Source: Niabella drilacis | GTDB lineage: Bacteria; Bacteroidota; Bacteroidia; Chitinophagales; Chitinophagaceae | Direction: 5' to 3' | DNA length: 59,080 bases | Assembly (NCBI RefSeq): GCF_900101395.1 | Contig: NZ_FMZO01000024.1 | Location: 1 to 59,080, forward strand | Shown here: piece by piece, positions 1 to 59,080 of the stretch | Layout of the letters: every line of letters begins with the position of its first letter | How positions within the stretch are numbered: the first letter of the stretch is position 1 | Notes under the pieces: generated by a model | What the model was told of the DNA's origin: nothing | What the model saw: only the letters and a program-made list of their open reading frames with translations | The model's database searches: none | Position numbers and translations under genes: made by a program

Positions 1-253
1 AATTTGAAACCCATTTTTACCATCACTAAAAGGATGCTTGTTATTTATTGTTACGTATCCGAGCGTCGTGAGGTTTTTTTTTACGCTTATCGTTGCCCGG
101 AGTGCTAATGTTCTTTTCCAGGACCTCCCGACCCAAGTCCTGCCAAATTCTTACAAACTCGCTTTCATAATCATAAAAATCAGTAAGCAGGTTCAATCGC
201 TGGAGCTCATCATATCGTTTTTCTGCTGCATCAAGGTATTGTTGTTTGGTCAT
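1..253 (-). pseudogene. IS transposase, N-terminal part, frame broken at an A9 tract, runs off the window
   Basis: Reads leftward from an ATG at 253. The first 56 or so codons are rich in charged residues and end in DKRKKK, resembling the N-terminal region of a Bacteroidota IS transposase recalled from memory; the IS family is not certain. In the starting frame the protein stops at 41. Moving one base at the run of nine A (T9 at 74-82 on the plus strand) opens a second frame to base 1, reading LTTLGYVTINNKHPFSDGKN, which looks like the natural continuation. So either the gene is a pseudogene or it uses slippage at the A tract, as several IS families do. The IS end was not located. Confidence is good for coding, moderate for transposase. 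Confidence 0.6.
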
Positions 254-623
254 GACTTATGGGTTTGTTTCTTAAATTTACCCATTATCCCAAAATAACT
301 ATGCGAAAATTTGAAATGCACCCTACAGGAAGTCGCAATTCTTTTTCAGCCATCTTTGATTACGGAGGTTTTGGTAGCAAGCTCACGCTTCGACAGGCTC
401 AGCCTGGCATGTGGCGGGCTTTACTAATAGCGGCCAGAGAGCCTGACAACCTTAACAATGTGATAATGAGCAATGTATTGCCTGTTCTTAGTAATAAATC
501 ACTTACCAAAAATTCAGTAAATTTGTACAACACATTTTTTGATAAGCGGTAAAATGTTAATTGAAAGGGGCCGCCTACCCGGTATTTTCCGGGGAACCGA
601 AAAGTGATTTAAACCGGTTTATC
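254..623. other. Gap between the IS fragment and the toxin-antitoxin pair
   Basis: No convincing gene. An open frame at 259-552 has no recognisable domain and contains a dispersed repeat phrase at 388-407, so I treat it as non-coding. The right end of the insertion sequence may lie here but no terminal repeat could be paired, because the left end is outside the window. Confidence 0.4.
388..407 (+). repeat. Dispersed Bacteroidota intergenic phrase
   Basis: The 20-mer CTTCGACAGGCTCAGCCTGG sits here. Nearly the same phrase (with an A for the G in the middle) recurs between genes in many Bacteroidota genomes, from general recollection; only one copy is in this window. Function unknown. Confidence 0.5.
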
Positions 624-857
624 ATGGATACTTATATCATTGAAATAACAAACAATAAGGCTTATAAACTTTTAAAAGACCTTGAAGATTTAAATATTAT
701 CAAGGTTTTAAAAAAGAGCAAAACTATAAAGACACCTGAAATAGCAACAAGCGACACGGCTGGTTTCAGAGGTGCACTTAAACTTTCAAAAGAAAAGTTT
801 GAAGATTTTCAAAGACACGCACAGGAAATACGTAAAGAGTGGCCGGAAAATATTTAA
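624..857 (+). CDS. Putative antitoxin of a VapBC-like pair
   Basis: A 77-residue acidic/basic protein starting MDTYIIEITN and ending KEWPENI. The N-terminal half has the beta-strand then K/L-rich helix look of antitoxins that are encoded just before PIN toxins, and the C-terminal half (about 45-77) is the kind of charged tail that wraps the toxin. A longer frame from a TTG at 561 exists, but the ATG at 624 fits the usual antitoxin length. Its end overlaps the toxin start by 19 bases, so the two are translated together. Such antitoxins normally bind their own promoter; no operator was identified. Function is assigned mainly from position. Confidence 0.7.
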   Translation: MDTYIIEITNNKAYKLLKDLEDLNIIKVLKKSKTIKTPEIATSDTAGFRGALKLSKEKFEDFQRHAQEIRKEWPENI

Positions 858-1213
858 TAGATACCAACATTGCAATTTATTACCTTAATAACCAGCTCCC
901 GGCTGCAATAGCCAATGAACTGGATAAAGAGACTTTAAGCATTTCGGTAATAACCCGCATGGAACTGCTGGCCTGGCGCAACGCCAGCGTAGAAGAACTC
1001 GCAATGTTAGAAGCATTTATTAAAAACACCATCTTATATAATCTTGAGGAGCCGGTCATTTTAAAAAGTATTGAGATCAGAAAATTACACTCAATAAAAT
1101 TGCCGGATGCGATTATAGCTGCTACTGCATTAGTTAATAATTACACGCTTGTTACACGCAATACTGCTGATTTTAAAAATATTGAAGGGTTGAAAATGAC
1201 GAATCCCTGGTAA
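839..1213 (+). CDS. vapC: PIN-domain toxin, VapC family ribonuclease
   Basis: A 124-residue single PIN domain. The expected acidic metal-binding residues are visible: D8 in LIDTN, E42 in RMELLAW, D90 in LPDAIIAA and D111 in NTADF. VapC proteins are Mg-dependent RNases that often cut tRNA anticodon or rRNA loops. The start is GTG at 839, inside the antitoxin gene, the only start that keeps the D8 strand. The set of active-site residues is complete, so the toxin looks intact. It lies close to an IS fragment, consistent with a mobile accessory segment. Confidence 0.88.
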   Translation: MAGKYLIDTNIAIYYLNNQLPAAIANELDKETLSISVITRMELLAWRNASVEELAMLEAFIKNTILYNLEEPVILKSIEIRKLHSIKLPDAIIAATALVNNYTLVTRNTADFKNIEGLKMTNPW

Positions 1214-1309
1214 CCCTGTCCCTTGCTTTGGCGCTCAGCGGATAAACTTTTACTACAGCCCAAATTATTTTACGCTTGAACTCCATTTCGCTGGCCGTTT
1301 TCCCACCCA

Positions 1310-1492
1310 TAAGCCGGGTTAAGAAACGGGAAGCCCGCGTGAGGGATGGAAGCGGATACCCCGCTGAAGCCCTGTGCGGTGGGGCTGCGGCGGAGTAGCA
1401 GCGTATAGCCCGGCCCCGGCCGTGTGTTGGGCCCGATTTATCGGGACGCGCCGGAAAGCCGGGGACACGCCCAAATAATCCCCTGACTGAAC
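1310..1492. ncRNA. GC-rich structured intergenic element, possible non-coding RNA or dispersed repeat
   Basis: Between vapC and the SRPBCC gene there is a stretch much richer in G and C than its surroundings. It includes GAGGGATGGAAGCGGATACC, then AGCGTATAGCC, and a nested fold: 1414-1420 pairs with 1458-1464 (7 bp) around a hairpin 1432-1436/1441-1445 (5 bp, TTTA loop). I recall similar 'agggatggaagcggatacc' segments between genes in other Bacteroidota, but cannot name a family. Strand is unknown. No open frame with coding character covers it. Confidence 0.45.
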
Positions 1493-1548
1493 AACGCCTC
1501 CGCCTGCGCCGGAGCATTTTCCGGATTCGTGTTAACTTTATAAAAAAA

Positions 1549-1974
1549 ATGGAACCGCAAACCATAACACATGAAGAAACCTATAACGCGCCGGTAGAAA
1601 AAGTGTGGCTGGCGCTTACAGATAAGAACCAGATGAAAAGCTGGTACTTTAACATCCCCGATTTCCGGCATGAAGTGGGCAGCAACTTTGAGTTTTATGA
1701 AAGTGAAAAGCAAGAATTTTTGCATCGCTGCACCATTACGGAGATCGTTCCCCTGCAAAAGTTTCAGCATACCTGGACGCACCCGGAGCAAAGCAAGGGC
1801 GTTTCCCTGCTTACCTGGGAGCTGTTCCCGGAAGGTGATCAAACCCGCGTATTGCTTACCCATTCGGGCATTGAGCAACTGGCAGATGGCGGTGCGGCCT
1901 TTGCAAAAGAAAATTATGAACAGGGCTGGAAGGAAATTATGGGCAGGTCGCTTCGCGGCTTTCTGGAGCAATGA
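1549..1974 (+). CDS. SRPBCC (AHSA1-like) domain protein
   Basis: A 141-residue protein with the START-like helix-grip fold of the AHSA1/activator-of-Hsp90 group. Visible landmarks are the N-terminal ITHEETYNAPVEKVW, the mid W-Y-F 'MKSWYF' segment and the C-terminal long helix ending in GRSLRGFLEQ, with GWKEIMGR before it. Members bind small hydrophobic ligands; the ligand here cannot be read. It converges with the MFS gene and the two coding ends overlap by 38 bases, so both stops are inside each other. A TAACTTTA box lies only about 10 bases before the ATG. Confidence 0.85.
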   Translation: MEPQTITHEETYNAPVEKVWLALTDKNQMKSWYFNIPDFRHEVGSNFEFYESEKQEFLHRCTITEIVPLQKFQHTWTHPEQSKGVSLLTWELFPEGDQTRVLLTHSGIEQLADGGAAFAKENYEQGWKEIMGRSLRGFLEQ

Positions 1975-3169
1975 TGCGGGTGGTGGCAGCTACGGCGGCC
2001 GGAACCTTGCTAATGGCCCGCTCCTGCTGGTAGCGCCGGATAAAAATAAAACAAAGCCCCAGGCCGGCAAAGGCCATTACCGCACCCACCAGTGAAGGAT
2101 ACTGGTATCCGAACCCATGCTTTAGCGGGATACCTCCAAAGTAGGCCCCCAATGAATTGGCCACATTAAATGCCGCCTGCATAATGGCTGCCGCCATCAT
2201 CTCTGATTTTTTAGCCGAACGCAGCATAAGCACATTTACCGGGGTACCCACGGCCATGGACAGGGCCCCACAGATAAAGGTGAGCGCCAGGGATACCGGC
2301 TGGTTACCCGAGAAAAAGAATACGGCGATGAGCGCGGCCACCATCAACGAAAACAGGATCGCCGCCGCCTTAATGGGTTTCATCTGGTCGGCCATATAAC
2401 CACCTACCAGGTTACCCACCACCATGCCTCCACCAGCCAGCACCATGATATAGGAAATGGAACTTTCGCTAAAGCCGGATACACGGGTCATGAGCGGGGC
2501 TATATAACTGAACCAGGCAAATAATCCGCCAAAACCGATACCCGTAATGCCAATAATGAGCCAGGATTTTTTTGTTTTAAAAAATTGCAGTTCTTCCCGC
2601 AGGCCGGTGGTTTTCATACTCGGCATTGCGGGCAGCCACAGGTGCAGGAACAGGATGGTGAGCGCACCGATAAAAGATACCATTCCAAAGGCCAGTCGCC
2701 AGTTAAACTGGTGCCCGATAAAGGTAACCAGGGGCACCATGGCCAGGTTGGCTACGGTAAGACCGGTAAACATCATAGCAATGGCCCGGGCCTGCTTGCC
2801 TTCCTGCGCCAGTCGCGAAGCTACTATAGCCCCCACCCCAAAGAACGCGCCATGTGGTAAGCCGGAAAAGAACCGGGCAAAGAATAAGCTGTAAAAACCG
2901 GGCATCAACGCCGAAAGTCCGTTAAACAGGGTAAACAGGACCATGAGTCCGATCAGGATCCGCTTGGGCGGGTATTTGGCAGACAGGGCCACCAGCAAGG
3001 GCGCACCGATGACCACACCCAGCGCATAGGCGGAAATAAGATAGCCTGCAACGGGGATCTCAACACCCAGCGACTGCGCCACATCCGGCAGCAGCCCCAT
3101 AATCACAAATTCTGTTGTTCCGATACCCAGACCACCGAGGGCCAGGGGGAATAATTTTTTATTCATCAT
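1937..3169 (-). CDS. MFS transporter, DHA1 group (AraJ/YdhP-like)
   Basis: 410 residues with 12 predicted membrane segments. The N-terminus LALGGLGIGTTEFVIMGLLP is the signature of the AraJ/YdhP/NepI exporters, and the loop after TM2 (SAKYPPKRIL) is the motif-A position. These proteins export sugars, nucleosides or drugs by proton antiport from the inner membrane; substrate unknown. The last six codons extend past the family's usual end, into the neighbouring gene on the other strand. Start taken at the second-position MMNKK. Confidence 0.88.
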   Translation of the reverse strand: MMNKKLFPLALGGLGIGTTEFVIMGLLPDVAQSLGVEIPVAGYLISAYALGVVIGAPLLVALSAKYPPKRILIGLMVLFTLFNGLSALMPGFYSLFFARFFSGLPHGAFFGVGAIVASRLAQEGKQARAIAMMFTGLTVANLAMVPLVTFIGHQFNWRLAFGMVSFIGALTILFLHLWLPAMPSMKTTGLREELQFFKTKKSWLIIGITGIGFGGLFAWFSYIAPLMTRVSGFSESSISYIMVLAGGGMVVGNLVGGYMADQMKPIKAAAILFSLMVAALIAVFFFSGNQPVSLALTFICGALSMAVGTPVNVLMLRSAKKSEMMAAAIMQAAFNVANSLGAYFGGIPLKHGFGYQYPSLVGAVMAFAGLGLCFIFIRRYQQERAISKVPAAVAATTRIIAPESREATCP

Positions 3170-3618
3170 TTTAATAAAAATCGTCTTTTAACAAAATGTG
3201 TATTTAATACACATTACAATCCGTCCACTAAAATCGTCCTCTGCAAGATACCCTCAATAACCGGCTTTATGGATACAAAATACTGCCGGTAGTATGATAC
3301 CCAACGCTCGTTTTGAGATACCCAAGCTTGGTAGGCTATTAGAGACTACTCATGAGTTGTTCATTTACAACCGGTTAAGTAATTGGCAATTGAGAAAATC
3401 ATCTATAGAATGATAAACATACTGTTATTGCCAATGCTGCCTAGGGGACGGGGAAACTGGCGGAACAGGGCACAGTGCTTTGCCAGGAGGCTCCGGGATA
3501 TAATCCAGTACTTCTGTGCTTCTGTGCCTCAGTGGCCATCAAACTTTTTCCTTCCCCAACTGTTCTTTTACTTGCCTGTTTCCCGGAAACACCCGGTACA
3601 AACAGTAAAACCGGAGAT
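3170..3618. other. Intergenic region before the LLM oxidoreductase
   Basis: No gene. It would serve both divergent genes. It holds a G-rich phrase (3444-3460) that recurs after the next gene, and the phrase-like repeat CTTCTGTGCTTCTGTGCCTC at 3511-3530. The open frame from 3475 only reads through this repeat material, which supports starting the oxidoreductase at 3619. Confidence 0.5.
3444..3460 (+). repeat. Short G-rich intergenic repeat, copy 1
   Basis: GGGGACGGGGAAACTGG; the first 15 bases recur exactly at 4643-4657, after the LLM gene, and a variant GGGGACGGGGAGAC is at 8402-8415 after the serine hydrolase gene. All three lie between genes. Function unknown. Confidence 0.55.
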
Positions 3619-4629
3619 ATGAGCCGTTTACAAAACATCAAGTATTCCATCCTGGACCTGGCTACCGTTTGCCAGGACGATACCTTACAACAAAGCTTTG
3701 AACGCAGCCTGGAAAGTGCCCGCCATGCCGAACAGCTGGGCTATACCCGGTATTGGTTCTCCGAGCACCACAATATGGAAAGCGTGGCCAGTGCTGCTAC
3801 TTCGATCCTCATTGGCTATGTAGCCGGCGGCACGCAAAGCATCCGTGTAGGATCGGGCGGTATTATGCTACCCAATCACTCCCCACTGATCATCGCCGAA
3901 CAATTTGGCACCCTCGGTATTTTATATCCTAACCGGATCGATCTGGGACTGGGACGGGCGCCGGGTACCGATGCGCTCACGGCCATGACCATCCGTCAGG
4001 CGCCGGTCAATATTCCCTACGATTTTAAAAGCAACATTGAAGCGTTGCAACAATATTTCAGTAAAGACAACAGTCATTCGAAGGTAAGAGCACTCCCCGG
4101 CGAGGGTGTGGATATTCCTTTATGGGTGTTGGGATCCAGTACCGACAGTGCCTACCTGGCCGCGGAAATGGGTCTGCCCTATGCCTTTGCCGCGCACTTT
4201 GCCCCCGCACAACTGATGCAGGCCATGGAGATCTATCAAAGTCGCTTTAAACCATCCGCAGTACTCAGCAAGCCCTATGCCATGGCTTGTGTAAATGTGA
4301 TCGTAGCCGACAGCACTGCCGAAGCAGCCGCACTCTCCACCTCGCTTTACCGGATGTTCCTGGGCATTTTTACCAATAGCCGTTCACCGTTGCAACCTCC
4401 TATTACGCATGGGGAGCTGGAAAAACTCTGGACCCCGGAACAGAAATACGGGGTGATGCATATGCTGTCCAATGCCTTTTTTGGAAGTAAAGAACAGGTA
4501 AAAGAGGAGCTGACCGATTTTATTGAGCAAACCGGCATACAGGAGCTGATGGTGATTTCCCAGGTGTTTGACCAGAAAAAGAAACTCCGGTCTTATTCGT
4601 TGTTGAGGGATATTTTTAATGAGGAGTGA
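3619..4629 (+). CDS. LLM-class flavin-dependent oxidoreductase (luciferase-like)
   Basis: 336 residues of a bacterial luciferase-like TIM barrel, of the YhbW-type group 'MsnO8'. Visible marks: YSILDLATV at the N-terminus, the FSEHHN motif around residues 45-50, GSGGIMLPNHSPL near 83-95, and LGLGRAPGTD near 120-130, which is the FMN phosphate region. Uses FMNH2/F420-type flavin chemistry, substrate unknown. The ATG at 3619 is chosen because the upstream frame reads through repeat sequence and this start matches the family's N-terminal strand. Confidence 0.9.
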   Translation: MSRLQNIKYSILDLATVCQDDTLQQSFERSLESARHAEQLGYTRYWFSEHHNMESVASAATSILIGYVAGGTQSIRVGSGGIMLPNHSPLIIAEQFGTLGILYPNRIDLGLGRAPGTDALTAMTIRQAPVNIPYDFKSNIEALQQYFSKDNSHSKVRALPGEGVDIPLWVLGSSTDSAYLAAEMGLPYAFAAHFAPAQLMQAMEIYQSRFKPSAVLSKPYAMACVNVIVADSTAEAAALSTSLYRMFLGIFTNSRSPLQPPITHGELEKLWTPEQKYGVMHMLSNAFFGSKEQVKEELTDFIEQTGIQELMVISQVFDQKKKLRSYSLLRDIFNEE

Positions 4630-4642
4630 TTTTCTTAGAAAA

Positions 4643-4657
4643 GGGGACGGGGAAACT
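4643..4657 (+). repeat. Short G-rich intergenic repeat, copy 2
   Basis: GGGGACGGGGAAACT, identical to the first 15 bases of the copy at 3444; together they flank the LLM oxidoreductase gene. Confidence 0.55.
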
Positions 4658-4791
4658 TGGGAAACACTGGAATGTTGAAGTATGATTGTTTTTCAAAAAG
4701 AGGGTTCACTAAGTACTATTGAGATTTCTGTTCCTTTCACATTCAAAATTTTACATTGGTTATTGTGAGTTCCTTGAGCTAACTTACAGTT

Positions 4792-6252
4792 ATGAACTGG
4801 AGTTGGCTTCTTGTGGCGGAAGTATTGTATGTGATCCTGGTGATCCTGGTTTGCATGCGGGTGATCTATGACACGCGCAGCGCTACCAAAACACTGGCCT
4901 ACCTGCTGCTGATCATCTTCCTGCCGGTGATCGGCATGTTTACCTACTTTTCATTTGGCATCAACTACCGGAGACGAAAGCTCTACAGTAAAAAACTGCA
5001 GATGAACGAAACCATGGAGCGATCACTGAACAACCGGATACAGACCACTTCCCTGGAAGCATATGACCAGGGCAAGGTATCGGTGGCCAATAACGACCGC
5101 CTGTTTCATTACCTGCTAAAAGAAGGTAGTCCGCTTACAGGTGGAAACCAGGTAGCGCTCCTGCTCAACGGCGAAGAAAAATTTCCCCGGGTGCTGGAGC
5201 AACTGCGTGCCGCCAGGCACCATATCCACATCGAATATTATATTTACGAGAACGACGAAACCGGGAATGCCATTGCTGATCTGCTCATTGAAAAAGTACA
5301 ACAGGGCGTGGAAGTCCGCTTTATCTATGATGATTTTGGCAGTCACTCCATCCGGAGAAAAATGGTTAAACGTCTGCGCCAAGCAGGTGCAAAAGCCTTT
5401 CCGTTTCACAAGATCATTTTTATTGCCTTTGCCAACCGGCTGAACTACCGCAATCACCGGAAGATCATCATCATTGACGGTCATACGGCATTTGTAGGCG
5501 GCATCAATATCAGCAACAAATACTGGAACAAGCCGGAATTCAACAACAAACTGTACTGGCGCGATACGCACCTGATGATCCGCGGACCTGGTGTTTATTA
5601 CCTGCAGTACCTGTTCCTGGCCGACTGGAATTTCTGCGCCGGCGACCGGCTCTCGATCAATGAACAGTTCTTTCCCTCTCCACATACCCTATACCAGCCA
5701 GGGAACGTTCTTGTACAAACAGCGGCCAGTGGTCCCGACTCCGATCAGCCAACCATTCTTTATGCCATGCTTCGCGCCATCAGCCTGGCAAAAAAGGAAC
5801 TGCTGATTACTACCCCATATTTTATCCCGGGCGAAAGCATTATGGAAGCCCTGATCGTAGCGGCTTACAGCGGTATCCGGATCCGGATCCTGGTGCCAGG
5901 GATTTCTGATTCCTTGCTCGTGAACACGGCCGCCAATTCCTATTATGCCACACTGCTGGAGGCAGGTGTGGAGATCTATCGCTATAAGAAGGGTTTTGTG
6001 CATGCAAAGACATTGGTATCGGACCGCAACCTCGCAATGGTGGGCACGGCGAATATGGATCACCGCAGTTTTGATCTGAACTTTGAAGTAAATGCCCTCG
6101 TATACGACACCTCTATTGCCGGGCAGCTGGCACAGGCATTTGAAACCGATTTGCAGGAGGCAGAACGGATCGATGCCGAAAAATGGTTGAACCGGCCATT
6201 GTACATTCAGCTGTTTGAAAAAACCTGCCGGTTGTTGTCGCCGCTGTTATAG
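4792..6252 (+). CDS. cls: Cardiolipin synthase
   Basis: 486 residues: two N-terminal membrane helices (about 5-25 and 34-54, the PLDNc region), then two phospholipase-D catalytic domains. Each has an HKD motif: H222 in NHRKIIIIDG and H404 in HAKTLVSDRN, followed by GTANMDHRSFDLNFE. The enzyme joins two phosphatidylglycerols into cardiolipin and glycerol at the inner membrane. Length and motif spacing match the ClsA type. It stands alone, followed by hairpins that look like a terminator. Confidence 0.95.
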   Translation: MNWSWLLVAEVLYVILVILVCMRVIYDTRSATKTLAYLLLIIFLPVIGMFTYFSFGINYRRRKLYSKKLQMNETMERSLNNRIQTTSLEAYDQGKVSVANNDRLFHYLLKEGSPLTGGNQVALLLNGEEKFPRVLEQLRAARHHIHIEYYIYENDETGNAIADLLIEKVQQGVEVRFIYDDFGSHSIRRKMVKRLRQAGAKAFPFHKIIFIAFANRLNYRNHRKIIIIDGHTAFVGGINISNKYWNKPEFNNKLYWRDTHLMIRGPGVYYLQYLFLADWNFCAGDRLSINEQFFPSPHTLYQPGNVLVQTAASGPDSDQPTILYAMLRAISLAKKELLITTPYFIPGESIMEALIVAAYSGIRIRILVPGISDSLLVNTAANSYYATLLEAGVEIYRYKKGFVHAKTLVSDRNLAMVGTANMDHRSFDLNFEVNALVYDTSIAGQLAQAFETDLQEAERIDAEKWLNRPLYIQLFEKTCRLLSPLL

Positions 6253-6260
6253 AGATTACC

Positions 6261-6296
6261 GCCGCGCTGCGGCTGGAACATTCTTTTTTTACTCCG
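6261..6296 (+). terminator. Probable terminator of cls
   Basis: GCCGCGCTGCGGC at 6261-6273 is a 5-bp perfect stem with a 3-base loop, followed by a T-rich stretch at 6281-6290. A second mini-hairpin of the same form, GGCGCGCTGCGCC, is at 6312-6324. Short stems, so moderate confidence. Confidence 0.45.
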
Positions 6297-6541
6297 AGCT
6301 GCAAAGGTACCGGCGCGCTGCGCCTTTACATATTTGACACCGCGTAAAAGCACGCACCGTTTGTCAACATATTTTATTCGAACAGGATCTTTATAAACCT
6401 GCACTTATTCGATGCTTCGAAACACCCTCGCTTCTTTGCAGACTGCCTTCTAAGCAATAGCCATATCCGGGTCGGGAATGGACAATACCGGTTCAAATAA
6501 ATCGTTGCGGCTAATGACTTCGCAACAGGATTCATAGCGAT

Positions 6542-7105
6542 TCAGGATTCCAACCGCTTTTTTAGCTTGCGCAACAGCAGCGAAAGCGCGATCTGAACGA
6601 TCCCCAGCATTAGAAAAGATACGGCAGTATACACAACAATGGTCAAGCTCCCGAATACAGGATTGCCGATCATCAGCAAGGCAAAGAGGGTCCCGATAAT
6701 GGCCATAAACAATACACCGCCCCAGCCGGTTACTCCGGCTTTCTTTAAATTGAATGCATAAAATACGCCCAGCAAAGCCCGGAACAGGATCACGATGCCA
6801 ATATACATTGGCAGGGCCGCCATCGTAAGCATCGGCGAAGAAAGCAGGAAGATCCCAAACAGCAGGTCTACAATCCCACCCAGCAGCGACCAGCCCCATC
6901 CCTGGTCATGCCGGCGGCTGCTGATCGCATAGGCAATTTCAAAAATACCGGCCACCAGAAAGGTAGACGCAAATAAAACGGACAGCGCCACATAGGACGC
7001 CAAAGGCTGGCCAAAAATATACAAGGCCAGCAATACAAACAGGATCCCGGAAACAAGTAAGAGCCACCAGTTTTTCAGGCGCTCTTCCAATAATGTGGTA
7101 GTCAT
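6542..7105 (-). CDS. HdeD-family membrane protein (DUF308)
   Basis: 187 residues with six predicted membrane helices arranged as three repeated pairs, e.g. WLLLVSGILFVLLALYIF, GGIVDLLFGIFLL and AIIGTLFALLMIG. This is the DUF308/HdeD pattern; E. coli HdeD is an inner-membrane acid-resistance protein, but the biochemical role is unknown. Ends with a basic tail LLRKLKKRLES. It has its own upstream gap shared with the divergent serine hydrolase. Confidence 0.88.
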   Translation of the reverse strand: MTTTLLEERLKNWWLLLVSGILFVLLALYIFGQPLASYVALSVLFASTFLVAGIFEIAYAISSRRHDQGWGWSLLGGIVDLLFGIFLLSSPMLTMAALPMYIGIVILFRALLGVFYAFNLKKAGVTGWGGVLFMAIIGTLFALLMIGNPVFGSLTIVVYTAVSFLMLGIVQIALSLLLRKLKKRLES

Positions 7106-7246
7106 GGTATTCAGGTTTAACCGTTAAAAGATGGATTCATTCCGCTATTCAAAGGCCACCGATCGTTTGCAACTCCTACCAAAGTTATACAATAAGTTTG
7201 ACCATTTTTGCCATTAATTGTATCTTTCTTTGCAAACTACCCATCC

Positions 7247-8380
7247 ATGATGAAATATTGTCTTTTGATAATGATCCTTGCCGGACTGCTGCGGGGGAAT
7301 GCCTATGCACAGGATTCTATTGAAAATAACCTGTTAAAGCTGATGCAGCAATACCAGGCCATTGGCCTGTCCGTGGCCGTTGTGAAAGACAATAAGATCA
7401 TTTATAATAAATCCTTCGGCTATAAAAACCCGGACGATAAAACCATTGTCCGGAATACGGATATCTTCCGTATTGCCTCTATTTCAAAATCCTTCACGGC
7501 CACCTCACTGATGCAGCTGGTGGAGCAGGGCCGTATCAGTCTGACAGATGAGGTGACCAGGCTGGTGGGCTTCAAGGTAAACAATCCAAAGTACCCCGAT
7601 GTGCCCATTACGCTGGAGATGATCCTGTCCCACACCTCGAGTATTAATGACAAGAATGGCTATTTTACACTGGATGCTATCAATCCCGAAAAAAACCCGG
7701 ACTGGGCCCGGTGCTATAATGATTACAAACCCGGGGAAGGGTACCAGTACTGTAACCTGAACTTTAATATGGCAGGGGCTATCCTGGAACGGATTTCGGG
7801 CGAGCGGTTTGATCAGTACGTAAAAAACCATATCCTGCAGCCCTTACATTTATACGGAGGTTATGTAGTGGATTCGCTGGGGCACGACCGCCTGGTTCCG
7901 CTTTACGAGTACAATGATTCTACAAAAGCATTTGAAGCGGCGCCGGCAGCCTATGCATCGCCCAAAGCAAAACTGGCCGGCTATACCAGGGGATACAGCA
8001 CGCCGGTGTTTTCCCCTACGGGTGGCATGAAAATTTCGGCGCTGGACCTTGCCAGATATATGATGATGCATATGAACTATGGCAGCAGTAATGGCGTACA
8101 GATCATCAGTGAGGCAAGCAGTAAAACCATGCAGACCAAACGATCCGACAAAGAAAATTACGGGCTGGCGCTCTGGTCTACGGAAAACCTAATTAATGGC
8201 GAAAAAATGGTAGGCCATACCGGAAGCGCCTACGGCCTGTACAGCAGCATGTTCTTTCAACCGGAAAAGAAGTTTGGGTTTGTAGTCATCACCAATGGTT
8301 GTATTCCGCAGTATAAGAAATCAATGGTGGCGTTGTTATATGATGTTATTAATGAGCTTTATAATGAGATGGTGAAATAA
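7247..8380 (+). CDS. Serine hydrolase, beta-lactamase / class C PBP family
   Basis: 377 residues from the ATG at 7247 (a TTG at 7208 lies further up but would spoil the signal peptide MMKYCLLIMILAGLLRG...AYAQ). The active-site triad motifs of the family are present: SISK (S78, K81), YCN (Y168), and the C-terminal HTGSAYG (near 325). These enzymes act in the periplasm on peptides, esters or beta-lactams; function here cannot be narrowed. A TATCTTT box lies about 25 bases before the start. Confidence 0.9.
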   Translation: MMKYCLLIMILAGLLRGNAYAQDSIENNLLKLMQQYQAIGLSVAVVKDNKIIYNKSFGYKNPDDKTIVRNTDIFRIASISKSFTATSLMQLVEQGRISLTDEVTRLVGFKVNNPKYPDVPITLEMILSHTSSINDKNGYFTLDAINPEKNPDWARCYNDYKPGEGYQYCNLNFNMAGAILERISGERFDQYVKNHILQPLHLYGGYVVDSLGHDRLVPLYEYNDSTKAFEAAPAAYASPKAKLAGYTRGYSTPVFSPTGGMKISALDLARYMMMHMNYGSSNGVQIISEASSKTMQTKRSDKENYGLALWSTENLINGEKMVGHTGSAYGLYSSMFFQPEKKFGFVVITNGCIPQYKKSMVALLYDVINELYNEMVK

Positions 8381-8401
8381 TTAATTGCTAGTATTTGACT
8401 G

Positions 8402-8415
8402 GGGGACGGGGAGAC
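8402..8415 (+). repeat. Short G-rich intergenic repeat, variant copy
   Basis: GGGGACGGGGAGAC, one mismatch from the copies at 3444 and 4643, again just after a gene. Confidence 0.45.
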
Positions 8416-8536
8416 CGGGAGGAGATTGGGCAAAGGCCTTTGCTACCAGAATATTTACAAAAGCAAACGGGCTAAGGCGGAAACAACGTTTTCCGTTAAT
8501 TTCCTTCTTAACCCGCTCGCTCATTCAGTTGCTATT

Positions 8537-9109
8537 TTACCCCTTCAGCAGATCTACATATTCCTGGGTATCATAATCATCCATGCCTTCCATTTTCTTG
8601 ATCAGCTCCCCCTTTTCATTAAATATAAAGGTAGAAGGAATGGCCTGTACATTGAATAAAAGCGGTAATTGCTCTCCTGGGAAAAAGATCGGCATATTCA
8701 GATTCTGTTTTTTCTTAAATGCAGCGGCATCTTCCATCTGATCATCGACCGATAGTAATACAAAGGCCACTTTTTCTTTATCCGTTTTTTTATACAGGTT
8801 CTGGATCGAAGGCATTTCCGCGCGGCAGGGCGGGCACCAGGAAGCCCAGATATTTACCACCACTTTTTTCCCTTTCAGGGATTCCAGCTTTACCGGCTGT
8901 CCTTTCTCGTCGGACATTTTAAATGCCGGCATCATCGATACTGCGGGTGTTGCCGGCACGGTATTCGTTTCCACATCAGGAGTCACTGCTATCGTATCCG
9001 TTGCAGCAGGTGCTGTGCCATCCGCTGCATCTTGCTTTGCTTCATTTTTACAGGCGGTAAGGGTGCCTATACCCAACCCCATCATCAGTATAATTGTATT
9101 CAGTTTCAT
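8537..9109 (-). CDS. TlpA-family thioredoxin-like lipoprotein
   Basis: 190 residues. The signal peptide ends in the lipobox LTAC (C20), so it is anchored in a membrane facing the periplasm. A low-complexity A/T/P linker (25-60) precedes a thioredoxin fold with the redox motif WCPPC near residue 95, and a cis-Pro AIPSTF near 160. Such proteins reduce or deliver thiols to cytochrome c maturation and other exported proteins. Single gene, with a small putative membrane protein upstream. Confidence 0.92.
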   Translation of the reverse strand: MKLNTIILMMGLGIGTLTACKNEAKQDAADGTAPAATDTIAVTPDVETNTVPATPAVSMMPAFKMSDEKGQPVKLESLKGKKVVVNIWASWCPPCRAEMPSIQNLYKKTDKEKVAFVLLSVDDQMEDAAAFKKKQNLNMPIFFPGEQLPLLFNVQAIPSTFIFNEKGELIKKMEGMDDYDTQEYVDLLKG

Positions 9110-9181
9110 TAATTATTTTTTGTTTGTTAAATAAAGATCCATTTATGCCCCTGCCCGTTCTTTAACAACGGGTTTGCTACT

Positions 9182-9514
9182 TCATATTGCAACAGGGCAA
9201 CAGCGCGGAGGCGCATCAATGCATTCGGGGAAAGGATCTGCAGGAAAGCGGGTTTTGGCCTGCGGGTAGTTTTTCTTGAGGAACAATGCGGTCAGCACCG
9301 GTAGATAGTTCACCACAACCGGTTCAATCGCAATACCCGCAACAACACAAAAGACCGGAGTTTCCATATCACCGGCAGGAACACTGTGTTTACCGGATGC
9401 CGCGCTCACCTGGTGTAGCATCCGTTTGCATGCCGGTCTGAGCATGGGCATACTGAACAAGAGGATGCCCGCTGCCAGCAAACTATATAAAATGATATGA
9501 TATCCTATTTTCAA
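9182..9514 (-). CDS. Small putative membrane protein of unknown function
   Basis: Not recognised. A 110-residue frame after the KirBac gene, starting at a TTG (9514) right before the membrane segment IGYHIILYSLLAAGILLFS; the longer upstream part of the frame lies inside the channel gene in another frame and is a shadow. It has a second hydrophobic stretch (VFCVVAGIAIEPVVVNYLPV) and a cysteine-rich end PPRCCPVAI. The absence of an ATG and of known relatives makes it uncertain; it could be non-coding. Confidence 0.35.
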   Translation of the reverse strand: MKIGYHIILYSLLAAGILLFSMPMLRPACKRMLHQVSAASGKHSVPAGDMETPVFCVVAGIAIEPVVVNYLPVLTALFLKKNYPQAKTRFPADPFPECIDAPPRCCPVAI

Positions 9515-9539
9515 ACCACGCAAATTTAAAGAAATGCGC

Positions 9540-10502
9540 TCAGATCGCAGCTTCGGGATGCTGCCGGTAGTCGTGCAATTTTGATAATTCCACGATGGTA
9601 CCCCTTCCTTCCGGAGATTCATGGTATACCGGAACAAATTTTGCACCATTCGCCAGCTCACTATACGTATAGCTGGTACGTGCAATTACCGTATTGGAAA
9701 AGTCTTCATCAAAGGCCTTCAGATAGACCATCATTTCAAAATCGGCCTGTTCCAGTTCCGCCATGGTCATGTTGTACACCGGGCTTTCCTCGTTAATGGG
9801 GTGCACTACCGTCCAGGATATATGCAGGGAATTAATGGTATTAAACTGGAGAGGCAGGGAAAAATACCGGTAGCTGTCCTTACCGTTCTCATTTACAAGC
9901 ATACTTACCGTAACCTGCATCGACACCTCGCTGAGCATGGCATTTTTTATCGGCGCCAGCCGGAACATGATCGCCTTCCCTCCTCTGAAGGGAGCAATGA
10001 CCGCGTGTTTGCTAAACCGGATATACGCCCTGGGTTTTACAAACCGGCCATACAGCAAGCCGGTAATGATGGCCAGCGTAAGAATACCCACCAGCGCTTC
10101 AATAGAAGCAATGGTATTGGTAATAAACCCGATGGGGCTGATACGCCCGTACCCCACCGTGGTCAATGTTTGCGAAGAAAAGAAATACGCCTCTTCAAAG
10201 GTCTCAAGCGGCGTTCCCCTTACCAGTCCCTGCAGGTGCGGGATGCAAAACAGGTAATAAATAACGGCAAAAAGGAGGTTAATAGTTGTGTAAAACCCGA
10301 TAATGAGCAGGCCGAATTTCCAGCTTTTGAGGTTGATCAGAAAATTATAAATGCTGTATTTATCAAACATGGAACCCGACCGGTTGATCACATTCGCTGT
10401 TCCGTCCTTATTGATAAAGCGGGCATATTTTGCCGTTACAGCCGTATTCAGCCCGGTATTGTCGACCGTTGTGCCCCGTGCCCGTTTTCTTCCGATTGCC
10501 AT
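9540..10502 (-). CDS. Inward-rectifier potassium channel, KirBac type
   Basis: 320 residues. After a 60-residue cytoplasmic N-terminus there is TM1 (about 62-84), a pore helix with the selectivity filter TTVGYG (TVGYG at 115-119), TM2 (about 127-150) and a C-terminal beta-sandwich (about 160-300) with the family's RLAPIKNAMLSEV and SLPLQFNTINSLHISWTVVHP-type strands. Four subunits make a K+ channel gated by lipids and pH in the bacterial homologues. The N-terminal GLNTAVTAKYARFINKDG closely follows the Kir slide-helix entry. Length and order fit the family. Confidence 0.95.
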   Translation of the reverse strand: MAIGRKRARGTTVDNTGLNTAVTAKYARFINKDGTANVINRSGSMFDKYSIYNFLINLKSWKFGLLIIGFYTTINLLFAVIYYLFCIPHLQGLVRGTPLETFEEAYFFSSQTLTTVGYGRISPIGFITNTIASIEALVGILTLAIITGLLYGRFVKPRAYIRFSKHAVIAPFRGGKAIMFRLAPIKNAMLSEVSMQVTVSMLVNENGKDSYRYFSLPLQFNTINSLHISWTVVHPINEESPVYNMTMAELEQADFEMMVYLKAFDEDFSNTVIARTSYTYSELANGAKFVPVYHESPEGRGTIVELSKLHDYRQHPEAAI

Positions 10503-10583
10503 AGGGTGAAATTATTGAAATAAATCCGAATACAGATCACGGATAACTTTCCCGCAGATGACGCTCGTTTGCATCCAGACCCT

Positions 10584-10990
10584 TTATGCCCGGATCATTA
10601 GAATAGAACCAGAAGCAATGAATAGCACGCCCACCAGTTGAGTGATTCGTTTAAAAACAGAAGGGAAAGCACAAAAACAAACGGTACACTCAATTTATCC
10701 ACCGCCGCCACCTGCGAGGCCTTCCCCATTTGCAGCGCTCTAAAATAACAAAGCCAGGAGAGCCCGGTAGCCACACCGGAAATAATCAGAAAAAACAGGG
10801 AATGCCGGGAAATAGCAGTCAGCCCTTGTTGCTCCCGCTTTACAAAAACAATGCCCCAGGCCACCAGCAATATCACAATGGTGCGTATGGCCGTGGCCAG
10901 ATTGGCATTTACAGAGGACACCCCGGGTTTTGAAAAAATGGCAGTGAGTGCCGCAAAGAATGCCGACAGCAATGCATAAAACCACCACAT
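10584..10990 (-). pseudogene. EamA-family single-domain transporter with C-terminal frameshift
   Basis: From the ATG at 10990 the frame codes for four or so helices (WWFYALLSAFFAALTAIFSK..., ATAIRTIVILLVAWGIVFV, FFLIISGVATGLSWLCYF) typical of the 140-residue one-EamA proteins. It then ends early at 10598 in the odd sequence NWWACYSLLLVLF. Read two bases on, the next bases give LVGVLFIASGSILMIRA and stop at 10584, which is the family's last helix. So a small deletion just after NESLN (near 10628-10638) has broken the last helix. It may still make a shortened protein. It follows the PAP2 gene by 13 bases, a likely operon. Confidence 0.75.
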
Positions 10991-11003
10991 AAAAATCAGT
11001 TTA

Positions 11004-11786
11004 CTAAAAACTTTTTACCAGTCCGATCCCATACGACCTGCCGGAAACAGCGGGATAAAAATAAGTAGTCCTGTTCTGCCGGTCTTTTTTCTGTCCGATA
11101 TGCAATTTATTGTAACAGAGATAAGCCAGGTTAGTGGAAACGATACCAAACCCTGCACCCGCTACCACATCACCCAGCCAGTGCCGGTTGTTATACATCC
11201 GGAGCACACCGGTTGCCGTTGCCACCAAATAACCGCTGATGCCGTACCAGGGTGAAACATCTTTATATTCTCTCCGGAGAAACTCTGCCGAGGCGAATGC
11301 CGTAGACGTATGCCCCGAAGGAAAGGACAACCGGTTGCTGCTGTCCGGGCGTTCTACATTGGCAATATGCTTTAACGGCGTTACCAGGGCCGCATTTATA
11401 CCCAGGGACATGGCATATAGAATGGCTTCATGCCCGAATGTATTTTTCCCTTTTATCCCCAGTCCCCGCAATGCAAACACTGCAAGTCCGGGCGTATATT
11501 CCAGTACATTATCGATATGCGTTCCGAAATCCGGATGGTCTTCTACAATTTCATTCCGGGTGGTTTGATTCAATCCTTTGAACAGATTGGTTCCATCTGC
11601 CAGACCACCTAATGCTATCAGCGCAGCAGGCGTAATAAATTGCTTTAACCGGACCGGGCTGCCGGAGGCCGGCAATTCCCGGAGCCGCACGTAAGCGGAA
11701 TCTGCGGCCACCACCATAGAATCCTGCTGGGCCAACAGGGAAAAGGACGAACCAACACATAGACACAGGAATATGATTTTTTTCAT
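11004..11786 (-). CDS. PAP2-superfamily phosphatase
   Basis: 260 residues with a signal peptide (MKKIIFLCLCVGSSFSLLAQ). The three phosphatase motifs are present: K-HIANVE-RP, PSGHTS and R-MYNNR-H-WLG-D. Members dephosphorylate lipid phosphates (phosphatidate, undecaprenyl pyrophosphate) or other esters in the periplasm. The N-terminal region (40-110) without helices is typical of the longer Bacteroidota version. It lies 104 bases after the TonB receptor and just before the EamA gene. Confidence 0.9.
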   Translation of the reverse strand: MKKIIFLCLCVGSSFSLLAQQDSMVVAADSAYVRLRELPASGSPVRLKQFITPAALIALGGLADGTNLFKGLNQTTRNEIVEDHPDFGTHIDNVLEYTPGLAVFALRGLGIKGKNTFGHEAILYAMSLGINAALVTPLKHIANVERPDSSNRLSFPSGHTSTAFASAEFLRREYKDVSPWYGISGYLVATATGVLRMYNNRHWLGDVVAGAGFGIVSTNLAYLCYNKLHIGQKKDRQNRTTYFYPAVSGRSYGIGLVKSF

Positions 11787-11890
11787 CCGTAAATTTTTAT
11801 GGTTTTCATAGTCGAATGTAACCTTTGATAACTAAAACTCTTATTCCCTTGTGATAAAAAATGAAAATTTTAGTCATGTCGGTTTCTTGC

Positions 11891-14068
11891 TTACAGTTTA
11901 AGACGAAGCGACAGGTTCACCACCCTTCCGTCGATGGGTGCCCATAACGGTTTGAATTGAGGATCGGTTACAGACCCGGTATACAGGGCTTCCACATTGC
12001 TTTGCTTATAGTTCAGCAGGTTTTCACAATTCAATACTACAGTTACATGATCGCCCAGGTGTTTTTGAATTACCGCTGCCATAAACATATAACCCGGGGT
12101 GTTGGATCCATCCAGCCGTTTTTGGCTCCCATTATAAGAGCCTTCCAGTCCGGTCATTAAGCCCGCCTTTTCAAAATCACGGGCCAGTACAAACGACATC
12201 CGGTTCCGGGGTGTCAGCGGCATAAATTGCTGCTGTGGCAGATAGTTCCGGGTCACTACGGTATAAGTATACCCGGCATACAGCTCCCATTCCTCCAACT
12301 TTGCCTTCACATAGGTATCAAAACCGCGGCTGAGCACATTCTTATTCCCGTTCTGGTAGAACAACGTCCCATCCGGATTAATGGTTCCGTAAATCGGATC
12401 TTTGATCTGCGTAAGGAAGAAGGCCTGGTTAATAAACAGGCTGTTTCCGCCCTCCCAGTCCAGCTTGTAATTTATTTCTGCATTATATCCTACCGATTTT
12501 TCAGGGGTGATACTGGCCGGTAAGGCGGCAATTTTATCCGGCGTATAATCCATATACCAGGGCGTAAACGGATTGGGCACTTTATAGCCCCAGCCTACTC
12601 CCAGGCGGGTAGCCCAATGCGCATTAAACCGGTTGAAAAAGGCCAGCCTTGGTAAAAAGAAGTTTCCATATTTCTGATGATAGTCATCCCTCAGCCCCAG
12701 TTCCAATGTAGCCTGATCCTTTATCGTCCAGGTATTTTGCACAAAGGCCCCGATCGTATTATTGTTCAGTGAAGCGATGGGGATCAACTGATTCTGATGT
12801 GTTGCCTTAAACTGGTCGCCGGTTACGTTTACCCCGCCTACAAAACTGTTCTTATTCCCGTAAGGGATCAACGTAGATAATTCACTGTAGTAACTCAGCT
12901 GGTTGCCTTTATAGTTCAGTTGGGCATCTGCAAAATCATTAGTATAATCACTGACCGTATTTTTAAAATACAGACTTTTACCGCTGTCAAAATGGTGCTC
13001 CACCACGAGTTCACCGGAATGACGGGTTGTATTGTTTTGCTCAAAATACTGGTGCACCGCGTCGGAGCTTCCCTTTAGCACCTGCATATCTCCGCCCTTC
13101 GTATGATTCATGTTGCCGTTGTAACCAAGAATAATGGTGGTGTTTTTTGGATAGAAAAACAAGCGCGGATGTAGATTATAACTATTCAGCTTCGGCACAT
13201 CCGAAAAACCATCCTTGTTTACATCCACCGGGTTCTGGTGTATATACCCTCCAAAAAGCGTATACCCAAATCCTTTATACCGTTTCGACAAATAGACATT
13301 GGCATCTGTTTCCTTCAGGGTGGTCTGGTTCAGCGTAATGCTTCCTTCCTGCGCTGCCGTTGGTCGTTTTGAAATAATATTGACCAATCCACCAATAGCG
13401 CCACCACCGTATAAGGTAGAGGCCGATCCCTTCACCAGTTCGATCTGTTGCAGGTCCAGCGGCGGAATAGTAAGGATGCCAAAGCCGCCACTAAAACCAT
13501 CATACAAGGGCATCCCATCGCGCAGGATCTGGGTGTAGCGCCCATCCAATCCCTGGATGCGCACATTGGAATTACCGGATGTGGCACTTGTTTGCTGGAT
13601 CTGCACACCACTTACATCACCCAATATACTGGCGATATTGGCCGGCCGGATGCCGTTTTCCTCGTTCATTTCTTCTTTTCCCAATACTTCCACCTTTATA
13701 GGCGCATTCTCAATGGATTGGTTGTTCCGGGTGGTAGCCACTATCACCACTTCGTCCATTTCCTTAGCAAGAGCACCCATTTTTATGACCAGCGTTGTGT
13801 CATGCGTGATATGGATCGTCAATTGTGCTTTTTCATATCCTACCGCGGAAAAAGAAAAATGATGCGTTCCTGCGGGAACCAACAAGACGGCAACACCGCT
13901 CGTATCGGCCATAGCCGTTGCTTTTCCATCCTCAGTAACTGTAACACCCGGAACCGCTTTACCCGAGACAGCGTTTTGACACTGAAACTGCACTTTCAAC
14001 TGCGCATGAATATTCAAACTAAAACAACAGCCCATCAACAAAACAAAAATCCGGTACATCGTATACAT
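11891..14068 (-). CDS. TonB-dependent outer-membrane receptor
   Basis: 725 residues: signal peptide, carboxypeptidase-like beta-sandwich (about 25-110, with GKAVPGVTVTEDGKATAMADT), plug domain (about 115-220, with VLGKEEMNE, VSGVQIQQTS, RIQGLDGRYTQILRDGMPLY and LYGGGAIGGLVNIISKRP), then a beta-barrel ending in VNLSLRLKL. It imports a ligand across the outer membrane using TonB energy; the CirA/BtuB-like size suggests a metal chelate rather than a SusC-type glycan receptor (those are about 1000 residues). The gene follows a PepSY-like secreted protein and a two-component pair, which may control it. Confidence 0.93.
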   Translation of the reverse strand: MYTMYRIFVLLMGCCFSLNIHAQLKVQFQCQNAVSGKAVPGVTVTEDGKATAMADTSGVAVLLVPAGTHHFSFSAVGYEKAQLTIHITHDTTLVIKMGALAKEMDEVVIVATTRNNQSIENAPIKVEVLGKEEMNEENGIRPANIASILGDVSGVQIQQTSATSGNSNVRIQGLDGRYTQILRDGMPLYDGFSGGFGILTIPPLDLQQIELVKGSASTLYGGGAIGGLVNIISKRPTAAQEGSITLNQTTLKETDANVYLSKRYKGFGYTLFGGYIHQNPVDVNKDGFSDVPKLNSYNLHPRLFFYPKNTTIILGYNGNMNHTKGGDMQVLKGSSDAVHQYFEQNNTTRHSGELVVEHHFDSGKSLYFKNTVSDYTNDFADAQLNYKGNQLSYYSELSTLIPYGNKNSFVGGVNVTGDQFKATHQNQLIPIASLNNNTIGAFVQNTWTIKDQATLELGLRDDYHQKYGNFFLPRLAFFNRFNAHWATRLGVGWGYKVPNPFTPWYMDYTPDKIAALPASITPEKSVGYNAEINYKLDWEGGNSLFINQAFFLTQIKDPIYGTINPDGTLFYQNGNKNVLSRGFDTYVKAKLEEWELYAGYTYTVVTRNYLPQQQFMPLTPRNRMSFVLARDFEKAGLMTGLEGSYNGSQKRLDGSNTPGYMFMAAVIQKHLGDHVTVVLNCENLLNYKQSNVEALYTGSVTDPQFKPLWAPIDGRVVNLSLRLKL

Positions 14069-14093
14069 TCGTTTTTTATTGTGCGCCTGTCAG

Positions 14094-14519
14094 CTAATCT
14101 TTTTGTGCACGTAAAAAGGCTCCCTTTGCATCAAATAAATAATCTGTCTTCTTTATTTCGGCCTCATAACTTACGGTACCATCCGCTTTTATTATTTTAG
14201 CGGTTTCGGTTACAGGGCCCAGCTTTTTTTGGGCAATATAGTCCTTTGCAGCTTTTGGAAATGCATCCCCGGATATTGCAGTTTCAGTTTCGATCAGCTT
14301 TCCACTTTTGTCGTATACGGCACTTGTTTTTACGCCTTTGCTGGTAAATGCAGCTTCATAATTGCCATCCTCTTTCTCCCATTTGGCCTTAGTTCCGGGA
14401 TACTGGTGTTCAAAGGCCGCTTTCACAGCCGCCGGAACAGGAAGTGAGCTTTTCGACTGGGCGAAGCCAGCCAGGCTGATGCCGGCAAACAGGCCGGCCA
14501 GTAAGATCTTCGTTTTCAT
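14094..14519 (-). CDS. Secreted PepSY-like protein
   Basis: 141 residues with a signal peptide (MKTKILLAGLFAGISLAGFAQ). The mature part has two repeats of the PepSY-like pattern: VPAAVKAAFEHQYPGTKAKW..., and AFPKAAKDYIAQKKLGPV... each followed by beta-strands (YEAAF, SYEAEI). This is the beta-lactamase-inhibitor-like fold common in Bacteroidota periplasm. Usually found beside two-component systems or metal receptors; here it lies between a histidine kinase and a TonB receptor, 25 bases from the latter. Role unknown. Confidence 0.85.
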   Translation of the reverse strand: MKTKILLAGLFAGISLAGFAQSKSSLPVPAAVKAAFEHQYPGTKAKWEKEDGNYEAAFTSKGVKTSAVYDKSGKLIETETAISGDAFPKAAKDYIAQKKLGPVTETAKIIKADGTVSYEAEIKKTDYLFDAKGAFLRAQKD

Positions 14520-14635
14520 TTCAACATTTTTTAGAGCAGGATAAAAATCGGACAGTATAAAATTGAGCGATGATTCTGTAGAAAAATGGAATTTTACATA
14601 TGTGTTTCCGTCCTTAACAAAAAATTAAGCGCCTG

Positions 14636-15886
14636 TCACGAAAATGAAACTGAAAAATAGTGTCGCTGGTCCAGGAACCGGTATTGCAGCCGGTACCCAT
14701 ATAATTCGCAGATCTGTTTACAGATCTCCAGTCCCAATCCCGTACTTCTCGAATCAGTTGACTGCTTTTGAAACCGCCGAAAGATCTGTTCCGCGTTCAA
14801 CGCAGACCCCGAGGTCGTATTGCTTACCGTAAAAGTATGTTGCGTCAACGACATCCTGATTGTCCCCCCTGATGCCGTATGCCGGAACGCGTTTGAAAAA
14901 AGATTACTGGCCAGGATATCGATCAGCGGTCCATTGGCTTCTACCCGGCAGGTTTCCATCGGACCGGTTTCGAGTTGGATCTGCTTCTCTGTGACCATGT
15001 CTGCAAATTGATCGGCCGTGTGCATGACCACTGTTTTAATATCAATGGATTCCGTTTCGGGGAACTGGTTGTTCTCTATTTTTGTTAGCAGCAATAGCGT
15101 ACGGTTCAGCTTCTGAAGCTTCCGCACGCTTAGGTTCAATTCTTCAACAAGACCGGCCTGCTCTCCATTTACGGGTGTTTGCAGCAACAGATCCAGCTTG
15201 CTTTGGATAATAGCCAATGGCGTTTGTGTTTCATGGGCCGCATTTTCTGTAAATTCTTTTTGCGCCTTGTACAGACTGGCATTCCGCAATAACAGTGCAT
15301 CCAGCGACCGGTTCAGTTCGCCAAACTCCTGTATAGCCGTCCGTTCAAACTGAGGGGTTTGATGTTTGTCTACCCGGTAACCCGCCAGCTTGCGCAAGGT
15401 ATCCTGGAAGGGCTTCAAAATATTGCGGGAAAGGTTCCGGTTAATAAGAAAGAGGCCCGCCAGCAGGAAAAGAATAAAAACAAATTGCAATACAGAGATA
15501 CTTTGTACAAGATCCATATCCTCTAACATGGATTTTTGAATCCGGAGGGAATAGTACACGCCATTTACACCGATCACCGATTCCAACACCCGGTGCTTTA
15601 CCATCTCATCATCATCCGGTATAAAAATATCTTTGTTGTAAAAGCTGTCCCGGACCACAGTATCTTTCGTAGGAGCAATGATCACGCTATTATTATAGGA
15701 TGTAAAATCTTCCGGGGGGCCGGTTTCCAGTTTCTTCCGGATCCAGTTTTTCTGATACCCCATCGACTCATCCAGGTTGTGCATCATGATACGCTGCACC
15801 AGGAAATAAAATAAAGGGACTGACAAAATCGCCAGTATGATGGTGTACAGGCTGTACCGGGTGGATATATAACGAATCAGTCTCAA
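14636..15886 (-). CDS. Sensor histidine kinase
   Basis: 416 residues: TM1 (about 12-30), a periplasmic sensing loop (35-125), TM2 (about 128-150), a short linker with no clear HAMP, a HisKA domain with the phosphoacceptor motif HETQTPLA (near residue 220) and an HATPase domain (about 300-416; SNLFSNAFRHT, GTIRMSLTQHTF, STGLGLEICKQI). The start codon is TTG at 15886 and overlaps the stop of the regulator gene, so translation is coupled. The stimulus is unknown. It is in one block with the PepSY-like protein and TonB receptor. Confidence 0.93.
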   Translation of the reverse strand: MRLIRYISTRYSLYTIILAILSVPLFYFLVQRIMMHNLDESMGYQKNWIRKKLETGPPEDFTSYNNSVIIAPTKDTVVRDSFYNKDIFIPDDDEMVKHRVLESVIGVNGVYYSLRIQKSMLEDMDLVQSISVLQFVFILFLLAGLFLINRNLSRNILKPFQDTLRKLAGYRVDKHQTPQFERTAIQEFGELNRSLDALLLRNASLYKAQKEFTENAAHETQTPLAIIQSKLDLLLQTPVNGEQAGLVEELNLSVRKLQKLNRTLLLLTKIENNQFPETESIDIKTVVMHTADQFADMVTEKQIQLETGPMETCRVEANGPLIDILASNLFSNAFRHTASGGTIRMSLTQHTFTVSNTTSGSALNAEQIFRRFQKQSTDSRSTGLGLEICKQICELYGYRLQYRFLDQRHYFSVSFS

Positions 15887-16560
15887 GCCACTTCAAATTT
15901 ATAGCCCATGCCGTACACCGACTTCAGGTAGTCATCTGCACCTGCCGCCGCCAGTTTCTTTTTCAGGTTTTTGATATGCGCATAAATAAAGTCAAAATTT
16001 TCAAACAGATCGGCATCCGAACCGGAAAGATGTTCAGCGATGGCGGTTTTGGATAACACACGGTTTTTGTTGACGATAAAATAGATGAGCAGATCAAATT
16101 CTTTTTTTGTAAGATCCACAACATGGCGATGTACCCTTACCATGCGGGAAGCCGTATCTATTTTTATTTCGTTCAGCTCCAGCTCATTGCTGCCCTCAAA
16201 TTTCCGGCGACGGATCACAGAAGCAATACGGGCACTCAACTCGGGCAGATAAAAGGGTTTGGCCAGGTAATCATCTGCCCCCAGTTGCAGTCCGGTTATT
16301 TTATCATCCAGTGCATCCTTGGCAGAGATCACAATCACGCCGTCTGTACGTTTATCCCGCTTCAGGGTCCGGAGCAGGTCGAGTCCGTTACCGTCCGGTA
16401 ACATAATATCCAGCAGGATACAATCATAATCAAACACCTCGGTTTTAGCCAGGGCATCTGCCGCCGTTGCGGCTACTGCACAGGTATACCCTTCCTGCTT
16501 CAGGTAGGTAACGATACTTTTGCTCAATGCTGGCTCATCTTCAACAATCAGGATATTCAT
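15883..16560 (-). CDS. OmpR/PhoB-family response regulator
   Basis: 225 residues: receiver domain (1-120) with E8/D9 acid pocket in VEDE, phosphoacceptor D51 in LLDIMLPDGNG, S79 and K101 (YLAKPF), then a winged-helix DNA-binding domain (about 125-225; VDLTKKEFDLLIYFIVN, FIYAHIKNLKKKL, VYGMGYKFE). First gene of the likely operon that continues with the kinase, PepSY-like and TonB receptor genes. Its DNA site was not identified. Confidence 0.95.
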   Translation of the reverse strand: MNILIVEDEPALSKSIVTYLKQEGYTCAVAATAADALAKTEVFDYDCILLDIMLPDGNGLDLLRTLKRDKRTDGVIVISAKDALDDKITGLQLGADDYLAKPFYLPELSARIASVIRRRKFEGSNELELNEIKIDTASRMVRVHRHVVDLTKKEFDLLIYFIVNKNRVLSKTAIAEHLSGSDADLFENFDFIYAHIKNLKKKLAAAGADDYLKSVYGMGYKFEVA

Positions 16561-16609
16561 CCCTGCAAAGTTGGATCATAATACTGAAGGGAAACTGAAT
16601 TTTTCAGCA

Positions 16610-16876
16610 CTAAAAATGAACATCGATGATACTGTTCAACGGAATCAGGACGCCTCCTTTTAATGAAATATGATTTTCCGTGAGCGACCATACGGTTGTT
16701 TCTACAGACTGGGGCCCCTCGGTGGTATTAAATGTAACGGTTGTTTTACTCTTAAATTCATTACCCAGCCGCACTGCATAACTCAGATGCTCTTTCCAAT
16801 GAATACTGCGGTCTTCCTCTGCCTGGATAATATGATATTGCGCTATTGCCTCTTTGGGAATCAACTTTTCAAACAT
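16610..16876 (-). CDS. Conserved hypothetical small protein
   Basis: Not recognised by name. 88 residues, soluble: an N-terminal helical part (EKLIPKEAIAQYHIIQAEEDRSI) and a C-terminal set of short beta-strands (TTVTFNTTEGPQSVETTVWSL... shown partly, then HISLKGGVLIPLNSIIDVHF, an Sm-barrel-like end). The protein-like composition and the ATG at 16876 support it. It lies 50 bases before the response regulator on the same strand, so it may be cotranscribed. Confidence 0.7.
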   Translation of the reverse strand: MFEKLIPKEAIAQYHIIQAEEDRSIHWKEHLSYAVRLGNEFKSKTTVTFNTTEGPQSVETTVWSLTENHISLKGGVLIPLNSIIDVHF

Positions 16877-17260
16877 AGGATTTTCGTTTAATCTAATCTA
16901 CCCAAATTTACTGGTATTTGTTGTTTTAACTTTAAAATTTTATGTAAAAAGGGATGACCGGTCCGCCAAAGATCAGCAAGCGGGATAAAAGAAGTGTAGT
17001 CTGTTATGTCCGTTTCAGGGTAAGGCTGACGCTATACCTGCCTGCTTCGCCCTGGTTGAGAGCGGTGTATTTTATTTTTCATTGACCCCATAGGTTTAGG
17101 TTCCGGGTAACCGGGAAGCACACTTATGATTCCGGGATGTCACCGTAGCCGGGGTAACGTTTAAAAGGTTGATCTCCGATGCATGATTCCGAATCTCGGA
17201 TCTCAATGCCCGGATCCAAAATGGGATCGCGGAAATTGGAAGCTGATTCCTGTAGCCATC
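16877..17260. other. Intergenic, no gene seen
   Basis: 384 bases with no coding frame. It contains several short runs such as GATTCCGGGATG and GATTCCGAATCTCGGATC that repeat the word GATTCCG, but nothing I can assign. Confidence 0.4.
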
Positions 17261-18064
17261 CTATGGATAGGAGTTTAAAAGCGTTTGCAAAAAAGCATTG
17301 CTGTCTCCAGCGGTTTTAAGTTGCTGATCCCTGTAATAAGCCTCCTCCCAGTTGCCATACATATGGTTGGGCAGCACGATAAATTCTTTACCAAAAGATT
17401 CTTTGTTCTTTTCGGTCCACTCAAGCCGGCTGTTCATTTCTTTGTTATCAAATAGTGACGAGAAGTCCCCGAGATTGTCGCCCAGCAACATCACGATATC
17501 ATAATCCTTCAGCACCACCTGGCGGCGGGCTTCCTTGTCGGACGTGGTGCTCATCAGCATCAGGTGGCTTGTATCTGCATTGGGAAAGTTATATTTTTTC
17601 AGGTTCTCCACCGTTTGCTGCTGATCGCCTCCAATACGGTTGGTGATATAAAATACGGTAAGCCCTCTTGAAGCGGCATATTGAAAAAACGAGGGTGCGC
17701 CCGGTACCGAATCACAGGCGACCTGCTTTGTCCAGCTGATCCAGGATGAATCCGCATATCCCGCATGTTTCATTGCCAGGTGAATATAATAAGGACTGTT
17801 GTCCAGCACCGTTTCATCTACATCCGTAACGATGGCCCTTTGCCGCCCGGAAGGTTGTTCCAGGATCCTGTCAAGGCTCAGTCTTGCGCTGTTATAAGCC
17901 TGGTACGACAAGGCCCGGTATTCTGCAGCACGCTGCTGCCACAAAGCACCCCAGGCAGGAGCTTCCGGCATTAATGAAAGGTGATCACGTGTTTGTTTCC
18001 GTTGCGTTCCCTGTTTGCACGAGCACAGGAAAATAATTCCGATAGCCAAAAAAAACTGCTTCAT
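17261..18064 (-). CDS. 5'-nucleotidase / acid phosphatase, lipoprotein e(P4) family
   Basis: 267 residues, lipobox LCSC near residue 15. HAD-superfamily class B/C acid phosphatase: motif I is DVDETVLDNS (nucleophile D about 82), motif with ITNRIGG near 146, and LLGDNLGDFSS near 195. Related e(P4) removes phosphate from nucleoside 5'-phosphates at the outer membrane so nucleosides can be taken up. Length is typical. Single gene, divergent from a 600-base gap. Confidence 0.93.
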   Translation of the reverse strand: MKQFFLAIGIIFLCSCKQGTQRKQTRDHLSLMPEAPAWGALWQQRAAEYRALSYQAYNSARLSLDRILEQPSGRQRAIVTDVDETVLDNSPYYIHLAMKHAGYADSSWISWTKQVACDSVPGAPSFFQYAASRGLTVFYITNRIGGDQQQTVENLKKYNFPNADTSHLMLMSTTSDKEARRQVVLKDYDIVMLLGDNLGDFSSLFDNKEMNSRLEWTEKNKESFGKEFIVLPNHMYGNWEEAYYRDQQLKTAGDSNAFLQTLLNSYP

Positions 18065-18350
18065 AATTTACTGTTCAGGCGCCCTCTCCGTTTCATCGAT
18101 CCGGGCTGTATGCTATTTAAATTTAATTTATATACTTTGCCCCGCTTCCGGCGCAGAGCCCTGTTAACACCTGCCGGCAGGGCAACTATAGTAGCAGCAA
18201 TCAGGAGACATCTCACTCGCAATTCATTTGTTCCTCAACTCCATTAACCTGCCTGCACAGGAAGGTTATTACCGCAGTAGATCAGCCGGGAAGCTATTGA
18301 TTAAATTAATTGAACATTCATTTAATAAAAAAATTAACGATTCATTAATA
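18065..18350. other. Intergenic, upstream of the e(P4) gene
   Basis: No open frame of coding quality. A TATACTTTG box on the plus strand (about 18132) is close to the phylum's promoter form but precedes no gene. It is followed by bases with small inverted repeats (CCTGCCGGCAGG, CCTGCCTGCACAGG), so a small RNA is possible but not shown. Confidence 0.3.
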
Positions 18351-18513
18351 AGAGCCTGTTTAAAATTCATTCAATGGCTTTATTATGGCCGTTTTGGGCT
18401 GCAACTGCGTTAAATTTTTCGCCATAGTGGCCTACTATGCCTGCAAAATTTTCCTTGTTTCGCTCCAAAATAGCTTCATAATAAATTCCACCAATAAAAT
18501 TTAAACAGGCTCT
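18351..18513. repeat. 163-bp near-perfect long palindrome, MITE- or hairpin-type repeat
   Basis: The ends AGAGCCTGTTTAAA (18351) and TTTAAACAGGCTCT (to 18513) are inverse copies. The inner arms also pair: TTTATTATGGCCGTTTTGGG on the left matches the reverse of the CCAAAATAGC...ATAATAAATT right arm with few mismatches, and the centre is CATAGT-ggcct-ACTATG at 18423-18439. The whole is one imperfect hairpin centred at 18431/2. It has no coding sequence. This is the form of a miniature inverted-repeat element. Confidence 0.75.
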
Positions 18514-18630
18514 AAAAGATTGGATTACATATTGCACGGTCATATGCCGGTATCAAAACAGGAATTTAAAAGCCGGTGTACCGCAGCAGAAACATTGAAT
18601 CGCCAACGCCCCGATGCTCATACAGCGGAT

Positions 18631-18659
18631 CAAAAAGGCGGCCCGTTCCCAGGCCGCCT
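18631..18659 (-). terminator. Rho-independent terminator of katG
   Basis: AGGCGGCC at 18636-18643 pairs perfectly with GGCCGCCT at 18652-18659 around an 8-base loop. On the minus strand the stem is followed by a run of T (AAAAA at 18632-18636). It lies 30 bases past the katG stop. Confidence 0.85.
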
Positions 18660-18688
18660 GTCTCATAAGATCCCAATTGTATGATCCG

Positions 18689-20977
<2,289 letters not shown>

Positions 20978-21061
20978 TTATAATGATTGACAGATTCCTT
21001 TTGCCAGGATCGTTTTCCTGTAAAAGATAAACAAACTTATCGACATTTATCGCATAAACAA

Positions 21062-21099
21062 AATCAATTAAATTTATAATTCTATAGATTAAATCGATT
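21062..21099. promoter_or_regulatory. AT-rich dyad upstream of katG, possible operator
   Basis: AATCAATTAAAT (21062-21073) and ATTAAATCGATT (21088-21099) are inverse copies with 2 mismatches in 12, separated by 14 bases. They lie about 100 bases before the katG ATG, in a place where a peroxide regulator could bind. I see no clear OxyR or PerR consensus. Confidence 0.3.
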
Positions 21100-21124
21100 C
21101 AAATACCAAACCCTGATGCCGCTG

Positions 21125-21412
21125 TCAGCTCCAAAGCTGTATCAGCGATTCCAGCTCTTCTTCCGGGGATTGGGCGGGCATCGTAGTACCTGCACGGCGG
21201 TACCAGTAATCCGCATTCCACGAATCGCCTTCTACCCGGTGCAGGTAGGCATGCAGCCGGTCAAAATCCCGTTCTCCTTCATGATCCTGCGCAACCTGGT
21301 GCGCTGCTTCCCAATTTCCTTTTGCGGCATGCCAGAGCCCCGATTGCAAGGCTCCCATACCGGCAGGCTGCTCAGTTGCGGCCAGTGATTCTTTAAATTC
21401 CTTATACAACAT
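21125..21412 (-). CDS. Conserved hypothetical protein of about 95 residues
   Basis: Starts at ATG 21412 (MLYKEF); upstream codons of the frame are not protein-like. The pattern MGALQSGLWHAAKGNWEAAH, then DFDRLHAYLHRVEGDSWNA and YWYRRAG is that of a conserved bacterial family I recall as uncharacterised; two helices each with a conserved W/H suggest a small TPR-like helical fold. It is 159 bases from katG and on the same strand. No function assigned. Confidence 0.75.
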   Translation of the reverse strand: MLYKEFKESLAATEQPAGMGALQSGLWHAAKGNWEAAHQVAQDHEGERDFDRLHAYLHRVEGDSWNADYWYRRAGTTMPAQSPEEELESLIQLWS

Positions 21413-21716
21413 CTTCTTTGATTTTGTGTCATCAAAAATACCCGTTTCCGGAGCGTTGAACAATGGGCGCATCACAAAAAAGCACATTTTGTTTAGCTGA
21501 CCGCTGATTGTTCCCTTGTATATTTCAGTTTAAAGTTTAAGGTTCAACGTCAGATCCGCGTGTATACCTTAATGACACTGATGACTGAAAACCGATAGCC
21601 GAAGACTGCCCGAAATTGGGGGAGCTGATAACTGACGGCTGATAGCTATTATTTACCGGAGACGCCTTAACTTTAATCCTTTACCGGGCATAACAAATCA
21701 AAATCCATTAAAAGAA

Positions 21717-22613
21717 ATGATACGACCTGTATTCCGCTTCAGCTTCCTGTGTGTATTGCTGCTGAGTTCCTGTACCTCCAAAACAACGATCAACGCGGGA
21801 AGTGCAGATATTGTAGTATGTGGCGATGATAAAGTGTTGCTGCTCAACAGCCGGAAATCTGCCACAGCGCCTGCCGTCAGCTGGCGCTGGAAAGTAAGCG
21901 ATGCACAGGGTCTCCCCCCTGCCTACCAGAAATGGATGGTTCCCCTGGATGATTGCAAGCCGGTGATGAACCGCTCCAGGCTCCTGCTGACCTCATCCGG
22001 AGGCGGCGTGGTACTGCTGGATATTAAAACCCAAAAACCTGTTTTTTATGCCCGCGTACCCATGGCTCATTCCGCCGAGATCCTGCCCGGCAACCGGGTG
22101 GTAGTAGCGCTTTCCACCCATCCCCAGGGAAACAGCATTGAACTGTATGATCTTGATAAACCGGAGCAGCGGTTGTTCAGAGATTCCTTATACTCCGGGC
22201 ATGGTGTGGTATGGAGCCCGAAGTACCAGCGGCTGTTTGCTCTGGGGTTTGGCGAACTCAGGGCCTATGCCTTACAAGACTGGAACAGCGCTGCACCGCG
22301 TTTGCGGCTTGAGCAAAAATGGAGACTTCCATCTGAAGGCGGGCACGATCTTTCAGCAATGGATCCGGAGACCCTGATCGTTACCACTCATCATAATGTT
22401 TTCACCTTTGCGATCCCGGAAGCGCGCTTTAAGGTTTTTGAGCCATTAAAGGAAAGGCAGAACATTAAATCGGCTAACTATGATCCGCACAAGAAACAGC
22501 TCCTGTTCACACAGGCTGAAGAAAGCTGGTGGACCTATCATATTTATATGCGCAACCCGGACAGGACCATTACGATCCCGGATATAAAGCTTTACAAGAC
22601 CCGCTTTTTCTAA
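21717..22613 (+). CDS. DUF6528-family lipoprotein, beta-propeller-like
   Basis: 298 residues. Lipobox LLSSC near residue 19. The mature part has repeated short strands of a propeller: DIVVCGDDKVLLLNS, GGGVVLLDIKTQKPVFYARV, SIELYDLDKPEQRL, GVVWSPKYQRLFALGFGELR, each followed by a turn. This matches the Bacteroidota DUF6528 family from memory. These often lie in glycan-use loci. It faces the fucosidase operon end to end. The true role is unknown. Confidence 0.75.
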   Translation: MIRPVFRFSFLCVLLLSSCTSKTTINAGSADIVVCGDDKVLLLNSRKSATAPAVSWRWKVSDAQGLPPAYQKWMVPLDDCKPVMNRSRLLLTSSGGGVVLLDIKTQKPVFYARVPMAHSAEILPGNRVVVALSTHPQGNSIELYDLDKPEQRLFRDSLYSGHGVVWSPKYQRLFALGFGELRAYALQDWNSAAPRLRLEQKWRLPSEGGHDLSAMDPETLIVTTHHNVFTFAIPEARFKVFEPLKERQNIKSANYDPHKKQLLFTQAEESWWTYHIYMRNPDRTITIPDIKLYKTRFF

Positions 22614-22783
22614 GAAGCTGTTTCTAATAAGAGGTTGCTACAAAAGATAAAGAAGCGTTTTGCCCGGGCTTGTTCCCGGTTCATCCAATAGCCCTGGCAA
22701 GATCCCGGTAACCAATGGCATTGGGGCTGGCGGAGACCGGGGAAACGATTATGCCGAAAACAAGAAAAGCCGGCTGCTGACGC

Positions 22784-23656
22784 CTATATTTTAGCAGGAT
22801 CATATTCAGGACAGGCTCCTTTTTGGGTTGCGATAAACGCCCCAAGCCGGCAGGCGAAGTCCAGTGCAGCTTCGGGGCTGCCGCCCTTTTGCAGTTGCGA
22901 TAGAAACCCCGCCAGGAAGGCATCTCCGCTGCCTACGGTATCCACCACGTTTACGCGGATACCCGGATGTTCGTAAAATGCGCCATCCGTATAATAAGCC
23001 GCGCCCCCGGCACCCCTTGTGATGATGATATCCCGGATCGAGAACCGTTTCCCGAGCGCCTCCGCCTGCTCCCGCACCGAACCGGTAAATGTATACCAGC
23101 CGCTGAGCAGCTCCAGCTCATTCTCATTCAGCTTCAGCACTGTGGCCTCATTCAGTAGTGCTTCGATCAATTCCTGTGTAAAATGCGGTGGCCGCAGATT
23201 AATATCCATTATTTTTTTGTTTGCACCGGACAACAGGTTAAACAGGGTTTTACGCGAGTGTTCGTTACGGGCGGCAAGGCTCCCGAAGATGAACAGTTCT
23301 GCCGCAGCCACCTTTTCCGCAGCCATGTCCCTGTCATCAATAAAATCCCAGGCCACCGGAAAAACAATGTCATATTGCATTTCATAGTTCTCCCCGGGTG
23401 TGGCCAGAACCTTTCCCGTGGGATAAACCGGATCGGTTTGCACCAGTGCCGTGTTTACATGATGCCCGTCCAGGAAACGGATCAGCCGTTCTCCATCGGC
23501 ATCGTTTCCTTTTTTTGACAGCACCCCGGCTGCAATCCCCGACTGGTTCAGGTGATACGCCACATTCATGGGTGCTCCGCCCGGCTGTGCCCCGTCGGGC
23601 AGTACATCCCAGAGGATTTCACCAAAACAAATAGCTGTATGGAATTGCCCTGTCAT
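22784..23656 (-). CDS. PfkB-family carbohydrate kinase (fructokinase-like)
   Basis: 290 residues. N-terminal signature GEILWDVLPDGAQPGGAPMN, middle LRPPHFT, and the C-terminal anion-hole motif DTVGSGDAFLAGF with the catalytic base D245. The family phosphorylates fructose, ribokinase-type sugars or KDG using ATP in the cytoplasm. It is the last gene of a four-gene run with two alpha-L-fucosidases and an aldo/keto reductase. L-fucose itself is usually phosphorylated by an FGGY kinase, so this enzyme probably serves another sugar released or a later step. Confidence 0.92.
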   Translation of the reverse strand: MTGQFHTAICFGEILWDVLPDGAQPGGAPMNVAYHLNQSGIAAGVLSKKGNDADGERLIRFLDGHHVNTALVQTDPVYPTGKVLATPGENYEMQYDIVFPVAWDFIDDRDMAAEKVAAAELFIFGSLAARNEHSRKTLFNLLSGANKKIMDINLRPPHFTQELIEALLNEATVLKLNENELELLSGWYTFTGSVREQAEALGKRFSIRDIIITRGAGGAAYYTDGAFYEHPGIRVNVVDTVGSGDAFLAGFLSQLQKGGSPEAALDFACRLGAFIATQKGACPEYDPAKI

Positions 23657-23712
23657 AAAAAATCATTGTTTCTGTTAAAACACGCAAAGTTCATATCATC
23701 CGGTACCGGCCC

Positions 23713-25161
23713 TTAATACAGGGCCAGGTTAGAGATCAGCGGTGCGGCTTTGGAACCTGTAATGCGCAGCCTGATCCTGGAGGTAACAACCGGGTCGATC
23801 TTTAAAATACGTTTATACCCGATGGTAGTACCGGTGGCGATCTCTTTCCAGCTGCCGCCTTCCTGCGCTTCTACCACGAAGCCACTTATACGCTGTCCCA
23901 ATGCAATATATTCCTGCAGCAGTACATAACTGATCTTTTTAGCCGCCGGCAACTGTACTTCAACATCGGCCTTGGTTACTCCATCATCCGTTGCCCAATA
24001 TGTATTCCTGTCTCCATCGGTGATCTTTGCACCGTTATAAACGGCCGAATGGCCCCTAACATTGCTGGCTTTTACGCGGGCCTGTTTTGCAAGATTATGG
24101 GTCAACCGTTCATCCAGCAGTTTCTTAAATCCTTCTAATGCCGCCACATCGGTCGGGTGAAAAACCCCGTTACGATCGGGAGGAATATTCAGCAGCAGGT
24201 TTGAGCCACGCCCTACAGAAGTCAGGTAAATGTTAAACAGTTGTTCCGGCGTTTTTACCTTACTATCTTCTGAAGCATGATAAAACCAGCCCGGGCGGAT
24301 GGAGACATCTACTTCTGCCGGGATCCATTTTGTACCATCGGCAGACCCGGTATTCAGTAACCCGGTGATCCCTGCTTTGCCTGCATACAACGTATCGGGT
24401 GTAATGCTGTTCCAGTTGGTGGCGCCAGCCACACCGCTTTCGTTACCCACCCAGCGTATATCGGGACCGGCATCGCTAAAAAACAGCACATTGGGCTGCA
24501 TGCTGCGCACCAGCTTTAAAGTAGCGGGCCAGTCATAATAAGCAGCGCCATTTATTTTTCTTTTCTCATTTGTTCCCCCGTAATAGCCGTCGCCTCCATT
24601 TGCACCATCAAACCACATTTCAAAGATGGGACCATAAGTGGTAAATAGCTCTTTCAGCTGGTTGCGGTAATAGGTTATATAGGATGGGCTGCCGTAATCC
24701 GCACGGTTGCGGTCCCAGGGCGACAGGTACACCCCAAACTTCAGCCCTGCTTTCCGTGCCGCATCGCTGGCCTCTTTCACCACATCGCCCTTCCCGTTCT
24801 TCCAGGGACTATTCTTTACAGAATGGTCTGTATATTTACTGGGCCAGAGTGTAAACCCATCATGGTGTTTCGTGGTAAGGATCATGGCCTTAAATCCTGT
24901 CTGCTTCAGCACTGCAGCCCACTGATCGGCATCTACTTTTAAAGGGTTAAATATTTTAGGATCTTCGTCGCCAAAGCCCCATTCCTTATCCGTAAACGTG
25001 TTGGTTGTAAAATGGATAAAGGCATAGGTTTCCAACTGGTGCCAGGCCAGCTGCCGGGCAGAAGGTACCGGGTATACCGGGGCCGGAGGTGCTGTTTTTT
25101 GGGCTATGCCGCATAACGAAAGCCCGATACACAGGAAAGAGCTGACTACAATCTTCTTCAT
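23713..25161 (-). CDS. Alpha-L-fucosidase, GH29, with C-terminal F5/8-type domain
   Basis: 482 residues: signal peptide, GH29 TIM barrel (about 35-350) with TTKHHDGFTLW (about 96-106) and the catalytic nucleophile D185 in FEMWFDGANGG, then a galactose-binding-like domain (about 360-482; AKITDGDRNTYWATDD, SYVLLQEYIALGQR). It hydrolyses terminal alpha-L-fucose from glycans in the periplasm. It follows a second GH29 gene by 9 bases, so one operon. Confidence 0.94.
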   Translation of the reverse strand: MKKIVVSSFLCIGLSLCGIAQKTAPPAPVYPVPSARQLAWHQLETYAFIHFTTNTFTDKEWGFGDEDPKIFNPLKVDADQWAAVLKQTGFKAMILTTKHHDGFTLWPSKYTDHSVKNSPWKNGKGDVVKEASDAARKAGLKFGVYLSPWDRNRADYGSPSYITYYRNQLKELFTTYGPIFEMWFDGANGGDGYYGGTNEKRKINGAAYYDWPATLKLVRSMQPNVLFFSDAGPDIRWVGNESGVAGATNWNSITPDTLYAGKAGITGLLNTGSADGTKWIPAEVDVSIRPGWFYHASEDSKVKTPEQLFNIYLTSVGRGSNLLLNIPPDRNGVFHPTDVAALEGFKKLLDERLTHNLAKQARVKASNVRGHSAVYNGAKITDGDRNTYWATDDGVTKADVEVQLPAAKKISYVLLQEYIALGQRISGFVVEAQEGGSWKEIATGTTIGYKRILKIDPVVTSRIRLRITGSKAAPLISNLALY

Positions 25162-25170
25162 ATACTATTT

Positions 25171-26613
25171 TTAATCTTTTACAAAAGAGAAAGCGAATGC
25201 TGTTGCATCCTTCATTGTTTTTAGTTTAGCAGGCAGCTGCAGGATTACCTTGCTGCCTTTTGCTTCCCATTTTATTTTTTCGCCGGTAGCAACCGACCGG
25301 ATCACAGATCCTTTACGCGGCAGGTTACCTTCCCACGCAACAACTGCGGGTGTTTGGTCATCTTTGATCAGCGCGATCGCATAATTTGTTTTACCATCTT
25401 TTGAGCGGGTAAACCAGGTATTGCCGCTGTTATAAAGTTCGGTTGTGCGGGTGTTGTATATGGCCGCTCCATTCACCTTCAGCCATTTCCCGATCTCGTT
25501 GAGGCGGGATACGGCTTCCGCTGTTAAAGTACCATCTGGCTGCGGTCCCACGCCCAGCAGCAGGCTGCCGCCTTTGGCAACGATCTCTACCAGCGTATGG
25601 ATCACCTGTGATGCCGGTTTCAGCCGGTCGCCCCGTACATATCCCCAGGCGCCGCCCAGGGTCATGCAGCTTTCCCAGGGGTTATCGATCTTATGATCCG
25701 GTACGCGCTGCTCCGGTGTCTGGTAATTCTCGTACGGGCCGTGTACCGTCCGGTCTACCATCAGGATGCCCGGCTGTGCCTCCCGGGCCATGGCGGCGAT
25801 CTTCGGCATATCAATGTCCTGCCCCGATTCGGGGATCCGGGCGCCCCAGGCCCGCACTTCATCGGTAATCGTTTCTATAGGACGGACCCAGCCCCCGTCC
25901 AGCCAAAGAATATCCATATTACCGTAATTGTGCATCAGCTCGCTGATCTGGTTGTAGGTAAAGTCCTTATACTTCTGCCAGCGCCAGGGGAACTTTTTAA
26001 TATCATAATTTACATTCCGGTCCGGTGTTGCATACATGGGCCACCAATAATTCTCATTATGCCAGTCGGGCTTGGAGAAGTATGCCCCGATCATAAAGCC
26101 CTGTTTCCGGAATGCATCAAATACATATTTGGCCACATCTGCCCTGGGGTTATTTCCGAAGGGGCCGTTTGAGATCTTAAAATCCGATTGTTTGGTATCA
26201 AACATATTGAACCCGTCGTGATGCTTGGTTGTAAACACCAGGTACCGCATCCCGGCGGCTTTTGCAGCGCCGGCCCACTGATCCGGATCAAAACGCACCG
26301 GGTTGAAATCCTTTTTCAATCCCCAGTACCATTGTTTATAAGTGTCGTAAGGAATGGTGCTATCCCGGCCGATCCAGTCCTCCGAGCAAATAGACCAGGA
26401 TTCCACGATCCCGGGTACTGCATATAATCCCCAGTGGATGATCATCCCAAATTTCTGATCCTGCCACTGGTCCAGCTTTTGTTTTACCAGCGGGTCAGCC
26501 GGCCATTCATACAGGGAGGATTGTTGGTGTATGCCCTGCTCCTGCCCGTTGGCAGTAAGCAATAAACAGCATGCTCCGGCCAGTCCGGCCGTTTTTTTTA
26601 TTTGTTTCCACAT
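25171..26613 (-). CDS. Alpha-L-fucosidase, GH29
   Basis: 480 residues from the ATG at 26613 (MWKQIKK, a signal peptide ending ...TANGQEQ). An ATG at 26628 and the long upstream frame are weaker, because the latter is a shadow of the aldo/keto reductase gene. GH29 landmarks: IIHWGLYAVPGIVESW (58-73), TTKHHDGFNMFDT (128-140) and the nucleophile D239 in DILWLDGGW. A beta-sandwich C-terminus follows (about 400-480). It has no F5/8 domain, unlike its neighbour, so the two may prefer different linkages. 20 bases after the aldo/keto reductase. Confidence 0.94.
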   Translation of the reverse strand: MWKQIKKTAGLAGACCLLLTANGQEQGIHQQSSLYEWPADPLVKQKLDQWQDQKFGMIIHWGLYAVPGIVESWSICSEDWIGRDSTIPYDTYKQWYWGLKKDFNPVRFDPDQWAGAAKAAGMRYLVFTTKHHDGFNMFDTKQSDFKISNGPFGNNPRADVAKYVFDAFRKQGFMIGAYFSKPDWHNENYWWPMYATPDRNVNYDIKKFPWRWQKYKDFTYNQISELMHNYGNMDILWLDGGWVRPIETITDEVRAWGARIPESGQDIDMPKIAAMAREAQPGILMVDRTVHGPYENYQTPEQRVPDHKIDNPWESCMTLGGAWGYVRGDRLKPASQVIHTLVEIVAKGGSLLLGVGPQPDGTLTAEAVSRLNEIGKWLKVNGAAIYNTRTTELYNSGNTWFTRSKDGKTNYAIALIKDDQTPAVVAWEGNLPRKGSVIRSVATGEKIKWEAKGSKVILQLPAKLKTMKDATAFAFSFVKD

Positions 26614-26633
26614 AACAGCAATATACATTTGGT

Positions 26634-27617
26634 TTATGAAAGAAAAGATCCGGCCAGCCATTCTTCGATCTGTGCCAGGTCGGCCTCTGCCAGTTCCAGG
26701 TGCATGGCTCCTGCATTTTCGGCCGCCTGTTTTGCATTGCGGGCACCTGCCAGTGCAGCAGCAACAGCAGGCTGATGCGCCGTCCATGCCAGTACCAGCT
26801 GCGCAACAGCAACCTGGTATCCTGCAGCCATTTCTGCTAAACGGGCCGTAAGCTCCGCTACCTTATCCATATCGAACTGCTTGAAATAATTGCTCCGGTG
26901 ATCATCTGCTGCAAACTGCGATGCGGCATTGTATTTGCCCGTGAGCAATCCCCGCTCCATGGGACTGTAAGCGATCACAGAAAGCTCATTTGCCAGTGCA
27001 TAAGGCACTACATCTTTTTCGATATTCCGTTTCAGCATGCTGTAAGGCACCTGGTCCGAAGCCAGTTTTACGGTTTGCTCCGCTTCTGCCAGCTGTGCAC
27101 CATTATAATTGCATACACCAATAGCCCGCACTTTTCCTTCATCCAGCATTTTTTGCATGGCTTCCATGGTTTCGCTGACAGGCGTGGTGCTATCGGGCCA
27201 ATGCAGCTGGATCAGGTCGATGTAATCGGTCTGCAGCCGTTTTAAACTGATCTCTACTTCTTTAATGGCATTCTCATAGCCTCCGTACTTATAAATCTTT
27301 CTTGAAACACCGGCATTATCTTTCCGTTCAAAAGCATAGTCGCCCTTTTCCTGGTCCCATACCATCCCAAATTTTGTAAGGATCTGGAGCTTGCTCCGGT
27401 CGTATCCCCGGATCGCTTTTCCCACCAGTTCTTCGCTGTACCCCATTCCATAAACGGGAGCCGTATCGATGGAGGTAATACCATTATCGATAGAAGCCTT
27501 GATTGCCGCAATGGAATCTGCCTCTTCATTACCGCCCCACATGGCACCGCCAATGGCCCAGGCGCCAAGGGTAATGGGTGTTACCGAAACATCTGTAGTA
27601 CCGATTCTATTTTGCAT
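26634..27617 (-). CDS. Aldo/keto reductase (AKR11/YhdN-like)
   Basis: 327 residues of the AKR TIM barrel. The catalytic tetrad is complete: D51 and Y56 in SIDTAPVYG, K82 in TKFGM, H139 in LIQLHWPD. NADPH-dependent oxidoreductase, substrate not readable. Being first in a run with two fucosidases and a sugar kinase, it could act as an L-fucose (or aldose) dehydrogenase; that is inference. Confidence 0.93.
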   Translation of the reverse strand: MQNRIGTTDVSVTPITLGAWAIGGAMWGGNEEADSIAAIKASIDNGITSIDTAPVYGMGYSEELVGKAIRGYDRSKLQILTKFGMVWDQEKGDYAFERKDNAGVSRKIYKYGGYENAIKEVEISLKRLQTDYIDLIQLHWPDSTTPVSETMEAMQKMLDEGKVRAIGVCNYNGAQLAEAEQTVKLASDQVPYSMLKRNIEKDVVPYALANELSVIAYSPMERGLLTGKYNAASQFAADDHRSNYFKQFDMDKVAELTARLAEMAAGYQVAVAQLVLAWTAHQPAVAAALAGARNAKQAAENAGAMHLELAEADLAQIEEWLAGSFLS

Positions 27618-28575
27618 AGTTCTTTTTTAATCCTGTTATCAAATGACCGGTAGACCGGCCGGGTGAAGGTACAATCATTCTCAGACAAATTCCGGCTAAA
27701 GAACAGTAAGGATCCATCCTTTTTTTGCTTTTTCACCACTTTTTTTACCATAATATGCAGCGCAGGTGATAACGCTCACAGATTTCGCGGATCTTCACAG
27801 AAAGCTGCGGGTATCTTAAACACCGGTGAGCAGCCGCAAGGGTGGTATTGCTTAGAAAACATACACAGGACCGGGGATGGAGCATTACAACTCCGGATTC
27901 TGTAATATTTCCTTAGTACATAGGTGCTCAATGTGTCGCTCACAGATTCCACGGATTTTCACAGAAAAATACGGGTATCTTAAACACCGAAGAGCAGCCG
28001 CAAGGGTGGTATTGCTTAGAAAACATACACAGGACCGGGGATGGAGCATTACAACTCTGGATTCTGTAATATTTCCTTAGTACATAGATGCTCAATGTAT
28101 CGCTCACAGATTCCACGGATTTTCACAGAAAGTTGCAGGTATCTTCAACACCCCGAATTCAATAACATTTCCTTAGTACATAGGTGCTCAATGTGTCGCT
28201 CACAGATGCCGCGGATCTTCACAGAAAGCTGCGGGTATCTTAAACACCGAAGAGCAGCCGCCAGGGTGATATTGCTTAGAAAACATACACAGGACCGGGG
28301 ATGGAGGGTGAAGAATTGAGAATTGGGCGTTGAGCCATACGAAGAATATCCGGCAGCGAGCATCTATGTCGTTTCTTTAGCATGTAAACGCTCAATAATG
28401 TCGCTCACAGATTCCACGGATTTTCACAGAAAGTTGCAGATATCTTAAACACCCCGGATTCAATAATATTTCCTTAGTACATAGATGCTCAATGTGTCGC
28501 TCACAGATTCCACGGACTTTCACAGAAAAATACGGATATCTTAAACACCATTGAGTATACAACTTTACGTAGATA
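27618..28575. repeat. Tandem repeat array, 164-bp units with 96-bp shortened units
   Basis: The word CGCTCACAGATT (first copy variant) recurs at 27773, 27937, 28101, 28197, 28402 and 28498: spacings 164, 164, 96, 205, 96. The full unit is CGCTCACAGA-TTCCACGGAT-TTTCACAGAA then ATCTTAAACACC, GAGCAGCCGCAAGG, TTGCTTAGAAAACATACACA, GGACCGGGGATGGAG, CATTACAACT, TTTCCTTAGTACATAGRTGC. The 96-bp units have lost about 68 bases of the middle. Copy 4-5 (205) has an insertion of unrelated bases. The small frames inside are repeat products, not genes. Confidence 0.85.
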
Positions 28576-28605
28576 TTGATTTTACTGTCTGAAACAGTAT
28601 CTTCG
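28576..28605 (+). promoter_or_regulatory. Promoter of pyrH
   Basis: TTG at 28576-28578, spacer of 19, TATCTTCG at 28598-28605: the Bacteroidota sigma factor form TTG-N19-TAnnTTTG with one mismatch in the last T. The ATG is 38 bases further on. It lies just beyond the repeat array. Confidence 0.6.
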
Positions 28606-28643
28606 TTGCGTTAAACATTCACCTTCATTCAAAAAGAACATTC

Positions 28644-29351
28644 ATGCCAAAGTATAAGAGGATTTTGTTGAAGCTCTCCGGAGAATCATTAATGGGAGAT
28701 AAAAATTTTGGGATGGACTCCGCTGTCATTTCGCAGTATGCCCGTGAAATAAAATCCGTAACGGACCTGGGCGTGGAAGTAGCTTTAGTGATCGGCGGGG
28801 GAAATATTTACAGGGGAATGAACGAGGCAGAGACCGGTATTGAGCGGGCACATGGCGACTACATGGGTATGCTGGCCACTGTGATCAATGGGATGGCACT
28901 ACAGGCCGGCCTGGAAAAAACGGGTCTGTTTACCCGGCTGCAAAGCGCCATCAAGATGGAGCAGATCGCAGAGCCCTATATCCGCCGCCGTGCGATCCGC
29001 CACCTGGAAAAAGGACGTGTGGTGATCTTTGGTGCCGGCACCGGAAATCCTTATTTTACCACAGACACGGCCGGTTCCCTGAGAGCGATCGAGATCAACG
29101 CTGATGTGATCCTGAAAGGTACCCGTGTGGATGGAGTTTATACCGCTGATCCGGAAAAAGATCCGACTGCTACCAAATATGATGAAGTTACTTACCAGGA
29201 ATGCCTCACAAAGAACCTGCGGATCATGGATATGACCGCCTTCACCCTTTGTATGGAAAATAACCTGCCGATCATTGTATTTGATATGAACCAGACAGGG
29301 AATCTTAAGAAACTGGTAGAAGGGGAAAAAATCGGAACGCTGATCCATTAA
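28644..29351 (+). CDS. pyrH: UMP kinase
   Basis: 235 residues, aspartokinase-like fold: N-terminal [14 protein letters not shown] with the phosphate loop, GGGNIYRG (about 53-60), [35 protein letters not shown]-type substrate region and [13 protein letters not shown]. It makes UDP from UMP in the cytoplasm and is essential for pyrimidine supply. Often next to frr in other bacteria; no frr is here. Own promoter. Confidence 0.97.
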
Positions 29352-29508
29352 AAAAAGACGCAATTTTTTTTTAGCCGCCGGGAATGCATTATCCTTTATT
29401 TTTCCCCAGGTCTATGTAAAGGATGCAACCTGTTAAAATCTGCGCCGGCCGGCGGGATATTAATCCGCGTTTCATTATTTAATAAAAGTCTAAACAGCTT
29501 CCTATACC

Positions 29509-30156
29509 ATGAACCAGGAAATTGCCGGTATCCGGATCAATTATTCAAAAAAAAGTCTTTCAGAAACCGAAGTGGCAGCAGACCCTATCAGCCAGTTTAA
29601 CCACTGGTGGCAGGAGGCGATGGAGAGCCAGATCTCGGAGGTCAATGCCATGACACTGGCTACGGCCGATGCCAACGGCATCCCCGATGCGAGGATCGTT
29701 TTATTGAAGGATGTGTCCGAGAAAGGCTTTGTTTTTTTTACGAACTATGAAAGCCGGAAAGGCAAAGAGCTCCACGAAAATCCGAATGCCTGCCTGGTCT
29801 TTTTCTGGAAGGAACTCGAACGCCAGGTACGGATCACCGGAACCGTTACCAGGGTGTCAGAAGCCGAGAGCGATGCCTATTTTTATTCCCGGCCCGCCAG
29901 CAGCCAGATTGGCGCTATTGCTTCTCCCCAAAGCGCCGTAATCCCCGGCCGCGCTTTCCTCGACCAGCAGACCCAGGCCATCACCGAGCGCATCGCCTCC
30001 GGCCAGGATATCATAAGGCCCGCCCACTGGGGCGGCTACCAGGTCACCCCCGTTTCCGTAGAGTTCTGGCAGGGAAGGCCCAGCCGGTTGCACGACCGTT
30101 TGCGGTATACACGGCAGGAAGGCCTGCTTTGGAAAATTGAGCGGCTGGCGCCGTAA
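29509..30156 (+). CDS. pdxH: Pyridoxamine 5'-phosphate oxidase
   Basis: 215 residues. Family marks: DPISQFNHWWQEA, MTLATADANGIPDARIVLLK, FVFFTNYESRKGKEL and the C-terminal VEFWQGRPSRLHDRLRY, which binds FMN and PLP. It oxidises pyridoxine/pyridoxamine 5'-phosphate to PLP. Normal length. A long leader (157 bases after pyrH) has two A-rich stretches. Single gene. Confidence 0.96.
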   Translation: MNQEIAGIRINYSKKSLSETEVAADPISQFNHWWQEAMESQISEVNAMTLATADANGIPDARIVLLKDVSEKGFVFFTNYESRKGKELHENPNACLVFFWKELERQVRITGTVTRVSEAESDAYFYSRPASSQIGAIASPQSAVIPGRAFLDQQTQAITERIASGQDIIRPAHWGGYQVTPVSVEFWQGRPSRLHDRLRYTRQEGLLWKIERLAP

Positions 30157-30302
30157 AATTCAGGCAACGGTAAAACTGGGCGACTGATCGCCGAAAGCTA
30201 ACAGCTGTTTTCCGATCCACCGGAAAAATTCCCGATCGCGTAAATAAAACTCCGGATCGCGAAAAGATACTGCAGGCGGCCTTGCCGATTTTTGTTGCTA
30301 CT

Positions 30303-31538
30303 ATGGATACAGGCAATGCTTCTGCTCCCCCATCAGGGAGAAAAAAAATCCCGGGACTTTTTAAAATATGGGCTTCCCGGCTGCATTTATGGCTGGGAAT
30401 GACCGTTGGCATCCTTGTATTCATCATTTCCATTACCGGTTGCCTGTATGTATTTAAAGACGAGATCGAAGATCAGCTGCGAAGGGAGGTCATTTTTCAC
30501 GGGGAGCCCTCCATTGAAAACAAGACCATTCTTCCCCTACGGGTGCTGGAAGCAAAGGTCCAGGAACAATGTCATGAAAAGTACAACGTGCACTGGGCAG
30601 ATATCCCGATGGATAAAAAACGATCTTACCAGTTCTATTTTTATGAAACCGATCCGGACGCCTGGAATTATTTTGATGAATACATTATTTATAAAACCGC
30701 TTATGTAAACCCTTTCACGGGAAAAGTGCTGGCTGTATACGACGAAAAGAACGGCTTTTTCAATATTGTTAAGATCATTCACTGGAGTTTCCTGTTAAAC
30801 AGCGGCTGGGGAAAATATGTAGTGGGTATACCGGTGCTGATCTTTCTTGTTATGCTCATCACGGGTATCATTCTCTGGTGGCCCAAAAACAGGAAGGCCC
30901 GGAAACAGCGCATCTGGTTCCGGTGGAAAAACGTGCGCGCCTGGCGCCGCAGGAACTATGACCTGCACAGTATCCTTGGGTTTTATGCTTCCTTTACTGC
31001 TTTGATCATTGCTGTAACCGGCCTGTTTTATGCCTTTACATTTGTACAAAATGCCATTTATTTCAGCTTTTCAGGCGGCAAAACCACCATACCGGATTTT
31101 TCTGATATTGTAACCCGGGCGCCGGACAGCCTGCGCAACGAACAAACCCTTGATAAGATCGGCCGGCAGGTTGAAGCCCTGTATCCTACCGCGTTCAGTT
31201 ATTCGGTTGATTTGGGAAATGAGCACCTGGATAGCCATGAGCATCCGAACTTTTCCGTTTATGTGAAGCAACTGGGCTATTCCTACCATATTATGCACCA
31301 GCTGATCTTTGATGAAAACTCCGGTGCACTTCTAAAGAATTATAATCACAGGGAAAAAAATCCCGGGGAAAAGGCTATCGGGGCTAACTACGACGTGCAT
31401 GTTGGCGCTATCCTGGGCCTGCCAACGAAAATTCTTGCCTTTATAACAAGCCTGGTATGTGCATCGCTTCCTGTAACAGGTTTTCTTGTATGGTACGGCA
31501 GAAGGCGGAAAAAGAAAAAGCCCAAACGAATCGCTTGA
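30303..31538 (+). CDS. PepSY-TM (PiuB-like) membrane protein
   Basis: 411 residues from ATG 30303; a TTG 21 bases upstream is less likely. Four predicted helices: GMTVGILVFIISITGCLYVF, YVVGIPVLIFLVMLITGIIL, LGFYASFTALIIAVTGLFY and IYAFITSLVCASLPVTGFLVW-like end. N-terminal RLHLWLG and HIHWSFLLN/ HQLIF histidines are the haem-binding positions of the PepSY_TM family. Found with iron uptake; likely a membrane reductase or siderophore-linked protein. No TonB receptor adjoins it. Confidence 0.88.
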   Translation: MDTGNASAPPSGRKKIPGLFKIWASRLHLWLGMTVGILVFIISITGCLYVFKDEIEDQLRREVIFHGEPSIENKTILPLRVLEAKVQEQCHEKYNVHWADIPMDKKRSYQFYFYETDPDAWNYFDEYIIYKTAYVNPFTGKVLAVYDEKNGFFNIVKIIHWSFLLNSGWGKYVVGIPVLIFLVMLITGIILWWPKNRKARKQRIWFRWKNVRAWRRRNYDLHSILGFYASFTALIIAVTGLFYAFTFVQNAIYFSFSGGKTTIPDFSDIVTRAPDSLRNEQTLDKIGRQVEALYPTAFSYSVDLGNEHLDSHEHPNFSVYVKQLGYSYHIMHQLIFDENSGALLKNYNHREKNPGEKAIGANYDVHVGAILGLPTKILAFITSLVCASLPVTGFLVWYGRRRKKKKPKRIA

Positions 31539-31618
31539 GCATACATTATTTGTTCACAGCCTATAGATCACAGTTCATAGCACCTCTATGATCCATGACC
31601 TATAAACCATCAACCCGG

Positions 31619-31738
31619 CTACGCCTCCTCTTTTTTCTTGGCAGGAGCCTTTGTTGTTTTTGGGTTGGCCGGACGGCTTTTTCCAAATGAGCCCTTAAAG
31701 CGCTTTCCTTTTGCTGTTTTTTTATCTCCTCTTCCCAT
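31619..31738 (-). CDS. 30S ribosomal protein bTHX
   Basis: A 39-codon gene below common length limits. From ATG 31738 it reads MGRGDKKTAKGKRFKGSFGK then SRPANPKTTKAPAKKKEEA. The MGRGDKKTKKGKRFKGSFGK start is the hallmark of THX, a small very basic protein that sits at the top of the 30S head; known from Thermus and widely in Bacteroidota. The tail is lysine/alanine rich. Confidence 0.92.
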   Translation of the reverse strand: MGRGDKKTAKGKRFKGSFGKSRPANPKTTKAPAKKKEEA

Positions 31739-31854
31739 AGTTTTAAATTTTTGCAAATGTACGGTTTCTTGCCTTTCTACCTCCAAATACCGCTATGAAA
31801 TTCGGTACGGATATACTGGCCGGATAATACACCGCAGCTACAATGCCATTTTAT

Positions 31855-31891
31855 GTAATAAAAATGCCCCGTAATGCAGATCACGGGGCAT
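31855..31891 (-). terminator. Terminator of the HU gene
   Basis: ATGCCCCGT (31864-31872) pairs with ACGGGGCAT (31883-31891), 9 bp, loop of 10. On the minus strand it is followed by TTTT-rich bases. It is 20 bases past the HU stop. Confidence 0.8.
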
Positions 31892-31911
31892 CTATTTTTT
31901 TCAGTAAGCGA

Positions 31912-32181
31912 TCAGATCTTAGAAGCAAGCTCTTTACCGGCTTTGAAGCGGGCAACTTTTTTCGCCTTGATTTTGATCACAGCACCGGTTTGGGGATTAC
32001 GCCCGTTACGCGCAGCCCTCTTGGTCACAGAAAACGTTCCAAAACCTACAAGGGTCACTTTATCTCCTTTCTTCAACGTTTTTGTTACTGCTTCAACAAA
32101 AGAATCCAAAACCGTGTTTGCCTGTGTTTTTGTGATACCGGCGTCCGCGGATATCTTGTCGATCAATTCTGCTTTGTTCAT
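31912..32181 (-). CDS. HU-family DNA-binding protein
   Basis: 89 residues, nearly the exact length of HU. Starts [20 protein letters not shown], has [20 protein letters not shown] and [20 protein letters not shown], the two long beta-arms whose proline tip bends DNA. It acts as a nucleoid architectural protein. Own terminator. Confidence 0.96.
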
Positions 32182-32357
32182 AATAAAATATTTAATGAGT
32201 GTTTTTTATAACAAGACAAAATTAGAGGGTTTTTAATGACAGTAGCAAAAAACTTTTAAGCGATAGCGCTCCTTCCGTTACCGGGAAACCCGCGCCTGAT
32301 AAGACTTCCAGCAGAAAAAGCATTTAAGGAACAACACGGCCCAAACAAAGATCCCTC

Positions 32358-32386
32358 CTGAAACCCTTTGCTGTAAAGGGTTTCAG
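32358..32386. terminator. 12-bp hairpin between HU and the DUF4286 gene
   Basis: CTGAAACCCTTT (32358-32369) and AAAGGGTTTCAG (32375-32386) form a perfect 12-bp stem with a 5-base loop. A third copy of the arm word GGGTTTCAG lies at 32418-32426. There is no T run after it in either direction. It could be a terminator for the exonuclease/DUF4286 operon or a protein-binding dyad. Confidence 0.5.
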
Positions 32387-32481
32387 AGGACTATCGTCTG
32401 AAATCCACGCGGAACAAGGGTTTCAGGTAATATACAAATTATTTCAGACATTCTGCCTGCCCCCGAAAATGTTATGCACAT

Positions 32482-32796
32482 TCAATTCACAACCTGCAAA
32501 GCCGATTCAAAGCTATAGCAATCCGTGCCCCAGGTTGTTCGCATCTGCGCATTCAACGCCGCATAATGCGAGGCCGTAAACTGCTCATAATCTGCTGCAG
32601 ATCCGGCATAGAACTGAACGGCATAGGTGGGGTCTCCGTCCTCATCGCGGTTCATCAGTTTTAAGATCATGGCATCATAAAAGCATCCCGTAGCCATAAA
32701 GGCAGGTATATACACTTCCTTCAACCAGTTCAGCCATTTATCGTGAACCCCTCTGGTTACTTTAGTGGTCACATTCCATATATAAACCGGTTTCAT
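32482..32796 (-). CDS. DUF4286-family protein
   Basis: 104 residues from the ATG at 32796 (MKPVYIWNVT). Pattern: IWNVTTKVTRGVHDKWLNWL, IPAFMATGCFYDAMILKL, YAVQFYAGSAADYEQFT, a ferredoxin-like small protein of unknown function found in Bacteroidota. Its start codon overlaps the stop of the exonuclease III gene by one base, so the two form an operon. Confidence 0.85.
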   Translation of the reverse strand: MKPVYIWNVTTKVTRGVHDKWLNWLKEVYIPAFMATGCFYDAMILKLMNRDEDGDPTYAVQFYAGSAADYEQFTASHYAALNAQMRTTWGTDCYSFESALQVVN

Positions 32797-33566
32797 CAGC
32801 TTTTCAATTTTAGGTAAACAGGACAATGATCGCTATGCTTTACATCCGGATAAATTTCAGCATCCGTTACTTTTCCTTTTAACGCGTCGCTAACAGTTAT
32901 ATAATCGATCCGCCATCCTTTATTGTTCAGCCGCACGGAAGGGAACCGCTGGCTCCACCAGCTGTAGCGGTGGGGTACATCGGGATGTACCATCCGGAAT
33001 GTATCATTGAACCCGTTCTTCAGGAATTTGGTCATCCATTCCCGTTCTTCCGGAAGAAATCCTGAAGATTTTTTGTTCCCTTTCGGGTCGTGAATATCGA
33101 TCGCCTCATGGGCAATATTGTAGTCGCCGCAAAGTACCAGCTCGGGGCGGGTATTGCGCAGATCATCCAGGTAGGTATAAAGTTCATCGAGCCACATATA
33201 TTTGAAGGCCTGCCGCAGATCGCCGCTGGTACCGCTTGGAAAATAGGCGTTGATCAGCCTTATGGTTCCAAAATCCATTTGCAGCACTCTTCCTTCCTCA
33301 TCGCTGGTATGATGACCCGTTCCACAAATAACCTGATCCGGCTTGATCTTTGTAAACACAGCTACACCGCTGTATCCCTTTTTCTGGGCCGAGAACCAGT
33401 AGTCTTCATATCCAAGCTCCTGCAGTACCCGGGTATCCACATCCTCCCGGAGCGCTTTTGTTTCCTGGATACAGATCACATCGGCCGGGTCGGTCCTCAG
33501 CCAATCCATAAAACCTTTTTTAATGGCAGCCCGAATACCATTAACATTATAACTTATAATTCGCAT
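32796..33566 (-). CDS. xth: Exodeoxyribonuclease III
   Basis: 256 residues from ATG 33566 (a TTG at 33587 is not used). The endonuclease/exonuclease/phosphatase motifs are complete: SYNVNGIRAA (N7), CIQETKA (E34), GDYNIAHEAIDIHD (D and N near 150), WRIDYI (about 227) and SDHCPV (D and H near 247). It cuts at abasic sites and removes 3' blocks in base-excision repair. Confidence 0.96.
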   Translation of the reverse strand: MRIISYNVNGIRAAIKKGFMDWLRTDPADVICIQETKALREDVDTRVLQELGYEDYWFSAQKKGYSGVAVFTKIKPDQVICGTGHHTSDEEGRVLQMDFGTIRLINAYFPSGTSGDLRQAFKYMWLDELYTYLDDLRNTRPELVLCGDYNIAHEAIDIHDPKGNKKSSGFLPEEREWMTKFLKNGFNDTFRMVHPDVPHRYSWWSQRFPSVRLNNKGWRIDYITVSDALKGKVTDAEIYPDVKHSDHCPVYLKLKS

Positions 33567-33659
33567 AGCGTACGGTTGATTAAACAAAACAAAAATAAAA
33601 GGATTTCGTTATTTAAAAATTATATATGGATTATATTCGTATCCCTGATATTACAGCGT

Positions 33660-34409
33660 ATGGACCTAAAAGAAAAGAGCAGAGAGGCCGACCGGATCAT
33701 TCCTGCAAAAGAACATGTATATTTAGACGGGCCCAAAAGCAGGACCTATGAACTGGGATTTGCTTTTCATGTGTTATGGCAATTCCTGAAAGGGTTCAGG
33801 ACCCTTCACTTTGTAGGTCCCTGTATCACCGTTTTCGGATCTGCCCGTTTTAAGGAGGATCATATCTACTATCAGAAGGCAGAGGAATTTGGGAAAAGAA
33901 TAGCAGAACTGGGCTTTACCACAATGACCGGTGGCGGACCGGGTATTATGGAGGCGGCCAACAGGGGTGCTTTTGAAAACGGCGGCGAATCCGTTGGCTG
34001 TAATATCAAGCTGCCCTTTGAACAGCATTATAACAAGTACCTCACTGCTTCTGTAACATTTGAGCATTTCTTCGTCCGCAAGGTACTGCTGGTAAAATAC
34101 AGTTACGCTTTTGTTATTATGCCCGGCGGGTTTGGTACCATGGACGAGTTCTTTGAAACCGTAACGCTGATCCAGACCAAGACCATTACACAGTTCCCCA
34201 TTGTGCTGTTTGGAAAGGAATTCTATAAAGAGCTGATGCTGGCGATCGAAAGTATGGCGGCCAAAGGGACCATTTCAAAAGAGGACCTGGACCTGGTACT
34301 GCTGACGGATGATATTGACGAGGCCATGCACCATATCCGCCAGTACATTACCACCAACTACAAGATCAAAAAAAGATGGCCCATTCCCTGGCTTTTTGAA
34401 AAACGGTAG
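33660..34409 (+). CDS. LOG-family protein (TIGR00730)
   Basis: 249 residues from ATG 33660; the frame extends upstream but only over the opposite-strand exonuclease gene. Rossmann-like nucleotide phosphoribohydrolase fold with the family motifs TGGGPGIMEAANRGA (about 99-113) and MPGGFGTMDE (about 158-167). In plants and bacteria, LOG proteins release free cytokinin-type bases from nucleoside monophosphates; here the substrate is unknown. The N-terminal 60 residues contain a long charged lead. Confidence 0.93.
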   Translation: MDLKEKSREADRIIPAKEHVYLDGPKSRTYELGFAFHVLWQFLKGFRTLHFVGPCITVFGSARFKEDHIYYQKAEEFGKRIAELGFTTMTGGGPGIMEAANRGAFENGGESVGCNIKLPFEQHYNKYLTASVTFEHFFVRKVLLVKYSYAFVIMPGGFGTMDEFFETVTLIQTKTITQFPIVLFGKEFYKELMLAIESMAAKGTISKEDLDLVLLTDDIDEAMHHIRQYITTNYKIKKRWPIPWLFEKR

Positions 34410-35069
34410 TTAAGCCGGCATATGTTCCCCATCCGGTAACCGGTCCTTTTTTTTAAGCCAGAAAGGGCTTTGTGCCAGTGCGTACACAACAACAGCCGTG
34501 CTGCTCCCGATCAGCATCCCGGCAAAAACATCCGGTAAAAAATGCTGCCCAAGGTAGATCCTGGAGTACCCTGTCATACAGGCCAGGGAAAAAAACAGGG
34601 CCTGCACACCCCGCTTCCTGGTATGCAAACAGCATAGCAGCGCCAGGGCAAATGCAGAAGTGGTATGCCCCGAAGGGAAGCTGTTGTACCCCGAATGCGT
34701 AACCCCCTCGATAAAATAAGGATAGGCGGCCGATCCCAATGCCGCCATAGGTCTTGGCAAATGCACCATCTTTTTCAATACCTGTGCAATCATACCGGAG
34801 ACCAGGAAAGCCAGCAATATGCGGAATGCCAGCAGCCGGTTGTTAAGAAAAAACAGGAACAATGCCAGAAAGAGCGAGAACACTCCATCTCCAATGAAGG
34901 TACAGGCAATAAAAAAAGCATCCAGCGTTTTACAATGGAAAAAATTCAGCCAGAAAAAACTATGTTCCCTGGGTATCAGTATGCTGGGGAAGGCCACCCC
35001 GGTAATAAACAACGACAGGAAGCCGGCAAACATCCTGTGCTGACTGATAAAACCCCGGAATTGCTGCAT
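34410..35069 (-). CDS. PAP2-superfamily membrane phosphatase
   Basis: 219 residues with six predicted helices. The phosphatase motifs KKMVHLPRP (KX6RP), PSGHTT and R-IYLGQ-H-FLP-D (SRX5HX3D) are intact. Relatives dephosphorylate undecaprenyl pyrophosphate or other lipid phosphates at the inner membrane. The gene's stop is one base from the stop of the LOG-family gene on the plus strand, so the two converge tightly. Confidence 0.9.
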   Translation of the reverse strand: MQQFRGFISQHRMFAGFLSLFITGVAFPSILIPREHSFFWLNFFHCKTLDAFFIACTFIGDGVFSLFLALFLFFLNNRLLAFRILLAFLVSGMIAQVLKKMVHLPRPMAALGSAAYPYFIEGVTHSGYNSFPSGHTTSAFALALLCCLHTRKRGVQALFFSLACMTGYSRIYLGQHFLPDVFAGMLIGSSTAVVVYALAQSPFWLKKKDRLPDGEHMPA

Positions 35070-35288
35070 GTGCTGAATATTTGCCCCAAATCTATCCTGC
35101 TAATATTGCTTTTATATGAATTCCGGAAACTTAACAAATTGGTAAAGCTGTGGTCCTTCCCGATCACGCAGCACAGGAAGAGAATGATGGTGTAGGTTTG
35201 CCCGGCTATACAAAGAAACTTATGGAACTCCGATTAAAATAGTACCTTTAAAAGTTCGGTATCTTTATTTTAAACAAATTTATTTTTT

Positions 35289-36116
35289 ATGCGGATCTTT
35301 TTCGTTGTTCTGTTATCAGTGATTTCATTTTTCTCCAATGCACAGGAAAAATTTCCGCGAAAATGGGTGCAGCTGTTCAACGGGAAAGATCTTACAGGGT
35401 GGACACCCAAGATCACCGGCTATGCCTATGGTGATAATTTTGGCAATACTTTCCGGGTAGTCGACAAAAAACTAACCGTCAACTATGACCACTATAAGAC
35501 CTTCGATGACCGCTTTGGACACCTGTTTTATAAAACCCCTTACTCTTATTACCTGTTTGCGGTTGAATACCGCTTTGTGGGCAAACAGAACACCGGTGCT
35601 CCGGGCTGGGCGTATAAGAACAGCGGGGTTATGATCCATTGCCAGCCGCCAGCCACCATGGGCAAAGATCAGGATTTCCCGATCTCCATTGAGGTACAAT
35701 TGCTGGGTGGCGATGCCACGGGAGAGCGGAGCACCTGCAACCTGTGCACACCGGGTACCAATGTAGAAATGGATGGCAAGCTGGTAACACAGCATTGCAT
35801 TAACTCTACCTCAAAAACCTTCCGCAATGAGGAATGGGTACGGGCTGAGATACTTGTGCTGGGCGATTCGGTGATCAAGCACATAGCCAACGGGGATACG
35901 GTACTGGTTTACCAGAAACCACAGATCGGAGGCGGCAACGTGTCCCATTTTGATCCCACGGTGAAAAAAGACGGGGAGCTTTTAAAATCCGGCTATATAT
36001 CCCTTCAAAGCGAGGGCCATCCCATAGAGTTCAGGAAGGTGGAGATCATTGACCTCAGTCCCTATTATAACAAGCAACAGGCTGCAGCCGCTAAAAAAAG
36101 ACAACGCAAAAAATAA
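35289..36116 (+). CDS. DUF1080 (3-keto-disaccharide hydrolase-like) secreted protein
   Basis: 275 residues with a signal peptide (MRIFFVVLLSVISFFSNAQ). One beta-jelly-roll DUF1080 domain: LFNGKDLTGWTPK (about 32-44), VEYRFVGKQNTGAPGWAYKNSGVM, and the C-terminal PIEFRKVEIIDLS. Such proteins act on glycosides in the periplasm; some are 3-keto-glycoside hydrolases. It ends in a lysine/arginine tail. It leads a three-gene run with SemiSWEET and RlpA. Confidence 0.9.
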   Translation: MRIFFVVLLSVISFFSNAQEKFPRKWVQLFNGKDLTGWTPKITGYAYGDNFGNTFRVVDKKLTVNYDHYKTFDDRFGHLFYKTPYSYYLFAVEYRFVGKQNTGAPGWAYKNSGVMIHCQPPATMGKDQDFPISIEVQLLGGDATGERSTCNLCTPGTNVEMDGKLVTQHCINSTSKTFRNEEWVRAEILVLGDSVIKHIANGDTVLVYQKPQIGGGNVSHFDPTVKKDGELLKSGYISLQSEGHPIEFRKVEIIDLSPYYNKQQAAAAKKRQRKK

Positions 36117-36128
36117 TTCAATTTTCCC

Positions 36129-36410
36129 ATGGCATTGGTCGTATCAGGAGTTGACATCTTAGGGTATATTGCGGGCGCCATTACCACTCTTACGTTTTTG
36201 CCCCAGGTACTCAAAACAGTTCGTGAAAAATCGGTAAAAGATATTTCGCTGATGATGTTTATCATTGCTGCGGTCAATGAAATCCTATGGATCATCTACG
36301 GCGCGTTCCGGAACGATTGGGTCATCATTCTTACCAATGCTGTCATCCTTTGCCTGTCGCTGACGATGATCTATCTTAAGTTTGCCTACGCCAACAAACA
36401 GTCGTCCTGA
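36129..36410 (+). CDS. SemiSWEET sugar transporter
   Basis: 93 residues with three helices and the PQ-loop motif LPQVLKT near residue 27. Three-helix SemiSWEETs dimerise to make a sugar channel in the inner membrane. It follows the DUF1080 gene by 12 bases. The family's usual W/N pocket residues are seen as N46-E-ILW and N68-A (approximate). Together with DUF1080 it suggests uptake of a simple sugar product. Confidence 0.92.
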
Positions 36411-36763
36411 TGCGTGGATCCTTCATATTGCCCCTATGCCTGTTTACGCTCCTGGCCTGCAGCCACAGGGTTAGCGAAACCGGCAGGGCCTCTTACTATG
36501 CAGATACATTCATCGGGCGAAAAACGGCAAGCGGCGCTGTTTTCCGGCAGTATAAAAGAACGGCGGCACACCCCTCGCTGCCCTTTGGTACAAAAGTGAA
36601 GGTAACCAACCTGAATAATGGCCGGAAAGTAAAGGTACATATCAACGACCGGGGGCCGTTTGTTCAGGGAAGGATCATTGACCTGAGCAAAAAGTCGGCT
36701 AAAAAGATCGGAATGCTAAAAGACGGGGTTGTACCGGTGACCATCACCTACAAAAAAAAGTAG
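36410..36763 (+). CDS. RlpA-like lipoprotein with a double-psi beta-barrel
   Basis: 117 residues. Lipobox LLAC near residue 16. RlpA pattern: [34 protein letters not shown], and the invariant [19 protein letters not shown] of the barrel. RlpA proteins of this type act on peptidoglycan at the outer membrane, but the C-terminal SPOR domain of the longer forms is absent. Its start overlaps the SemiSWEET stop by one base. Confidence 0.9.
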
Positions 36764-36787
36764 CCGCCGGTCTTGCAAAACCGGCGA
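36764..36787 (+). terminator. Hairpin after the RlpA gene
   Basis: CGCCGGT (36765-36771) pairs with ACCGGCG (36780-36786), 7 bp, loop of 8. No long T run. Probable terminator of the DUF1080-SemiSWEET-RlpA operon. Confidence 0.55.
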
Positions 36788-37191
36788 CCTGGGTTTAGAG
36801 GGCTAAGAGCAGCCGGATCCTATGCCTGAGGTTTGGGTAACCTCCCAGCATCTATTTGATTATCATCCAATTATTTTCTGTTTTCATGCTTCCTGCTGAT
36901 TGGTAAAAATAGCGCATATCTGTTAATCTGCTCCAATTTTCCAAATACCGGAAGTATTTTACGAGCCCGGGCAAAGCTTTTGTGAAATTCCAGGCTTCTG
37001 AAAGCGCACCGGCCCCAGACAATTAGCAAACTCCGGAGCTATAACGATTTATTCATTTAAAAAACCTTCAATTCAGACAAAAAATAATCAAATCATTATT
37101 TTTAATCCATTTTTTTCCTGATTTTCTTTTCTTAATTAAACTTTTAAAATAAGTTTAGCTATTTTCGGCAGCATAACGAAACAGACTGATC
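36788..37191. other. Intergenic, upstream of the ROK gene
   Basis: About 400 bases, no gene seen. The last 100 bases before the ROK gene are AT-rich (long A/T runs at about 37060-37150), as in promoter regions; no clear TAnnTTTG box was found. Confidence 0.4.
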
Positions 37192-38445
37192 ATGAAATCA
37201 AAAACGATTGTTGCGCAGGAACAGCCCCTCCTTTTTTCTGAGAGCAGGAAACAGTATCTCTTTAAGGTACGGTTACTAAAGTACCTGTATGAGGTCAATG
37301 CAGCATCGGTTGGAGAGATCTGTAAAGCGCTTTCCATAAGCACACCAACCACGCTTAAATTGCTGGGAGAGCTGAACAAAGAGCAATGGATTGAAAAGCG
37401 GGGTTTTGGAAAGTCGATGGGAGGCCGGAAACCAGACCTTTTTGGACTGAAGCCCGGGTCGCTGTACACCCTTTGCATCGATATTGAACTGTTTAGTGTA
37501 AAGATGGTCATCATGGACAATGCCCATGTTGAAAGTACACCCATTGTGACCACCCTGCATACCTTGTCGAAAGACCGGCACGAAATAGACCAGATCCACC
37601 AAATGGCCGTTGCACTGCTGGATCAGTCGGGTATCGATAAAAAACGGCTTATTGGCGTCAGCATCGGCATGCCGGGTTTGGTAGATTCCTTCAAAGGGGA
37701 AAATTATAGCTATTTTACAGGCGATGTGCCTGGAAAAACGCTGCAACATTCTTTTGAGGAAAAATTCGGTCTCCCGGTAGTGCTTCAGAACGATGTTAAA
37801 GGTACTGCCGTTGCGGAACTGCGGCACGGACAGGCGCTTGGTAAAAAAAACGCGCTGGTACTGCTGATGGACTGGGGTGTTGGCCTGGGTATTATCATGG
37901 ACGGAAAAGTACGGCAGGGCGCGTCCGGTTTTTCGGGGGAAATGGGACATATCCCTTTTATTGATAACGGGGACCTGTGCTATTGCGGCAAACACGGTTG
38001 CCTGGAAACCGTTGCATCCGGTCTGGCACTGGCAAAAATGGCAAAGGAAGGCATTCTCTCGGGCAAGAACTCCATACTCGCAGAACTATCAGAGAAGGAG
38101 ATCGACAACATTGAAGCGGAGGTTGTGATCAAGGCAGCCAACCGGGGCGATCAGTATGCGATCAAACTGCTGTCCAATATCGGCACCAACATGGGTAAGG
38201 GCATTTCGACCCTCATCCAGCTTTTCAACCCTGAACTGATCGTATTGGGCGGCAAAATTGCCGAGGCCCGGCAATACATTACGCTGCCCATGCAGCAGGC
38301 CATCAATACCTATTGTATGACGCAGATCCGCGAAAAAGCATCCATCGTCTCTTCAGAACTGGGAAAAAACGGGCGCCTCCTGGGATATGCCACCGCTTCC
38401 CTCGATCACTATTTTGATTCCCTGCTGAAGGAACTGGAAGCCTAA
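37192..38445 (+). CDS. ROK-family transcriptional regulator
   Basis: 417 residues. N-terminal winged helix (about 22-85; LLKYLYEVNAASVGEICK, STPTTLKLLGELNKEQWI), then a sugar-kinase-like ROK domain with SIGMPGLVDS, DWGVGLGIIMDG and the zinc site GHIPF...CYCGKHGCLET (about 245-275). ROK repressors sense a sugar and control its use. It stands alone, so the target cannot be read. The target may be the adjacent sugar genes (SemiSWEET) or elsewhere. Confidence 0.93.
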   Translation: MKSKTIVAQEQPLLFSESRKQYLFKVRLLKYLYEVNAASVGEICKALSISTPTTLKLLGELNKEQWIEKRGFGKSMGGRKPDLFGLKPGSLYTLCIDIELFSVKMVIMDNAHVESTPIVTTLHTLSKDRHEIDQIHQMAVALLDQSGIDKKRLIGVSIGMPGLVDSFKGENYSYFTGDVPGKTLQHSFEEKFGLPVVLQNDVKGTAVAELRHGQALGKKNALVLLMDWGVGLGIIMDGKVRQGASGFSGEMGHIPFIDNGDLCYCGKHGCLETVASGLALAKMAKEGILSGKNSILAELSEKEIDNIEAEVVIKAANRGDQYAIKLLSNIGTNMGKGISTLIQLFNPELIVLGGKIAEARQYITLPMQQAINTYCMTQIREKASIVSSELGKNGRLLGYATASLDHYFDSLLKELEA

Positions 38446-38448
38446 CGG

Positions 38449-41139
38449 TTATTCCAGTACCGGCCGTAACCAGCGCCGCAGATCCTCTTCCGGCATTTCC
38501 TTCCGCTGTACATAATCCATGAACTGGTCTTCCTGGATCTTACCTACACCAAAGTATTTGCTTTCCGGATGGCTGAAATACCAGCCACAAACCGAAGAAG
38601 CCGGGTACATAGCTAAAGCGTCGGTAAGATGGATTCCCGTGTTTTCCTCGCCACCCAACAGCCGGAACAGCTTCCGTTTTTCGGTATGGTCCGGGCAGGC
38701 AGGATAGCCGGGCGCCGGGCGGATGCCCAGGTATTTTTCCTGGATCAGTTCCTCATTTGAAAGCTGCTCATCCCGGATATATCCCCATAATTCCTTCCGC
38801 ACTTTTTCGTGCAACAGCTCTGCAAAAGCTTCTGCAAACCGGTCAGAAAGTGCCTGCAGGTTGATCTTGCTGTAATCGTCGTTCTGGGCAATAAAGCGCT
38901 CCAGGTGCGGCTCTATACCATGTATAGTTACGGAGAATGCCCCTATAAAATCTCCTCCCGGGGACGGGCTAATAAAGTCTGCCAGGCTCAGATTGGGCTG
39001 CCCGGCTGCTTTTTTTATCTGCTGGCGGAGGAATTGAAGCGGCAGGGTTTCTTCTTCACTTTTATGCACCAGCACCGTATCATCCGAAGTTTTATGCACC
39101 GGCCAGAATCCGGCGGTTCCCTGGGCCCTCAGCCACTTTTCGGCAACGATCTGGTCCAGCATTTTATTGGCATCTGCATACAATTTCGATGCTTCTTTTC
39201 CCACTATGGGGTCCTCCAGGATCTGCGGAAATTTGCCATGCAGCTCCCATGAAATAAAGAAGGGCTGCCAGTCGATATACTTCCGTATTTCGGAAAGATC
39301 ATAATCCTCAAACGTACGCACGCCTGTAAAAGACGGCGGCACGGGTTGAAAACCGGTCCAGTCAATGCCGGCCTTATTCTGTTGTGCCGCTTCAAACGGC
39401 AGGAATTCCTTTACCTTTTTTTTACTGGCAAAATCCGCTGCCAGTTTGGTGTATTCGGCCCGGATGCCTTGCAGGAACTGGGGTTTCTGCTCAGGGTTTA
39501 ACAGGGAGCCGGCCACGGTTACACTGCGGGAAGCATCCAGCACATGCACCACTCCTTTATCAAACTGTGGTGCAATTTTTACAGCGGTGTGCATGCGGGA
39601 AGTGGTGGCACCACCGATCAGCAGCGGCTGCTGCATATTGCGGCGCTGCATTTCATGCGCCACATTTACCATTTCATCAAGAGAGGGGGTTATCAATCCG
39701 CTCACACCAATGATATCCACTTTCTCCCGCTCAGCCGTATCCAGTATTTTATCAGTGGGTACCATTACACCCAGGTCGATGATCTTATAGCCATTGCAGG
39801 CCAATACCACGCCTACAATATTTTTACCGATATCATGTACATCCCCCTTTACCGTGGCCAGCAGGATCGTTGGAGCTGCATCGCCATCAATATCGGGGTT
39901 GGCCAGTTTTTCTTCCTCAATAAAGGGTGTAAGCCATGCTACGCTTTTCTTCATCACCCGGGCGCTTTTCACCACCTGGGGCAGGAACATTTTGCCGGCA
40001 CCGAACAGATCGCCCACCACATCCATGCCCGCCATCAGGGGGCCCTCGATCACGTCAAGCGGTCGCGGATATTTTAAGCGTGCTTCTTCGGTATCTGCAT
40101 CTATATAATCCGTAATACCGTTCACCAGTGCATGTTTCAGCCGTTCTTCCACGTCTGTACCCCTCCAGGCCAGGTCCTTTTTTTCGGTTTTGCCGGATGC
40201 CCTTACCGTTTCTGCAAAAGCCAGCAGCTTTTCTGTGGCTTCATTGTTTTCATTGTTCCGGTTCAGGATCACATCCTCACACAGCTGACGCAACTGCGGC
40301 TCTATCTCATCATATACTGCCAGCTGCCCCGCATTCACAATGCCCATATTCATACCCGCCTTTATGGCATAATATAAAAATACGGCATGCATGGCCTCCC
40401 GCACGGGCTCATTCCCCCGGAACGAAAAGGAGAGGTTACTTACCCCGCCGCTGATGCTCACTGCCGGCATCCGCTGTTTGATCTCTTTTACGGCCTCAAT
40501 AAAATCGACCCCGTAGTTATTGTGCTCTTCCAACCCGGTAGCAATGGCAAAAATATTCGGATCAAAAATGATATCCTGTGGCAGGATCCCCACCCTTTCT
40601 GTAAGGATCTTATAGGCACGATGGCAGATCTCCACTTTACGCTCCCGGGTATCTGCCTGTCCCTGCTCATCAAAGGCCATTACCACCACCGCCGCGCCAA
40701 AACTTTTACAAATGATTGCCTGCTCGATGAACTTTTCTTCTCCCTCCTTCATAGAGATCGAGTTCACAATACATTTTCCCTGTACACATTTAAGCCCGGC
40801 CTGTATGATCTCGAATTTTGACGAGTCGATCATCACCGGTACTTTGGCGATGTCCGGTTCACTTTGCACGAGGTTGATAAAAGTGGTCATTGCCTGTACG
40901 CCATCCAGCAGGGCATCGTCCATATTGATATCGATAACCTGCGCCCCGTTCTCCACCTGCTGCCGGGCCACGCTCAGCGCTTCCTCATATTTGTTCTCGC
41001 GGATCAGCCGTGCAAATTTCTTGGAGCCGGTCACATTGGTACGCTCCCCAACATTGATAAAGTTCGACTCCGGCCGTACCACCAGCGGTTCGAGCCCGGA
41101 AAGGCTTAAATAAGTATGTATTTTTGTAATTCCTGACAT
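38449..41139 (-). CDS. metH: Methionine synthase, cobalamin-dependent, folate/B12/activation part
   Basis: 896 residues from ATG 41139 ([10 protein letters not shown]). Domain order: pterin-binding (about 15-290; [24 protein letters not shown]), B12 cap (about 330-420), B12-binding (430-560, lower axial ligand H435 in [11 protein letters not shown], then [12 protein letters not shown] and IGGATTS), and SAM activation domain (about 580-895; ending with [12 protein letters not shown]). It lacks the homocysteine domain of the usual 1200-residue protein, which is in the next gene. Methyl-THF gives its methyl to homocysteine through B12. Confidence 0.94.
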
Positions 41140-41150
41140 GAATATACATT

Positions 41151-41188
41151 TGAACCACAAAGGCACAAGGCACAAAGTGGCGCTAAGG
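41151..41188 (-). repeat. Dispersed Bacteroidota intergenic phrase
   Basis: Bases 41151-41188 read on the minus strand as CCTTAGCGCCACTTTGTGCC followed by TTGTGCCTTTGTGGTTCA. Variants of this 'TTTGTGCCTT(a)GTG CCTTTGTGGTT' phrase occur between genes throughout the phylum, from general recollection. The related phrase CTTCTGTGCTTCTGTGCCTC is at 3511. Confidence 0.5.
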
Positions 41189-41282
41189 TTTTATAATATC
41201 ATCCGGGAGTATTTAAAAAGCCGTTTTTGTCCCGGGTTCAGAACGGCCATCGGTCCCTGAAAGACTTTTCAGCCCCTTTCTT

Positions 41283-42323
41283 TTAACTATATTCCACTAC
41301 CGGCAGCACTCTCGGCTCCACGCCTTTTACGGCTTTGGCTATTGCTGCGATATGTGCCGGGGTGGTGCCACAGCATCCGCCTACAATATTTACATAGCCT
41401 TCCTTTGCCCAATCTTCGAGGAATGCTGCTGTTTGCTCGGGCAGTTCATCATATTCACCCATTGCATTGGGCAGGCCTGCGTTGGGATAGGCCGACACAT
41501 AGCAACCGGCCAGGTGCGCCAGCTCGCTTACATGCGGGCGCATTTCCTTTGCTCCCAGTGCACAATTCAATCCCACGCTCAGAGGGCGGGCATGCGCCAC
41601 TGAAATATAAAAAGCCTCCAGGGTTTGCCCGCTCAGCGTTCTTCCGGATGCGTCGGTAATAGTGCCACTGATCATAATGGGCGCTCCTTCGTTCCCGTTC
41701 TCAAACCGCACTGCGGCTTCCGGGTACTCCCTGAAAAACTTTTTTGCAGCGAAGATCGCCGCCTTGGCATTGAGCGTATCAAAAATGGTCTCGATCAGTA
41801 AAACATCCACTCCGCCATCTACCAACCCGCGGATCTGCTCCATATAAGCCGCCACCACGTCATCGAAGGTGACGGCCCTGTAGCCGGGGTTATTTACATC
41901 AGGCGATAAAGAGAGCGTCTTATTCAGCGGGCCAACAGCACCGGCAATAAACCTGGGGCCGGCTCCGGGATGGGCCGCCGCAAATGCATCAATGGCTTCG
42001 CGCGCACATTTTACAGAAGCTACATTTAATTCGTAAGCCAGGGATTGCATATCATAATCCGCCTGGGCAATAGAAGTGGAGCTGAAGGTGTTGGTTTCAA
42101 CAATATCCGCACCTGCCTCCAGGTACTCATTATGAATAGCTTTGATCACATCCGGACGTGTAATGCTGAGCAGGTCATTATTGCCTTTTACGTCCGAATG
42201 CCAGTCTTTAAAACGCTCGCCGCGATAGTCGGCTTCTGTTAGCCGGTAGCGCTGGATCATGGTGCCCATGGCGCCATCCAGTACCAGTATCCGTTGCTGC
42301 AACAGTTCCTTTATTTTGTTCAT
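41283..42323 (-). CDS. Homocysteine S-methyltransferase domain of split methionine synthase
   Basis: 346 residues: TIM barrel with [14 protein letters not shown] at the N-terminus, and zinc cysteines in [11 protein letters not shown] (about 250) and [16 protein letters not shown] (about 315-330). This is the part that binds homocysteine through zinc in MetH. It lies upstream of the 896-residue gene in the same direction with a 143-base gap, so the two make up a complete MetH as separate chains. Confidence 0.92.
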
Positions 42324-42393
42324 GGTACAAAATTTTAATGCATGTAATTGTGAATTACAAGGATCTGTAACTAAAAAAACGTGGGAAATCTTT

Positions 42394-42457
42394 GGCGGGA
42401 ATTCTAACGTTTATTAGTTCAGATTTTTAAACAGGCTGAACAATAAACAAATCCGCC
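42394..42457 (-). promoter_or_regulatory. Structured leader of the split methionine synthase genes
   Basis: On the minus strand, after a TACCTTTG box, GGCGG (bases 42453-42457) pairs with CCGCC (42394-42398) and encloses a 13-bp stem: CTGAAC/AATAAAC (42436-42448) with GTTTATT/GTTCAG (42409-42422, one bulged base), loop of 13. It lies 70-134 bases before the ATG. The position suits a metabolite-sensing leader, but I see no consensus of SAM, SAH or cobalamin riboswitches. Confidence 0.4.
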
Positions 42458-42465
42458 TGCGGGTG

Positions 42466-42473
42466 CAAAGGTA
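42466..42473 (-). promoter_or_regulatory. Promoter box TACCTTTG of the methionine synthase operon
   Basis: TACCTTTG on the minus strand, matching TAnnTTTG exactly. The start codon is 143 bases downstream, which leaves a long leader. Confidence 0.55.
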
Positions 42474-42709
42474 CGGTTTTTTAGCTTTCAGTTATCAGCA
42501 ACCCGCTTTCAGTGCAGAAAGCCCGGCTTACAGCTCCTATATTTGCTCAGGTCTGCCGGAAGCTGCTTTTGAACAACGGGGAGACTGAGGGGGGTATTTA
42601 CGAAAGAATCCCAAAAGCTATCCCGTGTTAAAGGTCATCGCCCCGCCAATCGCAACGTTTAACTGATACGGACTGCTGAACGTTGTGATCCGGGACCTGG
42701 TGGATGCGT

Positions 42710-43327
42710 TTACCGGCTCATATATTTTTCCACCGGCAGGCGGTTTTGCAGGCTGCGGCCCAGCGTTAACTCATCTGCATATTCCAGTTCACCTCCAAAA
42801 GCTATGCCCCTGGCAATCGTAGTAATGCGTACCGGCCTGTCCTGCAGTTTCTTTTGAATATAATAAATGGTTGTATCGCCCTGGATCGTGGGGTTAAGGG
42901 CAAAAATAAGCTCCTCTGTTCTTTCATGCTCTACCCGGTGCAGCAGGGATCCGATGTTCAGCTGATCGGGGCCAACACCATCCAACGGCGAAATGACCCC
43001 ACCCAGCACATGATAAGTGCCATTGTACTGCTGGGTACTTTCGATCGCAATCACGTCCCGGATGGTTTCTACTACGCAGATCGTATGCTGCTGCCGGTGT
43101 GAATTAGCGCAAACTGCACAAAAATCACCGTCGGCCACATTGAAACAGCGTTTGCAAAAGCAGATCTCCTTCCGCATGCGGTCGATGGTTTCACTAAACC
43201 GGCTAACGGTGCCGGGCTCCTGTCGTAACAGGTGCAAAACCAGTCTCAACGCTGTTTTTTTACCAATACCCGGGAGCTTTGCGAACTCATTTACCGCTGA
43301 TTCCAATAAACCGGAAGAAAACTGCAT
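42710..43327 (-). CDS. recR: Recombination protein RecR
   Basis: 205 residues from ATG 43327 (MQFSSGLLESAV). Helix-hairpin-helix (FAKLPGIGKKTALRL), C4 zinc finger (CFCKRCFNVADGDFCAVC, about 54-72) and Toprim domain (VVETIRDVIAIE through GEGVDP-type VGPDQLNIG). With RecO and RecF it loads RecA at gapped DNA. Length matches the family. Confidence 0.96.
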   Translation of the reverse strand: MQFSSGLLESAVNEFAKLPGIGKKTALRLVLHLLRQEPGTVSRFSETIDRMRKEICFCKRCFNVADGDFCAVCANSHRQQHTICVVETIRDVIAIESTQQYNGTYHVLGGVISPLDGVGPDQLNIGSLLHRVEHERTEELIFALNPTIQGDTTIYYIQKKLQDRPVRITTIARGIAFGGELEYADELTLGRSLQNRLPVEKYMSR

Positions 43328-43331
43328 CCTG

Positions 43332-43339
43332 CAAAGATA
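43332..43339 (-). promoter_or_regulatory. TATCTTTG promoter box at the recR start
   Basis: TATCTTTG on the minus strand ends only 5 bases before the recR ATG. With the start point usually 5-8 bases after this box, recR would be transcribed with almost no leader. Confidence 0.5.
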
Positions 43340-43598
43340 CACAACTTGGTTTTAGCACCGAGACCTGAGAATTGAGATATAAGGCAGACCACAAACAGAA
43401 ACCTGCAACAATTTCCAGCCTCCGGCAGGTAGCCGTCAGTTTGCCGGCTGAGAGCTGATTTCTGATGGCGGATCGCCGGCTTTTCATACCGGATATCCCA
43501 ATTCTCCCATCTGAAAGCTCAGAATTGGTACATATTAACAATCACTAAGCATGCCAGTCGTTCCATTTTCCGCAAAAGCAATTATGTTTGCAATTCAT

Positions 43599-45020
43599 AT
43601 GCAAATAAAGCGCCTCATTGGTTTATGTTTCACAGCCGTAACTGCACTCCTGCTTATCTACACGGGCAGCGGATGTGCCAATATCGTTGCCCCCAGCGGT
43701 GGTCCCAGGGATTCCCTGCCCCCCCAGATCGTTCGGGCAGATCCTCCCAACGAGAGCAAACACTTTGATCAGAAAAAGATCGTCTTTTACTTTAATGAGT
43801 ACGTGGAACTGAATGATGTGTACCAGAACCTCGTGGTGTCGCCCCTGCCGAAAATGGTACCACAGGTAGACCGTAAGTTAAAAACGGTTACTGTAAAGCT
43901 GAAAGACACGCTGAAGGCCAACACGACCTATGTGCTCAATTTCACAAATGTGATCAAAGATATAACCGAGGGTAACAAGGCCAAGGATATGCTTTACGTG
44001 GTAACCACGGGTGACTATTTTGACTCCCTTCAGCTTAGCGGTAACGTAAAGATGGCCCAAACGGTGAAGCCGGATTCTACCTTAACCGTAATGCTGCACT
44101 CCAACCTGGACGACAGCGCGGTTTATAAGCAGAATCCCGATTATATTGCCCGGCTCGACAGCAGCGGTAATTTCCTGTTCCGTTACCTGCGCCCCGGCAC
44201 ATACCGGCTTTATGCCATCAAAAGTGAGGGCGGCGCTTATATATATACCAGCAAACAACAGGTATTTGCTTTTGCGGACTCCGCTATTGAAATAACTCCC
44301 ACTCCGCCGCCGCCGGTCCGGCTCTATGCTTATGCAGAAGAAGAGAAAGCACAGGGTTCCGGGACAGAGGAGGAACCGGAACTGGATAAAAAGGAAAAAC
44401 GCCTGAAATTCCAGAGCAACCTGCAGTCGGGGAAACAGGATCTGCTGGCGCCTGTCCGGCTCACCTTCCCAAGTGCATTAAAGAATTTTTTCCCCGAAAA
44501 AATGGTGCTCACTACAGACAGTACCTATACGCCCGCCACCGGGTATAAATTTACACTGGACAGCACCCGCAGGATCATTACCATGAACATTGAGTGGAAG
44601 GAAGGCACGCGCTATAACCTGATCCTGCCAAAGGATTTTGCTTCTGACAGCCTGGACCGGGGGCTGCTTAAGCCTGATACCTTGCAATTTGCCACTATGG
44701 AACGTAAGGAATACGGGCAGGCACAGATCACTTTTAACAACCTTGATACTTCGGTACACCCCGTACTGCTGATGTCGCAGGGAGGATCCTTAAGAAACGC
44801 ATTTCCACTCAGAACCAATATCCTTGATATTGACCTGTATGCTCCCGGTGAATACGAGTTGCAAATACTTTTTGACCGGAACGGGAACGGGAAATGGGAT
44901 CCCGGAAATTTCGACAAGCATATTCAGCCGGAGATCATCGTGCCGCTGGACCGGAAGCTTACTTTCAAAGCCAACTGGACGCTGGAACCGGAAATCAATC
45001 TGAAACCGCCGCCAAAATAG
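43599..45020 (+). CDS. Ig-like domain lipoprotein of Bacteroidota
   Basis: 473 residues from ATG 43599 (other ATGs at 43551 and 43584 would lengthen the leader). Lipobox SGC near residue 26 (IYTGSGCANIV). Just after it PSGGPRDSLPPQIVRADPPN leads an SbsA-type Ig-like domain (about 45-150: ADPPNES, FYFNEYVELND, TTYVLNFTNVIKDITEGN), then a beta-rich region and a C-terminal YELQILFDRNGNGKWDPG calcium-like turn. Outer-membrane surface or periplasmic protein of unknown role, common in Chitinophagales. Confidence 0.85.
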   Translation: MQIKRLIGLCFTAVTALLLIYTGSGCANIVAPSGGPRDSLPPQIVRADPPNESKHFDQKKIVFYFNEYVELNDVYQNLVVSPLPKMVPQVDRKLKTVTVKLKDTLKANTTYVLNFTNVIKDITEGNKAKDMLYVVTTGDYFDSLQLSGNVKMAQTVKPDSTLTVMLHSNLDDSAVYKQNPDYIARLDSSGNFLFRYLRPGTYRLYAIKSEGGAYIYTSKQQVFAFADSAIEITPTPPPPVRLYAYAEEEKAQGSGTEEEPELDKKEKRLKFQSNLQSGKQDLLAPVRLTFPSALKNFFPEKMVLTTDSTYTPATGYKFTLDSTRRIITMNIEWKEGTRYNLILPKDFASDSLDRGLLKPDTLQFATMERKEYGQAQITFNNLDTSVHPVLLMSQGGSLRNAFPLRTNILDIDLYAPGEYELQILFDRNGNGKWDPGNFDKHIQPEIIVPLDRKLTFKANWTLEPEINLKPPPK

Positions 45021-45381
45021 TTAACTGTCAGTTATCAGCACCCCTTAAACAATGTTCAACCGCATTAAACAGATTTAGCGTTGAACCCTGAACCTGAAAC
45101 TTTAAAACGAATATAGGAGTTTTCAGTTTTGAGAACGGCTGTCCGCTTAACCAGGTTTGAGGTTTGGGGTGCTATCCTGTATTGACTGCTGACACGCCTC
45201 TGATCCGTTTTTATACCGGATATTCCATTTTTACATTTCCAGATTATGCACTGCCTGAAGGCACAATAGCTGAATGATTGGCGTTAAACTGTCTCAGGAA
45301 AGCGGGGATTGGTCGCCGATTACTGAGAACCGTTGGCTGACCACTGAAGACCGAAGACCGACCGTGGGTGACTGACCGCAC
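45021..45381. other. Intergenic, no gene; degenerate ACTGA/CCGAAGACCGA runs
   Basis: 361 bases with no coding frame. Bases 45325-45378 are low complexity (GGCTGACCACTGAAGACCGA, AGACCGACCG), and 45022-45040 reads GTCAGTTATCAGC. Similar CTGATA/ACTGA filler is at 21580-21655, 30175-30213, 42486-42500 and 43428-43470. Confidence 0.5.
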
Positions 45382-46032
45382 CTATCCCGGCATCCGGGAA
45401 ATGTACTTTTCGATCTCCTTGATCTGGCTTACGATCTGTGGAGTGGTGGGCTTACAGGCTTTGGCCTTACGGAAAAAATCCTTGGCCGCCCTGAACTCTC
45501 TTTTGTTCATCATAATACTGCACATCTGCAGGTAAGCGGCTGCTTCGTTTTCTTTATCGGGCAGGCCTTTGCGGATCGCCTGGCGGATATAGCTCTCTCC
45601 CTGGCGGGTATTGCCTTTTTGCATAGCCAGCATCCCCATTTGCAATAAGCTGGCGCCTTCTGCTTCTTTCATTGGCATTCCCAGGTCCAGTCCTTTTTTC
45701 ATCATGGTTTCAGCACCGTCAAAATCCTGTTTGCTCATGGCAATATTCCCCTTCAGTGTATAATATACAGAGCGGATAGGCTTATATAACAGGTTAGGGA
45801 ACTTAACGGAATTCAGCACTTTTTCAGCACCGTCCAGGTCGCCATTTTCCATATAGTCCTGTATCAACCGGAGGGGACCAAAGAAGAAGTGACTGAACAA
45901 AAGAACAACCCCGACCAGGTACAGGGGAAAGGCCGGCCAAAAACTGCCGGAATAATTCACATATACACCCGCAACTAATAAGATAATACTGATGGGTAAC
46001 CGGTACTTTATTAAAAAGTTATACGCTTTCAT
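45382..46032 (-). CDS. Membrane protein with TPR-like repeats
   Basis: 216 residues: two N-terminal helices (about 10-28 and 33-52), then tetratricopeptide-like helix pairs (GNIAMSKQDFDGAETMMKKG, LLQMGMLAMQKGNTRQGESY, YLQMCSIMMNKREFRAAKDF). Cytoplasmic or periplasmic scaffold; partners unknown. A TATCTTTG box 66 bases upstream on the same strand is likely its promoter. Confidence 0.8.
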   Translation of the reverse strand: MKAYNFLIKYRLPISIILLVAGVYVNYSGSFWPAFPLYLVGVVLLFSHFFFGPLRLIQDYMENGDLDGAEKVLNSVKFPNLLYKPIRSVYYTLKGNIAMSKQDFDGAETMMKKGLDLGMPMKEAEGASLLQMGMLAMQKGNTRQGESYIRQAIRKGLPDKENEAAAYLQMCSIMMNKREFRAAKDFFRKAKACKPTTPQIVSQIKEIEKYISRMPG

Positions 46033-46097
46033 GCTGATTTGTTTTTATTTTCCCAAGGAGCCGGCGCTATTGTGTGCACACCCCTCCTTTGGGGCTG

Positions 46098-46105
46098 CAA
46101 AGATA
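46098..46105 (-). promoter_or_regulatory. TATCTTTG promoter box of the TPR gene
   Basis: Exact TAnnTTTG match on the minus strand, 66 bases before the ATG at 46032. No clear -33 TTG was seen. Confidence 0.5.
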
Positions 46106-46156
46106 AGGGTTGCTCTTCACCGTAAAAAGGCCGGACACAGGTATTTAATAACCCTG

Positions 46157-46164
46157 TATTTTTG
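46157..46164 (+). promoter_or_regulatory. TATTTTTG box directly before the gene at 46169
   Basis: TATTTTTG ends 4 bases before the ATG. This predicts a leaderless transcript. No TTG at the -33 spacing was seen. Confidence 0.45.
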
Positions 46165-46168
46165 CAGT

Positions 46169-46513
46169 ATGACAATGAGTGATGATCTGCAGGTGCGCTG
46201 GTGGAGCCTGGAAGCAAAACTGGTAGAGCGTTTCGGGAAAAAACCGGATATGGAAACCCTTTTATTCCTGATCGGCATCCAGGAATTCGGACAGATAAAG
46301 CCAAAATTTTCGAAAGAACAAAAGCAGGAGCTGATGCACGTGGCTGTTTGCAGCTTGCTGACGCCCAGCGGTTATTATACTTTTGAGGGAAAAGATAAAG
46401 ATGGCTGGCCACATTTTAAACAGTTAAAACAAATGCCGGTTATGAACCCGATAGAGCAGGAAAATTTCCTGAAGGACCATGTACTGCTTTATTTTGAGGA
46501 ACACGGTTTCTGA
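46169..46513 (+). CDS. Conserved hypothetical protein
   Basis: 114 residues from ATG 46169 (MTMSDDLQVRWW); the upstream frame is a shadow of the neighbouring gene. A helical soluble protein: WSLEAKLVERFGKKPDMETLLFLIGIQEFGQ is a long helix pair, and the C-terminal part (KDHVLLYFEEHGF) another. No known function; a Bacteroidota-specific family by recollection. Confidence 0.75.
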   Translation: MTMSDDLQVRWWSLEAKLVERFGKKPDMETLLFLIGIQEFGQIKPKFSKEQKQELMHVAVCSLLTPSGYYTFEGKDKDGWPHFKQLKQMPVMNPIEQENFLKDHVLLYFEEHGF

Positions 46514-46790
46514 TCCCGGATAGGGTGTCCGTGTGATGCTGCTCTCTTCTGCAAAAGCCCACATCCTTCTCAGCGTTCCTGTCCCGGCTATAAGCTAATG
46601 CGGGTAGTATGCAACAAGTACCTGATCCTACCAGAAGCCGTTTGGATCTGAATGCATCTTTTTAATTTTCCCGCCGGCGAGCTGGTTAAACGCAAAATGG
46701 GGTCCATTGACGGAGGCGGCAAAAACCTGCCGGCCGCCGGTCTTGCGGTAAGCTGTGAAAAAGATAACAGGCTGTGTTTTAAACTGCGTC

Positions 46791-48731
46791 TCAGAGCCTT
46801 TTTATCGTATACATATACCGGCCGGAAACTGCAGCTTTCTTTGCGGTGAGCGTGATCCGGTAAATCCGGTTTCCCCAAACGTTCGACAAACGCCGGTCGT
46901 CCAGGTTCACAGTGTCCACCGTCCTATCAAAAAGCTGTTCTTCATACTGTAGTTGTGAACGGAGGTTTCCCTGGCTGATGACGATTTTCCCCGGAGCCGG
47001 CGTTGTTACCGTTCCCTGGCAGAGAAAATGAAGCCGGTTCTTTTCTGCGGCCCTTGTCATCACGAACTGGTCGCGGATCTCCAGCCCGCCTGCTTTTAAC
47101 CGGTAAGAACGTTTCCATGTTTTTATACCGGCCGCTTCCGGGTAGGCACCAGCCAGGTCCAGTGAAAAAGTTTTTGCGGCCGGGTCAAAACGGGCACCCC
47201 GGGCTTTATAGGCCGCCCCGTTCTTTTGTGCGTAGCCGTTGCTCTCCGGCACATTGTGATAAGTGCTCTGCATTGTCCAGATAGAGTAGCGTTCAGGGCC
47301 AAACGTTTGCCGGGTGTAGGTACCTACACCTGCATCTATCAGCACCGGGGTGTTGTCAATATAAAGGTTGAATGATCCCACATCATTGTGATTATGACTC
47401 TCATTGTTATGTCCGCCCTTGGCTGCAAAAAACATTCCGCCTTCGCGCATATAACAAACTTCTGTTTGCGGATACCAGGTATATGCCGGCACGTTATGCG
47501 CCGGTTCGCTCCGGGCAATTGCAGCATCAAAACGCAGCGATTGCAGCAACCGGTATAGATCCCTTCCCTCTGAGGGCGCATTCCGTTCTTTGCTGCTGCT
47601 CTGAAGCAATGCAGCCAGCTGCATCATCTCAGTACTGTTTACCGCCCTGCCATACCGGTAAATCAGCGGGGCATCGGGGCTCAGTTTAGCTGAAGCATCG
47701 GCAAAATTCACCACCCAGCCGTTGCCTACATAAGCGCGGGATATATAAGTTCCCATATTTTTAATGATCGGCTCTCCAAACAGGGAGATCTTTCCCCCGG
47801 TCATATCATAAAGCAGCTGAAGATAATCATACAATTTTCCGGCGGCATGCCCCCAGTAGGACGGGCCTTCCTCACAGGCTCCATCCTCATTTGTATAATT
47901 GATAAACTGGTCTACCGAGGTCATGGTACGGTATACGGCACTGGCTAGCTTTTCCGGGTCATCTTCAATAAGCGCATAGGTTTGCAGCACATTCGAGTTG
48001 CACCAGGGGTTCCAGTTATTTACCAGGTCTCCGGACTTATACCGGAGGGCCATCCACCAAAAATCATCCCGTTTCATATACGGCTCGATGATGCGGCTTT
48101 CCAGTTCCTTTTTCAGCCGCAGTTCAAGCAGCGGGTTAATCTTTTTGAACCCGTCATGAAAGTAGTAATAGATCCATGCAAACAGCGAGCCGGTGTCGCC
48201 CGCTACCAGATCGATGATCTGCTCCCGGTGGTCCGGGAAAAGTATTTTGCTCGATTGCAGGCTCAGGTGGGCCGAGAGCGACCAGGAGGTCATTTCGCAG
48301 GTTGCAAAAACACCGTTGGCCAGCTGGTCCATGTACCGCCCTTTTCCCTCTGCCAGTTCTGCAACAAACAGGTTCACGATCGCTGTTAGGTTATCATTAA
48401 AGGGGGTTTCCATTACAACCCTGGAGCCGCTCCGCGCGTACTCCAGGTAGTCGGTTGCTTTAATCACTTTCCATTGATAGGAAAGCGCGGTGTTCCCCCG
48501 CTCAATAAATGCGTTTTTATAGTGCCCCATCAGCCGGTCCCAGCCGGTCCGGTCTTTATAAGCGGGATAAGGGATCCACTGTTCCCGGGGCAGTAACAGG
48601 CTTTTTAACTGCTGAACACTGCCCTGTTTCTGAAGCAGGTCTCTTTTTACATATCCAAAGGAAGCCAGCGGCAGCAGCAGCACTATTAAGCCTGTCAGCT
48701 TTTTCGGAAGCAGTCGTATCCATTCTTTCAT
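46791..48731 (-). CDS. Heparinase II/III-family enzyme
   Basis: 646 residues from ATG 48731 (second of two close ATGs). Signal peptide LTGLIVLLLPLASFGYV. An alpha/alpha-toroid (about 60-380: EEGPSYWGHAAGKLYDYLQLL, NWNPWCNSN) is followed by the beta-sandwich heparinase II/III domain (about 400-640; GGHNNESHNHNDVGSFNLYI, LIDAGVGTY). N/H residues in SHNHNDVGS are the active-site type of polysaccharide lyases and glycoside hydrolases of this clan. Substrate unknown, acidic glycan likely. Confidence 0.9.
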   Translation of the reverse strand: MKEWIRLLPKKLTGLIVLLLPLASFGYVKRDLLQKQGSVQQLKSLLLPREQWIPYPAYKDRTGWDRLMGHYKNAFIERGNTALSYQWKVIKATDYLEYARSGSRVVMETPFNDNLTAIVNLFVAELAEGKGRYMDQLANGVFATCEMTSWSLSAHLSLQSSKILFPDHREQIIDLVAGDTGSLFAWIYYYFHDGFKKINPLLELRLKKELESRIIEPYMKRDDFWWMALRYKSGDLVNNWNPWCNSNVLQTYALIEDDPEKLASAVYRTMTSVDQFINYTNEDGACEEGPSYWGHAAGKLYDYLQLLYDMTGGKISLFGEPIIKNMGTYISRAYVGNGWVVNFADASAKLSPDAPLIYRYGRAVNSTEMMQLAALLQSSSKERNAPSEGRDLYRLLQSLRFDAAIARSEPAHNVPAYTWYPQTEVCYMREGGMFFAAKGGHNNESHNHNDVGSFNLYIDNTPVLIDAGVGTYTRQTFGPERYSIWTMQSTYHNVPESNGYAQKNGAAYKARGARFDPAAKTFSLDLAGAYPEAAGIKTWKRSYRLKAGGLEIRDQFVMTRAAEKNRLHFLCQGTVTTPAPGKIVISQGNLRSQLQYEEQLFDRTVDTVNLDDRRLSNVWGNRIYRITLTAKKAAVSGRYMYTIKRL

Positions 48732-48793
48732 ATACATATTTTGACAAATGCTATTACTTTATGAAAGATAGTGAAATAGCGGGGTGCAACAAT

Positions 48794-48820
48794 AAAAAAG
48801 CGGACCCGTCCGGATCCGCT
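48794..48820 (-). terminator. Terminator of the outer-membrane beta-barrel gene
   Basis: AGCGGACC (from 48799) pairs with GGATCCGCT (to 48820) with one bulge, and on the minus strand is followed by a T run (AAAAAA at 48794-48799). It is 22 bases past the stop. Confidence 0.75.
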
Positions 48821-48842
48821 TCTCAAAAAGTTTCAAAAACAA

Positions 48843-49592
48843 CTACAGCCCGCCAAAGCTAAGACCGATCGTGTACGGTTTTATCTCCGGTCCCACACCA
48901 TCCTTCAGCAACTTGGTGAACTGGTAGGTTCCAAACAGGGTAAAATGTCCAAGTCCTACCCGGGCCGTTCCAACGATCCTTGTTGTATTAAAATATCTTT
49001 TGCTGGATTCCTTAAGCAGGTAATCGCCGCTGGACTGGATCACTTTTGTTCTGGTTGAAGCCTTGATCATGGTACCGAACTTGAACCCCAGGGCCACTTT
49101 AAAGCTCTTGTCGCTATGCTCGGGATCTGAAACAAAACGCAGTTCTACCGGGGCTTCCAGGTAGGCTGTTGAAAGCTTTGTTTTCTTTGCGTCAAAGCGG
49201 GTGGTATCATTAAACGGCATCCTTGCGCCTGTTGCTCTTACATTTACAAAATTCAGGTTTTTATCCAGCATCATATGATCTGACCCTATGCCCAGCCCCA
49301 GAGCAGCACTCAGCTTTTGATTGCTTTTGAAGGGAAAGTCCAGCATAAAATAGGCATTAATGCTCCTGGGCAGGTTACCCGTTTTGATACTGTCGGGCAG
49401 GTTGGTCCAATTCGTATATCCCAACTGTAATAAAAAATGATCATTTGCCCGTTTTGTAAGATCATATTTTTTCTTTTTGGGTTTCGGAGGGTTCACCGCC
49501 ATCGCAGCTGCGGCAGCGGTTGTATCAACCTGAGCATATAGCGCCCCACCCAACAAAAAGCAGGCAACCAGGAATAGAACTATTTTCTTCAT
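48843..49592 (-). CDS. Outer-membrane beta-barrel protein
   Basis: 249 residues from ATG 49592 (MKKIVLFLVACFLLGGALYAQ signal peptide); an extra upstream start is not needed. Mature part alternates hydrophobic/polar strands: FLLQLGYTNW, INAYFMLDFPFKSNQKLSAALGLGIG, YLEAPVELRFVSDP, SFKVALGFKFG, HFTLFGTYQFTKL, YTIGLSFGGL. This is the PF13568-like 8-strand barrel common in Bacteroidota. Role unknown. TATATTTG box 19 bases before the ATG. Confidence 0.85.
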   Translation of the reverse strand: MKKIVLFLVACFLLGGALYAQVDTTAAAAAMAVNPPKPKKKKYDLTKRANDHFLLQLGYTNWTNLPDSIKTGNLPRSINAYFMLDFPFKSNQKLSAALGLGIGSDHMMLDKNLNFVNVRATGARMPFNDTTRFDAKKTKLSTAYLEAPVELRFVSDPEHSDKSFKVALGFKFGTMIKASTRTKVIQSSGDYLLKESSKRYFNTTRIVGTARVGLGHFTLFGTYQFTKLLKDGVGPEIKPYTIGLSFGGL

Positions 49593-49610
49593 AAATATTT
49601 TAAGTTGGCG

Positions 49611-49618
49611 CAAATATA
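49611..49618 (-). promoter_or_regulatory. TATATTTG promoter box of the barrel gene
   Basis: Exact TAnnTTTG match on the minus strand, 19 bases before the ATG at 49592. Confidence 0.5.
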
Positions 49619-49759
49619 TTTGTCTTTGGGTTAAAATTAGGTTAATAACCGGGGGTTATTTGAAAAACGATAAATTTTTCCGTAGGAAATCGGGTATTTC
49701 TGTTTGTGGAATAACTATTTTCTTTAATTTCGCCCTCCCCCGGGCCACCCCTGTGGTTC

Positions 49760-49840
49760 CCGGCTGCTCTTAAAGTATTTTTTGTCAACAATAGTCGGCA
49801 ACTATTGGGCAGCCGGTCAGAGCATCTGACTCATAATCAG
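49760..49840 (+). repeat. Partial tRNA copy with nested inverted repeat
   Basis: Bases 49811-49840 repeat 30 bases of the tRNA D-arm/anticodon arm (49912-49941) with 2 mismatches, the last 22 identical. After that the copy diverges and lacks the T arm and acceptor, so it cannot fold as a tRNA. Immediately before it, CCGGCTGC (49760-49767) pairs with GCAGCCGG (49809-49816), and inside CAATAGT/ACTATTG (49789-49795, 49801-49807) pairs with a 5-base loop. Confidence 0.75.
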
Positions 49841-49898
49841 GTGGACCGAAAAAGAGTTCTTTAAAATAAAAAATATTATTGCGCAATCGTATGCGTAA

Positions 49899-49975
49899 GG
49901 TCCTATAGCTCAGTCGGTTAGAGCATCTGACTCATAATCAGAGGGTCCCTGGTTCGAGCCCAGGTGGGACCACCA
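49899..49975 (+). tRNA. tRNA with CAU anticodon (Met, or Ile2)
   Basis: Cloverleaf: acceptor GGTCCTA/TGGGACC, D arm AGCTCAGTCGGTTAGAGC, anticodon arm TCTGA-CTCATAA-TCAGA with CAU at 49933-49935, T arm CCTGGTTCGAGCCCAGG. Discriminator A at 49972, with CCA encoded (49973-49975). Elongator methionine tRNA is most likely, but a CAU tRNA that is lysidine-modified to read AUA (Ile2) cannot be ruled out by eye. Confidence 0.95.
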
Positions 49976-50120
49976 CATTAAGGCTCATATAATTGAAAAT
50001 CAATCAGTTGTATGAGTCTTTTTTTATTGGGGTAAACATAGGGACAACATTTGATTATACCTTATTTATTGATAGTTGAAAGATACATATTTTCCTGTTA
50101 CGGGTGAGATCTGTGGAGAC

Positions 50121-50597
50121 TTACCTCCCAAAATGGAACGCTGATGAACGGCCTTTATCCTTAAATGGGTCTTTGATAACACCGCTGCAATACTGCGCTC
50201 CAAGTTGCATGGATCGATTTGGCATTTGCTCCCATTTCCCCGATTCAAATCGAAAACGATATTCCAGGAGAAGGCTGTAGGGGTTAAAGACTTGAACATT
50301 ACGATTGATGTAACGTTTATTCTTTTTATTCAGCGGCACATTTAAAAACAAGTTAAGCTCATCTCCGTCTTCCAGGGGTATTTCCTTATCAAAACAATTA
50401 CCGCTATTTAATCTGTAAAGCAGCGTTGAATAATTATCCCGGATAATATCTGCCCGTAATTGGGCAGATGGGAAAAAACGCCCTAACAGTTCGATATACT
50501 CCTGTTGGCGATACAATTTCCATGTATATGGACTTTCTGTGGATTGATTTTCATCTGTACAGGTACATAATATGAGTTCATCTGATATTCGGCACAT
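50121..50597 (-). CDS. Hypothetical protein, not recognised
   Basis: 158 residues, starting MCRISDELILCTCTDE. No signal peptide or helix of membrane length. It has a regular mix of strands (LLYRLNSGN, LNLFLNVPLNKKNKRYINRN, LLEYRFRFESGKWEQMPN) and no long low-complexity region; codon use is like a real gene and differs from the GC-rich genes to its left. The CTCT part is unusual. It lies right after the tRNA on the other strand. No relatives recalled; function unknown. Confidence 0.6.
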   Translation of the reverse strand: MCRISDELILCTCTDENQSTESPYTWKLYRQQEYIELLGRFFPSAQLRADIIRDNYSTLLYRLNSGNCFDKEIPLEDGDELNLFLNVPLNKKNKRYINRNVQVFNPYSLLLEYRFRFESGKWEQMPNRSMQLGAQYCSGVIKDPFKDKGRSSAFHFGR

Positions 50598-50905
50598 TTG
50601 GTTGAATTTTAGCAGTACAAATCGTCCATATTTTGACCATATCTAATTCCGGCCCATGTAGGGCACAACAACGAATTGCATATTTAAAACATATGCTATT
50701 TAAACTATGCTTTGGTAGTTACAATAATAATACCTGCAAATACAATATTAGCTCGCGAGTGTCGGAAGTGCCCTGACACACTGACTTTAAAATTCACTCC
50801 ATATAATCCCAGGGCGTGGTATGTGCTTTCTAAAATTCTCACAGGAGGGATAAACTCGAGAGTATAGAATAAAGCGCAAAGGTTTTTGATAGCAATCCAA
50901 TCTCC
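50598..50905. other. Intergenic, no gene seen
   Basis: 308 bases between the hypothetical gene and the LuxR-type regulator. AT-rich; no box, hairpin or coding frame that I can support. Confidence 0.35.
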
Positions 50906-51544
50906 TTAAACTATTTTATTTCCAATAGCCTTAGTTACCGCCTCCACGGCAGAATGCACCTGTAGTTTTTCGTAAATATTTTGAATATGGGAATTTACGG
51001 TTGGCAGAGATATAAAACAGCGGTTGGCTATCATTTTATAACTAAGCCCCTGTACCAGCATAGACAGTATTTCAGTTTCTCTGGCTGTTAGGTTAAAATC
51101 TTCGGTTTGCTTTTTGTTTTCGATACTTCCAACAAAACGAAGCACCTGCCGGGCAATACTGGGTGTCATCGGGGCTCCGCCTTTTAGTGCGTCTTCAATT
51201 GCATTCAGTAGTTCCTGCGGCTGTGCTTTTTTCAGTATGTACCCATCAGCTCCTGCACGTATGCAGGCAAATAATTTTTCATCATCTTCAAAAACCGTTT
51301 GCATTAATATTTTAATATCCGGATATTTTTTTCGGATAATTATCACACCGTCTATTCCATTCACATTAGGCATATCAATATCCATCAGCACCAGGTCGGG
51401 ATTGCTTATGTCAATATCATTTATCACATTACTGCAATCAGGAAATGAGCCCGCAAAAGCCATGCCGTCAGTAAGTTCAATCAGCATTTCAAGGCTTTCC
51501 CTTCTTTTACTATTGTCGTCAAAAATTGCAATCCGTTTGTCCAT
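50906..51544 (-). CDS. NarL/LuxR-family response regulator
   Basis: 212 residues: receiver domain (1-120) with D9/D10, phosphoacceptor D55 in LVLMDIDMPNVNG and K near 103 (YILKKAQP), then a LuxR helix-turn-helix (about 148-212; LTARETEILSMLVQGLSYKM, TVNSHIQNIYEKL). Partner of the sensor kinase that ends 55 bases upstream on the same strand. Confidence 0.95.
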   Translation of the reverse strand: MDKRIAIFDDNSKRRESLEMLIELTDGMAFAGSFPDCSNVINDIDISNPDLVLMDIDMPNVNGIDGVIIIRKKYPDIKILMQTVFEDDEKLFACIRAGADGYILKKAQPQELLNAIEDALKGGAPMTPSIARQVLRFVGSIENKKQTEDFNLTARETEILSMLVQGLSYKMIANRCFISLPTVNSHIQNIYEKLQVHSAVEAVTKAIGNKIV

Positions 51545-51598
51545 TTTACAAAATTACAGCGCTGAATATTAAGATACCCTCGTTAATTCTCATGATTT

Positions 51599-54500
51599 TC
51601 ATACCGGTGTTATCAATTTAACACCTGTGCCTGCATCTGGGTATGTATGTAACTCTAATACAGAATTTATTTCTGCCGCCCTGTTTTTCATGTTCTTAAT
51701 GCCATTGCCCCCAAATGAATGAGCGTTAGTAGGTGATTCAAGACTGCTCAATTCAAAACCCTTTCCGTTGTCATGGATATTAATGCACAGTTGGTGATTT
51801 TCTTTACTGATCAGCACTTCCAATAACGTACAGCCGGAATATTTTACGGCATTGTTAATGGCTTCTTTGCAAATAAGGTAAATATTTTTTCGCTGCTCCA
51901 TATTGAGCGTTATATCTGGTATATCTTTGTTATCAGTAAACCGTAGTTCAATATTCTTTGCCTCCGTAACCTGTACTGCAAAACTACGAATCCGGTTAGC
52001 AAGCTCATCAAAATGGTCGCTGCCGGTGTTTACTGCCCACACTATATCACTTATAGCTTCCATCATTTCACTGGTACCAATACTTATTTTTGAGAGAATG
52101 GTTTCGGCCTTCTTATTACCCGTCGTAATTTTTTGTGCAGATGCTGCATAGAGAGAGATACTGCTAAGATTGCTGCCAATCTCATCATGCAAATCACGGG
52201 CAATGCGGTTACGGAGCTTTTCTAATTTCAACCCTTGCTTTAAACGATAACGGTAAAAGGCATATAATGCTGCTGCAAACAGCAATAGTAGTGTAACCTT
52301 AAACAAAAATGTTTGGTACCATCGGGGCAACACAACTATTTTCATATTGATAGGCTTTTCGTTCCATACCCCATCGGTATTTGCGCCCATTACATAAAAT
52401 GTATAAGTTCCTGGCGAGAGATTGGTATAAGTTACTTCATTTCTGCTGCTGGGGCTAGTCCAGTCTTTATCAAATCCATCTAATTTATACTTATACATTT
52501 TTTTTGCATTGTTACGATACTCCAATGTAGCAAAGCCGATGCTGAAAATATTTTGCCCTGGTTTTAGTGTTAGTGAATTTGCGTAGCCAACCGGTGCATT
52601 TAAATTGGCGCTGTCTGTTTTCCAATGGATGGGTTTATTAAAAATAGAAATGTTGGTAAAGGTTATTGGAGATGCAGGCTGCTTTTGCAATACTTCTTTT
52701 GGATTGAAAATAACAAACCCGTCCACACCGCCAAACATTAGTTCCCCATTTTGTAGCCTCATAGCTGAGTAGCGGTTAAATTCATTGCCAGGCAAACCAT
52801 CTTCTTCTGTAAAATTCCTAAATATTTTTTGTGCGGGGTTAAAGCAGCTTAATCCTCTATTGGTACTAATCCATAAATTATTCAGGCTGTCCGCAAGTAT
52901 GCAATAGGCCACATTATTAGGCAGTCCATCTTTTTCATCAAAGCGTAAGCAGGTGCCATCTTGTTTGTTGAAACGATTCAACCCTGCGCCTTCAGTACCA
53001 ATCCAAAGAAATTTCTCGGGTGCATTCGGGTCTGCGCATATACTCAACAATCCGTCGGCACTCAGGCTGCTGCTATTACCCGGAATATTTTTCCAATGCT
53101 TCCATTCATTTCGGATTTCATTAAAGGCATACAAACCATTAATGGTAGTGAGCCAAATAATACCTTGCTGGTCTAAGTAAAATTGTGATACAAAAGGTTC
53201 TGGCGATTCAACATCATCAGGTATGCTGTAACTGGCACTCACGGCTCCGGTGGTTTTATTCATCCGAGCTATAAAGTTTTTATTAGCCCGATCTTGGTAG
53301 TATATCCAAAGCCTGTCTTGCTGGTCGTTGTATATATTGCTTTGCCCTACGTAATTGTCTGGTAAACCCGGATGCGTAGTAATAGTTCCGGTATGTGTAT
53401 TGTTTGATAATAAAGAACTATTCGGTTTATTGATGCTGGTTCTTAAATAAGCCCAATATACTCCCTGCTTATCTAAAGCTACCCAATTAAATCCGTAATG
53501 GTCTCTTAATTGCTGTGCAATGCCGGGCGTATAAACAGGCGGCAGGGCCCAAAAATTATTTGCCCTATGCGTCTGTTTAAAACTTTTAAATCGTTTTTTA
53601 TGAGGGTCAATCTTAACAATACCAAAACCCGAACTTCCATACCACTGTATGCCACTGGCATCGGTAAAAAATGAGATGATGGCTCCTTTTGGTAAACTTT
53701 TATTTCTTTCAGAAACGACTATACTACCAGATTGGGGCTGGTAGATATAGACCAGCGAATCGCTAAAACTGCAGATACTACTGTCATTTAGCAAGAAATA
53801 TTTATTAAAACTGGCAGGATTAGCAACCGGTATGGCTTTTTTAGATAAAACCTTACCGGTGTTTTCATTAAAATGGATGATTTGGTTTTTATAAACAATT
53901 ACCGTATTGGCAGGCTCGCCTGGTAGCGAAAAAAAAGAAACCACTCCCCTCCCATTTTCTTTAATACCCAATAACGCCGGAGTAAATATAGTGACGGACC
54001 ATTTTGAAAAATCGGCGGTAGGCGTTAAATGAAAAATACTATCTGTAAAGCTCACCCAAATGGAGTGATTTGACATAACACTCAAGCCATAGAGGGCATA
54101 TACATTATTATCTATCCTGTATTTTTTATTGGGTTGCCATTGGTTATAGCTAAACAGTATTGTAGCACTTGCCCTGGCATTATTTTTAAGTCTTACAGTA
54201 CTTACATCTAAAATCAACGCATCTGTCCATGTTTTTAGAAAAAGTTTCCCGTTAGCATATTTTATTTCCCTGATACATAGATTTCCCTTTTTATTGTTGA
54301 TAACCTGTACCGGATAAAAGCTTTCAGTTTGTTTATTAAAAACAAACAAGCCTTTGGTATTGGTACCCACCCACAAATTACCGTTTTCATCTTCGGCTAT
54401 TGCATTGCAGTAGTTATCAGGCAAGCTATATGCATCGTTGGCAATGTTTCTATATGTAATAATGTTGTATCCATCGTAGCGGTTAAGGCCGTCTTTAGTA

Positions 54501-54685
54501 CATATCCACATAAAGCCATCTTTATCCTGGTATATGCAATTTATCATGCCCTGCGATAAACCTTGTTTTACACCAAGAGGTTCTCCCTGCACAGCATTTG
54601 GTTGCAAATAGTTTTGCGCTTGCAAGTAATTATAGTGACCTGCAAGCAAGCAAATGAGTATAAAAAATTTTATGGTATTGACCAT
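51599..54685 (-). CDS. Reg_prop/Y_Y_Y sensor histidine kinase
   Basis: 1028 residues. Signal peptide, then two 7-bladed propellers of Reg_prop repeats (about 30-690; e.g. GLNRYDGYNIITY, DGLLSICADPNAPEKFLWIG, NLWISTNRGLSCFN), a Y_Y_Y domain (about 690-755; YKYKLDGFDKDW, NLSPGTYTFYV), one membrane helix (about 770-790), a HisKA_3 domain with H833 in DLHDEIGSNLSS, and an HATPase_c domain (about 930-1028). It is not a hybrid: no receiver or AraC part. The propellers face the periplasm and bind a ligand; ligand unknown. Confidence 0.94.
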   Translation of the reverse strand: MVNTIKFFILICLLAGHYNYLQAQNYLQPNAVQGEPLGVKQGLSQGMINCIYQDKDGFMWICTKDGLNRYDGYNIITYRNIANDAYSLPDNYCNAIAEDENGNLWVGTNTKGLFVFNKQTESFYPVQVINNKKGNLCIREIKYANGKLFLKTWTDALILDVSTVRLKNNARASATILFSYNQWQPNKKYRIDNNVYALYGLSVMSNHSIWVSFTDSIFHLTPTADFSKWSVTIFTPALLGIKENGRGVVSFFSLPGEPANTVIVYKNQIIHFNENTGKVLSKKAIPVANPASFNKYFLLNDSSICSFSDSLVYIYQPQSGSIVVSERNKSLPKGAIISFFTDASGIQWYGSSGFGIVKIDPHKKRFKSFKQTHRANNFWALPPVYTPGIAQQLRDHYGFNWVALDKQGVYWAYLRTSINKPNSSLLSNNTHTGTITTHPGLPDNYVGQSNIYNDQQDRLWIYYQDRANKNFIARMNKTTGAVSASYSIPDDVESPEPFVSQFYLDQQGIIWLTTINGLYAFNEIRNEWKHWKNIPGNSSSLSADGLLSICADPNAPEKFLWIGTEGAGLNRFNKQDGTCLRFDEKDGLPNNVAYCILADSLNNLWISTNRGLSCFNPAQKIFRNFTEEDGLPGNEFNRYSAMRLQNGELMFGGVDGFVIFNPKEVLQKQPASPITFTNISIFNKPIHWKTDSANLNAPVGYANSLTLKPGQNIFSIGFATLEYRNNAKKMYKYKLDGFDKDWTSPSSRNEVTYTNLSPGTYTFYVMGANTDGVWNEKPINMKIVVLPRWYQTFLFKVTLLLLFAAALYAFYRYRLKQGLKLEKLRNRIARDLHDEIGSNLSSISLYAASAQKITTGNKKAETILSKISIGTSEMMEAISDIVWAVNTGSDHFDELANRIRSFAVQVTEAKNIELRFTDNKDIPDITLNMEQRKNIYLICKEAINNAVKYSGCTLLEVLISKENHQLCINIHDNGKGFELSSLESPTNAHSFGGNGIKNMKNRAAEINSVLELHTYPDAGTGVKLITPV

Positions 54686-54733
54686 ACTGCTAAGTATATG
54701 CTAATGTAGCAAGTAAATGGTTATCTGCACTGA

Positions 54734-54753
54734 TATCATGAATATTCATGATA
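54734..54753. promoter_or_regulatory. Perfect 20-bp palindrome between sensor kinase and beta-helix genes
   Basis: TATCATGAATATTCATGATA is its own reverse complement over all 20 bases. It is 49 bases before the sensor kinase start and about 95 bases before the probable start point of the beta-helix gene. A candidate binding site for the LuxR-type regulator of this locus. A related TCATGATTTTCAT is at about 51588-51602, near the kinase end. Confidence 0.6.
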
Positions 54754-54804
54754 AGCACGCTCAATAACATCATAAAAAGGCTCATTTCTCATTATAATTC
54801 ACGA

Positions 54805-54848
54805 TTGAATAGGGCAAAGCACTAAGGTAGCTTTGCATAATAGCTTTG
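54805..54848 (+). promoter_or_regulatory. Promoter of the beta-helix gene, with two tandem TAGCTTTG boxes
   Basis: TTG at 54805-54807, spacer of 20 bases, TAGCTTTG at 54828-54835, the full Bacteroidota consensus. A second TAGCTTTG lies at 54841-54848. The ATG is at 54941. Confidence 0.65.
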
Positions 54849-54940
54849 GGAACATTAAGGCGTACAAAGCTTAAAAAACTGTTTTTAAATGTATAACCCG
54901 CACATTTTTATCAAAAATCCTTAATAAAGATCAGTAAAAG

Positions 54941-57073
54941 ATGAAAAAAAATTACGCCAAAATGACTATTCAAAATCAGGAGAATGCTTTACTACGAAAA
55001 ATATGCCTGTTGGCGTTTTGCTGTCTGTGCATCAGCCAGGGATATGCCACTATAAGATATGTGGCGCCTTCGGGCTCCGGTAATGGTAGTAGTTGGTTAA
55101 ACGCCAGCGGCGATATTGCAGCTATGATTTCAGCATCGGCCCCCGGCGATGAGGTATGGATTAAAAAAGGTACTTATACACCAGCCGCCACCTTAGGAAT
55201 GAAAAATGGGGTAGCCATCTATGGTGGCTTCGCAGGTACTGAAGTGCAGCTTAGTGAGCGCAATTTTGCAACCAACCCCACCATAATCAATGGCCAAGGT
55301 AATAAGCTCGTATTTAGCAACTCCAGCCTTGATGCCACGGCGGTTTTAGACGGCTGCACCATTAGCAATGGTTATGGAGGTTTTGCAGCCGATGGTGGAG
55401 GTATGTCTAATTACACATCTCAGGTAACAATTAGAAATTGTGTTTTTGCCAATAATAAGGCAGTTTATGGCGGGGGAATGTATAATAGCAATTCCAATCC
55501 AACTATCAGCAATTGCGTATTTGCAGGCAATCAATCCTTGTATAATTCAGGCGGGGCTATGTATAATTCTAATTCCAGTCCCAATATCAGCAATAGTGTA
55601 TTTACAGGCAACAGCTCGGCCGCTCATGCAGGGGCCATACACAACACTTCAAGCTATTCCCCAAGGCCTGCTAGCCCAACCATCACCAATTGTGTATTTA
55701 CGGGCAATACCGCGGCTGATAATGGCGGGGCTATGTATAATTATAATTACTCCTACCCTACTATTACCAATTCTATTATTTATGGTAATACTGCGCGGTT
55801 AATTGCCAGTATTTCTAATTCTGGCGGCGCAACACCTATCATAAACTATTCCGATATTCAGGGTGGTTATGCGGGTACGGGTAATCTGGATACCGACCCT
55901 CTGTTTGTCAACGCCACCACACCTGCCGGTTCTGACGGTATTTGGATGACTGCCGACGATGGCCTTGCACTTTTTCCGTGCTCCTCACCCGTCATCAACA
56001 TGGGTACTACGCCCACACCCGCCCTGCCTACGGATATATTAGGTAACGCCCGTGTGGAGACCTACGATATGGGTGCGTATGAAAGTAGCACAAGTGCCAA
56101 TTCTACAGCGCTCTCCGATGTTGCAATAAGCGTTACCAAAATTCAACAACCAATTACGAATTATTTTTCCGATTGTTTGCATAATGTGTGTACTATTATG
56201 CAAAATGGTTCCAACCCTGTTAGGAATACAGTTACTGCAAAAGTATGGATTGATAATACCCAAAATCCGCAGTTTGTAAAACGCCATTATGAAATTACAC
56301 CCGCCGATCAACCAAACGACTATGGTGGCACAGTTACGCTTTATTTTACACAACAGGAATTCACAGATTTTAATGCGGTAAATACTGTTAAACTTCCAAC
56401 AAGTGCAATTGATGCTGCCGGCAAAGCAAATTTACTGATAGAGAAAAGAAGTGGTGTAAGCACTAATGGCAGTGGTTTACCAGGCACTTACACGGGCACA
56501 ATAGAAACTATAAATCCTGTTGATGCAAATATTATCTGGAATGCCAATAGTGCACGGTGGGAAGTAACTTTTGATGTTAGGGGTTTTAGTGGATTTTTTG
56601 TAAAAACACAATTAATCTCCCTTCCCGTATCCTTCGGCGCCCTATCAGCTTCTATCCAAAACAATAAACTTACCGTCAACTGGCAAACCCTTTCCGAAAT
56701 CAATAACGATCATTTTGAAATAGAAGCCTCGCAGGATGGCGTAAACTTTACCACCATAGCCACGGTTACCAGCAAAGCCCAAGACGGCAATAGCAGTACA
56801 ACCTTACAATATAGCTGGGAAGCGGATTCGGGCGCGTTAGTTGCTTTTTCCGGGCTGGGCATTGTTCTACTTATTCTACTGTTGCCTGTAGCGCATCGTT
56901 ATAAAAAACAGTTGTTGATGGTTTCGGTTGTTTTGTTTATGACGTTTATTTCCTGCTCAAAACGAACAGATAGTTTAGCCGAAAATACGGGCGACAAATA
57001 TTTTATCCGTATTGCACAGGTAGATAAAGATGGTGGTAAAACTTATTCTAAAATGGTAAGGGTTGTAAATTAA
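54941..57073 (+). CDS. Secreted right-handed beta-helix protein with a C-terminal two-helix tail
   Basis: 710 residues: signal peptide (to about YATIRYV), then a beta-helix of polymorphic repeats (about 40-300; e.g. RNCVFANNKAVYGGGMYNSN, SVFTGNSSAAHAGAIHN, CVFTGNTAADNGGAMYN), a choice-of-anchor-like segment (DGIWMTADDGLALFP, NARVETYDMGAYE), beta domains (about 380-540) and a fibronectin-like module (SLPVSFGALSAS, LTVNWQTLSEINNDHFEIEAS). The end (about 625-710) carries two hydrophobic stretches (GLGIVLLILLLPVA, LLMVSVVLFMTFISCSK) and a short soluble tail, where a type IX sorting domain would be expected. Divergent from a sensor kinase that probably controls it. Confidence 0.85.
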   Translation: MKKNYAKMTIQNQENALLRKICLLAFCCLCISQGYATIRYVAPSGSGNGSSWLNASGDIAAMISASAPGDEVWIKKGTYTPAATLGMKNGVAIYGGFAGTEVQLSERNFATNPTIINGQGNKLVFSNSSLDATAVLDGCTISNGYGGFAADGGGMSNYTSQVTIRNCVFANNKAVYGGGMYNSNSNPTISNCVFAGNQSLYNSGGAMYNSNSSPNISNSVFTGNSSAAHAGAIHNTSSYSPRPASPTITNCVFTGNTAADNGGAMYNYNYSYPTITNSIIYGNTARLIASISNSGGATPIINYSDIQGGYAGTGNLDTDPLFVNATTPAGSDGIWMTADDGLALFPCSSPVINMGTTPTPALPTDILGNARVETYDMGAYESSTSANSTALSDVAISVTKIQQPITNYFSDCLHNVCTIMQNGSNPVRNTVTAKVWIDNTQNPQFVKRHYEITPADQPNDYGGTVTLYFTQQEFTDFNAVNTVKLPTSAIDAAGKANLLIEKRSGVSTNGSGLPGTYTGTIETINPVDANIIWNANSARWEVTFDVRGFSGFFVKTQLISLPVSFGALSASIQNNKLTVNWQTLSEINNDHFEIEASQDGVNFTTIATVTSKAQDGNSSTTLQYSWEADSGALVAFSGLGIVLLILLLPVAHRYKKQLLMVSVVLFMTFISCSKRTDSLAENTGDKYFIRIAQVDKDGGKTYSKMVRVVN

Positions 57074-57341
57074 TATTAAAAAAAACTAATGATTGCCCGC
57101 AGTTCAGTTTAAGCCCAGGGTGGACGCATAAATTTTACTTGTTTTTGAATTTTTCTTTCTCTTTTAATACCCGTTAATATTGCTGATCCGGCAAAAGATA
57201 TCATAAAGCTAAGTAGGGAGGAGTTTGAAGCAGCATTGCAAAGAACTGGTTAAATAATGTTTTTTATTTGTATTAGAAATACTCATTTTTTGCCTTTTTA
57301 CCTAACTTCCTTTAACCTGAATGCATTGGATATTTATGAAA

Positions 57342-57376
57342 AAATCCGGTAACCATTTTACTGATCTACCGGATTT
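57342..57376. repeat. 10-bp perfect inverted repeat
   Basis: AAATCCGGTA pairs with TACCGGATTT, loop 15. It is about 270 bases past the beta-helix stop, too far for that gene's terminator, and no T run follows. Confidence 0.5.
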
Positions 57377-57748
57377 AATACACGGCTGATTTGTCTGAAT
57401 ACACTAACTATCCTTTCTTTTCTTTTTTTATATAATCCCCTCATTTGGATAATTCATTGCCGGGTCTGAGCTTTCCTTGACCGGACAATTTCTCCAGAAT
57501 TTTGTACACCGGCTGCTTCTTATCGACCCCCGGTTTTAATACACAGTGGAGATCCCTTTGTAATTGGAGAAAACAAAGAAGAATCAACAATGATCAAAGA
57601 TTGTAGAACTATCCAAAACAGAATTTGTCAAGGTCGCAGTATAGCGAAAACCAGAAATGCACCTTCCCACTATAATCTGTTTATTTGGTTTTTGTCCCTA
57701 AAATTCGTAACAGGGGAAAATTTGGAAGTGCCGGTTTTATGGCTACCT

Positions 57749-57756
57749 TAGATTTG
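57749..57756 (+). promoter_or_regulatory. TAGATTTG promoter box of the lipoprotein gene
   Basis: Exact TAnnTTTG match, 44 bases before the ATG at 57801. Confidence 0.5.
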
Positions 57757-57800
57757 AATTTTTATTATATAACCTGTTCTCCAATAACCAACCGCTGTTT

Positions 57801-59080
57801 ATGAAAAAAAAAATTAACTGCTTTTTCCGGCCTCCTGTTGCTTTTTCTTTTTATTTACGTTGGATGTAATAAAGTCATTCATGAAAAGGACGGTGCCGAT
57901 ACGTTAAGTGAAAAAAAGAAAAACGTAAAAGGCGCCAGCTACAAAAAAGGCGATTTTGTGTTTAGTATGACCAACCTGCGTAAAATTACAAGTCCGCGTT
58001 CGCTTACGGCTGATCCTATTATCCAGCCAACGCACCTGTATATGGTTTTTAAACCGGTAACGGCGGCGCATTACCAGGCCATAGAGGATAAGCATATTCC
58101 TGTTTACCCCTTCCCTTTGGCAACGGATTCATTGGATGTAAGCGATCCGGATTATTCCACCTTATACACATTCCTTCCCATCAAAAATGCAGGGGATCTG
58201 CCCAACTGTCCCTATACATTATTAGACAGTGTTTGCCTGCTTAACCCGGAGTCACCCGCTGCAGCGCTTGCCTACCAGGCAGCGGGAAAAGCGTTCCCGT
58301 TCTCCGTCAATTCGGGTGGGGGTGAAGGGGGACCGGATGATCCTTGTGATCCCTGGGAGTATTGTCCTGTTGTACCGGATCCGCCAATTGATCCGCCGCC
58401 ACCGCCCCATCACCCGGCGCCGCTATTGCCTGCGGATAACCGGCTGGCTCCGTTTACGGTTACCTACAATGGTTGCAGTATGAATACGGATGAAAATTAC
58501 CCGAGTGGGCGGATAACGGTTGAAGAAACACAATGGGGAAATGGTGGGATAGCCTATGAGGGGGTGGCCGATGTAAGGGTAGAGATCCTGGGGCCCATGG
58601 GCCAGCGGGTAGTGGCGCAAACCGACCGGTATGGATGCTTTAAAGCTACCAGTGCCATTATAGGCTTCCGGCCCCCGGTCGGGCCACGGCTGCCGGTTAT
58701 TATGAATGTTATTTTTGAAAGTGATCGCAAGGAAATAAGGGGCTATAATGATCTTGCCAACCTGGGGCAATACAACCTGCCTTTAAAGCATATTTATGGA
58801 AATATATCGTATAGCATGAATAATGCGAATATTTCTTATGAACGGAATACAGATGACCAGGATAATGATGCAAAATACTATGTGGCGGCCACGGTTAATA
58901 ACGCGTTATATGAATTTGATGAGAATGCCGCAGCGGATGGCATTTTACCGCCTCCGTATGGGATTCAGATATTAGTGCATCGTTTTGCCGGGGATGGTGC
59001 TGCACCCATGTTTGCACAAATGTCCGGCACCTACCCGGTGCAAATGGGTACAATTAAGTCGTTTTTCATAGGTGCAGCCG
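57801..59080 (+). pseudogene. Large lipoprotein gene, signal peptide out of frame at an A10 tract, runs off the window
   Basis: ATG at 57801 is followed by ten A. In this frame the protein ends after 22 codons. With nine A it reads MKKKLTAFSGLLLLFLFIYV then GCNKVIHEKDG, a normal signal peptide and lipobox (C at 57865). From there the frame stays open to 59080 (more than 400 codons): KGASYKKGDFVFSMTN, a proline-rich link (about 58380-58430), a domain with VADVRVEILGPMGQRVVAQT and YGCFKAT of the carboxypeptidase regulatory type, then a further domain. No in-frame ATG exists for about 50 codons after the tract. Frameshift, phase switch, or slippage are all possible. Confidence 0.75.

What the first reader, a model, noticed from the sequence alone, without database searches (positions are those of the whole stretch)
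57801..59080. A10 tract puts a lipoprotein signal peptide out of frame: phase switch or slippage
Only the first four codons are affected, so a change of one A in the tract turns the whole 400-codon-plus lipoprotein on or off. The rest of the frame is clean with no stop, arguing that the gene is still under selection. Together with the A9 transposase at the other end of the window, two coding A tracts each need one A less to be read through.
Basis: partly seen in the sequence, partly recalled or inferred. Interest (0 to 1): 0.75.

Follow-up and report, generated by a model that had tools for sequence, protein, structure and literature searches.

The report
Phase-variable cassette-swapping peptidase lipoprotein
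A run of ten A's right after the start codon puts a bacterial lipoprotein gene out of frame, and relatives carry different unstable repeats at the same spot, so this looks like a real on/off switch on a protein with a swappable tail that may be used against neighbouring bacteria.

Summary
In detail: ATG (57801) is followed by A10 (57804-57813), reads 22 codons and stops; the lipoprotein frame is open to the contig end. The genome holds a second, near-identical copy, also A10; Niabella aurantiaca has A9 and an intact 651-codon gene. The wider finding: the gene belongs to an unnamed family of HExxH...E (zinc-peptidase-like) lipoproteins of Chitinophagales. Members in other genera carry other unstable repeats between start and body (C9, C10, G10-G12, T9, tetramer, heptamers), mostly out of frame. 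By fixed thresholds 11 of 54 5' windows hold one, against 2 of 573 body windows, which supports slipped-strand phase variation as a family trait. Downstream lie a small partner lipoprotein and, in several genomes, headless C-terminal cassettes with their own partners; tails and partners vary together, as in MafB or TpsA arrays. Most likely reading: a phase-variable, cassette-exchanging antagonism (or surface-variation) system. Switching, peptidase activity, surface location and toxicity are inferred, not shown. RNA slippage at A10 may add leaky expression: dnaX in this genus keeps an A9/A10 run in 16 of 17 genomes.

The parts
57690..57800 (+). upstream block shared with the second copy (contig C14); homology between the two copies starts here
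   Evidence: blastn of the C27 end against the C14 end: 1391 nt, 8 substitutions, no gaps, from locus position 1386 = window 57690
57801..57803 (+). start codon ATG
   Evidence: sequence; the same place is the start of the intact N. aurantiaca gene
57804..57813 (+). A10 tract, the proposed phase-variable repeat
   Evidence: A9 in N. aurantiaca
57801..57869 (+). reading frame of the ATG as assembled: 22 codons and stop
57805..59079 (+). body frame: signal peptide, lipobox and N-terminal two thirds of the lipoprotein, open to the contig end; HExxH lies beyond the window
   Evidence: dN/dS 0.11 against N. aurantiaca over 421 codons
57865..57867 (+). lipobox cysteine codon (YVGC)
   Evidence: motif by eye
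58501..58720 (+). approximate place of a carboxypeptidase-regulatory/transthyretin-like beta domain (inferred, borders not resolved)
   Evidence: CarboxypepD_reg below its cut-off in 2 of 44 relatives; weak Foldseek hits to proteins of that fold class, none at E <= 0.001
58657..59080 (+). last 424 nt of the contig, identical to the start of contig C8 and one mismatch from C44, on which the two 3' halves with HExxH, swappable tail and partner genes lie

Best explanation
The A10 tract is a slipped-strand phase switch between the start codon and the signal peptide of a lipoprotein; as assembled both copies in this genome are in the OFF frame. The protein is one of an unnamed, mainly Chitinophagales family: lipoprotein signal, N-terminal region, a small beta domain, then a peptidase-like domain with HExxH and a distal E. 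In Niabella the part from just before that E to the C-terminus is an exchangeable cassette followed by a small cognate lipoprotein; extra cassettes without HExxH, each with its partner, lie downstream as likely silent donors. Most likely use: a contact- or vesicle-delivered antagonism (polymorphic toxin-immunity-like) system in which the tail sets specificity, the small lipoprotein protects the owner, recombination swaps tail plus partner, and the repeat turns the effector on in some cells. Shown: tract, frames, copies, family, repeats in relatives, cassettes, co-variation of tail and partner, conserved catalytic-type residues. Inferred: switching in a population, recombination at the anchor, zinc peptidase activity, surface location, toxicity, immunity.
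For: Tract and frames. Second copy, also A10, told apart by a substitution 7 nt after the run. A9 and an intact gene in N. aurantiaca. Other repeats between start and body: C9 (G074); G12, T8/G6 and two heptamer repeats (four copies in G149); C10 (G362); T9 (G387); CCAA x9 (G487); one G run of 10, 11 and 7 at what looks like the same place in three species of one genus (G100, G496, G520). Density: 11 of 54 5' windows against 2 of 573 body windows, P 5e-11, and against 5 of 158 other long ORFs, P 1.9e-4. Background: 4, 5, 7 and 16 distinct G/C runs of nine or more in all of G074, G149, G362 and G496, one of each between start and body of this gene (10 genomes searched, chosen because they carry a repeat or belong to Niabella). 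HExxH and E510 in 42 of 44 aligned members. Cassettes; anchor DNA 83-93% identical while the tails of the two full genes here are 51% identical. Tail/partner Mantel r 0.85, P 5e-5 for 10 modules; r 0.58, P 9e-4 for 8. A small lipoprotein-like ORF follows 25 of 37 full genes. Body-frame dN/dS 0.11.
Against: No read-level or multi-strain data: length differences are seen only between species and paralogs. The repeat thresholds were set after the first cases were seen, and only 5' ends in loci held were examined, not all hits. 43 of 54 members have no repeat at those thresholds, among them the Niabella relative G001 (six A). Of the three relatives found outside the order none has a repeat between start and body and two are interrupted without one (G1020, G824); G001 orphan cassettes are also interrupted, so part of the family decays. 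No known toxin, peptidase or defence family matches and Foldseek gives no PDB match at E <= 0.001. A partner was not found for 12 of 37. Internal starts might give some product in the OFF frame.
Confidence: 0.6

Rival explanations
1. RNA-level slippage: the A10 tract makes RNA polymerase (or ribosomes) slip, so that a constant fraction of product is in frame without any change in DNA.
For: A runs of nine are avoided in coding regions of many bacteria as slippage-prone, and Thermus dnaX uses A9 (PMC1088944, passages); A11 rescues tssM in Citrobacter (PMC4256274, abstract). In Niabella dnaX, 16 of 17 genomes keep an A9/A10 run at one place, with stops a few codons on in two of the three frames, so the genus may use such slippage.
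Against: Members in other genera have C or G runs, a tetramer and heptamers at the same place, which fit DNA slippage better than RNA polymerase slippage (recalled knowledge); N. aurantiaca has an in-frame A9.
Confidence: 0.2
2. Sequencing or assembly error in a homopolymer.
For: The contig ends in a collapsed repeat and draft assemblies can misread long runs; a second gene (TlpA-like by its sequence, L093) is also split at an A10 run.
Against: Both copies show A10 and are told apart by a substitution 7 nt after the run; other coding A10 runs of the same assembly are in frame (a dnaX-like 625-codon and a PP2C-like 372-codon ORF); tetramer and heptamer repeats in relatives are not homopolymer errors.
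Confidence: 0.07
3. A plain pseudogene: one frameshift before the two copies separated, no switching back.
For: Both copies share A10; some relatives and orphan cassettes are interrupted elsewhere.
Against: The rest of the gene is open to its normal stop on C8 and C44; body-frame constraint against N. aurantiaca; of 7 codon differences between the two copies 4 are silent.
Confidence: 0.13
4. The system is not antagonistic: a surface peptidase whose tail and inhibitor lipoprotein vary for substrate range or to escape phages or predators, with phase variation of a surface antigen.
For: Phase variation of surface lipoproteins is a common theme (recalled knowledge); no toxin domain is recognised; no killing was tested.
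Against: Orphan tails with cognate partners and partner-only genes match toxin-immunity arrays better than adhesin or enzyme variation.
Confidence: 0.3

Closest known systems
MafB/MafI polymorphic toxins of Neisseria (PMC4287609, passages read)
   Same: constant N-terminal part, variable C-terminal part, small cognate gene next to it, downstream C-terminal cassettes each with a partner; near-identical tails have near-identical partners
   Different: in the passages MafB is a secreted toxin and MafA the lipoprotein; here effector and partner both carry lipoboxes, the cassette border lies inside a peptidase-like domain, and a 5' repeat sets the frame; no sequence relation was tested
TpsA/tpsC/IORF islands of meningococci (PMC3848433, passages read)
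   Same: truncated 3' cassettes interspersed with small ORFs, the first of which gives immunity; rare recombination through short identical stretches
   Different: two-partner-secreted protein; no phase switch of tpsA in the passages read
SitA/SitI lipoprotein toxins of myxobacteria (PMC5562445, PMC8546572, passages read)
   Same: the polymorphic toxin is itself an outer-membrane lipoprotein with a cognate immunity gene
   Different: delivered by TraA-dependent outer membrane exchange, with nuclease-type tails in the cases read; here peptidase-like, in Bacteroidota, with 5' repeats and downstream cassettes; TraA was not sought
APD1/APD2 lipobox effectors of Amoebophilus (PMC3482391, passages read)
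   Same: Bacteroidota, lipobox, conserved N-terminus, polymorphic C-termini
   Different: predicted there against a eukaryotic host; no partner lipoprotein or 5' repeat in the passages read
Simple-sequence phase-variable genes (PMC2831843, passages; PMC5320596 and PMC11868660, listings only)
   Same: unstable repeat near the 5' end puts the body in or out of frame
   Different: no paper on this family or on phase variation in Chitinophagaceae was recognised in the listings
dnaX slippage of Thermus (PMC1088944, passages read)
   Same: A9/A10 run as a possible RNA slippage site
   Different: there the longer product is the unslipped one; here the unslipped A10 message gives only 22 codons

Membership tests
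Simple-sequence phase-variable gene | repeat between start codon and body whose length sets the frame | tested here: met
   for the window; for relatives
Simple-sequence phase-variable gene | repeat length differs between close relatives | tested here: met
   A9 in N. aurantiaca against A10 here; G run of 10, 11 and 7 in three species of one genus
Simple-sequence phase-variable gene | length varies within one clonal population and expression follows | not testable with these tools
   no reads or strain series available
Polymorphic toxin-immunity system (MafB/TpsA type) | conserved N-terminal part and variable C-terminal part | tested here: met
   the two full genes here: 98.8% identical over the 255 residues before the border, 51% after it
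Polymorphic toxin-immunity system (MafB/TpsA type) | cognate small gene directly downstream | tested here: met
   25 of 37 full genes with room (two of the 37 are the 3' halves of this genome); 12 not found by the script
Polymorphic toxin-immunity system (MafB/TpsA type) | orphan C-terminal cassettes with own partners, co-inherited | tested here: met
   in three Niabella genomes; further C-terminal pieces beside full genes in G074, G303, G311, G382 and G423
Polymorphic toxin-immunity system (MafB/TpsA type) | C-terminal domain is toxic and the partner neutralises it | not testable with these tools
   no known toxin or immunity family matched; no bench work
Zinc peptidase of gluzincin type | HExxH and a distal glutamate | tested here: met
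   H461, E462, H465, E510 in 42 of 44; the gluzincin label is recalled knowledge
Zinc peptidase of gluzincin type | peptidase fold | tested here: inconclusive
SitA lipoprotein toxins | lipobox on the effector | tested here: met
   (motif scan and eye, no signal-peptide program)
SitA lipoprotein toxins | delivery by TraA outer membrane exchange; sequence homology | not tested
   no call made

The most novel reading that the evidence does not exclude
A new class of antagonism system, widespread in Chitinophagales, with two layers of variation: any of several unstable repeats near the start turns a peptidase lipoprotein on in some cells, and recombination at a short anchor inside the catalytic domain swaps the part that carries the third metal ligand and the tail together with the gene for a matching lipoprotein inhibitor.
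Probability: 0.45. Interest if true: 0.85.

Novelty: new variant of a known kind. Interest (0 to 1): 0.72.

Why it matters
If true, soil and water Bacteroidota own an unnamed polymorphic effector family in which a cell can both hide the effector by phase variation and change its specificity by cassette exchange. It would explain arrays of uncurated lipoprotein pairs in these genomes and give a simple system in which to test why a weapon should be phase-variable. It also suggests that selection keeps an unstable repeat at this place while the kind of repeat is free to change.

Tried and rejected
Naming effector and partner by Pfam, NCBIfam and PADLOC: nothing above cut-off. PDB by sequence: nothing convincing. 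First structure model with 4 sequences: pLDDT 42, useless. Plasmids: no match for the N. aurantiaca protein. Assembly error, pseudogene and pure RNA slippage were considered and rank lower (see rivals). A first control that included loci fetched because of their A runs gave 5 of 97 lipobox-like ORFs and was replaced by one without those loci (5 of 158 ORFs of 250 codons or more; of its 22 lipobox-like ones, 1). I considered whether A10 is only the MKKK habit of lipoproteins: of the 4 ATG-A10 and 10 ATG-A9 sites of the genome, 7 start an ORF of 60 or more codons as they stand (three of them copies of one 334-codon ORF). So the habit makes A runs likely here but does not explain the C, G, tetramer and heptamer repeats of relatives. 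One of 45 candidate sequences (L045, 999 codons) was left out of the 44-sequence alignment.

Full report
Observation. The window is one whole contig (C27) of a draft genome of 6.1 Mb in 45 contigs. Its relative G011 has the contig length and place of Niabella aurantiaca DSM 17617, and G011 is listed as same genus, so the genus is Niabella. ATG at 57801 is followed by ten A; that frame gives 22 residues, while 57805-59079 gives 425 residues with a lipoprotein leader and no stop. The contig ends inside the gene.

Copies. Contigs C8 and C44 begin in the gene and overlap the ends of C27 and C14 by 424 nt, so which 5' half joins which tail is unknown. Both 3' halves are open to a stop. N. aurantiaca has A9 and an intact gene of 651 codons. 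Body-frame dN/dS is 0.11 against N. aurantiaca (dS 1.9, near saturation, so rough); differences fall 92, 74, 212 on codon positions 1, 2, 3. In the Niabella relative G001 the start has only six A.

Is A10 unusual here? The genome holds 32 distinct A runs of ten or more. Among those inside longer ORFs, in frame as they stand are a dnaX-like gene (625 codons) and a PP2C-like gene (372 codons); out of frame are the two copies of this gene and a TlpA-like gene. These three names are from my reading of the sequences, not from a family search. There are 4 ATG-A10 and 10 ATG-A9 sites.

Family. With the window protein alone, 6 of 149 relatives and 3 of 17 genus genomes match (the own genome is counted). 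With alignments: 18 of 294 and 28 of 394 family genomes (two overlapping draws), 48 of 396 order genomes and 4 of 395 phylum genomes including the own one. Only 3 or 4 candidates a genome were scored, so these are lower bounds. No Pfam, NCBIfam or PADLOC family fits above cut-off. In 44 aligned members H461, E462, H465 and E510 (N. aurantiaca numbering) are each present in 42. A model of the intact N. aurantiaca protein has pLDDT 81 and pTM 0.84, without a PDB match at E <= 0.001; several of the best weak hits are small beta domains of the transthyretin kind.

Repeats near the start. Between start and body I find: A10 twice here; A9 (G011, in frame); C9 (G074); G12, T8/G6, six copies of a heptamer, and about four of another heptamer with a further stop (four copies in G149); C10 (G362); C8 (G367, in frame at the run, but the reading ends after 135 codons); T9 (G387); CCAA x9 (G487); C8 (G622, in frame); C7 (G598); and a G run of 10, 11 and 7 in G100, G496 and G520 of one genus. 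All not marked in frame are out of frame as assembled: 14 out, 3 in at the run. In G496, G520, G598, G100 and G622 the run lies after the lipobox. With fixed thresholds (A/T 9, G/C 8, repeat of 18 nt) and identical windows, 11 of 54 distinct 5' ends in the loci held are flagged (the two copies here count once) against 5 of 158 other long ORFs (P 1.9e-4; loci fetched for their A runs left out) and against 2 of 573 body windows of the same genes (P 4.8e-11). Of those two, one is the G10 of G100 just beyond the 5' window and the other an in-frame CCA repeat. Whole-genome counts of G/C runs of nine or more are small: 4 distinct in G074, 5 in G149, 7 in G362, 16 in G496, and in each of these four one lies between start and body of this gene. 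Ten genomes were searched there, chosen for their repeats or as Niabella; the other six have no such run in the gene's 5' part (their repeats are of A or T, a tetramer, or shorter C runs). The thresholds were chosen after the first cases were seen, and 43 of 54 members are not flagged. Of three relatives outside the order, looked at by eye, none has a repeat there and two are interrupted.

Cassettes. On C8 the 3' half of the full gene is followed by a small lipoprotein gene, then by four further C-terminal pieces without HExxH, each followed by a small lipoprotein gene, and by one partner-only gene among them. The fourth piece is frameshifted, and a G9 run, one of 8 such runs in the genome, sits at the break. 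N. aurantiaca has one such piece with partner and a partner-only gene; G001 has two interrupted ones. The pieces here start with a stretch of 114-123 aligned nt, 83-93% identical to the full gene, which holds E510; beyond it the tails of the two full genes here are 51% identical, while the 255 residues before are 98.8% identical. The tail in use in N. aurantiaca is 87% identical to an orphan tail here, with partners 69% identical; another pair is 90% and 88%. Tail and partner identities correlate: r 0.79 for 11 modules, 0.85 for 10 without the frameshifted one, 0.58 (P 9e-4) for 8 without the N. aurantiaca ones. In the wider family 25 of 37 full genes with room are followed within 200 nt by a small lipoprotein-like ORF, and C-terminal pieces beside full genes also occur in G074, G303, G311, G382 and G423.

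Mechanism. Shown: position of the repeat, frames, conservation of the body, modular tail and partner. Inferred: slipped-strand mispairing changes the repeat and turns the gene on or off; homologous recombination at the anchor swaps tail and partner; the lipoprotein acts at the surface or on a neighbour as a peptidase, and the partner lipoprotein protects the owner. The tally of 14 out and 3 in is close to what random lengths would give (two thirds out), so it does not say which state is favoured.

Slippage. In Niabella dnaX (named by my reading), 12 of 17 genomes have A10, 4 have A9 and 1 has an interrupted run (A7) at one place, and two of the three frames stop within a few codons after it; in 2 of the 17 (G012, G013) the assembled frame is one of those that stop. 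This is the layout of the Thermus site (PMC1088944, passages). So A10 messages here may partly slip, and OFF may mean low rather than none.

Known systems. The layout resembles MafB and TpsA arrays (PMC4287609 and PMC3848433, passages), and the lipoprotein effector resembles SitA (PMC5562445, PMC8546572, passages). Zhang et al. 2012 name only one lipoprotein immunity family in their collection (PMC3482391, passages). A surface-export signal for Bacteroidota lipoproteins is known (PMC5080379, passages); I did not score it here. In the listings I recognised no report of a phase-variable polymorphic toxin of this kind or of this family; these searches cover open-licence papers only and the lists shown were short.

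Noticed in passing
G000:C29:135611-137485 (locus L105) and 16 other Niabella genomes (L106-L123): A dnaX-like gene carries an A9/A10 run at one place in 16 of 17 genomes (A7 in one) with stops just after it in two of the three frames: a possible transcriptional slippage site for a short gamma-like product.
   Followed up: partly
G000:C32:4739-4748 (locus L093): A TlpA-like gene (by its sequence) is split into two overlapping frames at an A10 run; another possible switch, slippage site or error.
   Followed up: partly
G000:C29:434104-434116 (locus L022): A small lipoprotein gene has ATG-A9-TG at its start, with a second ATG ending the run in the body frame.
   Followed up: partly
G000:C8:5444-5452 (locus L027): A G9 run, one of 8 in the genome, lies at the frame break of the fourth orphan cassette.
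   Followed up: partly
window 74-82: T9 (A9 on the minus strand) near the contig edge; the minus-strand frame from 253 ends ten codons after it. No family search and no relative compared.
   Followed up: partly
window 57694-57711 and locus L003 1388-1405: An inverted-repeat-like element GTC..C-TAAAATTC-GT..AC about 100 nt before the start, in both copies and in N. aurantiaca; a possible operator.
   Followed up: no
locus L027 3582-4124 and locus L033 10481-10903: Partner-only genes without a tail cassette, close to partners of the other species (77% and 82%), like orphan immunity genes.
   Followed up: partly
window 54941-57073: A 710-codon repeat-rich protein directly upstream, with a late hydrophobic stretch and a lipobox-like motif near its C-terminus (by eye).
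   Followed up: no
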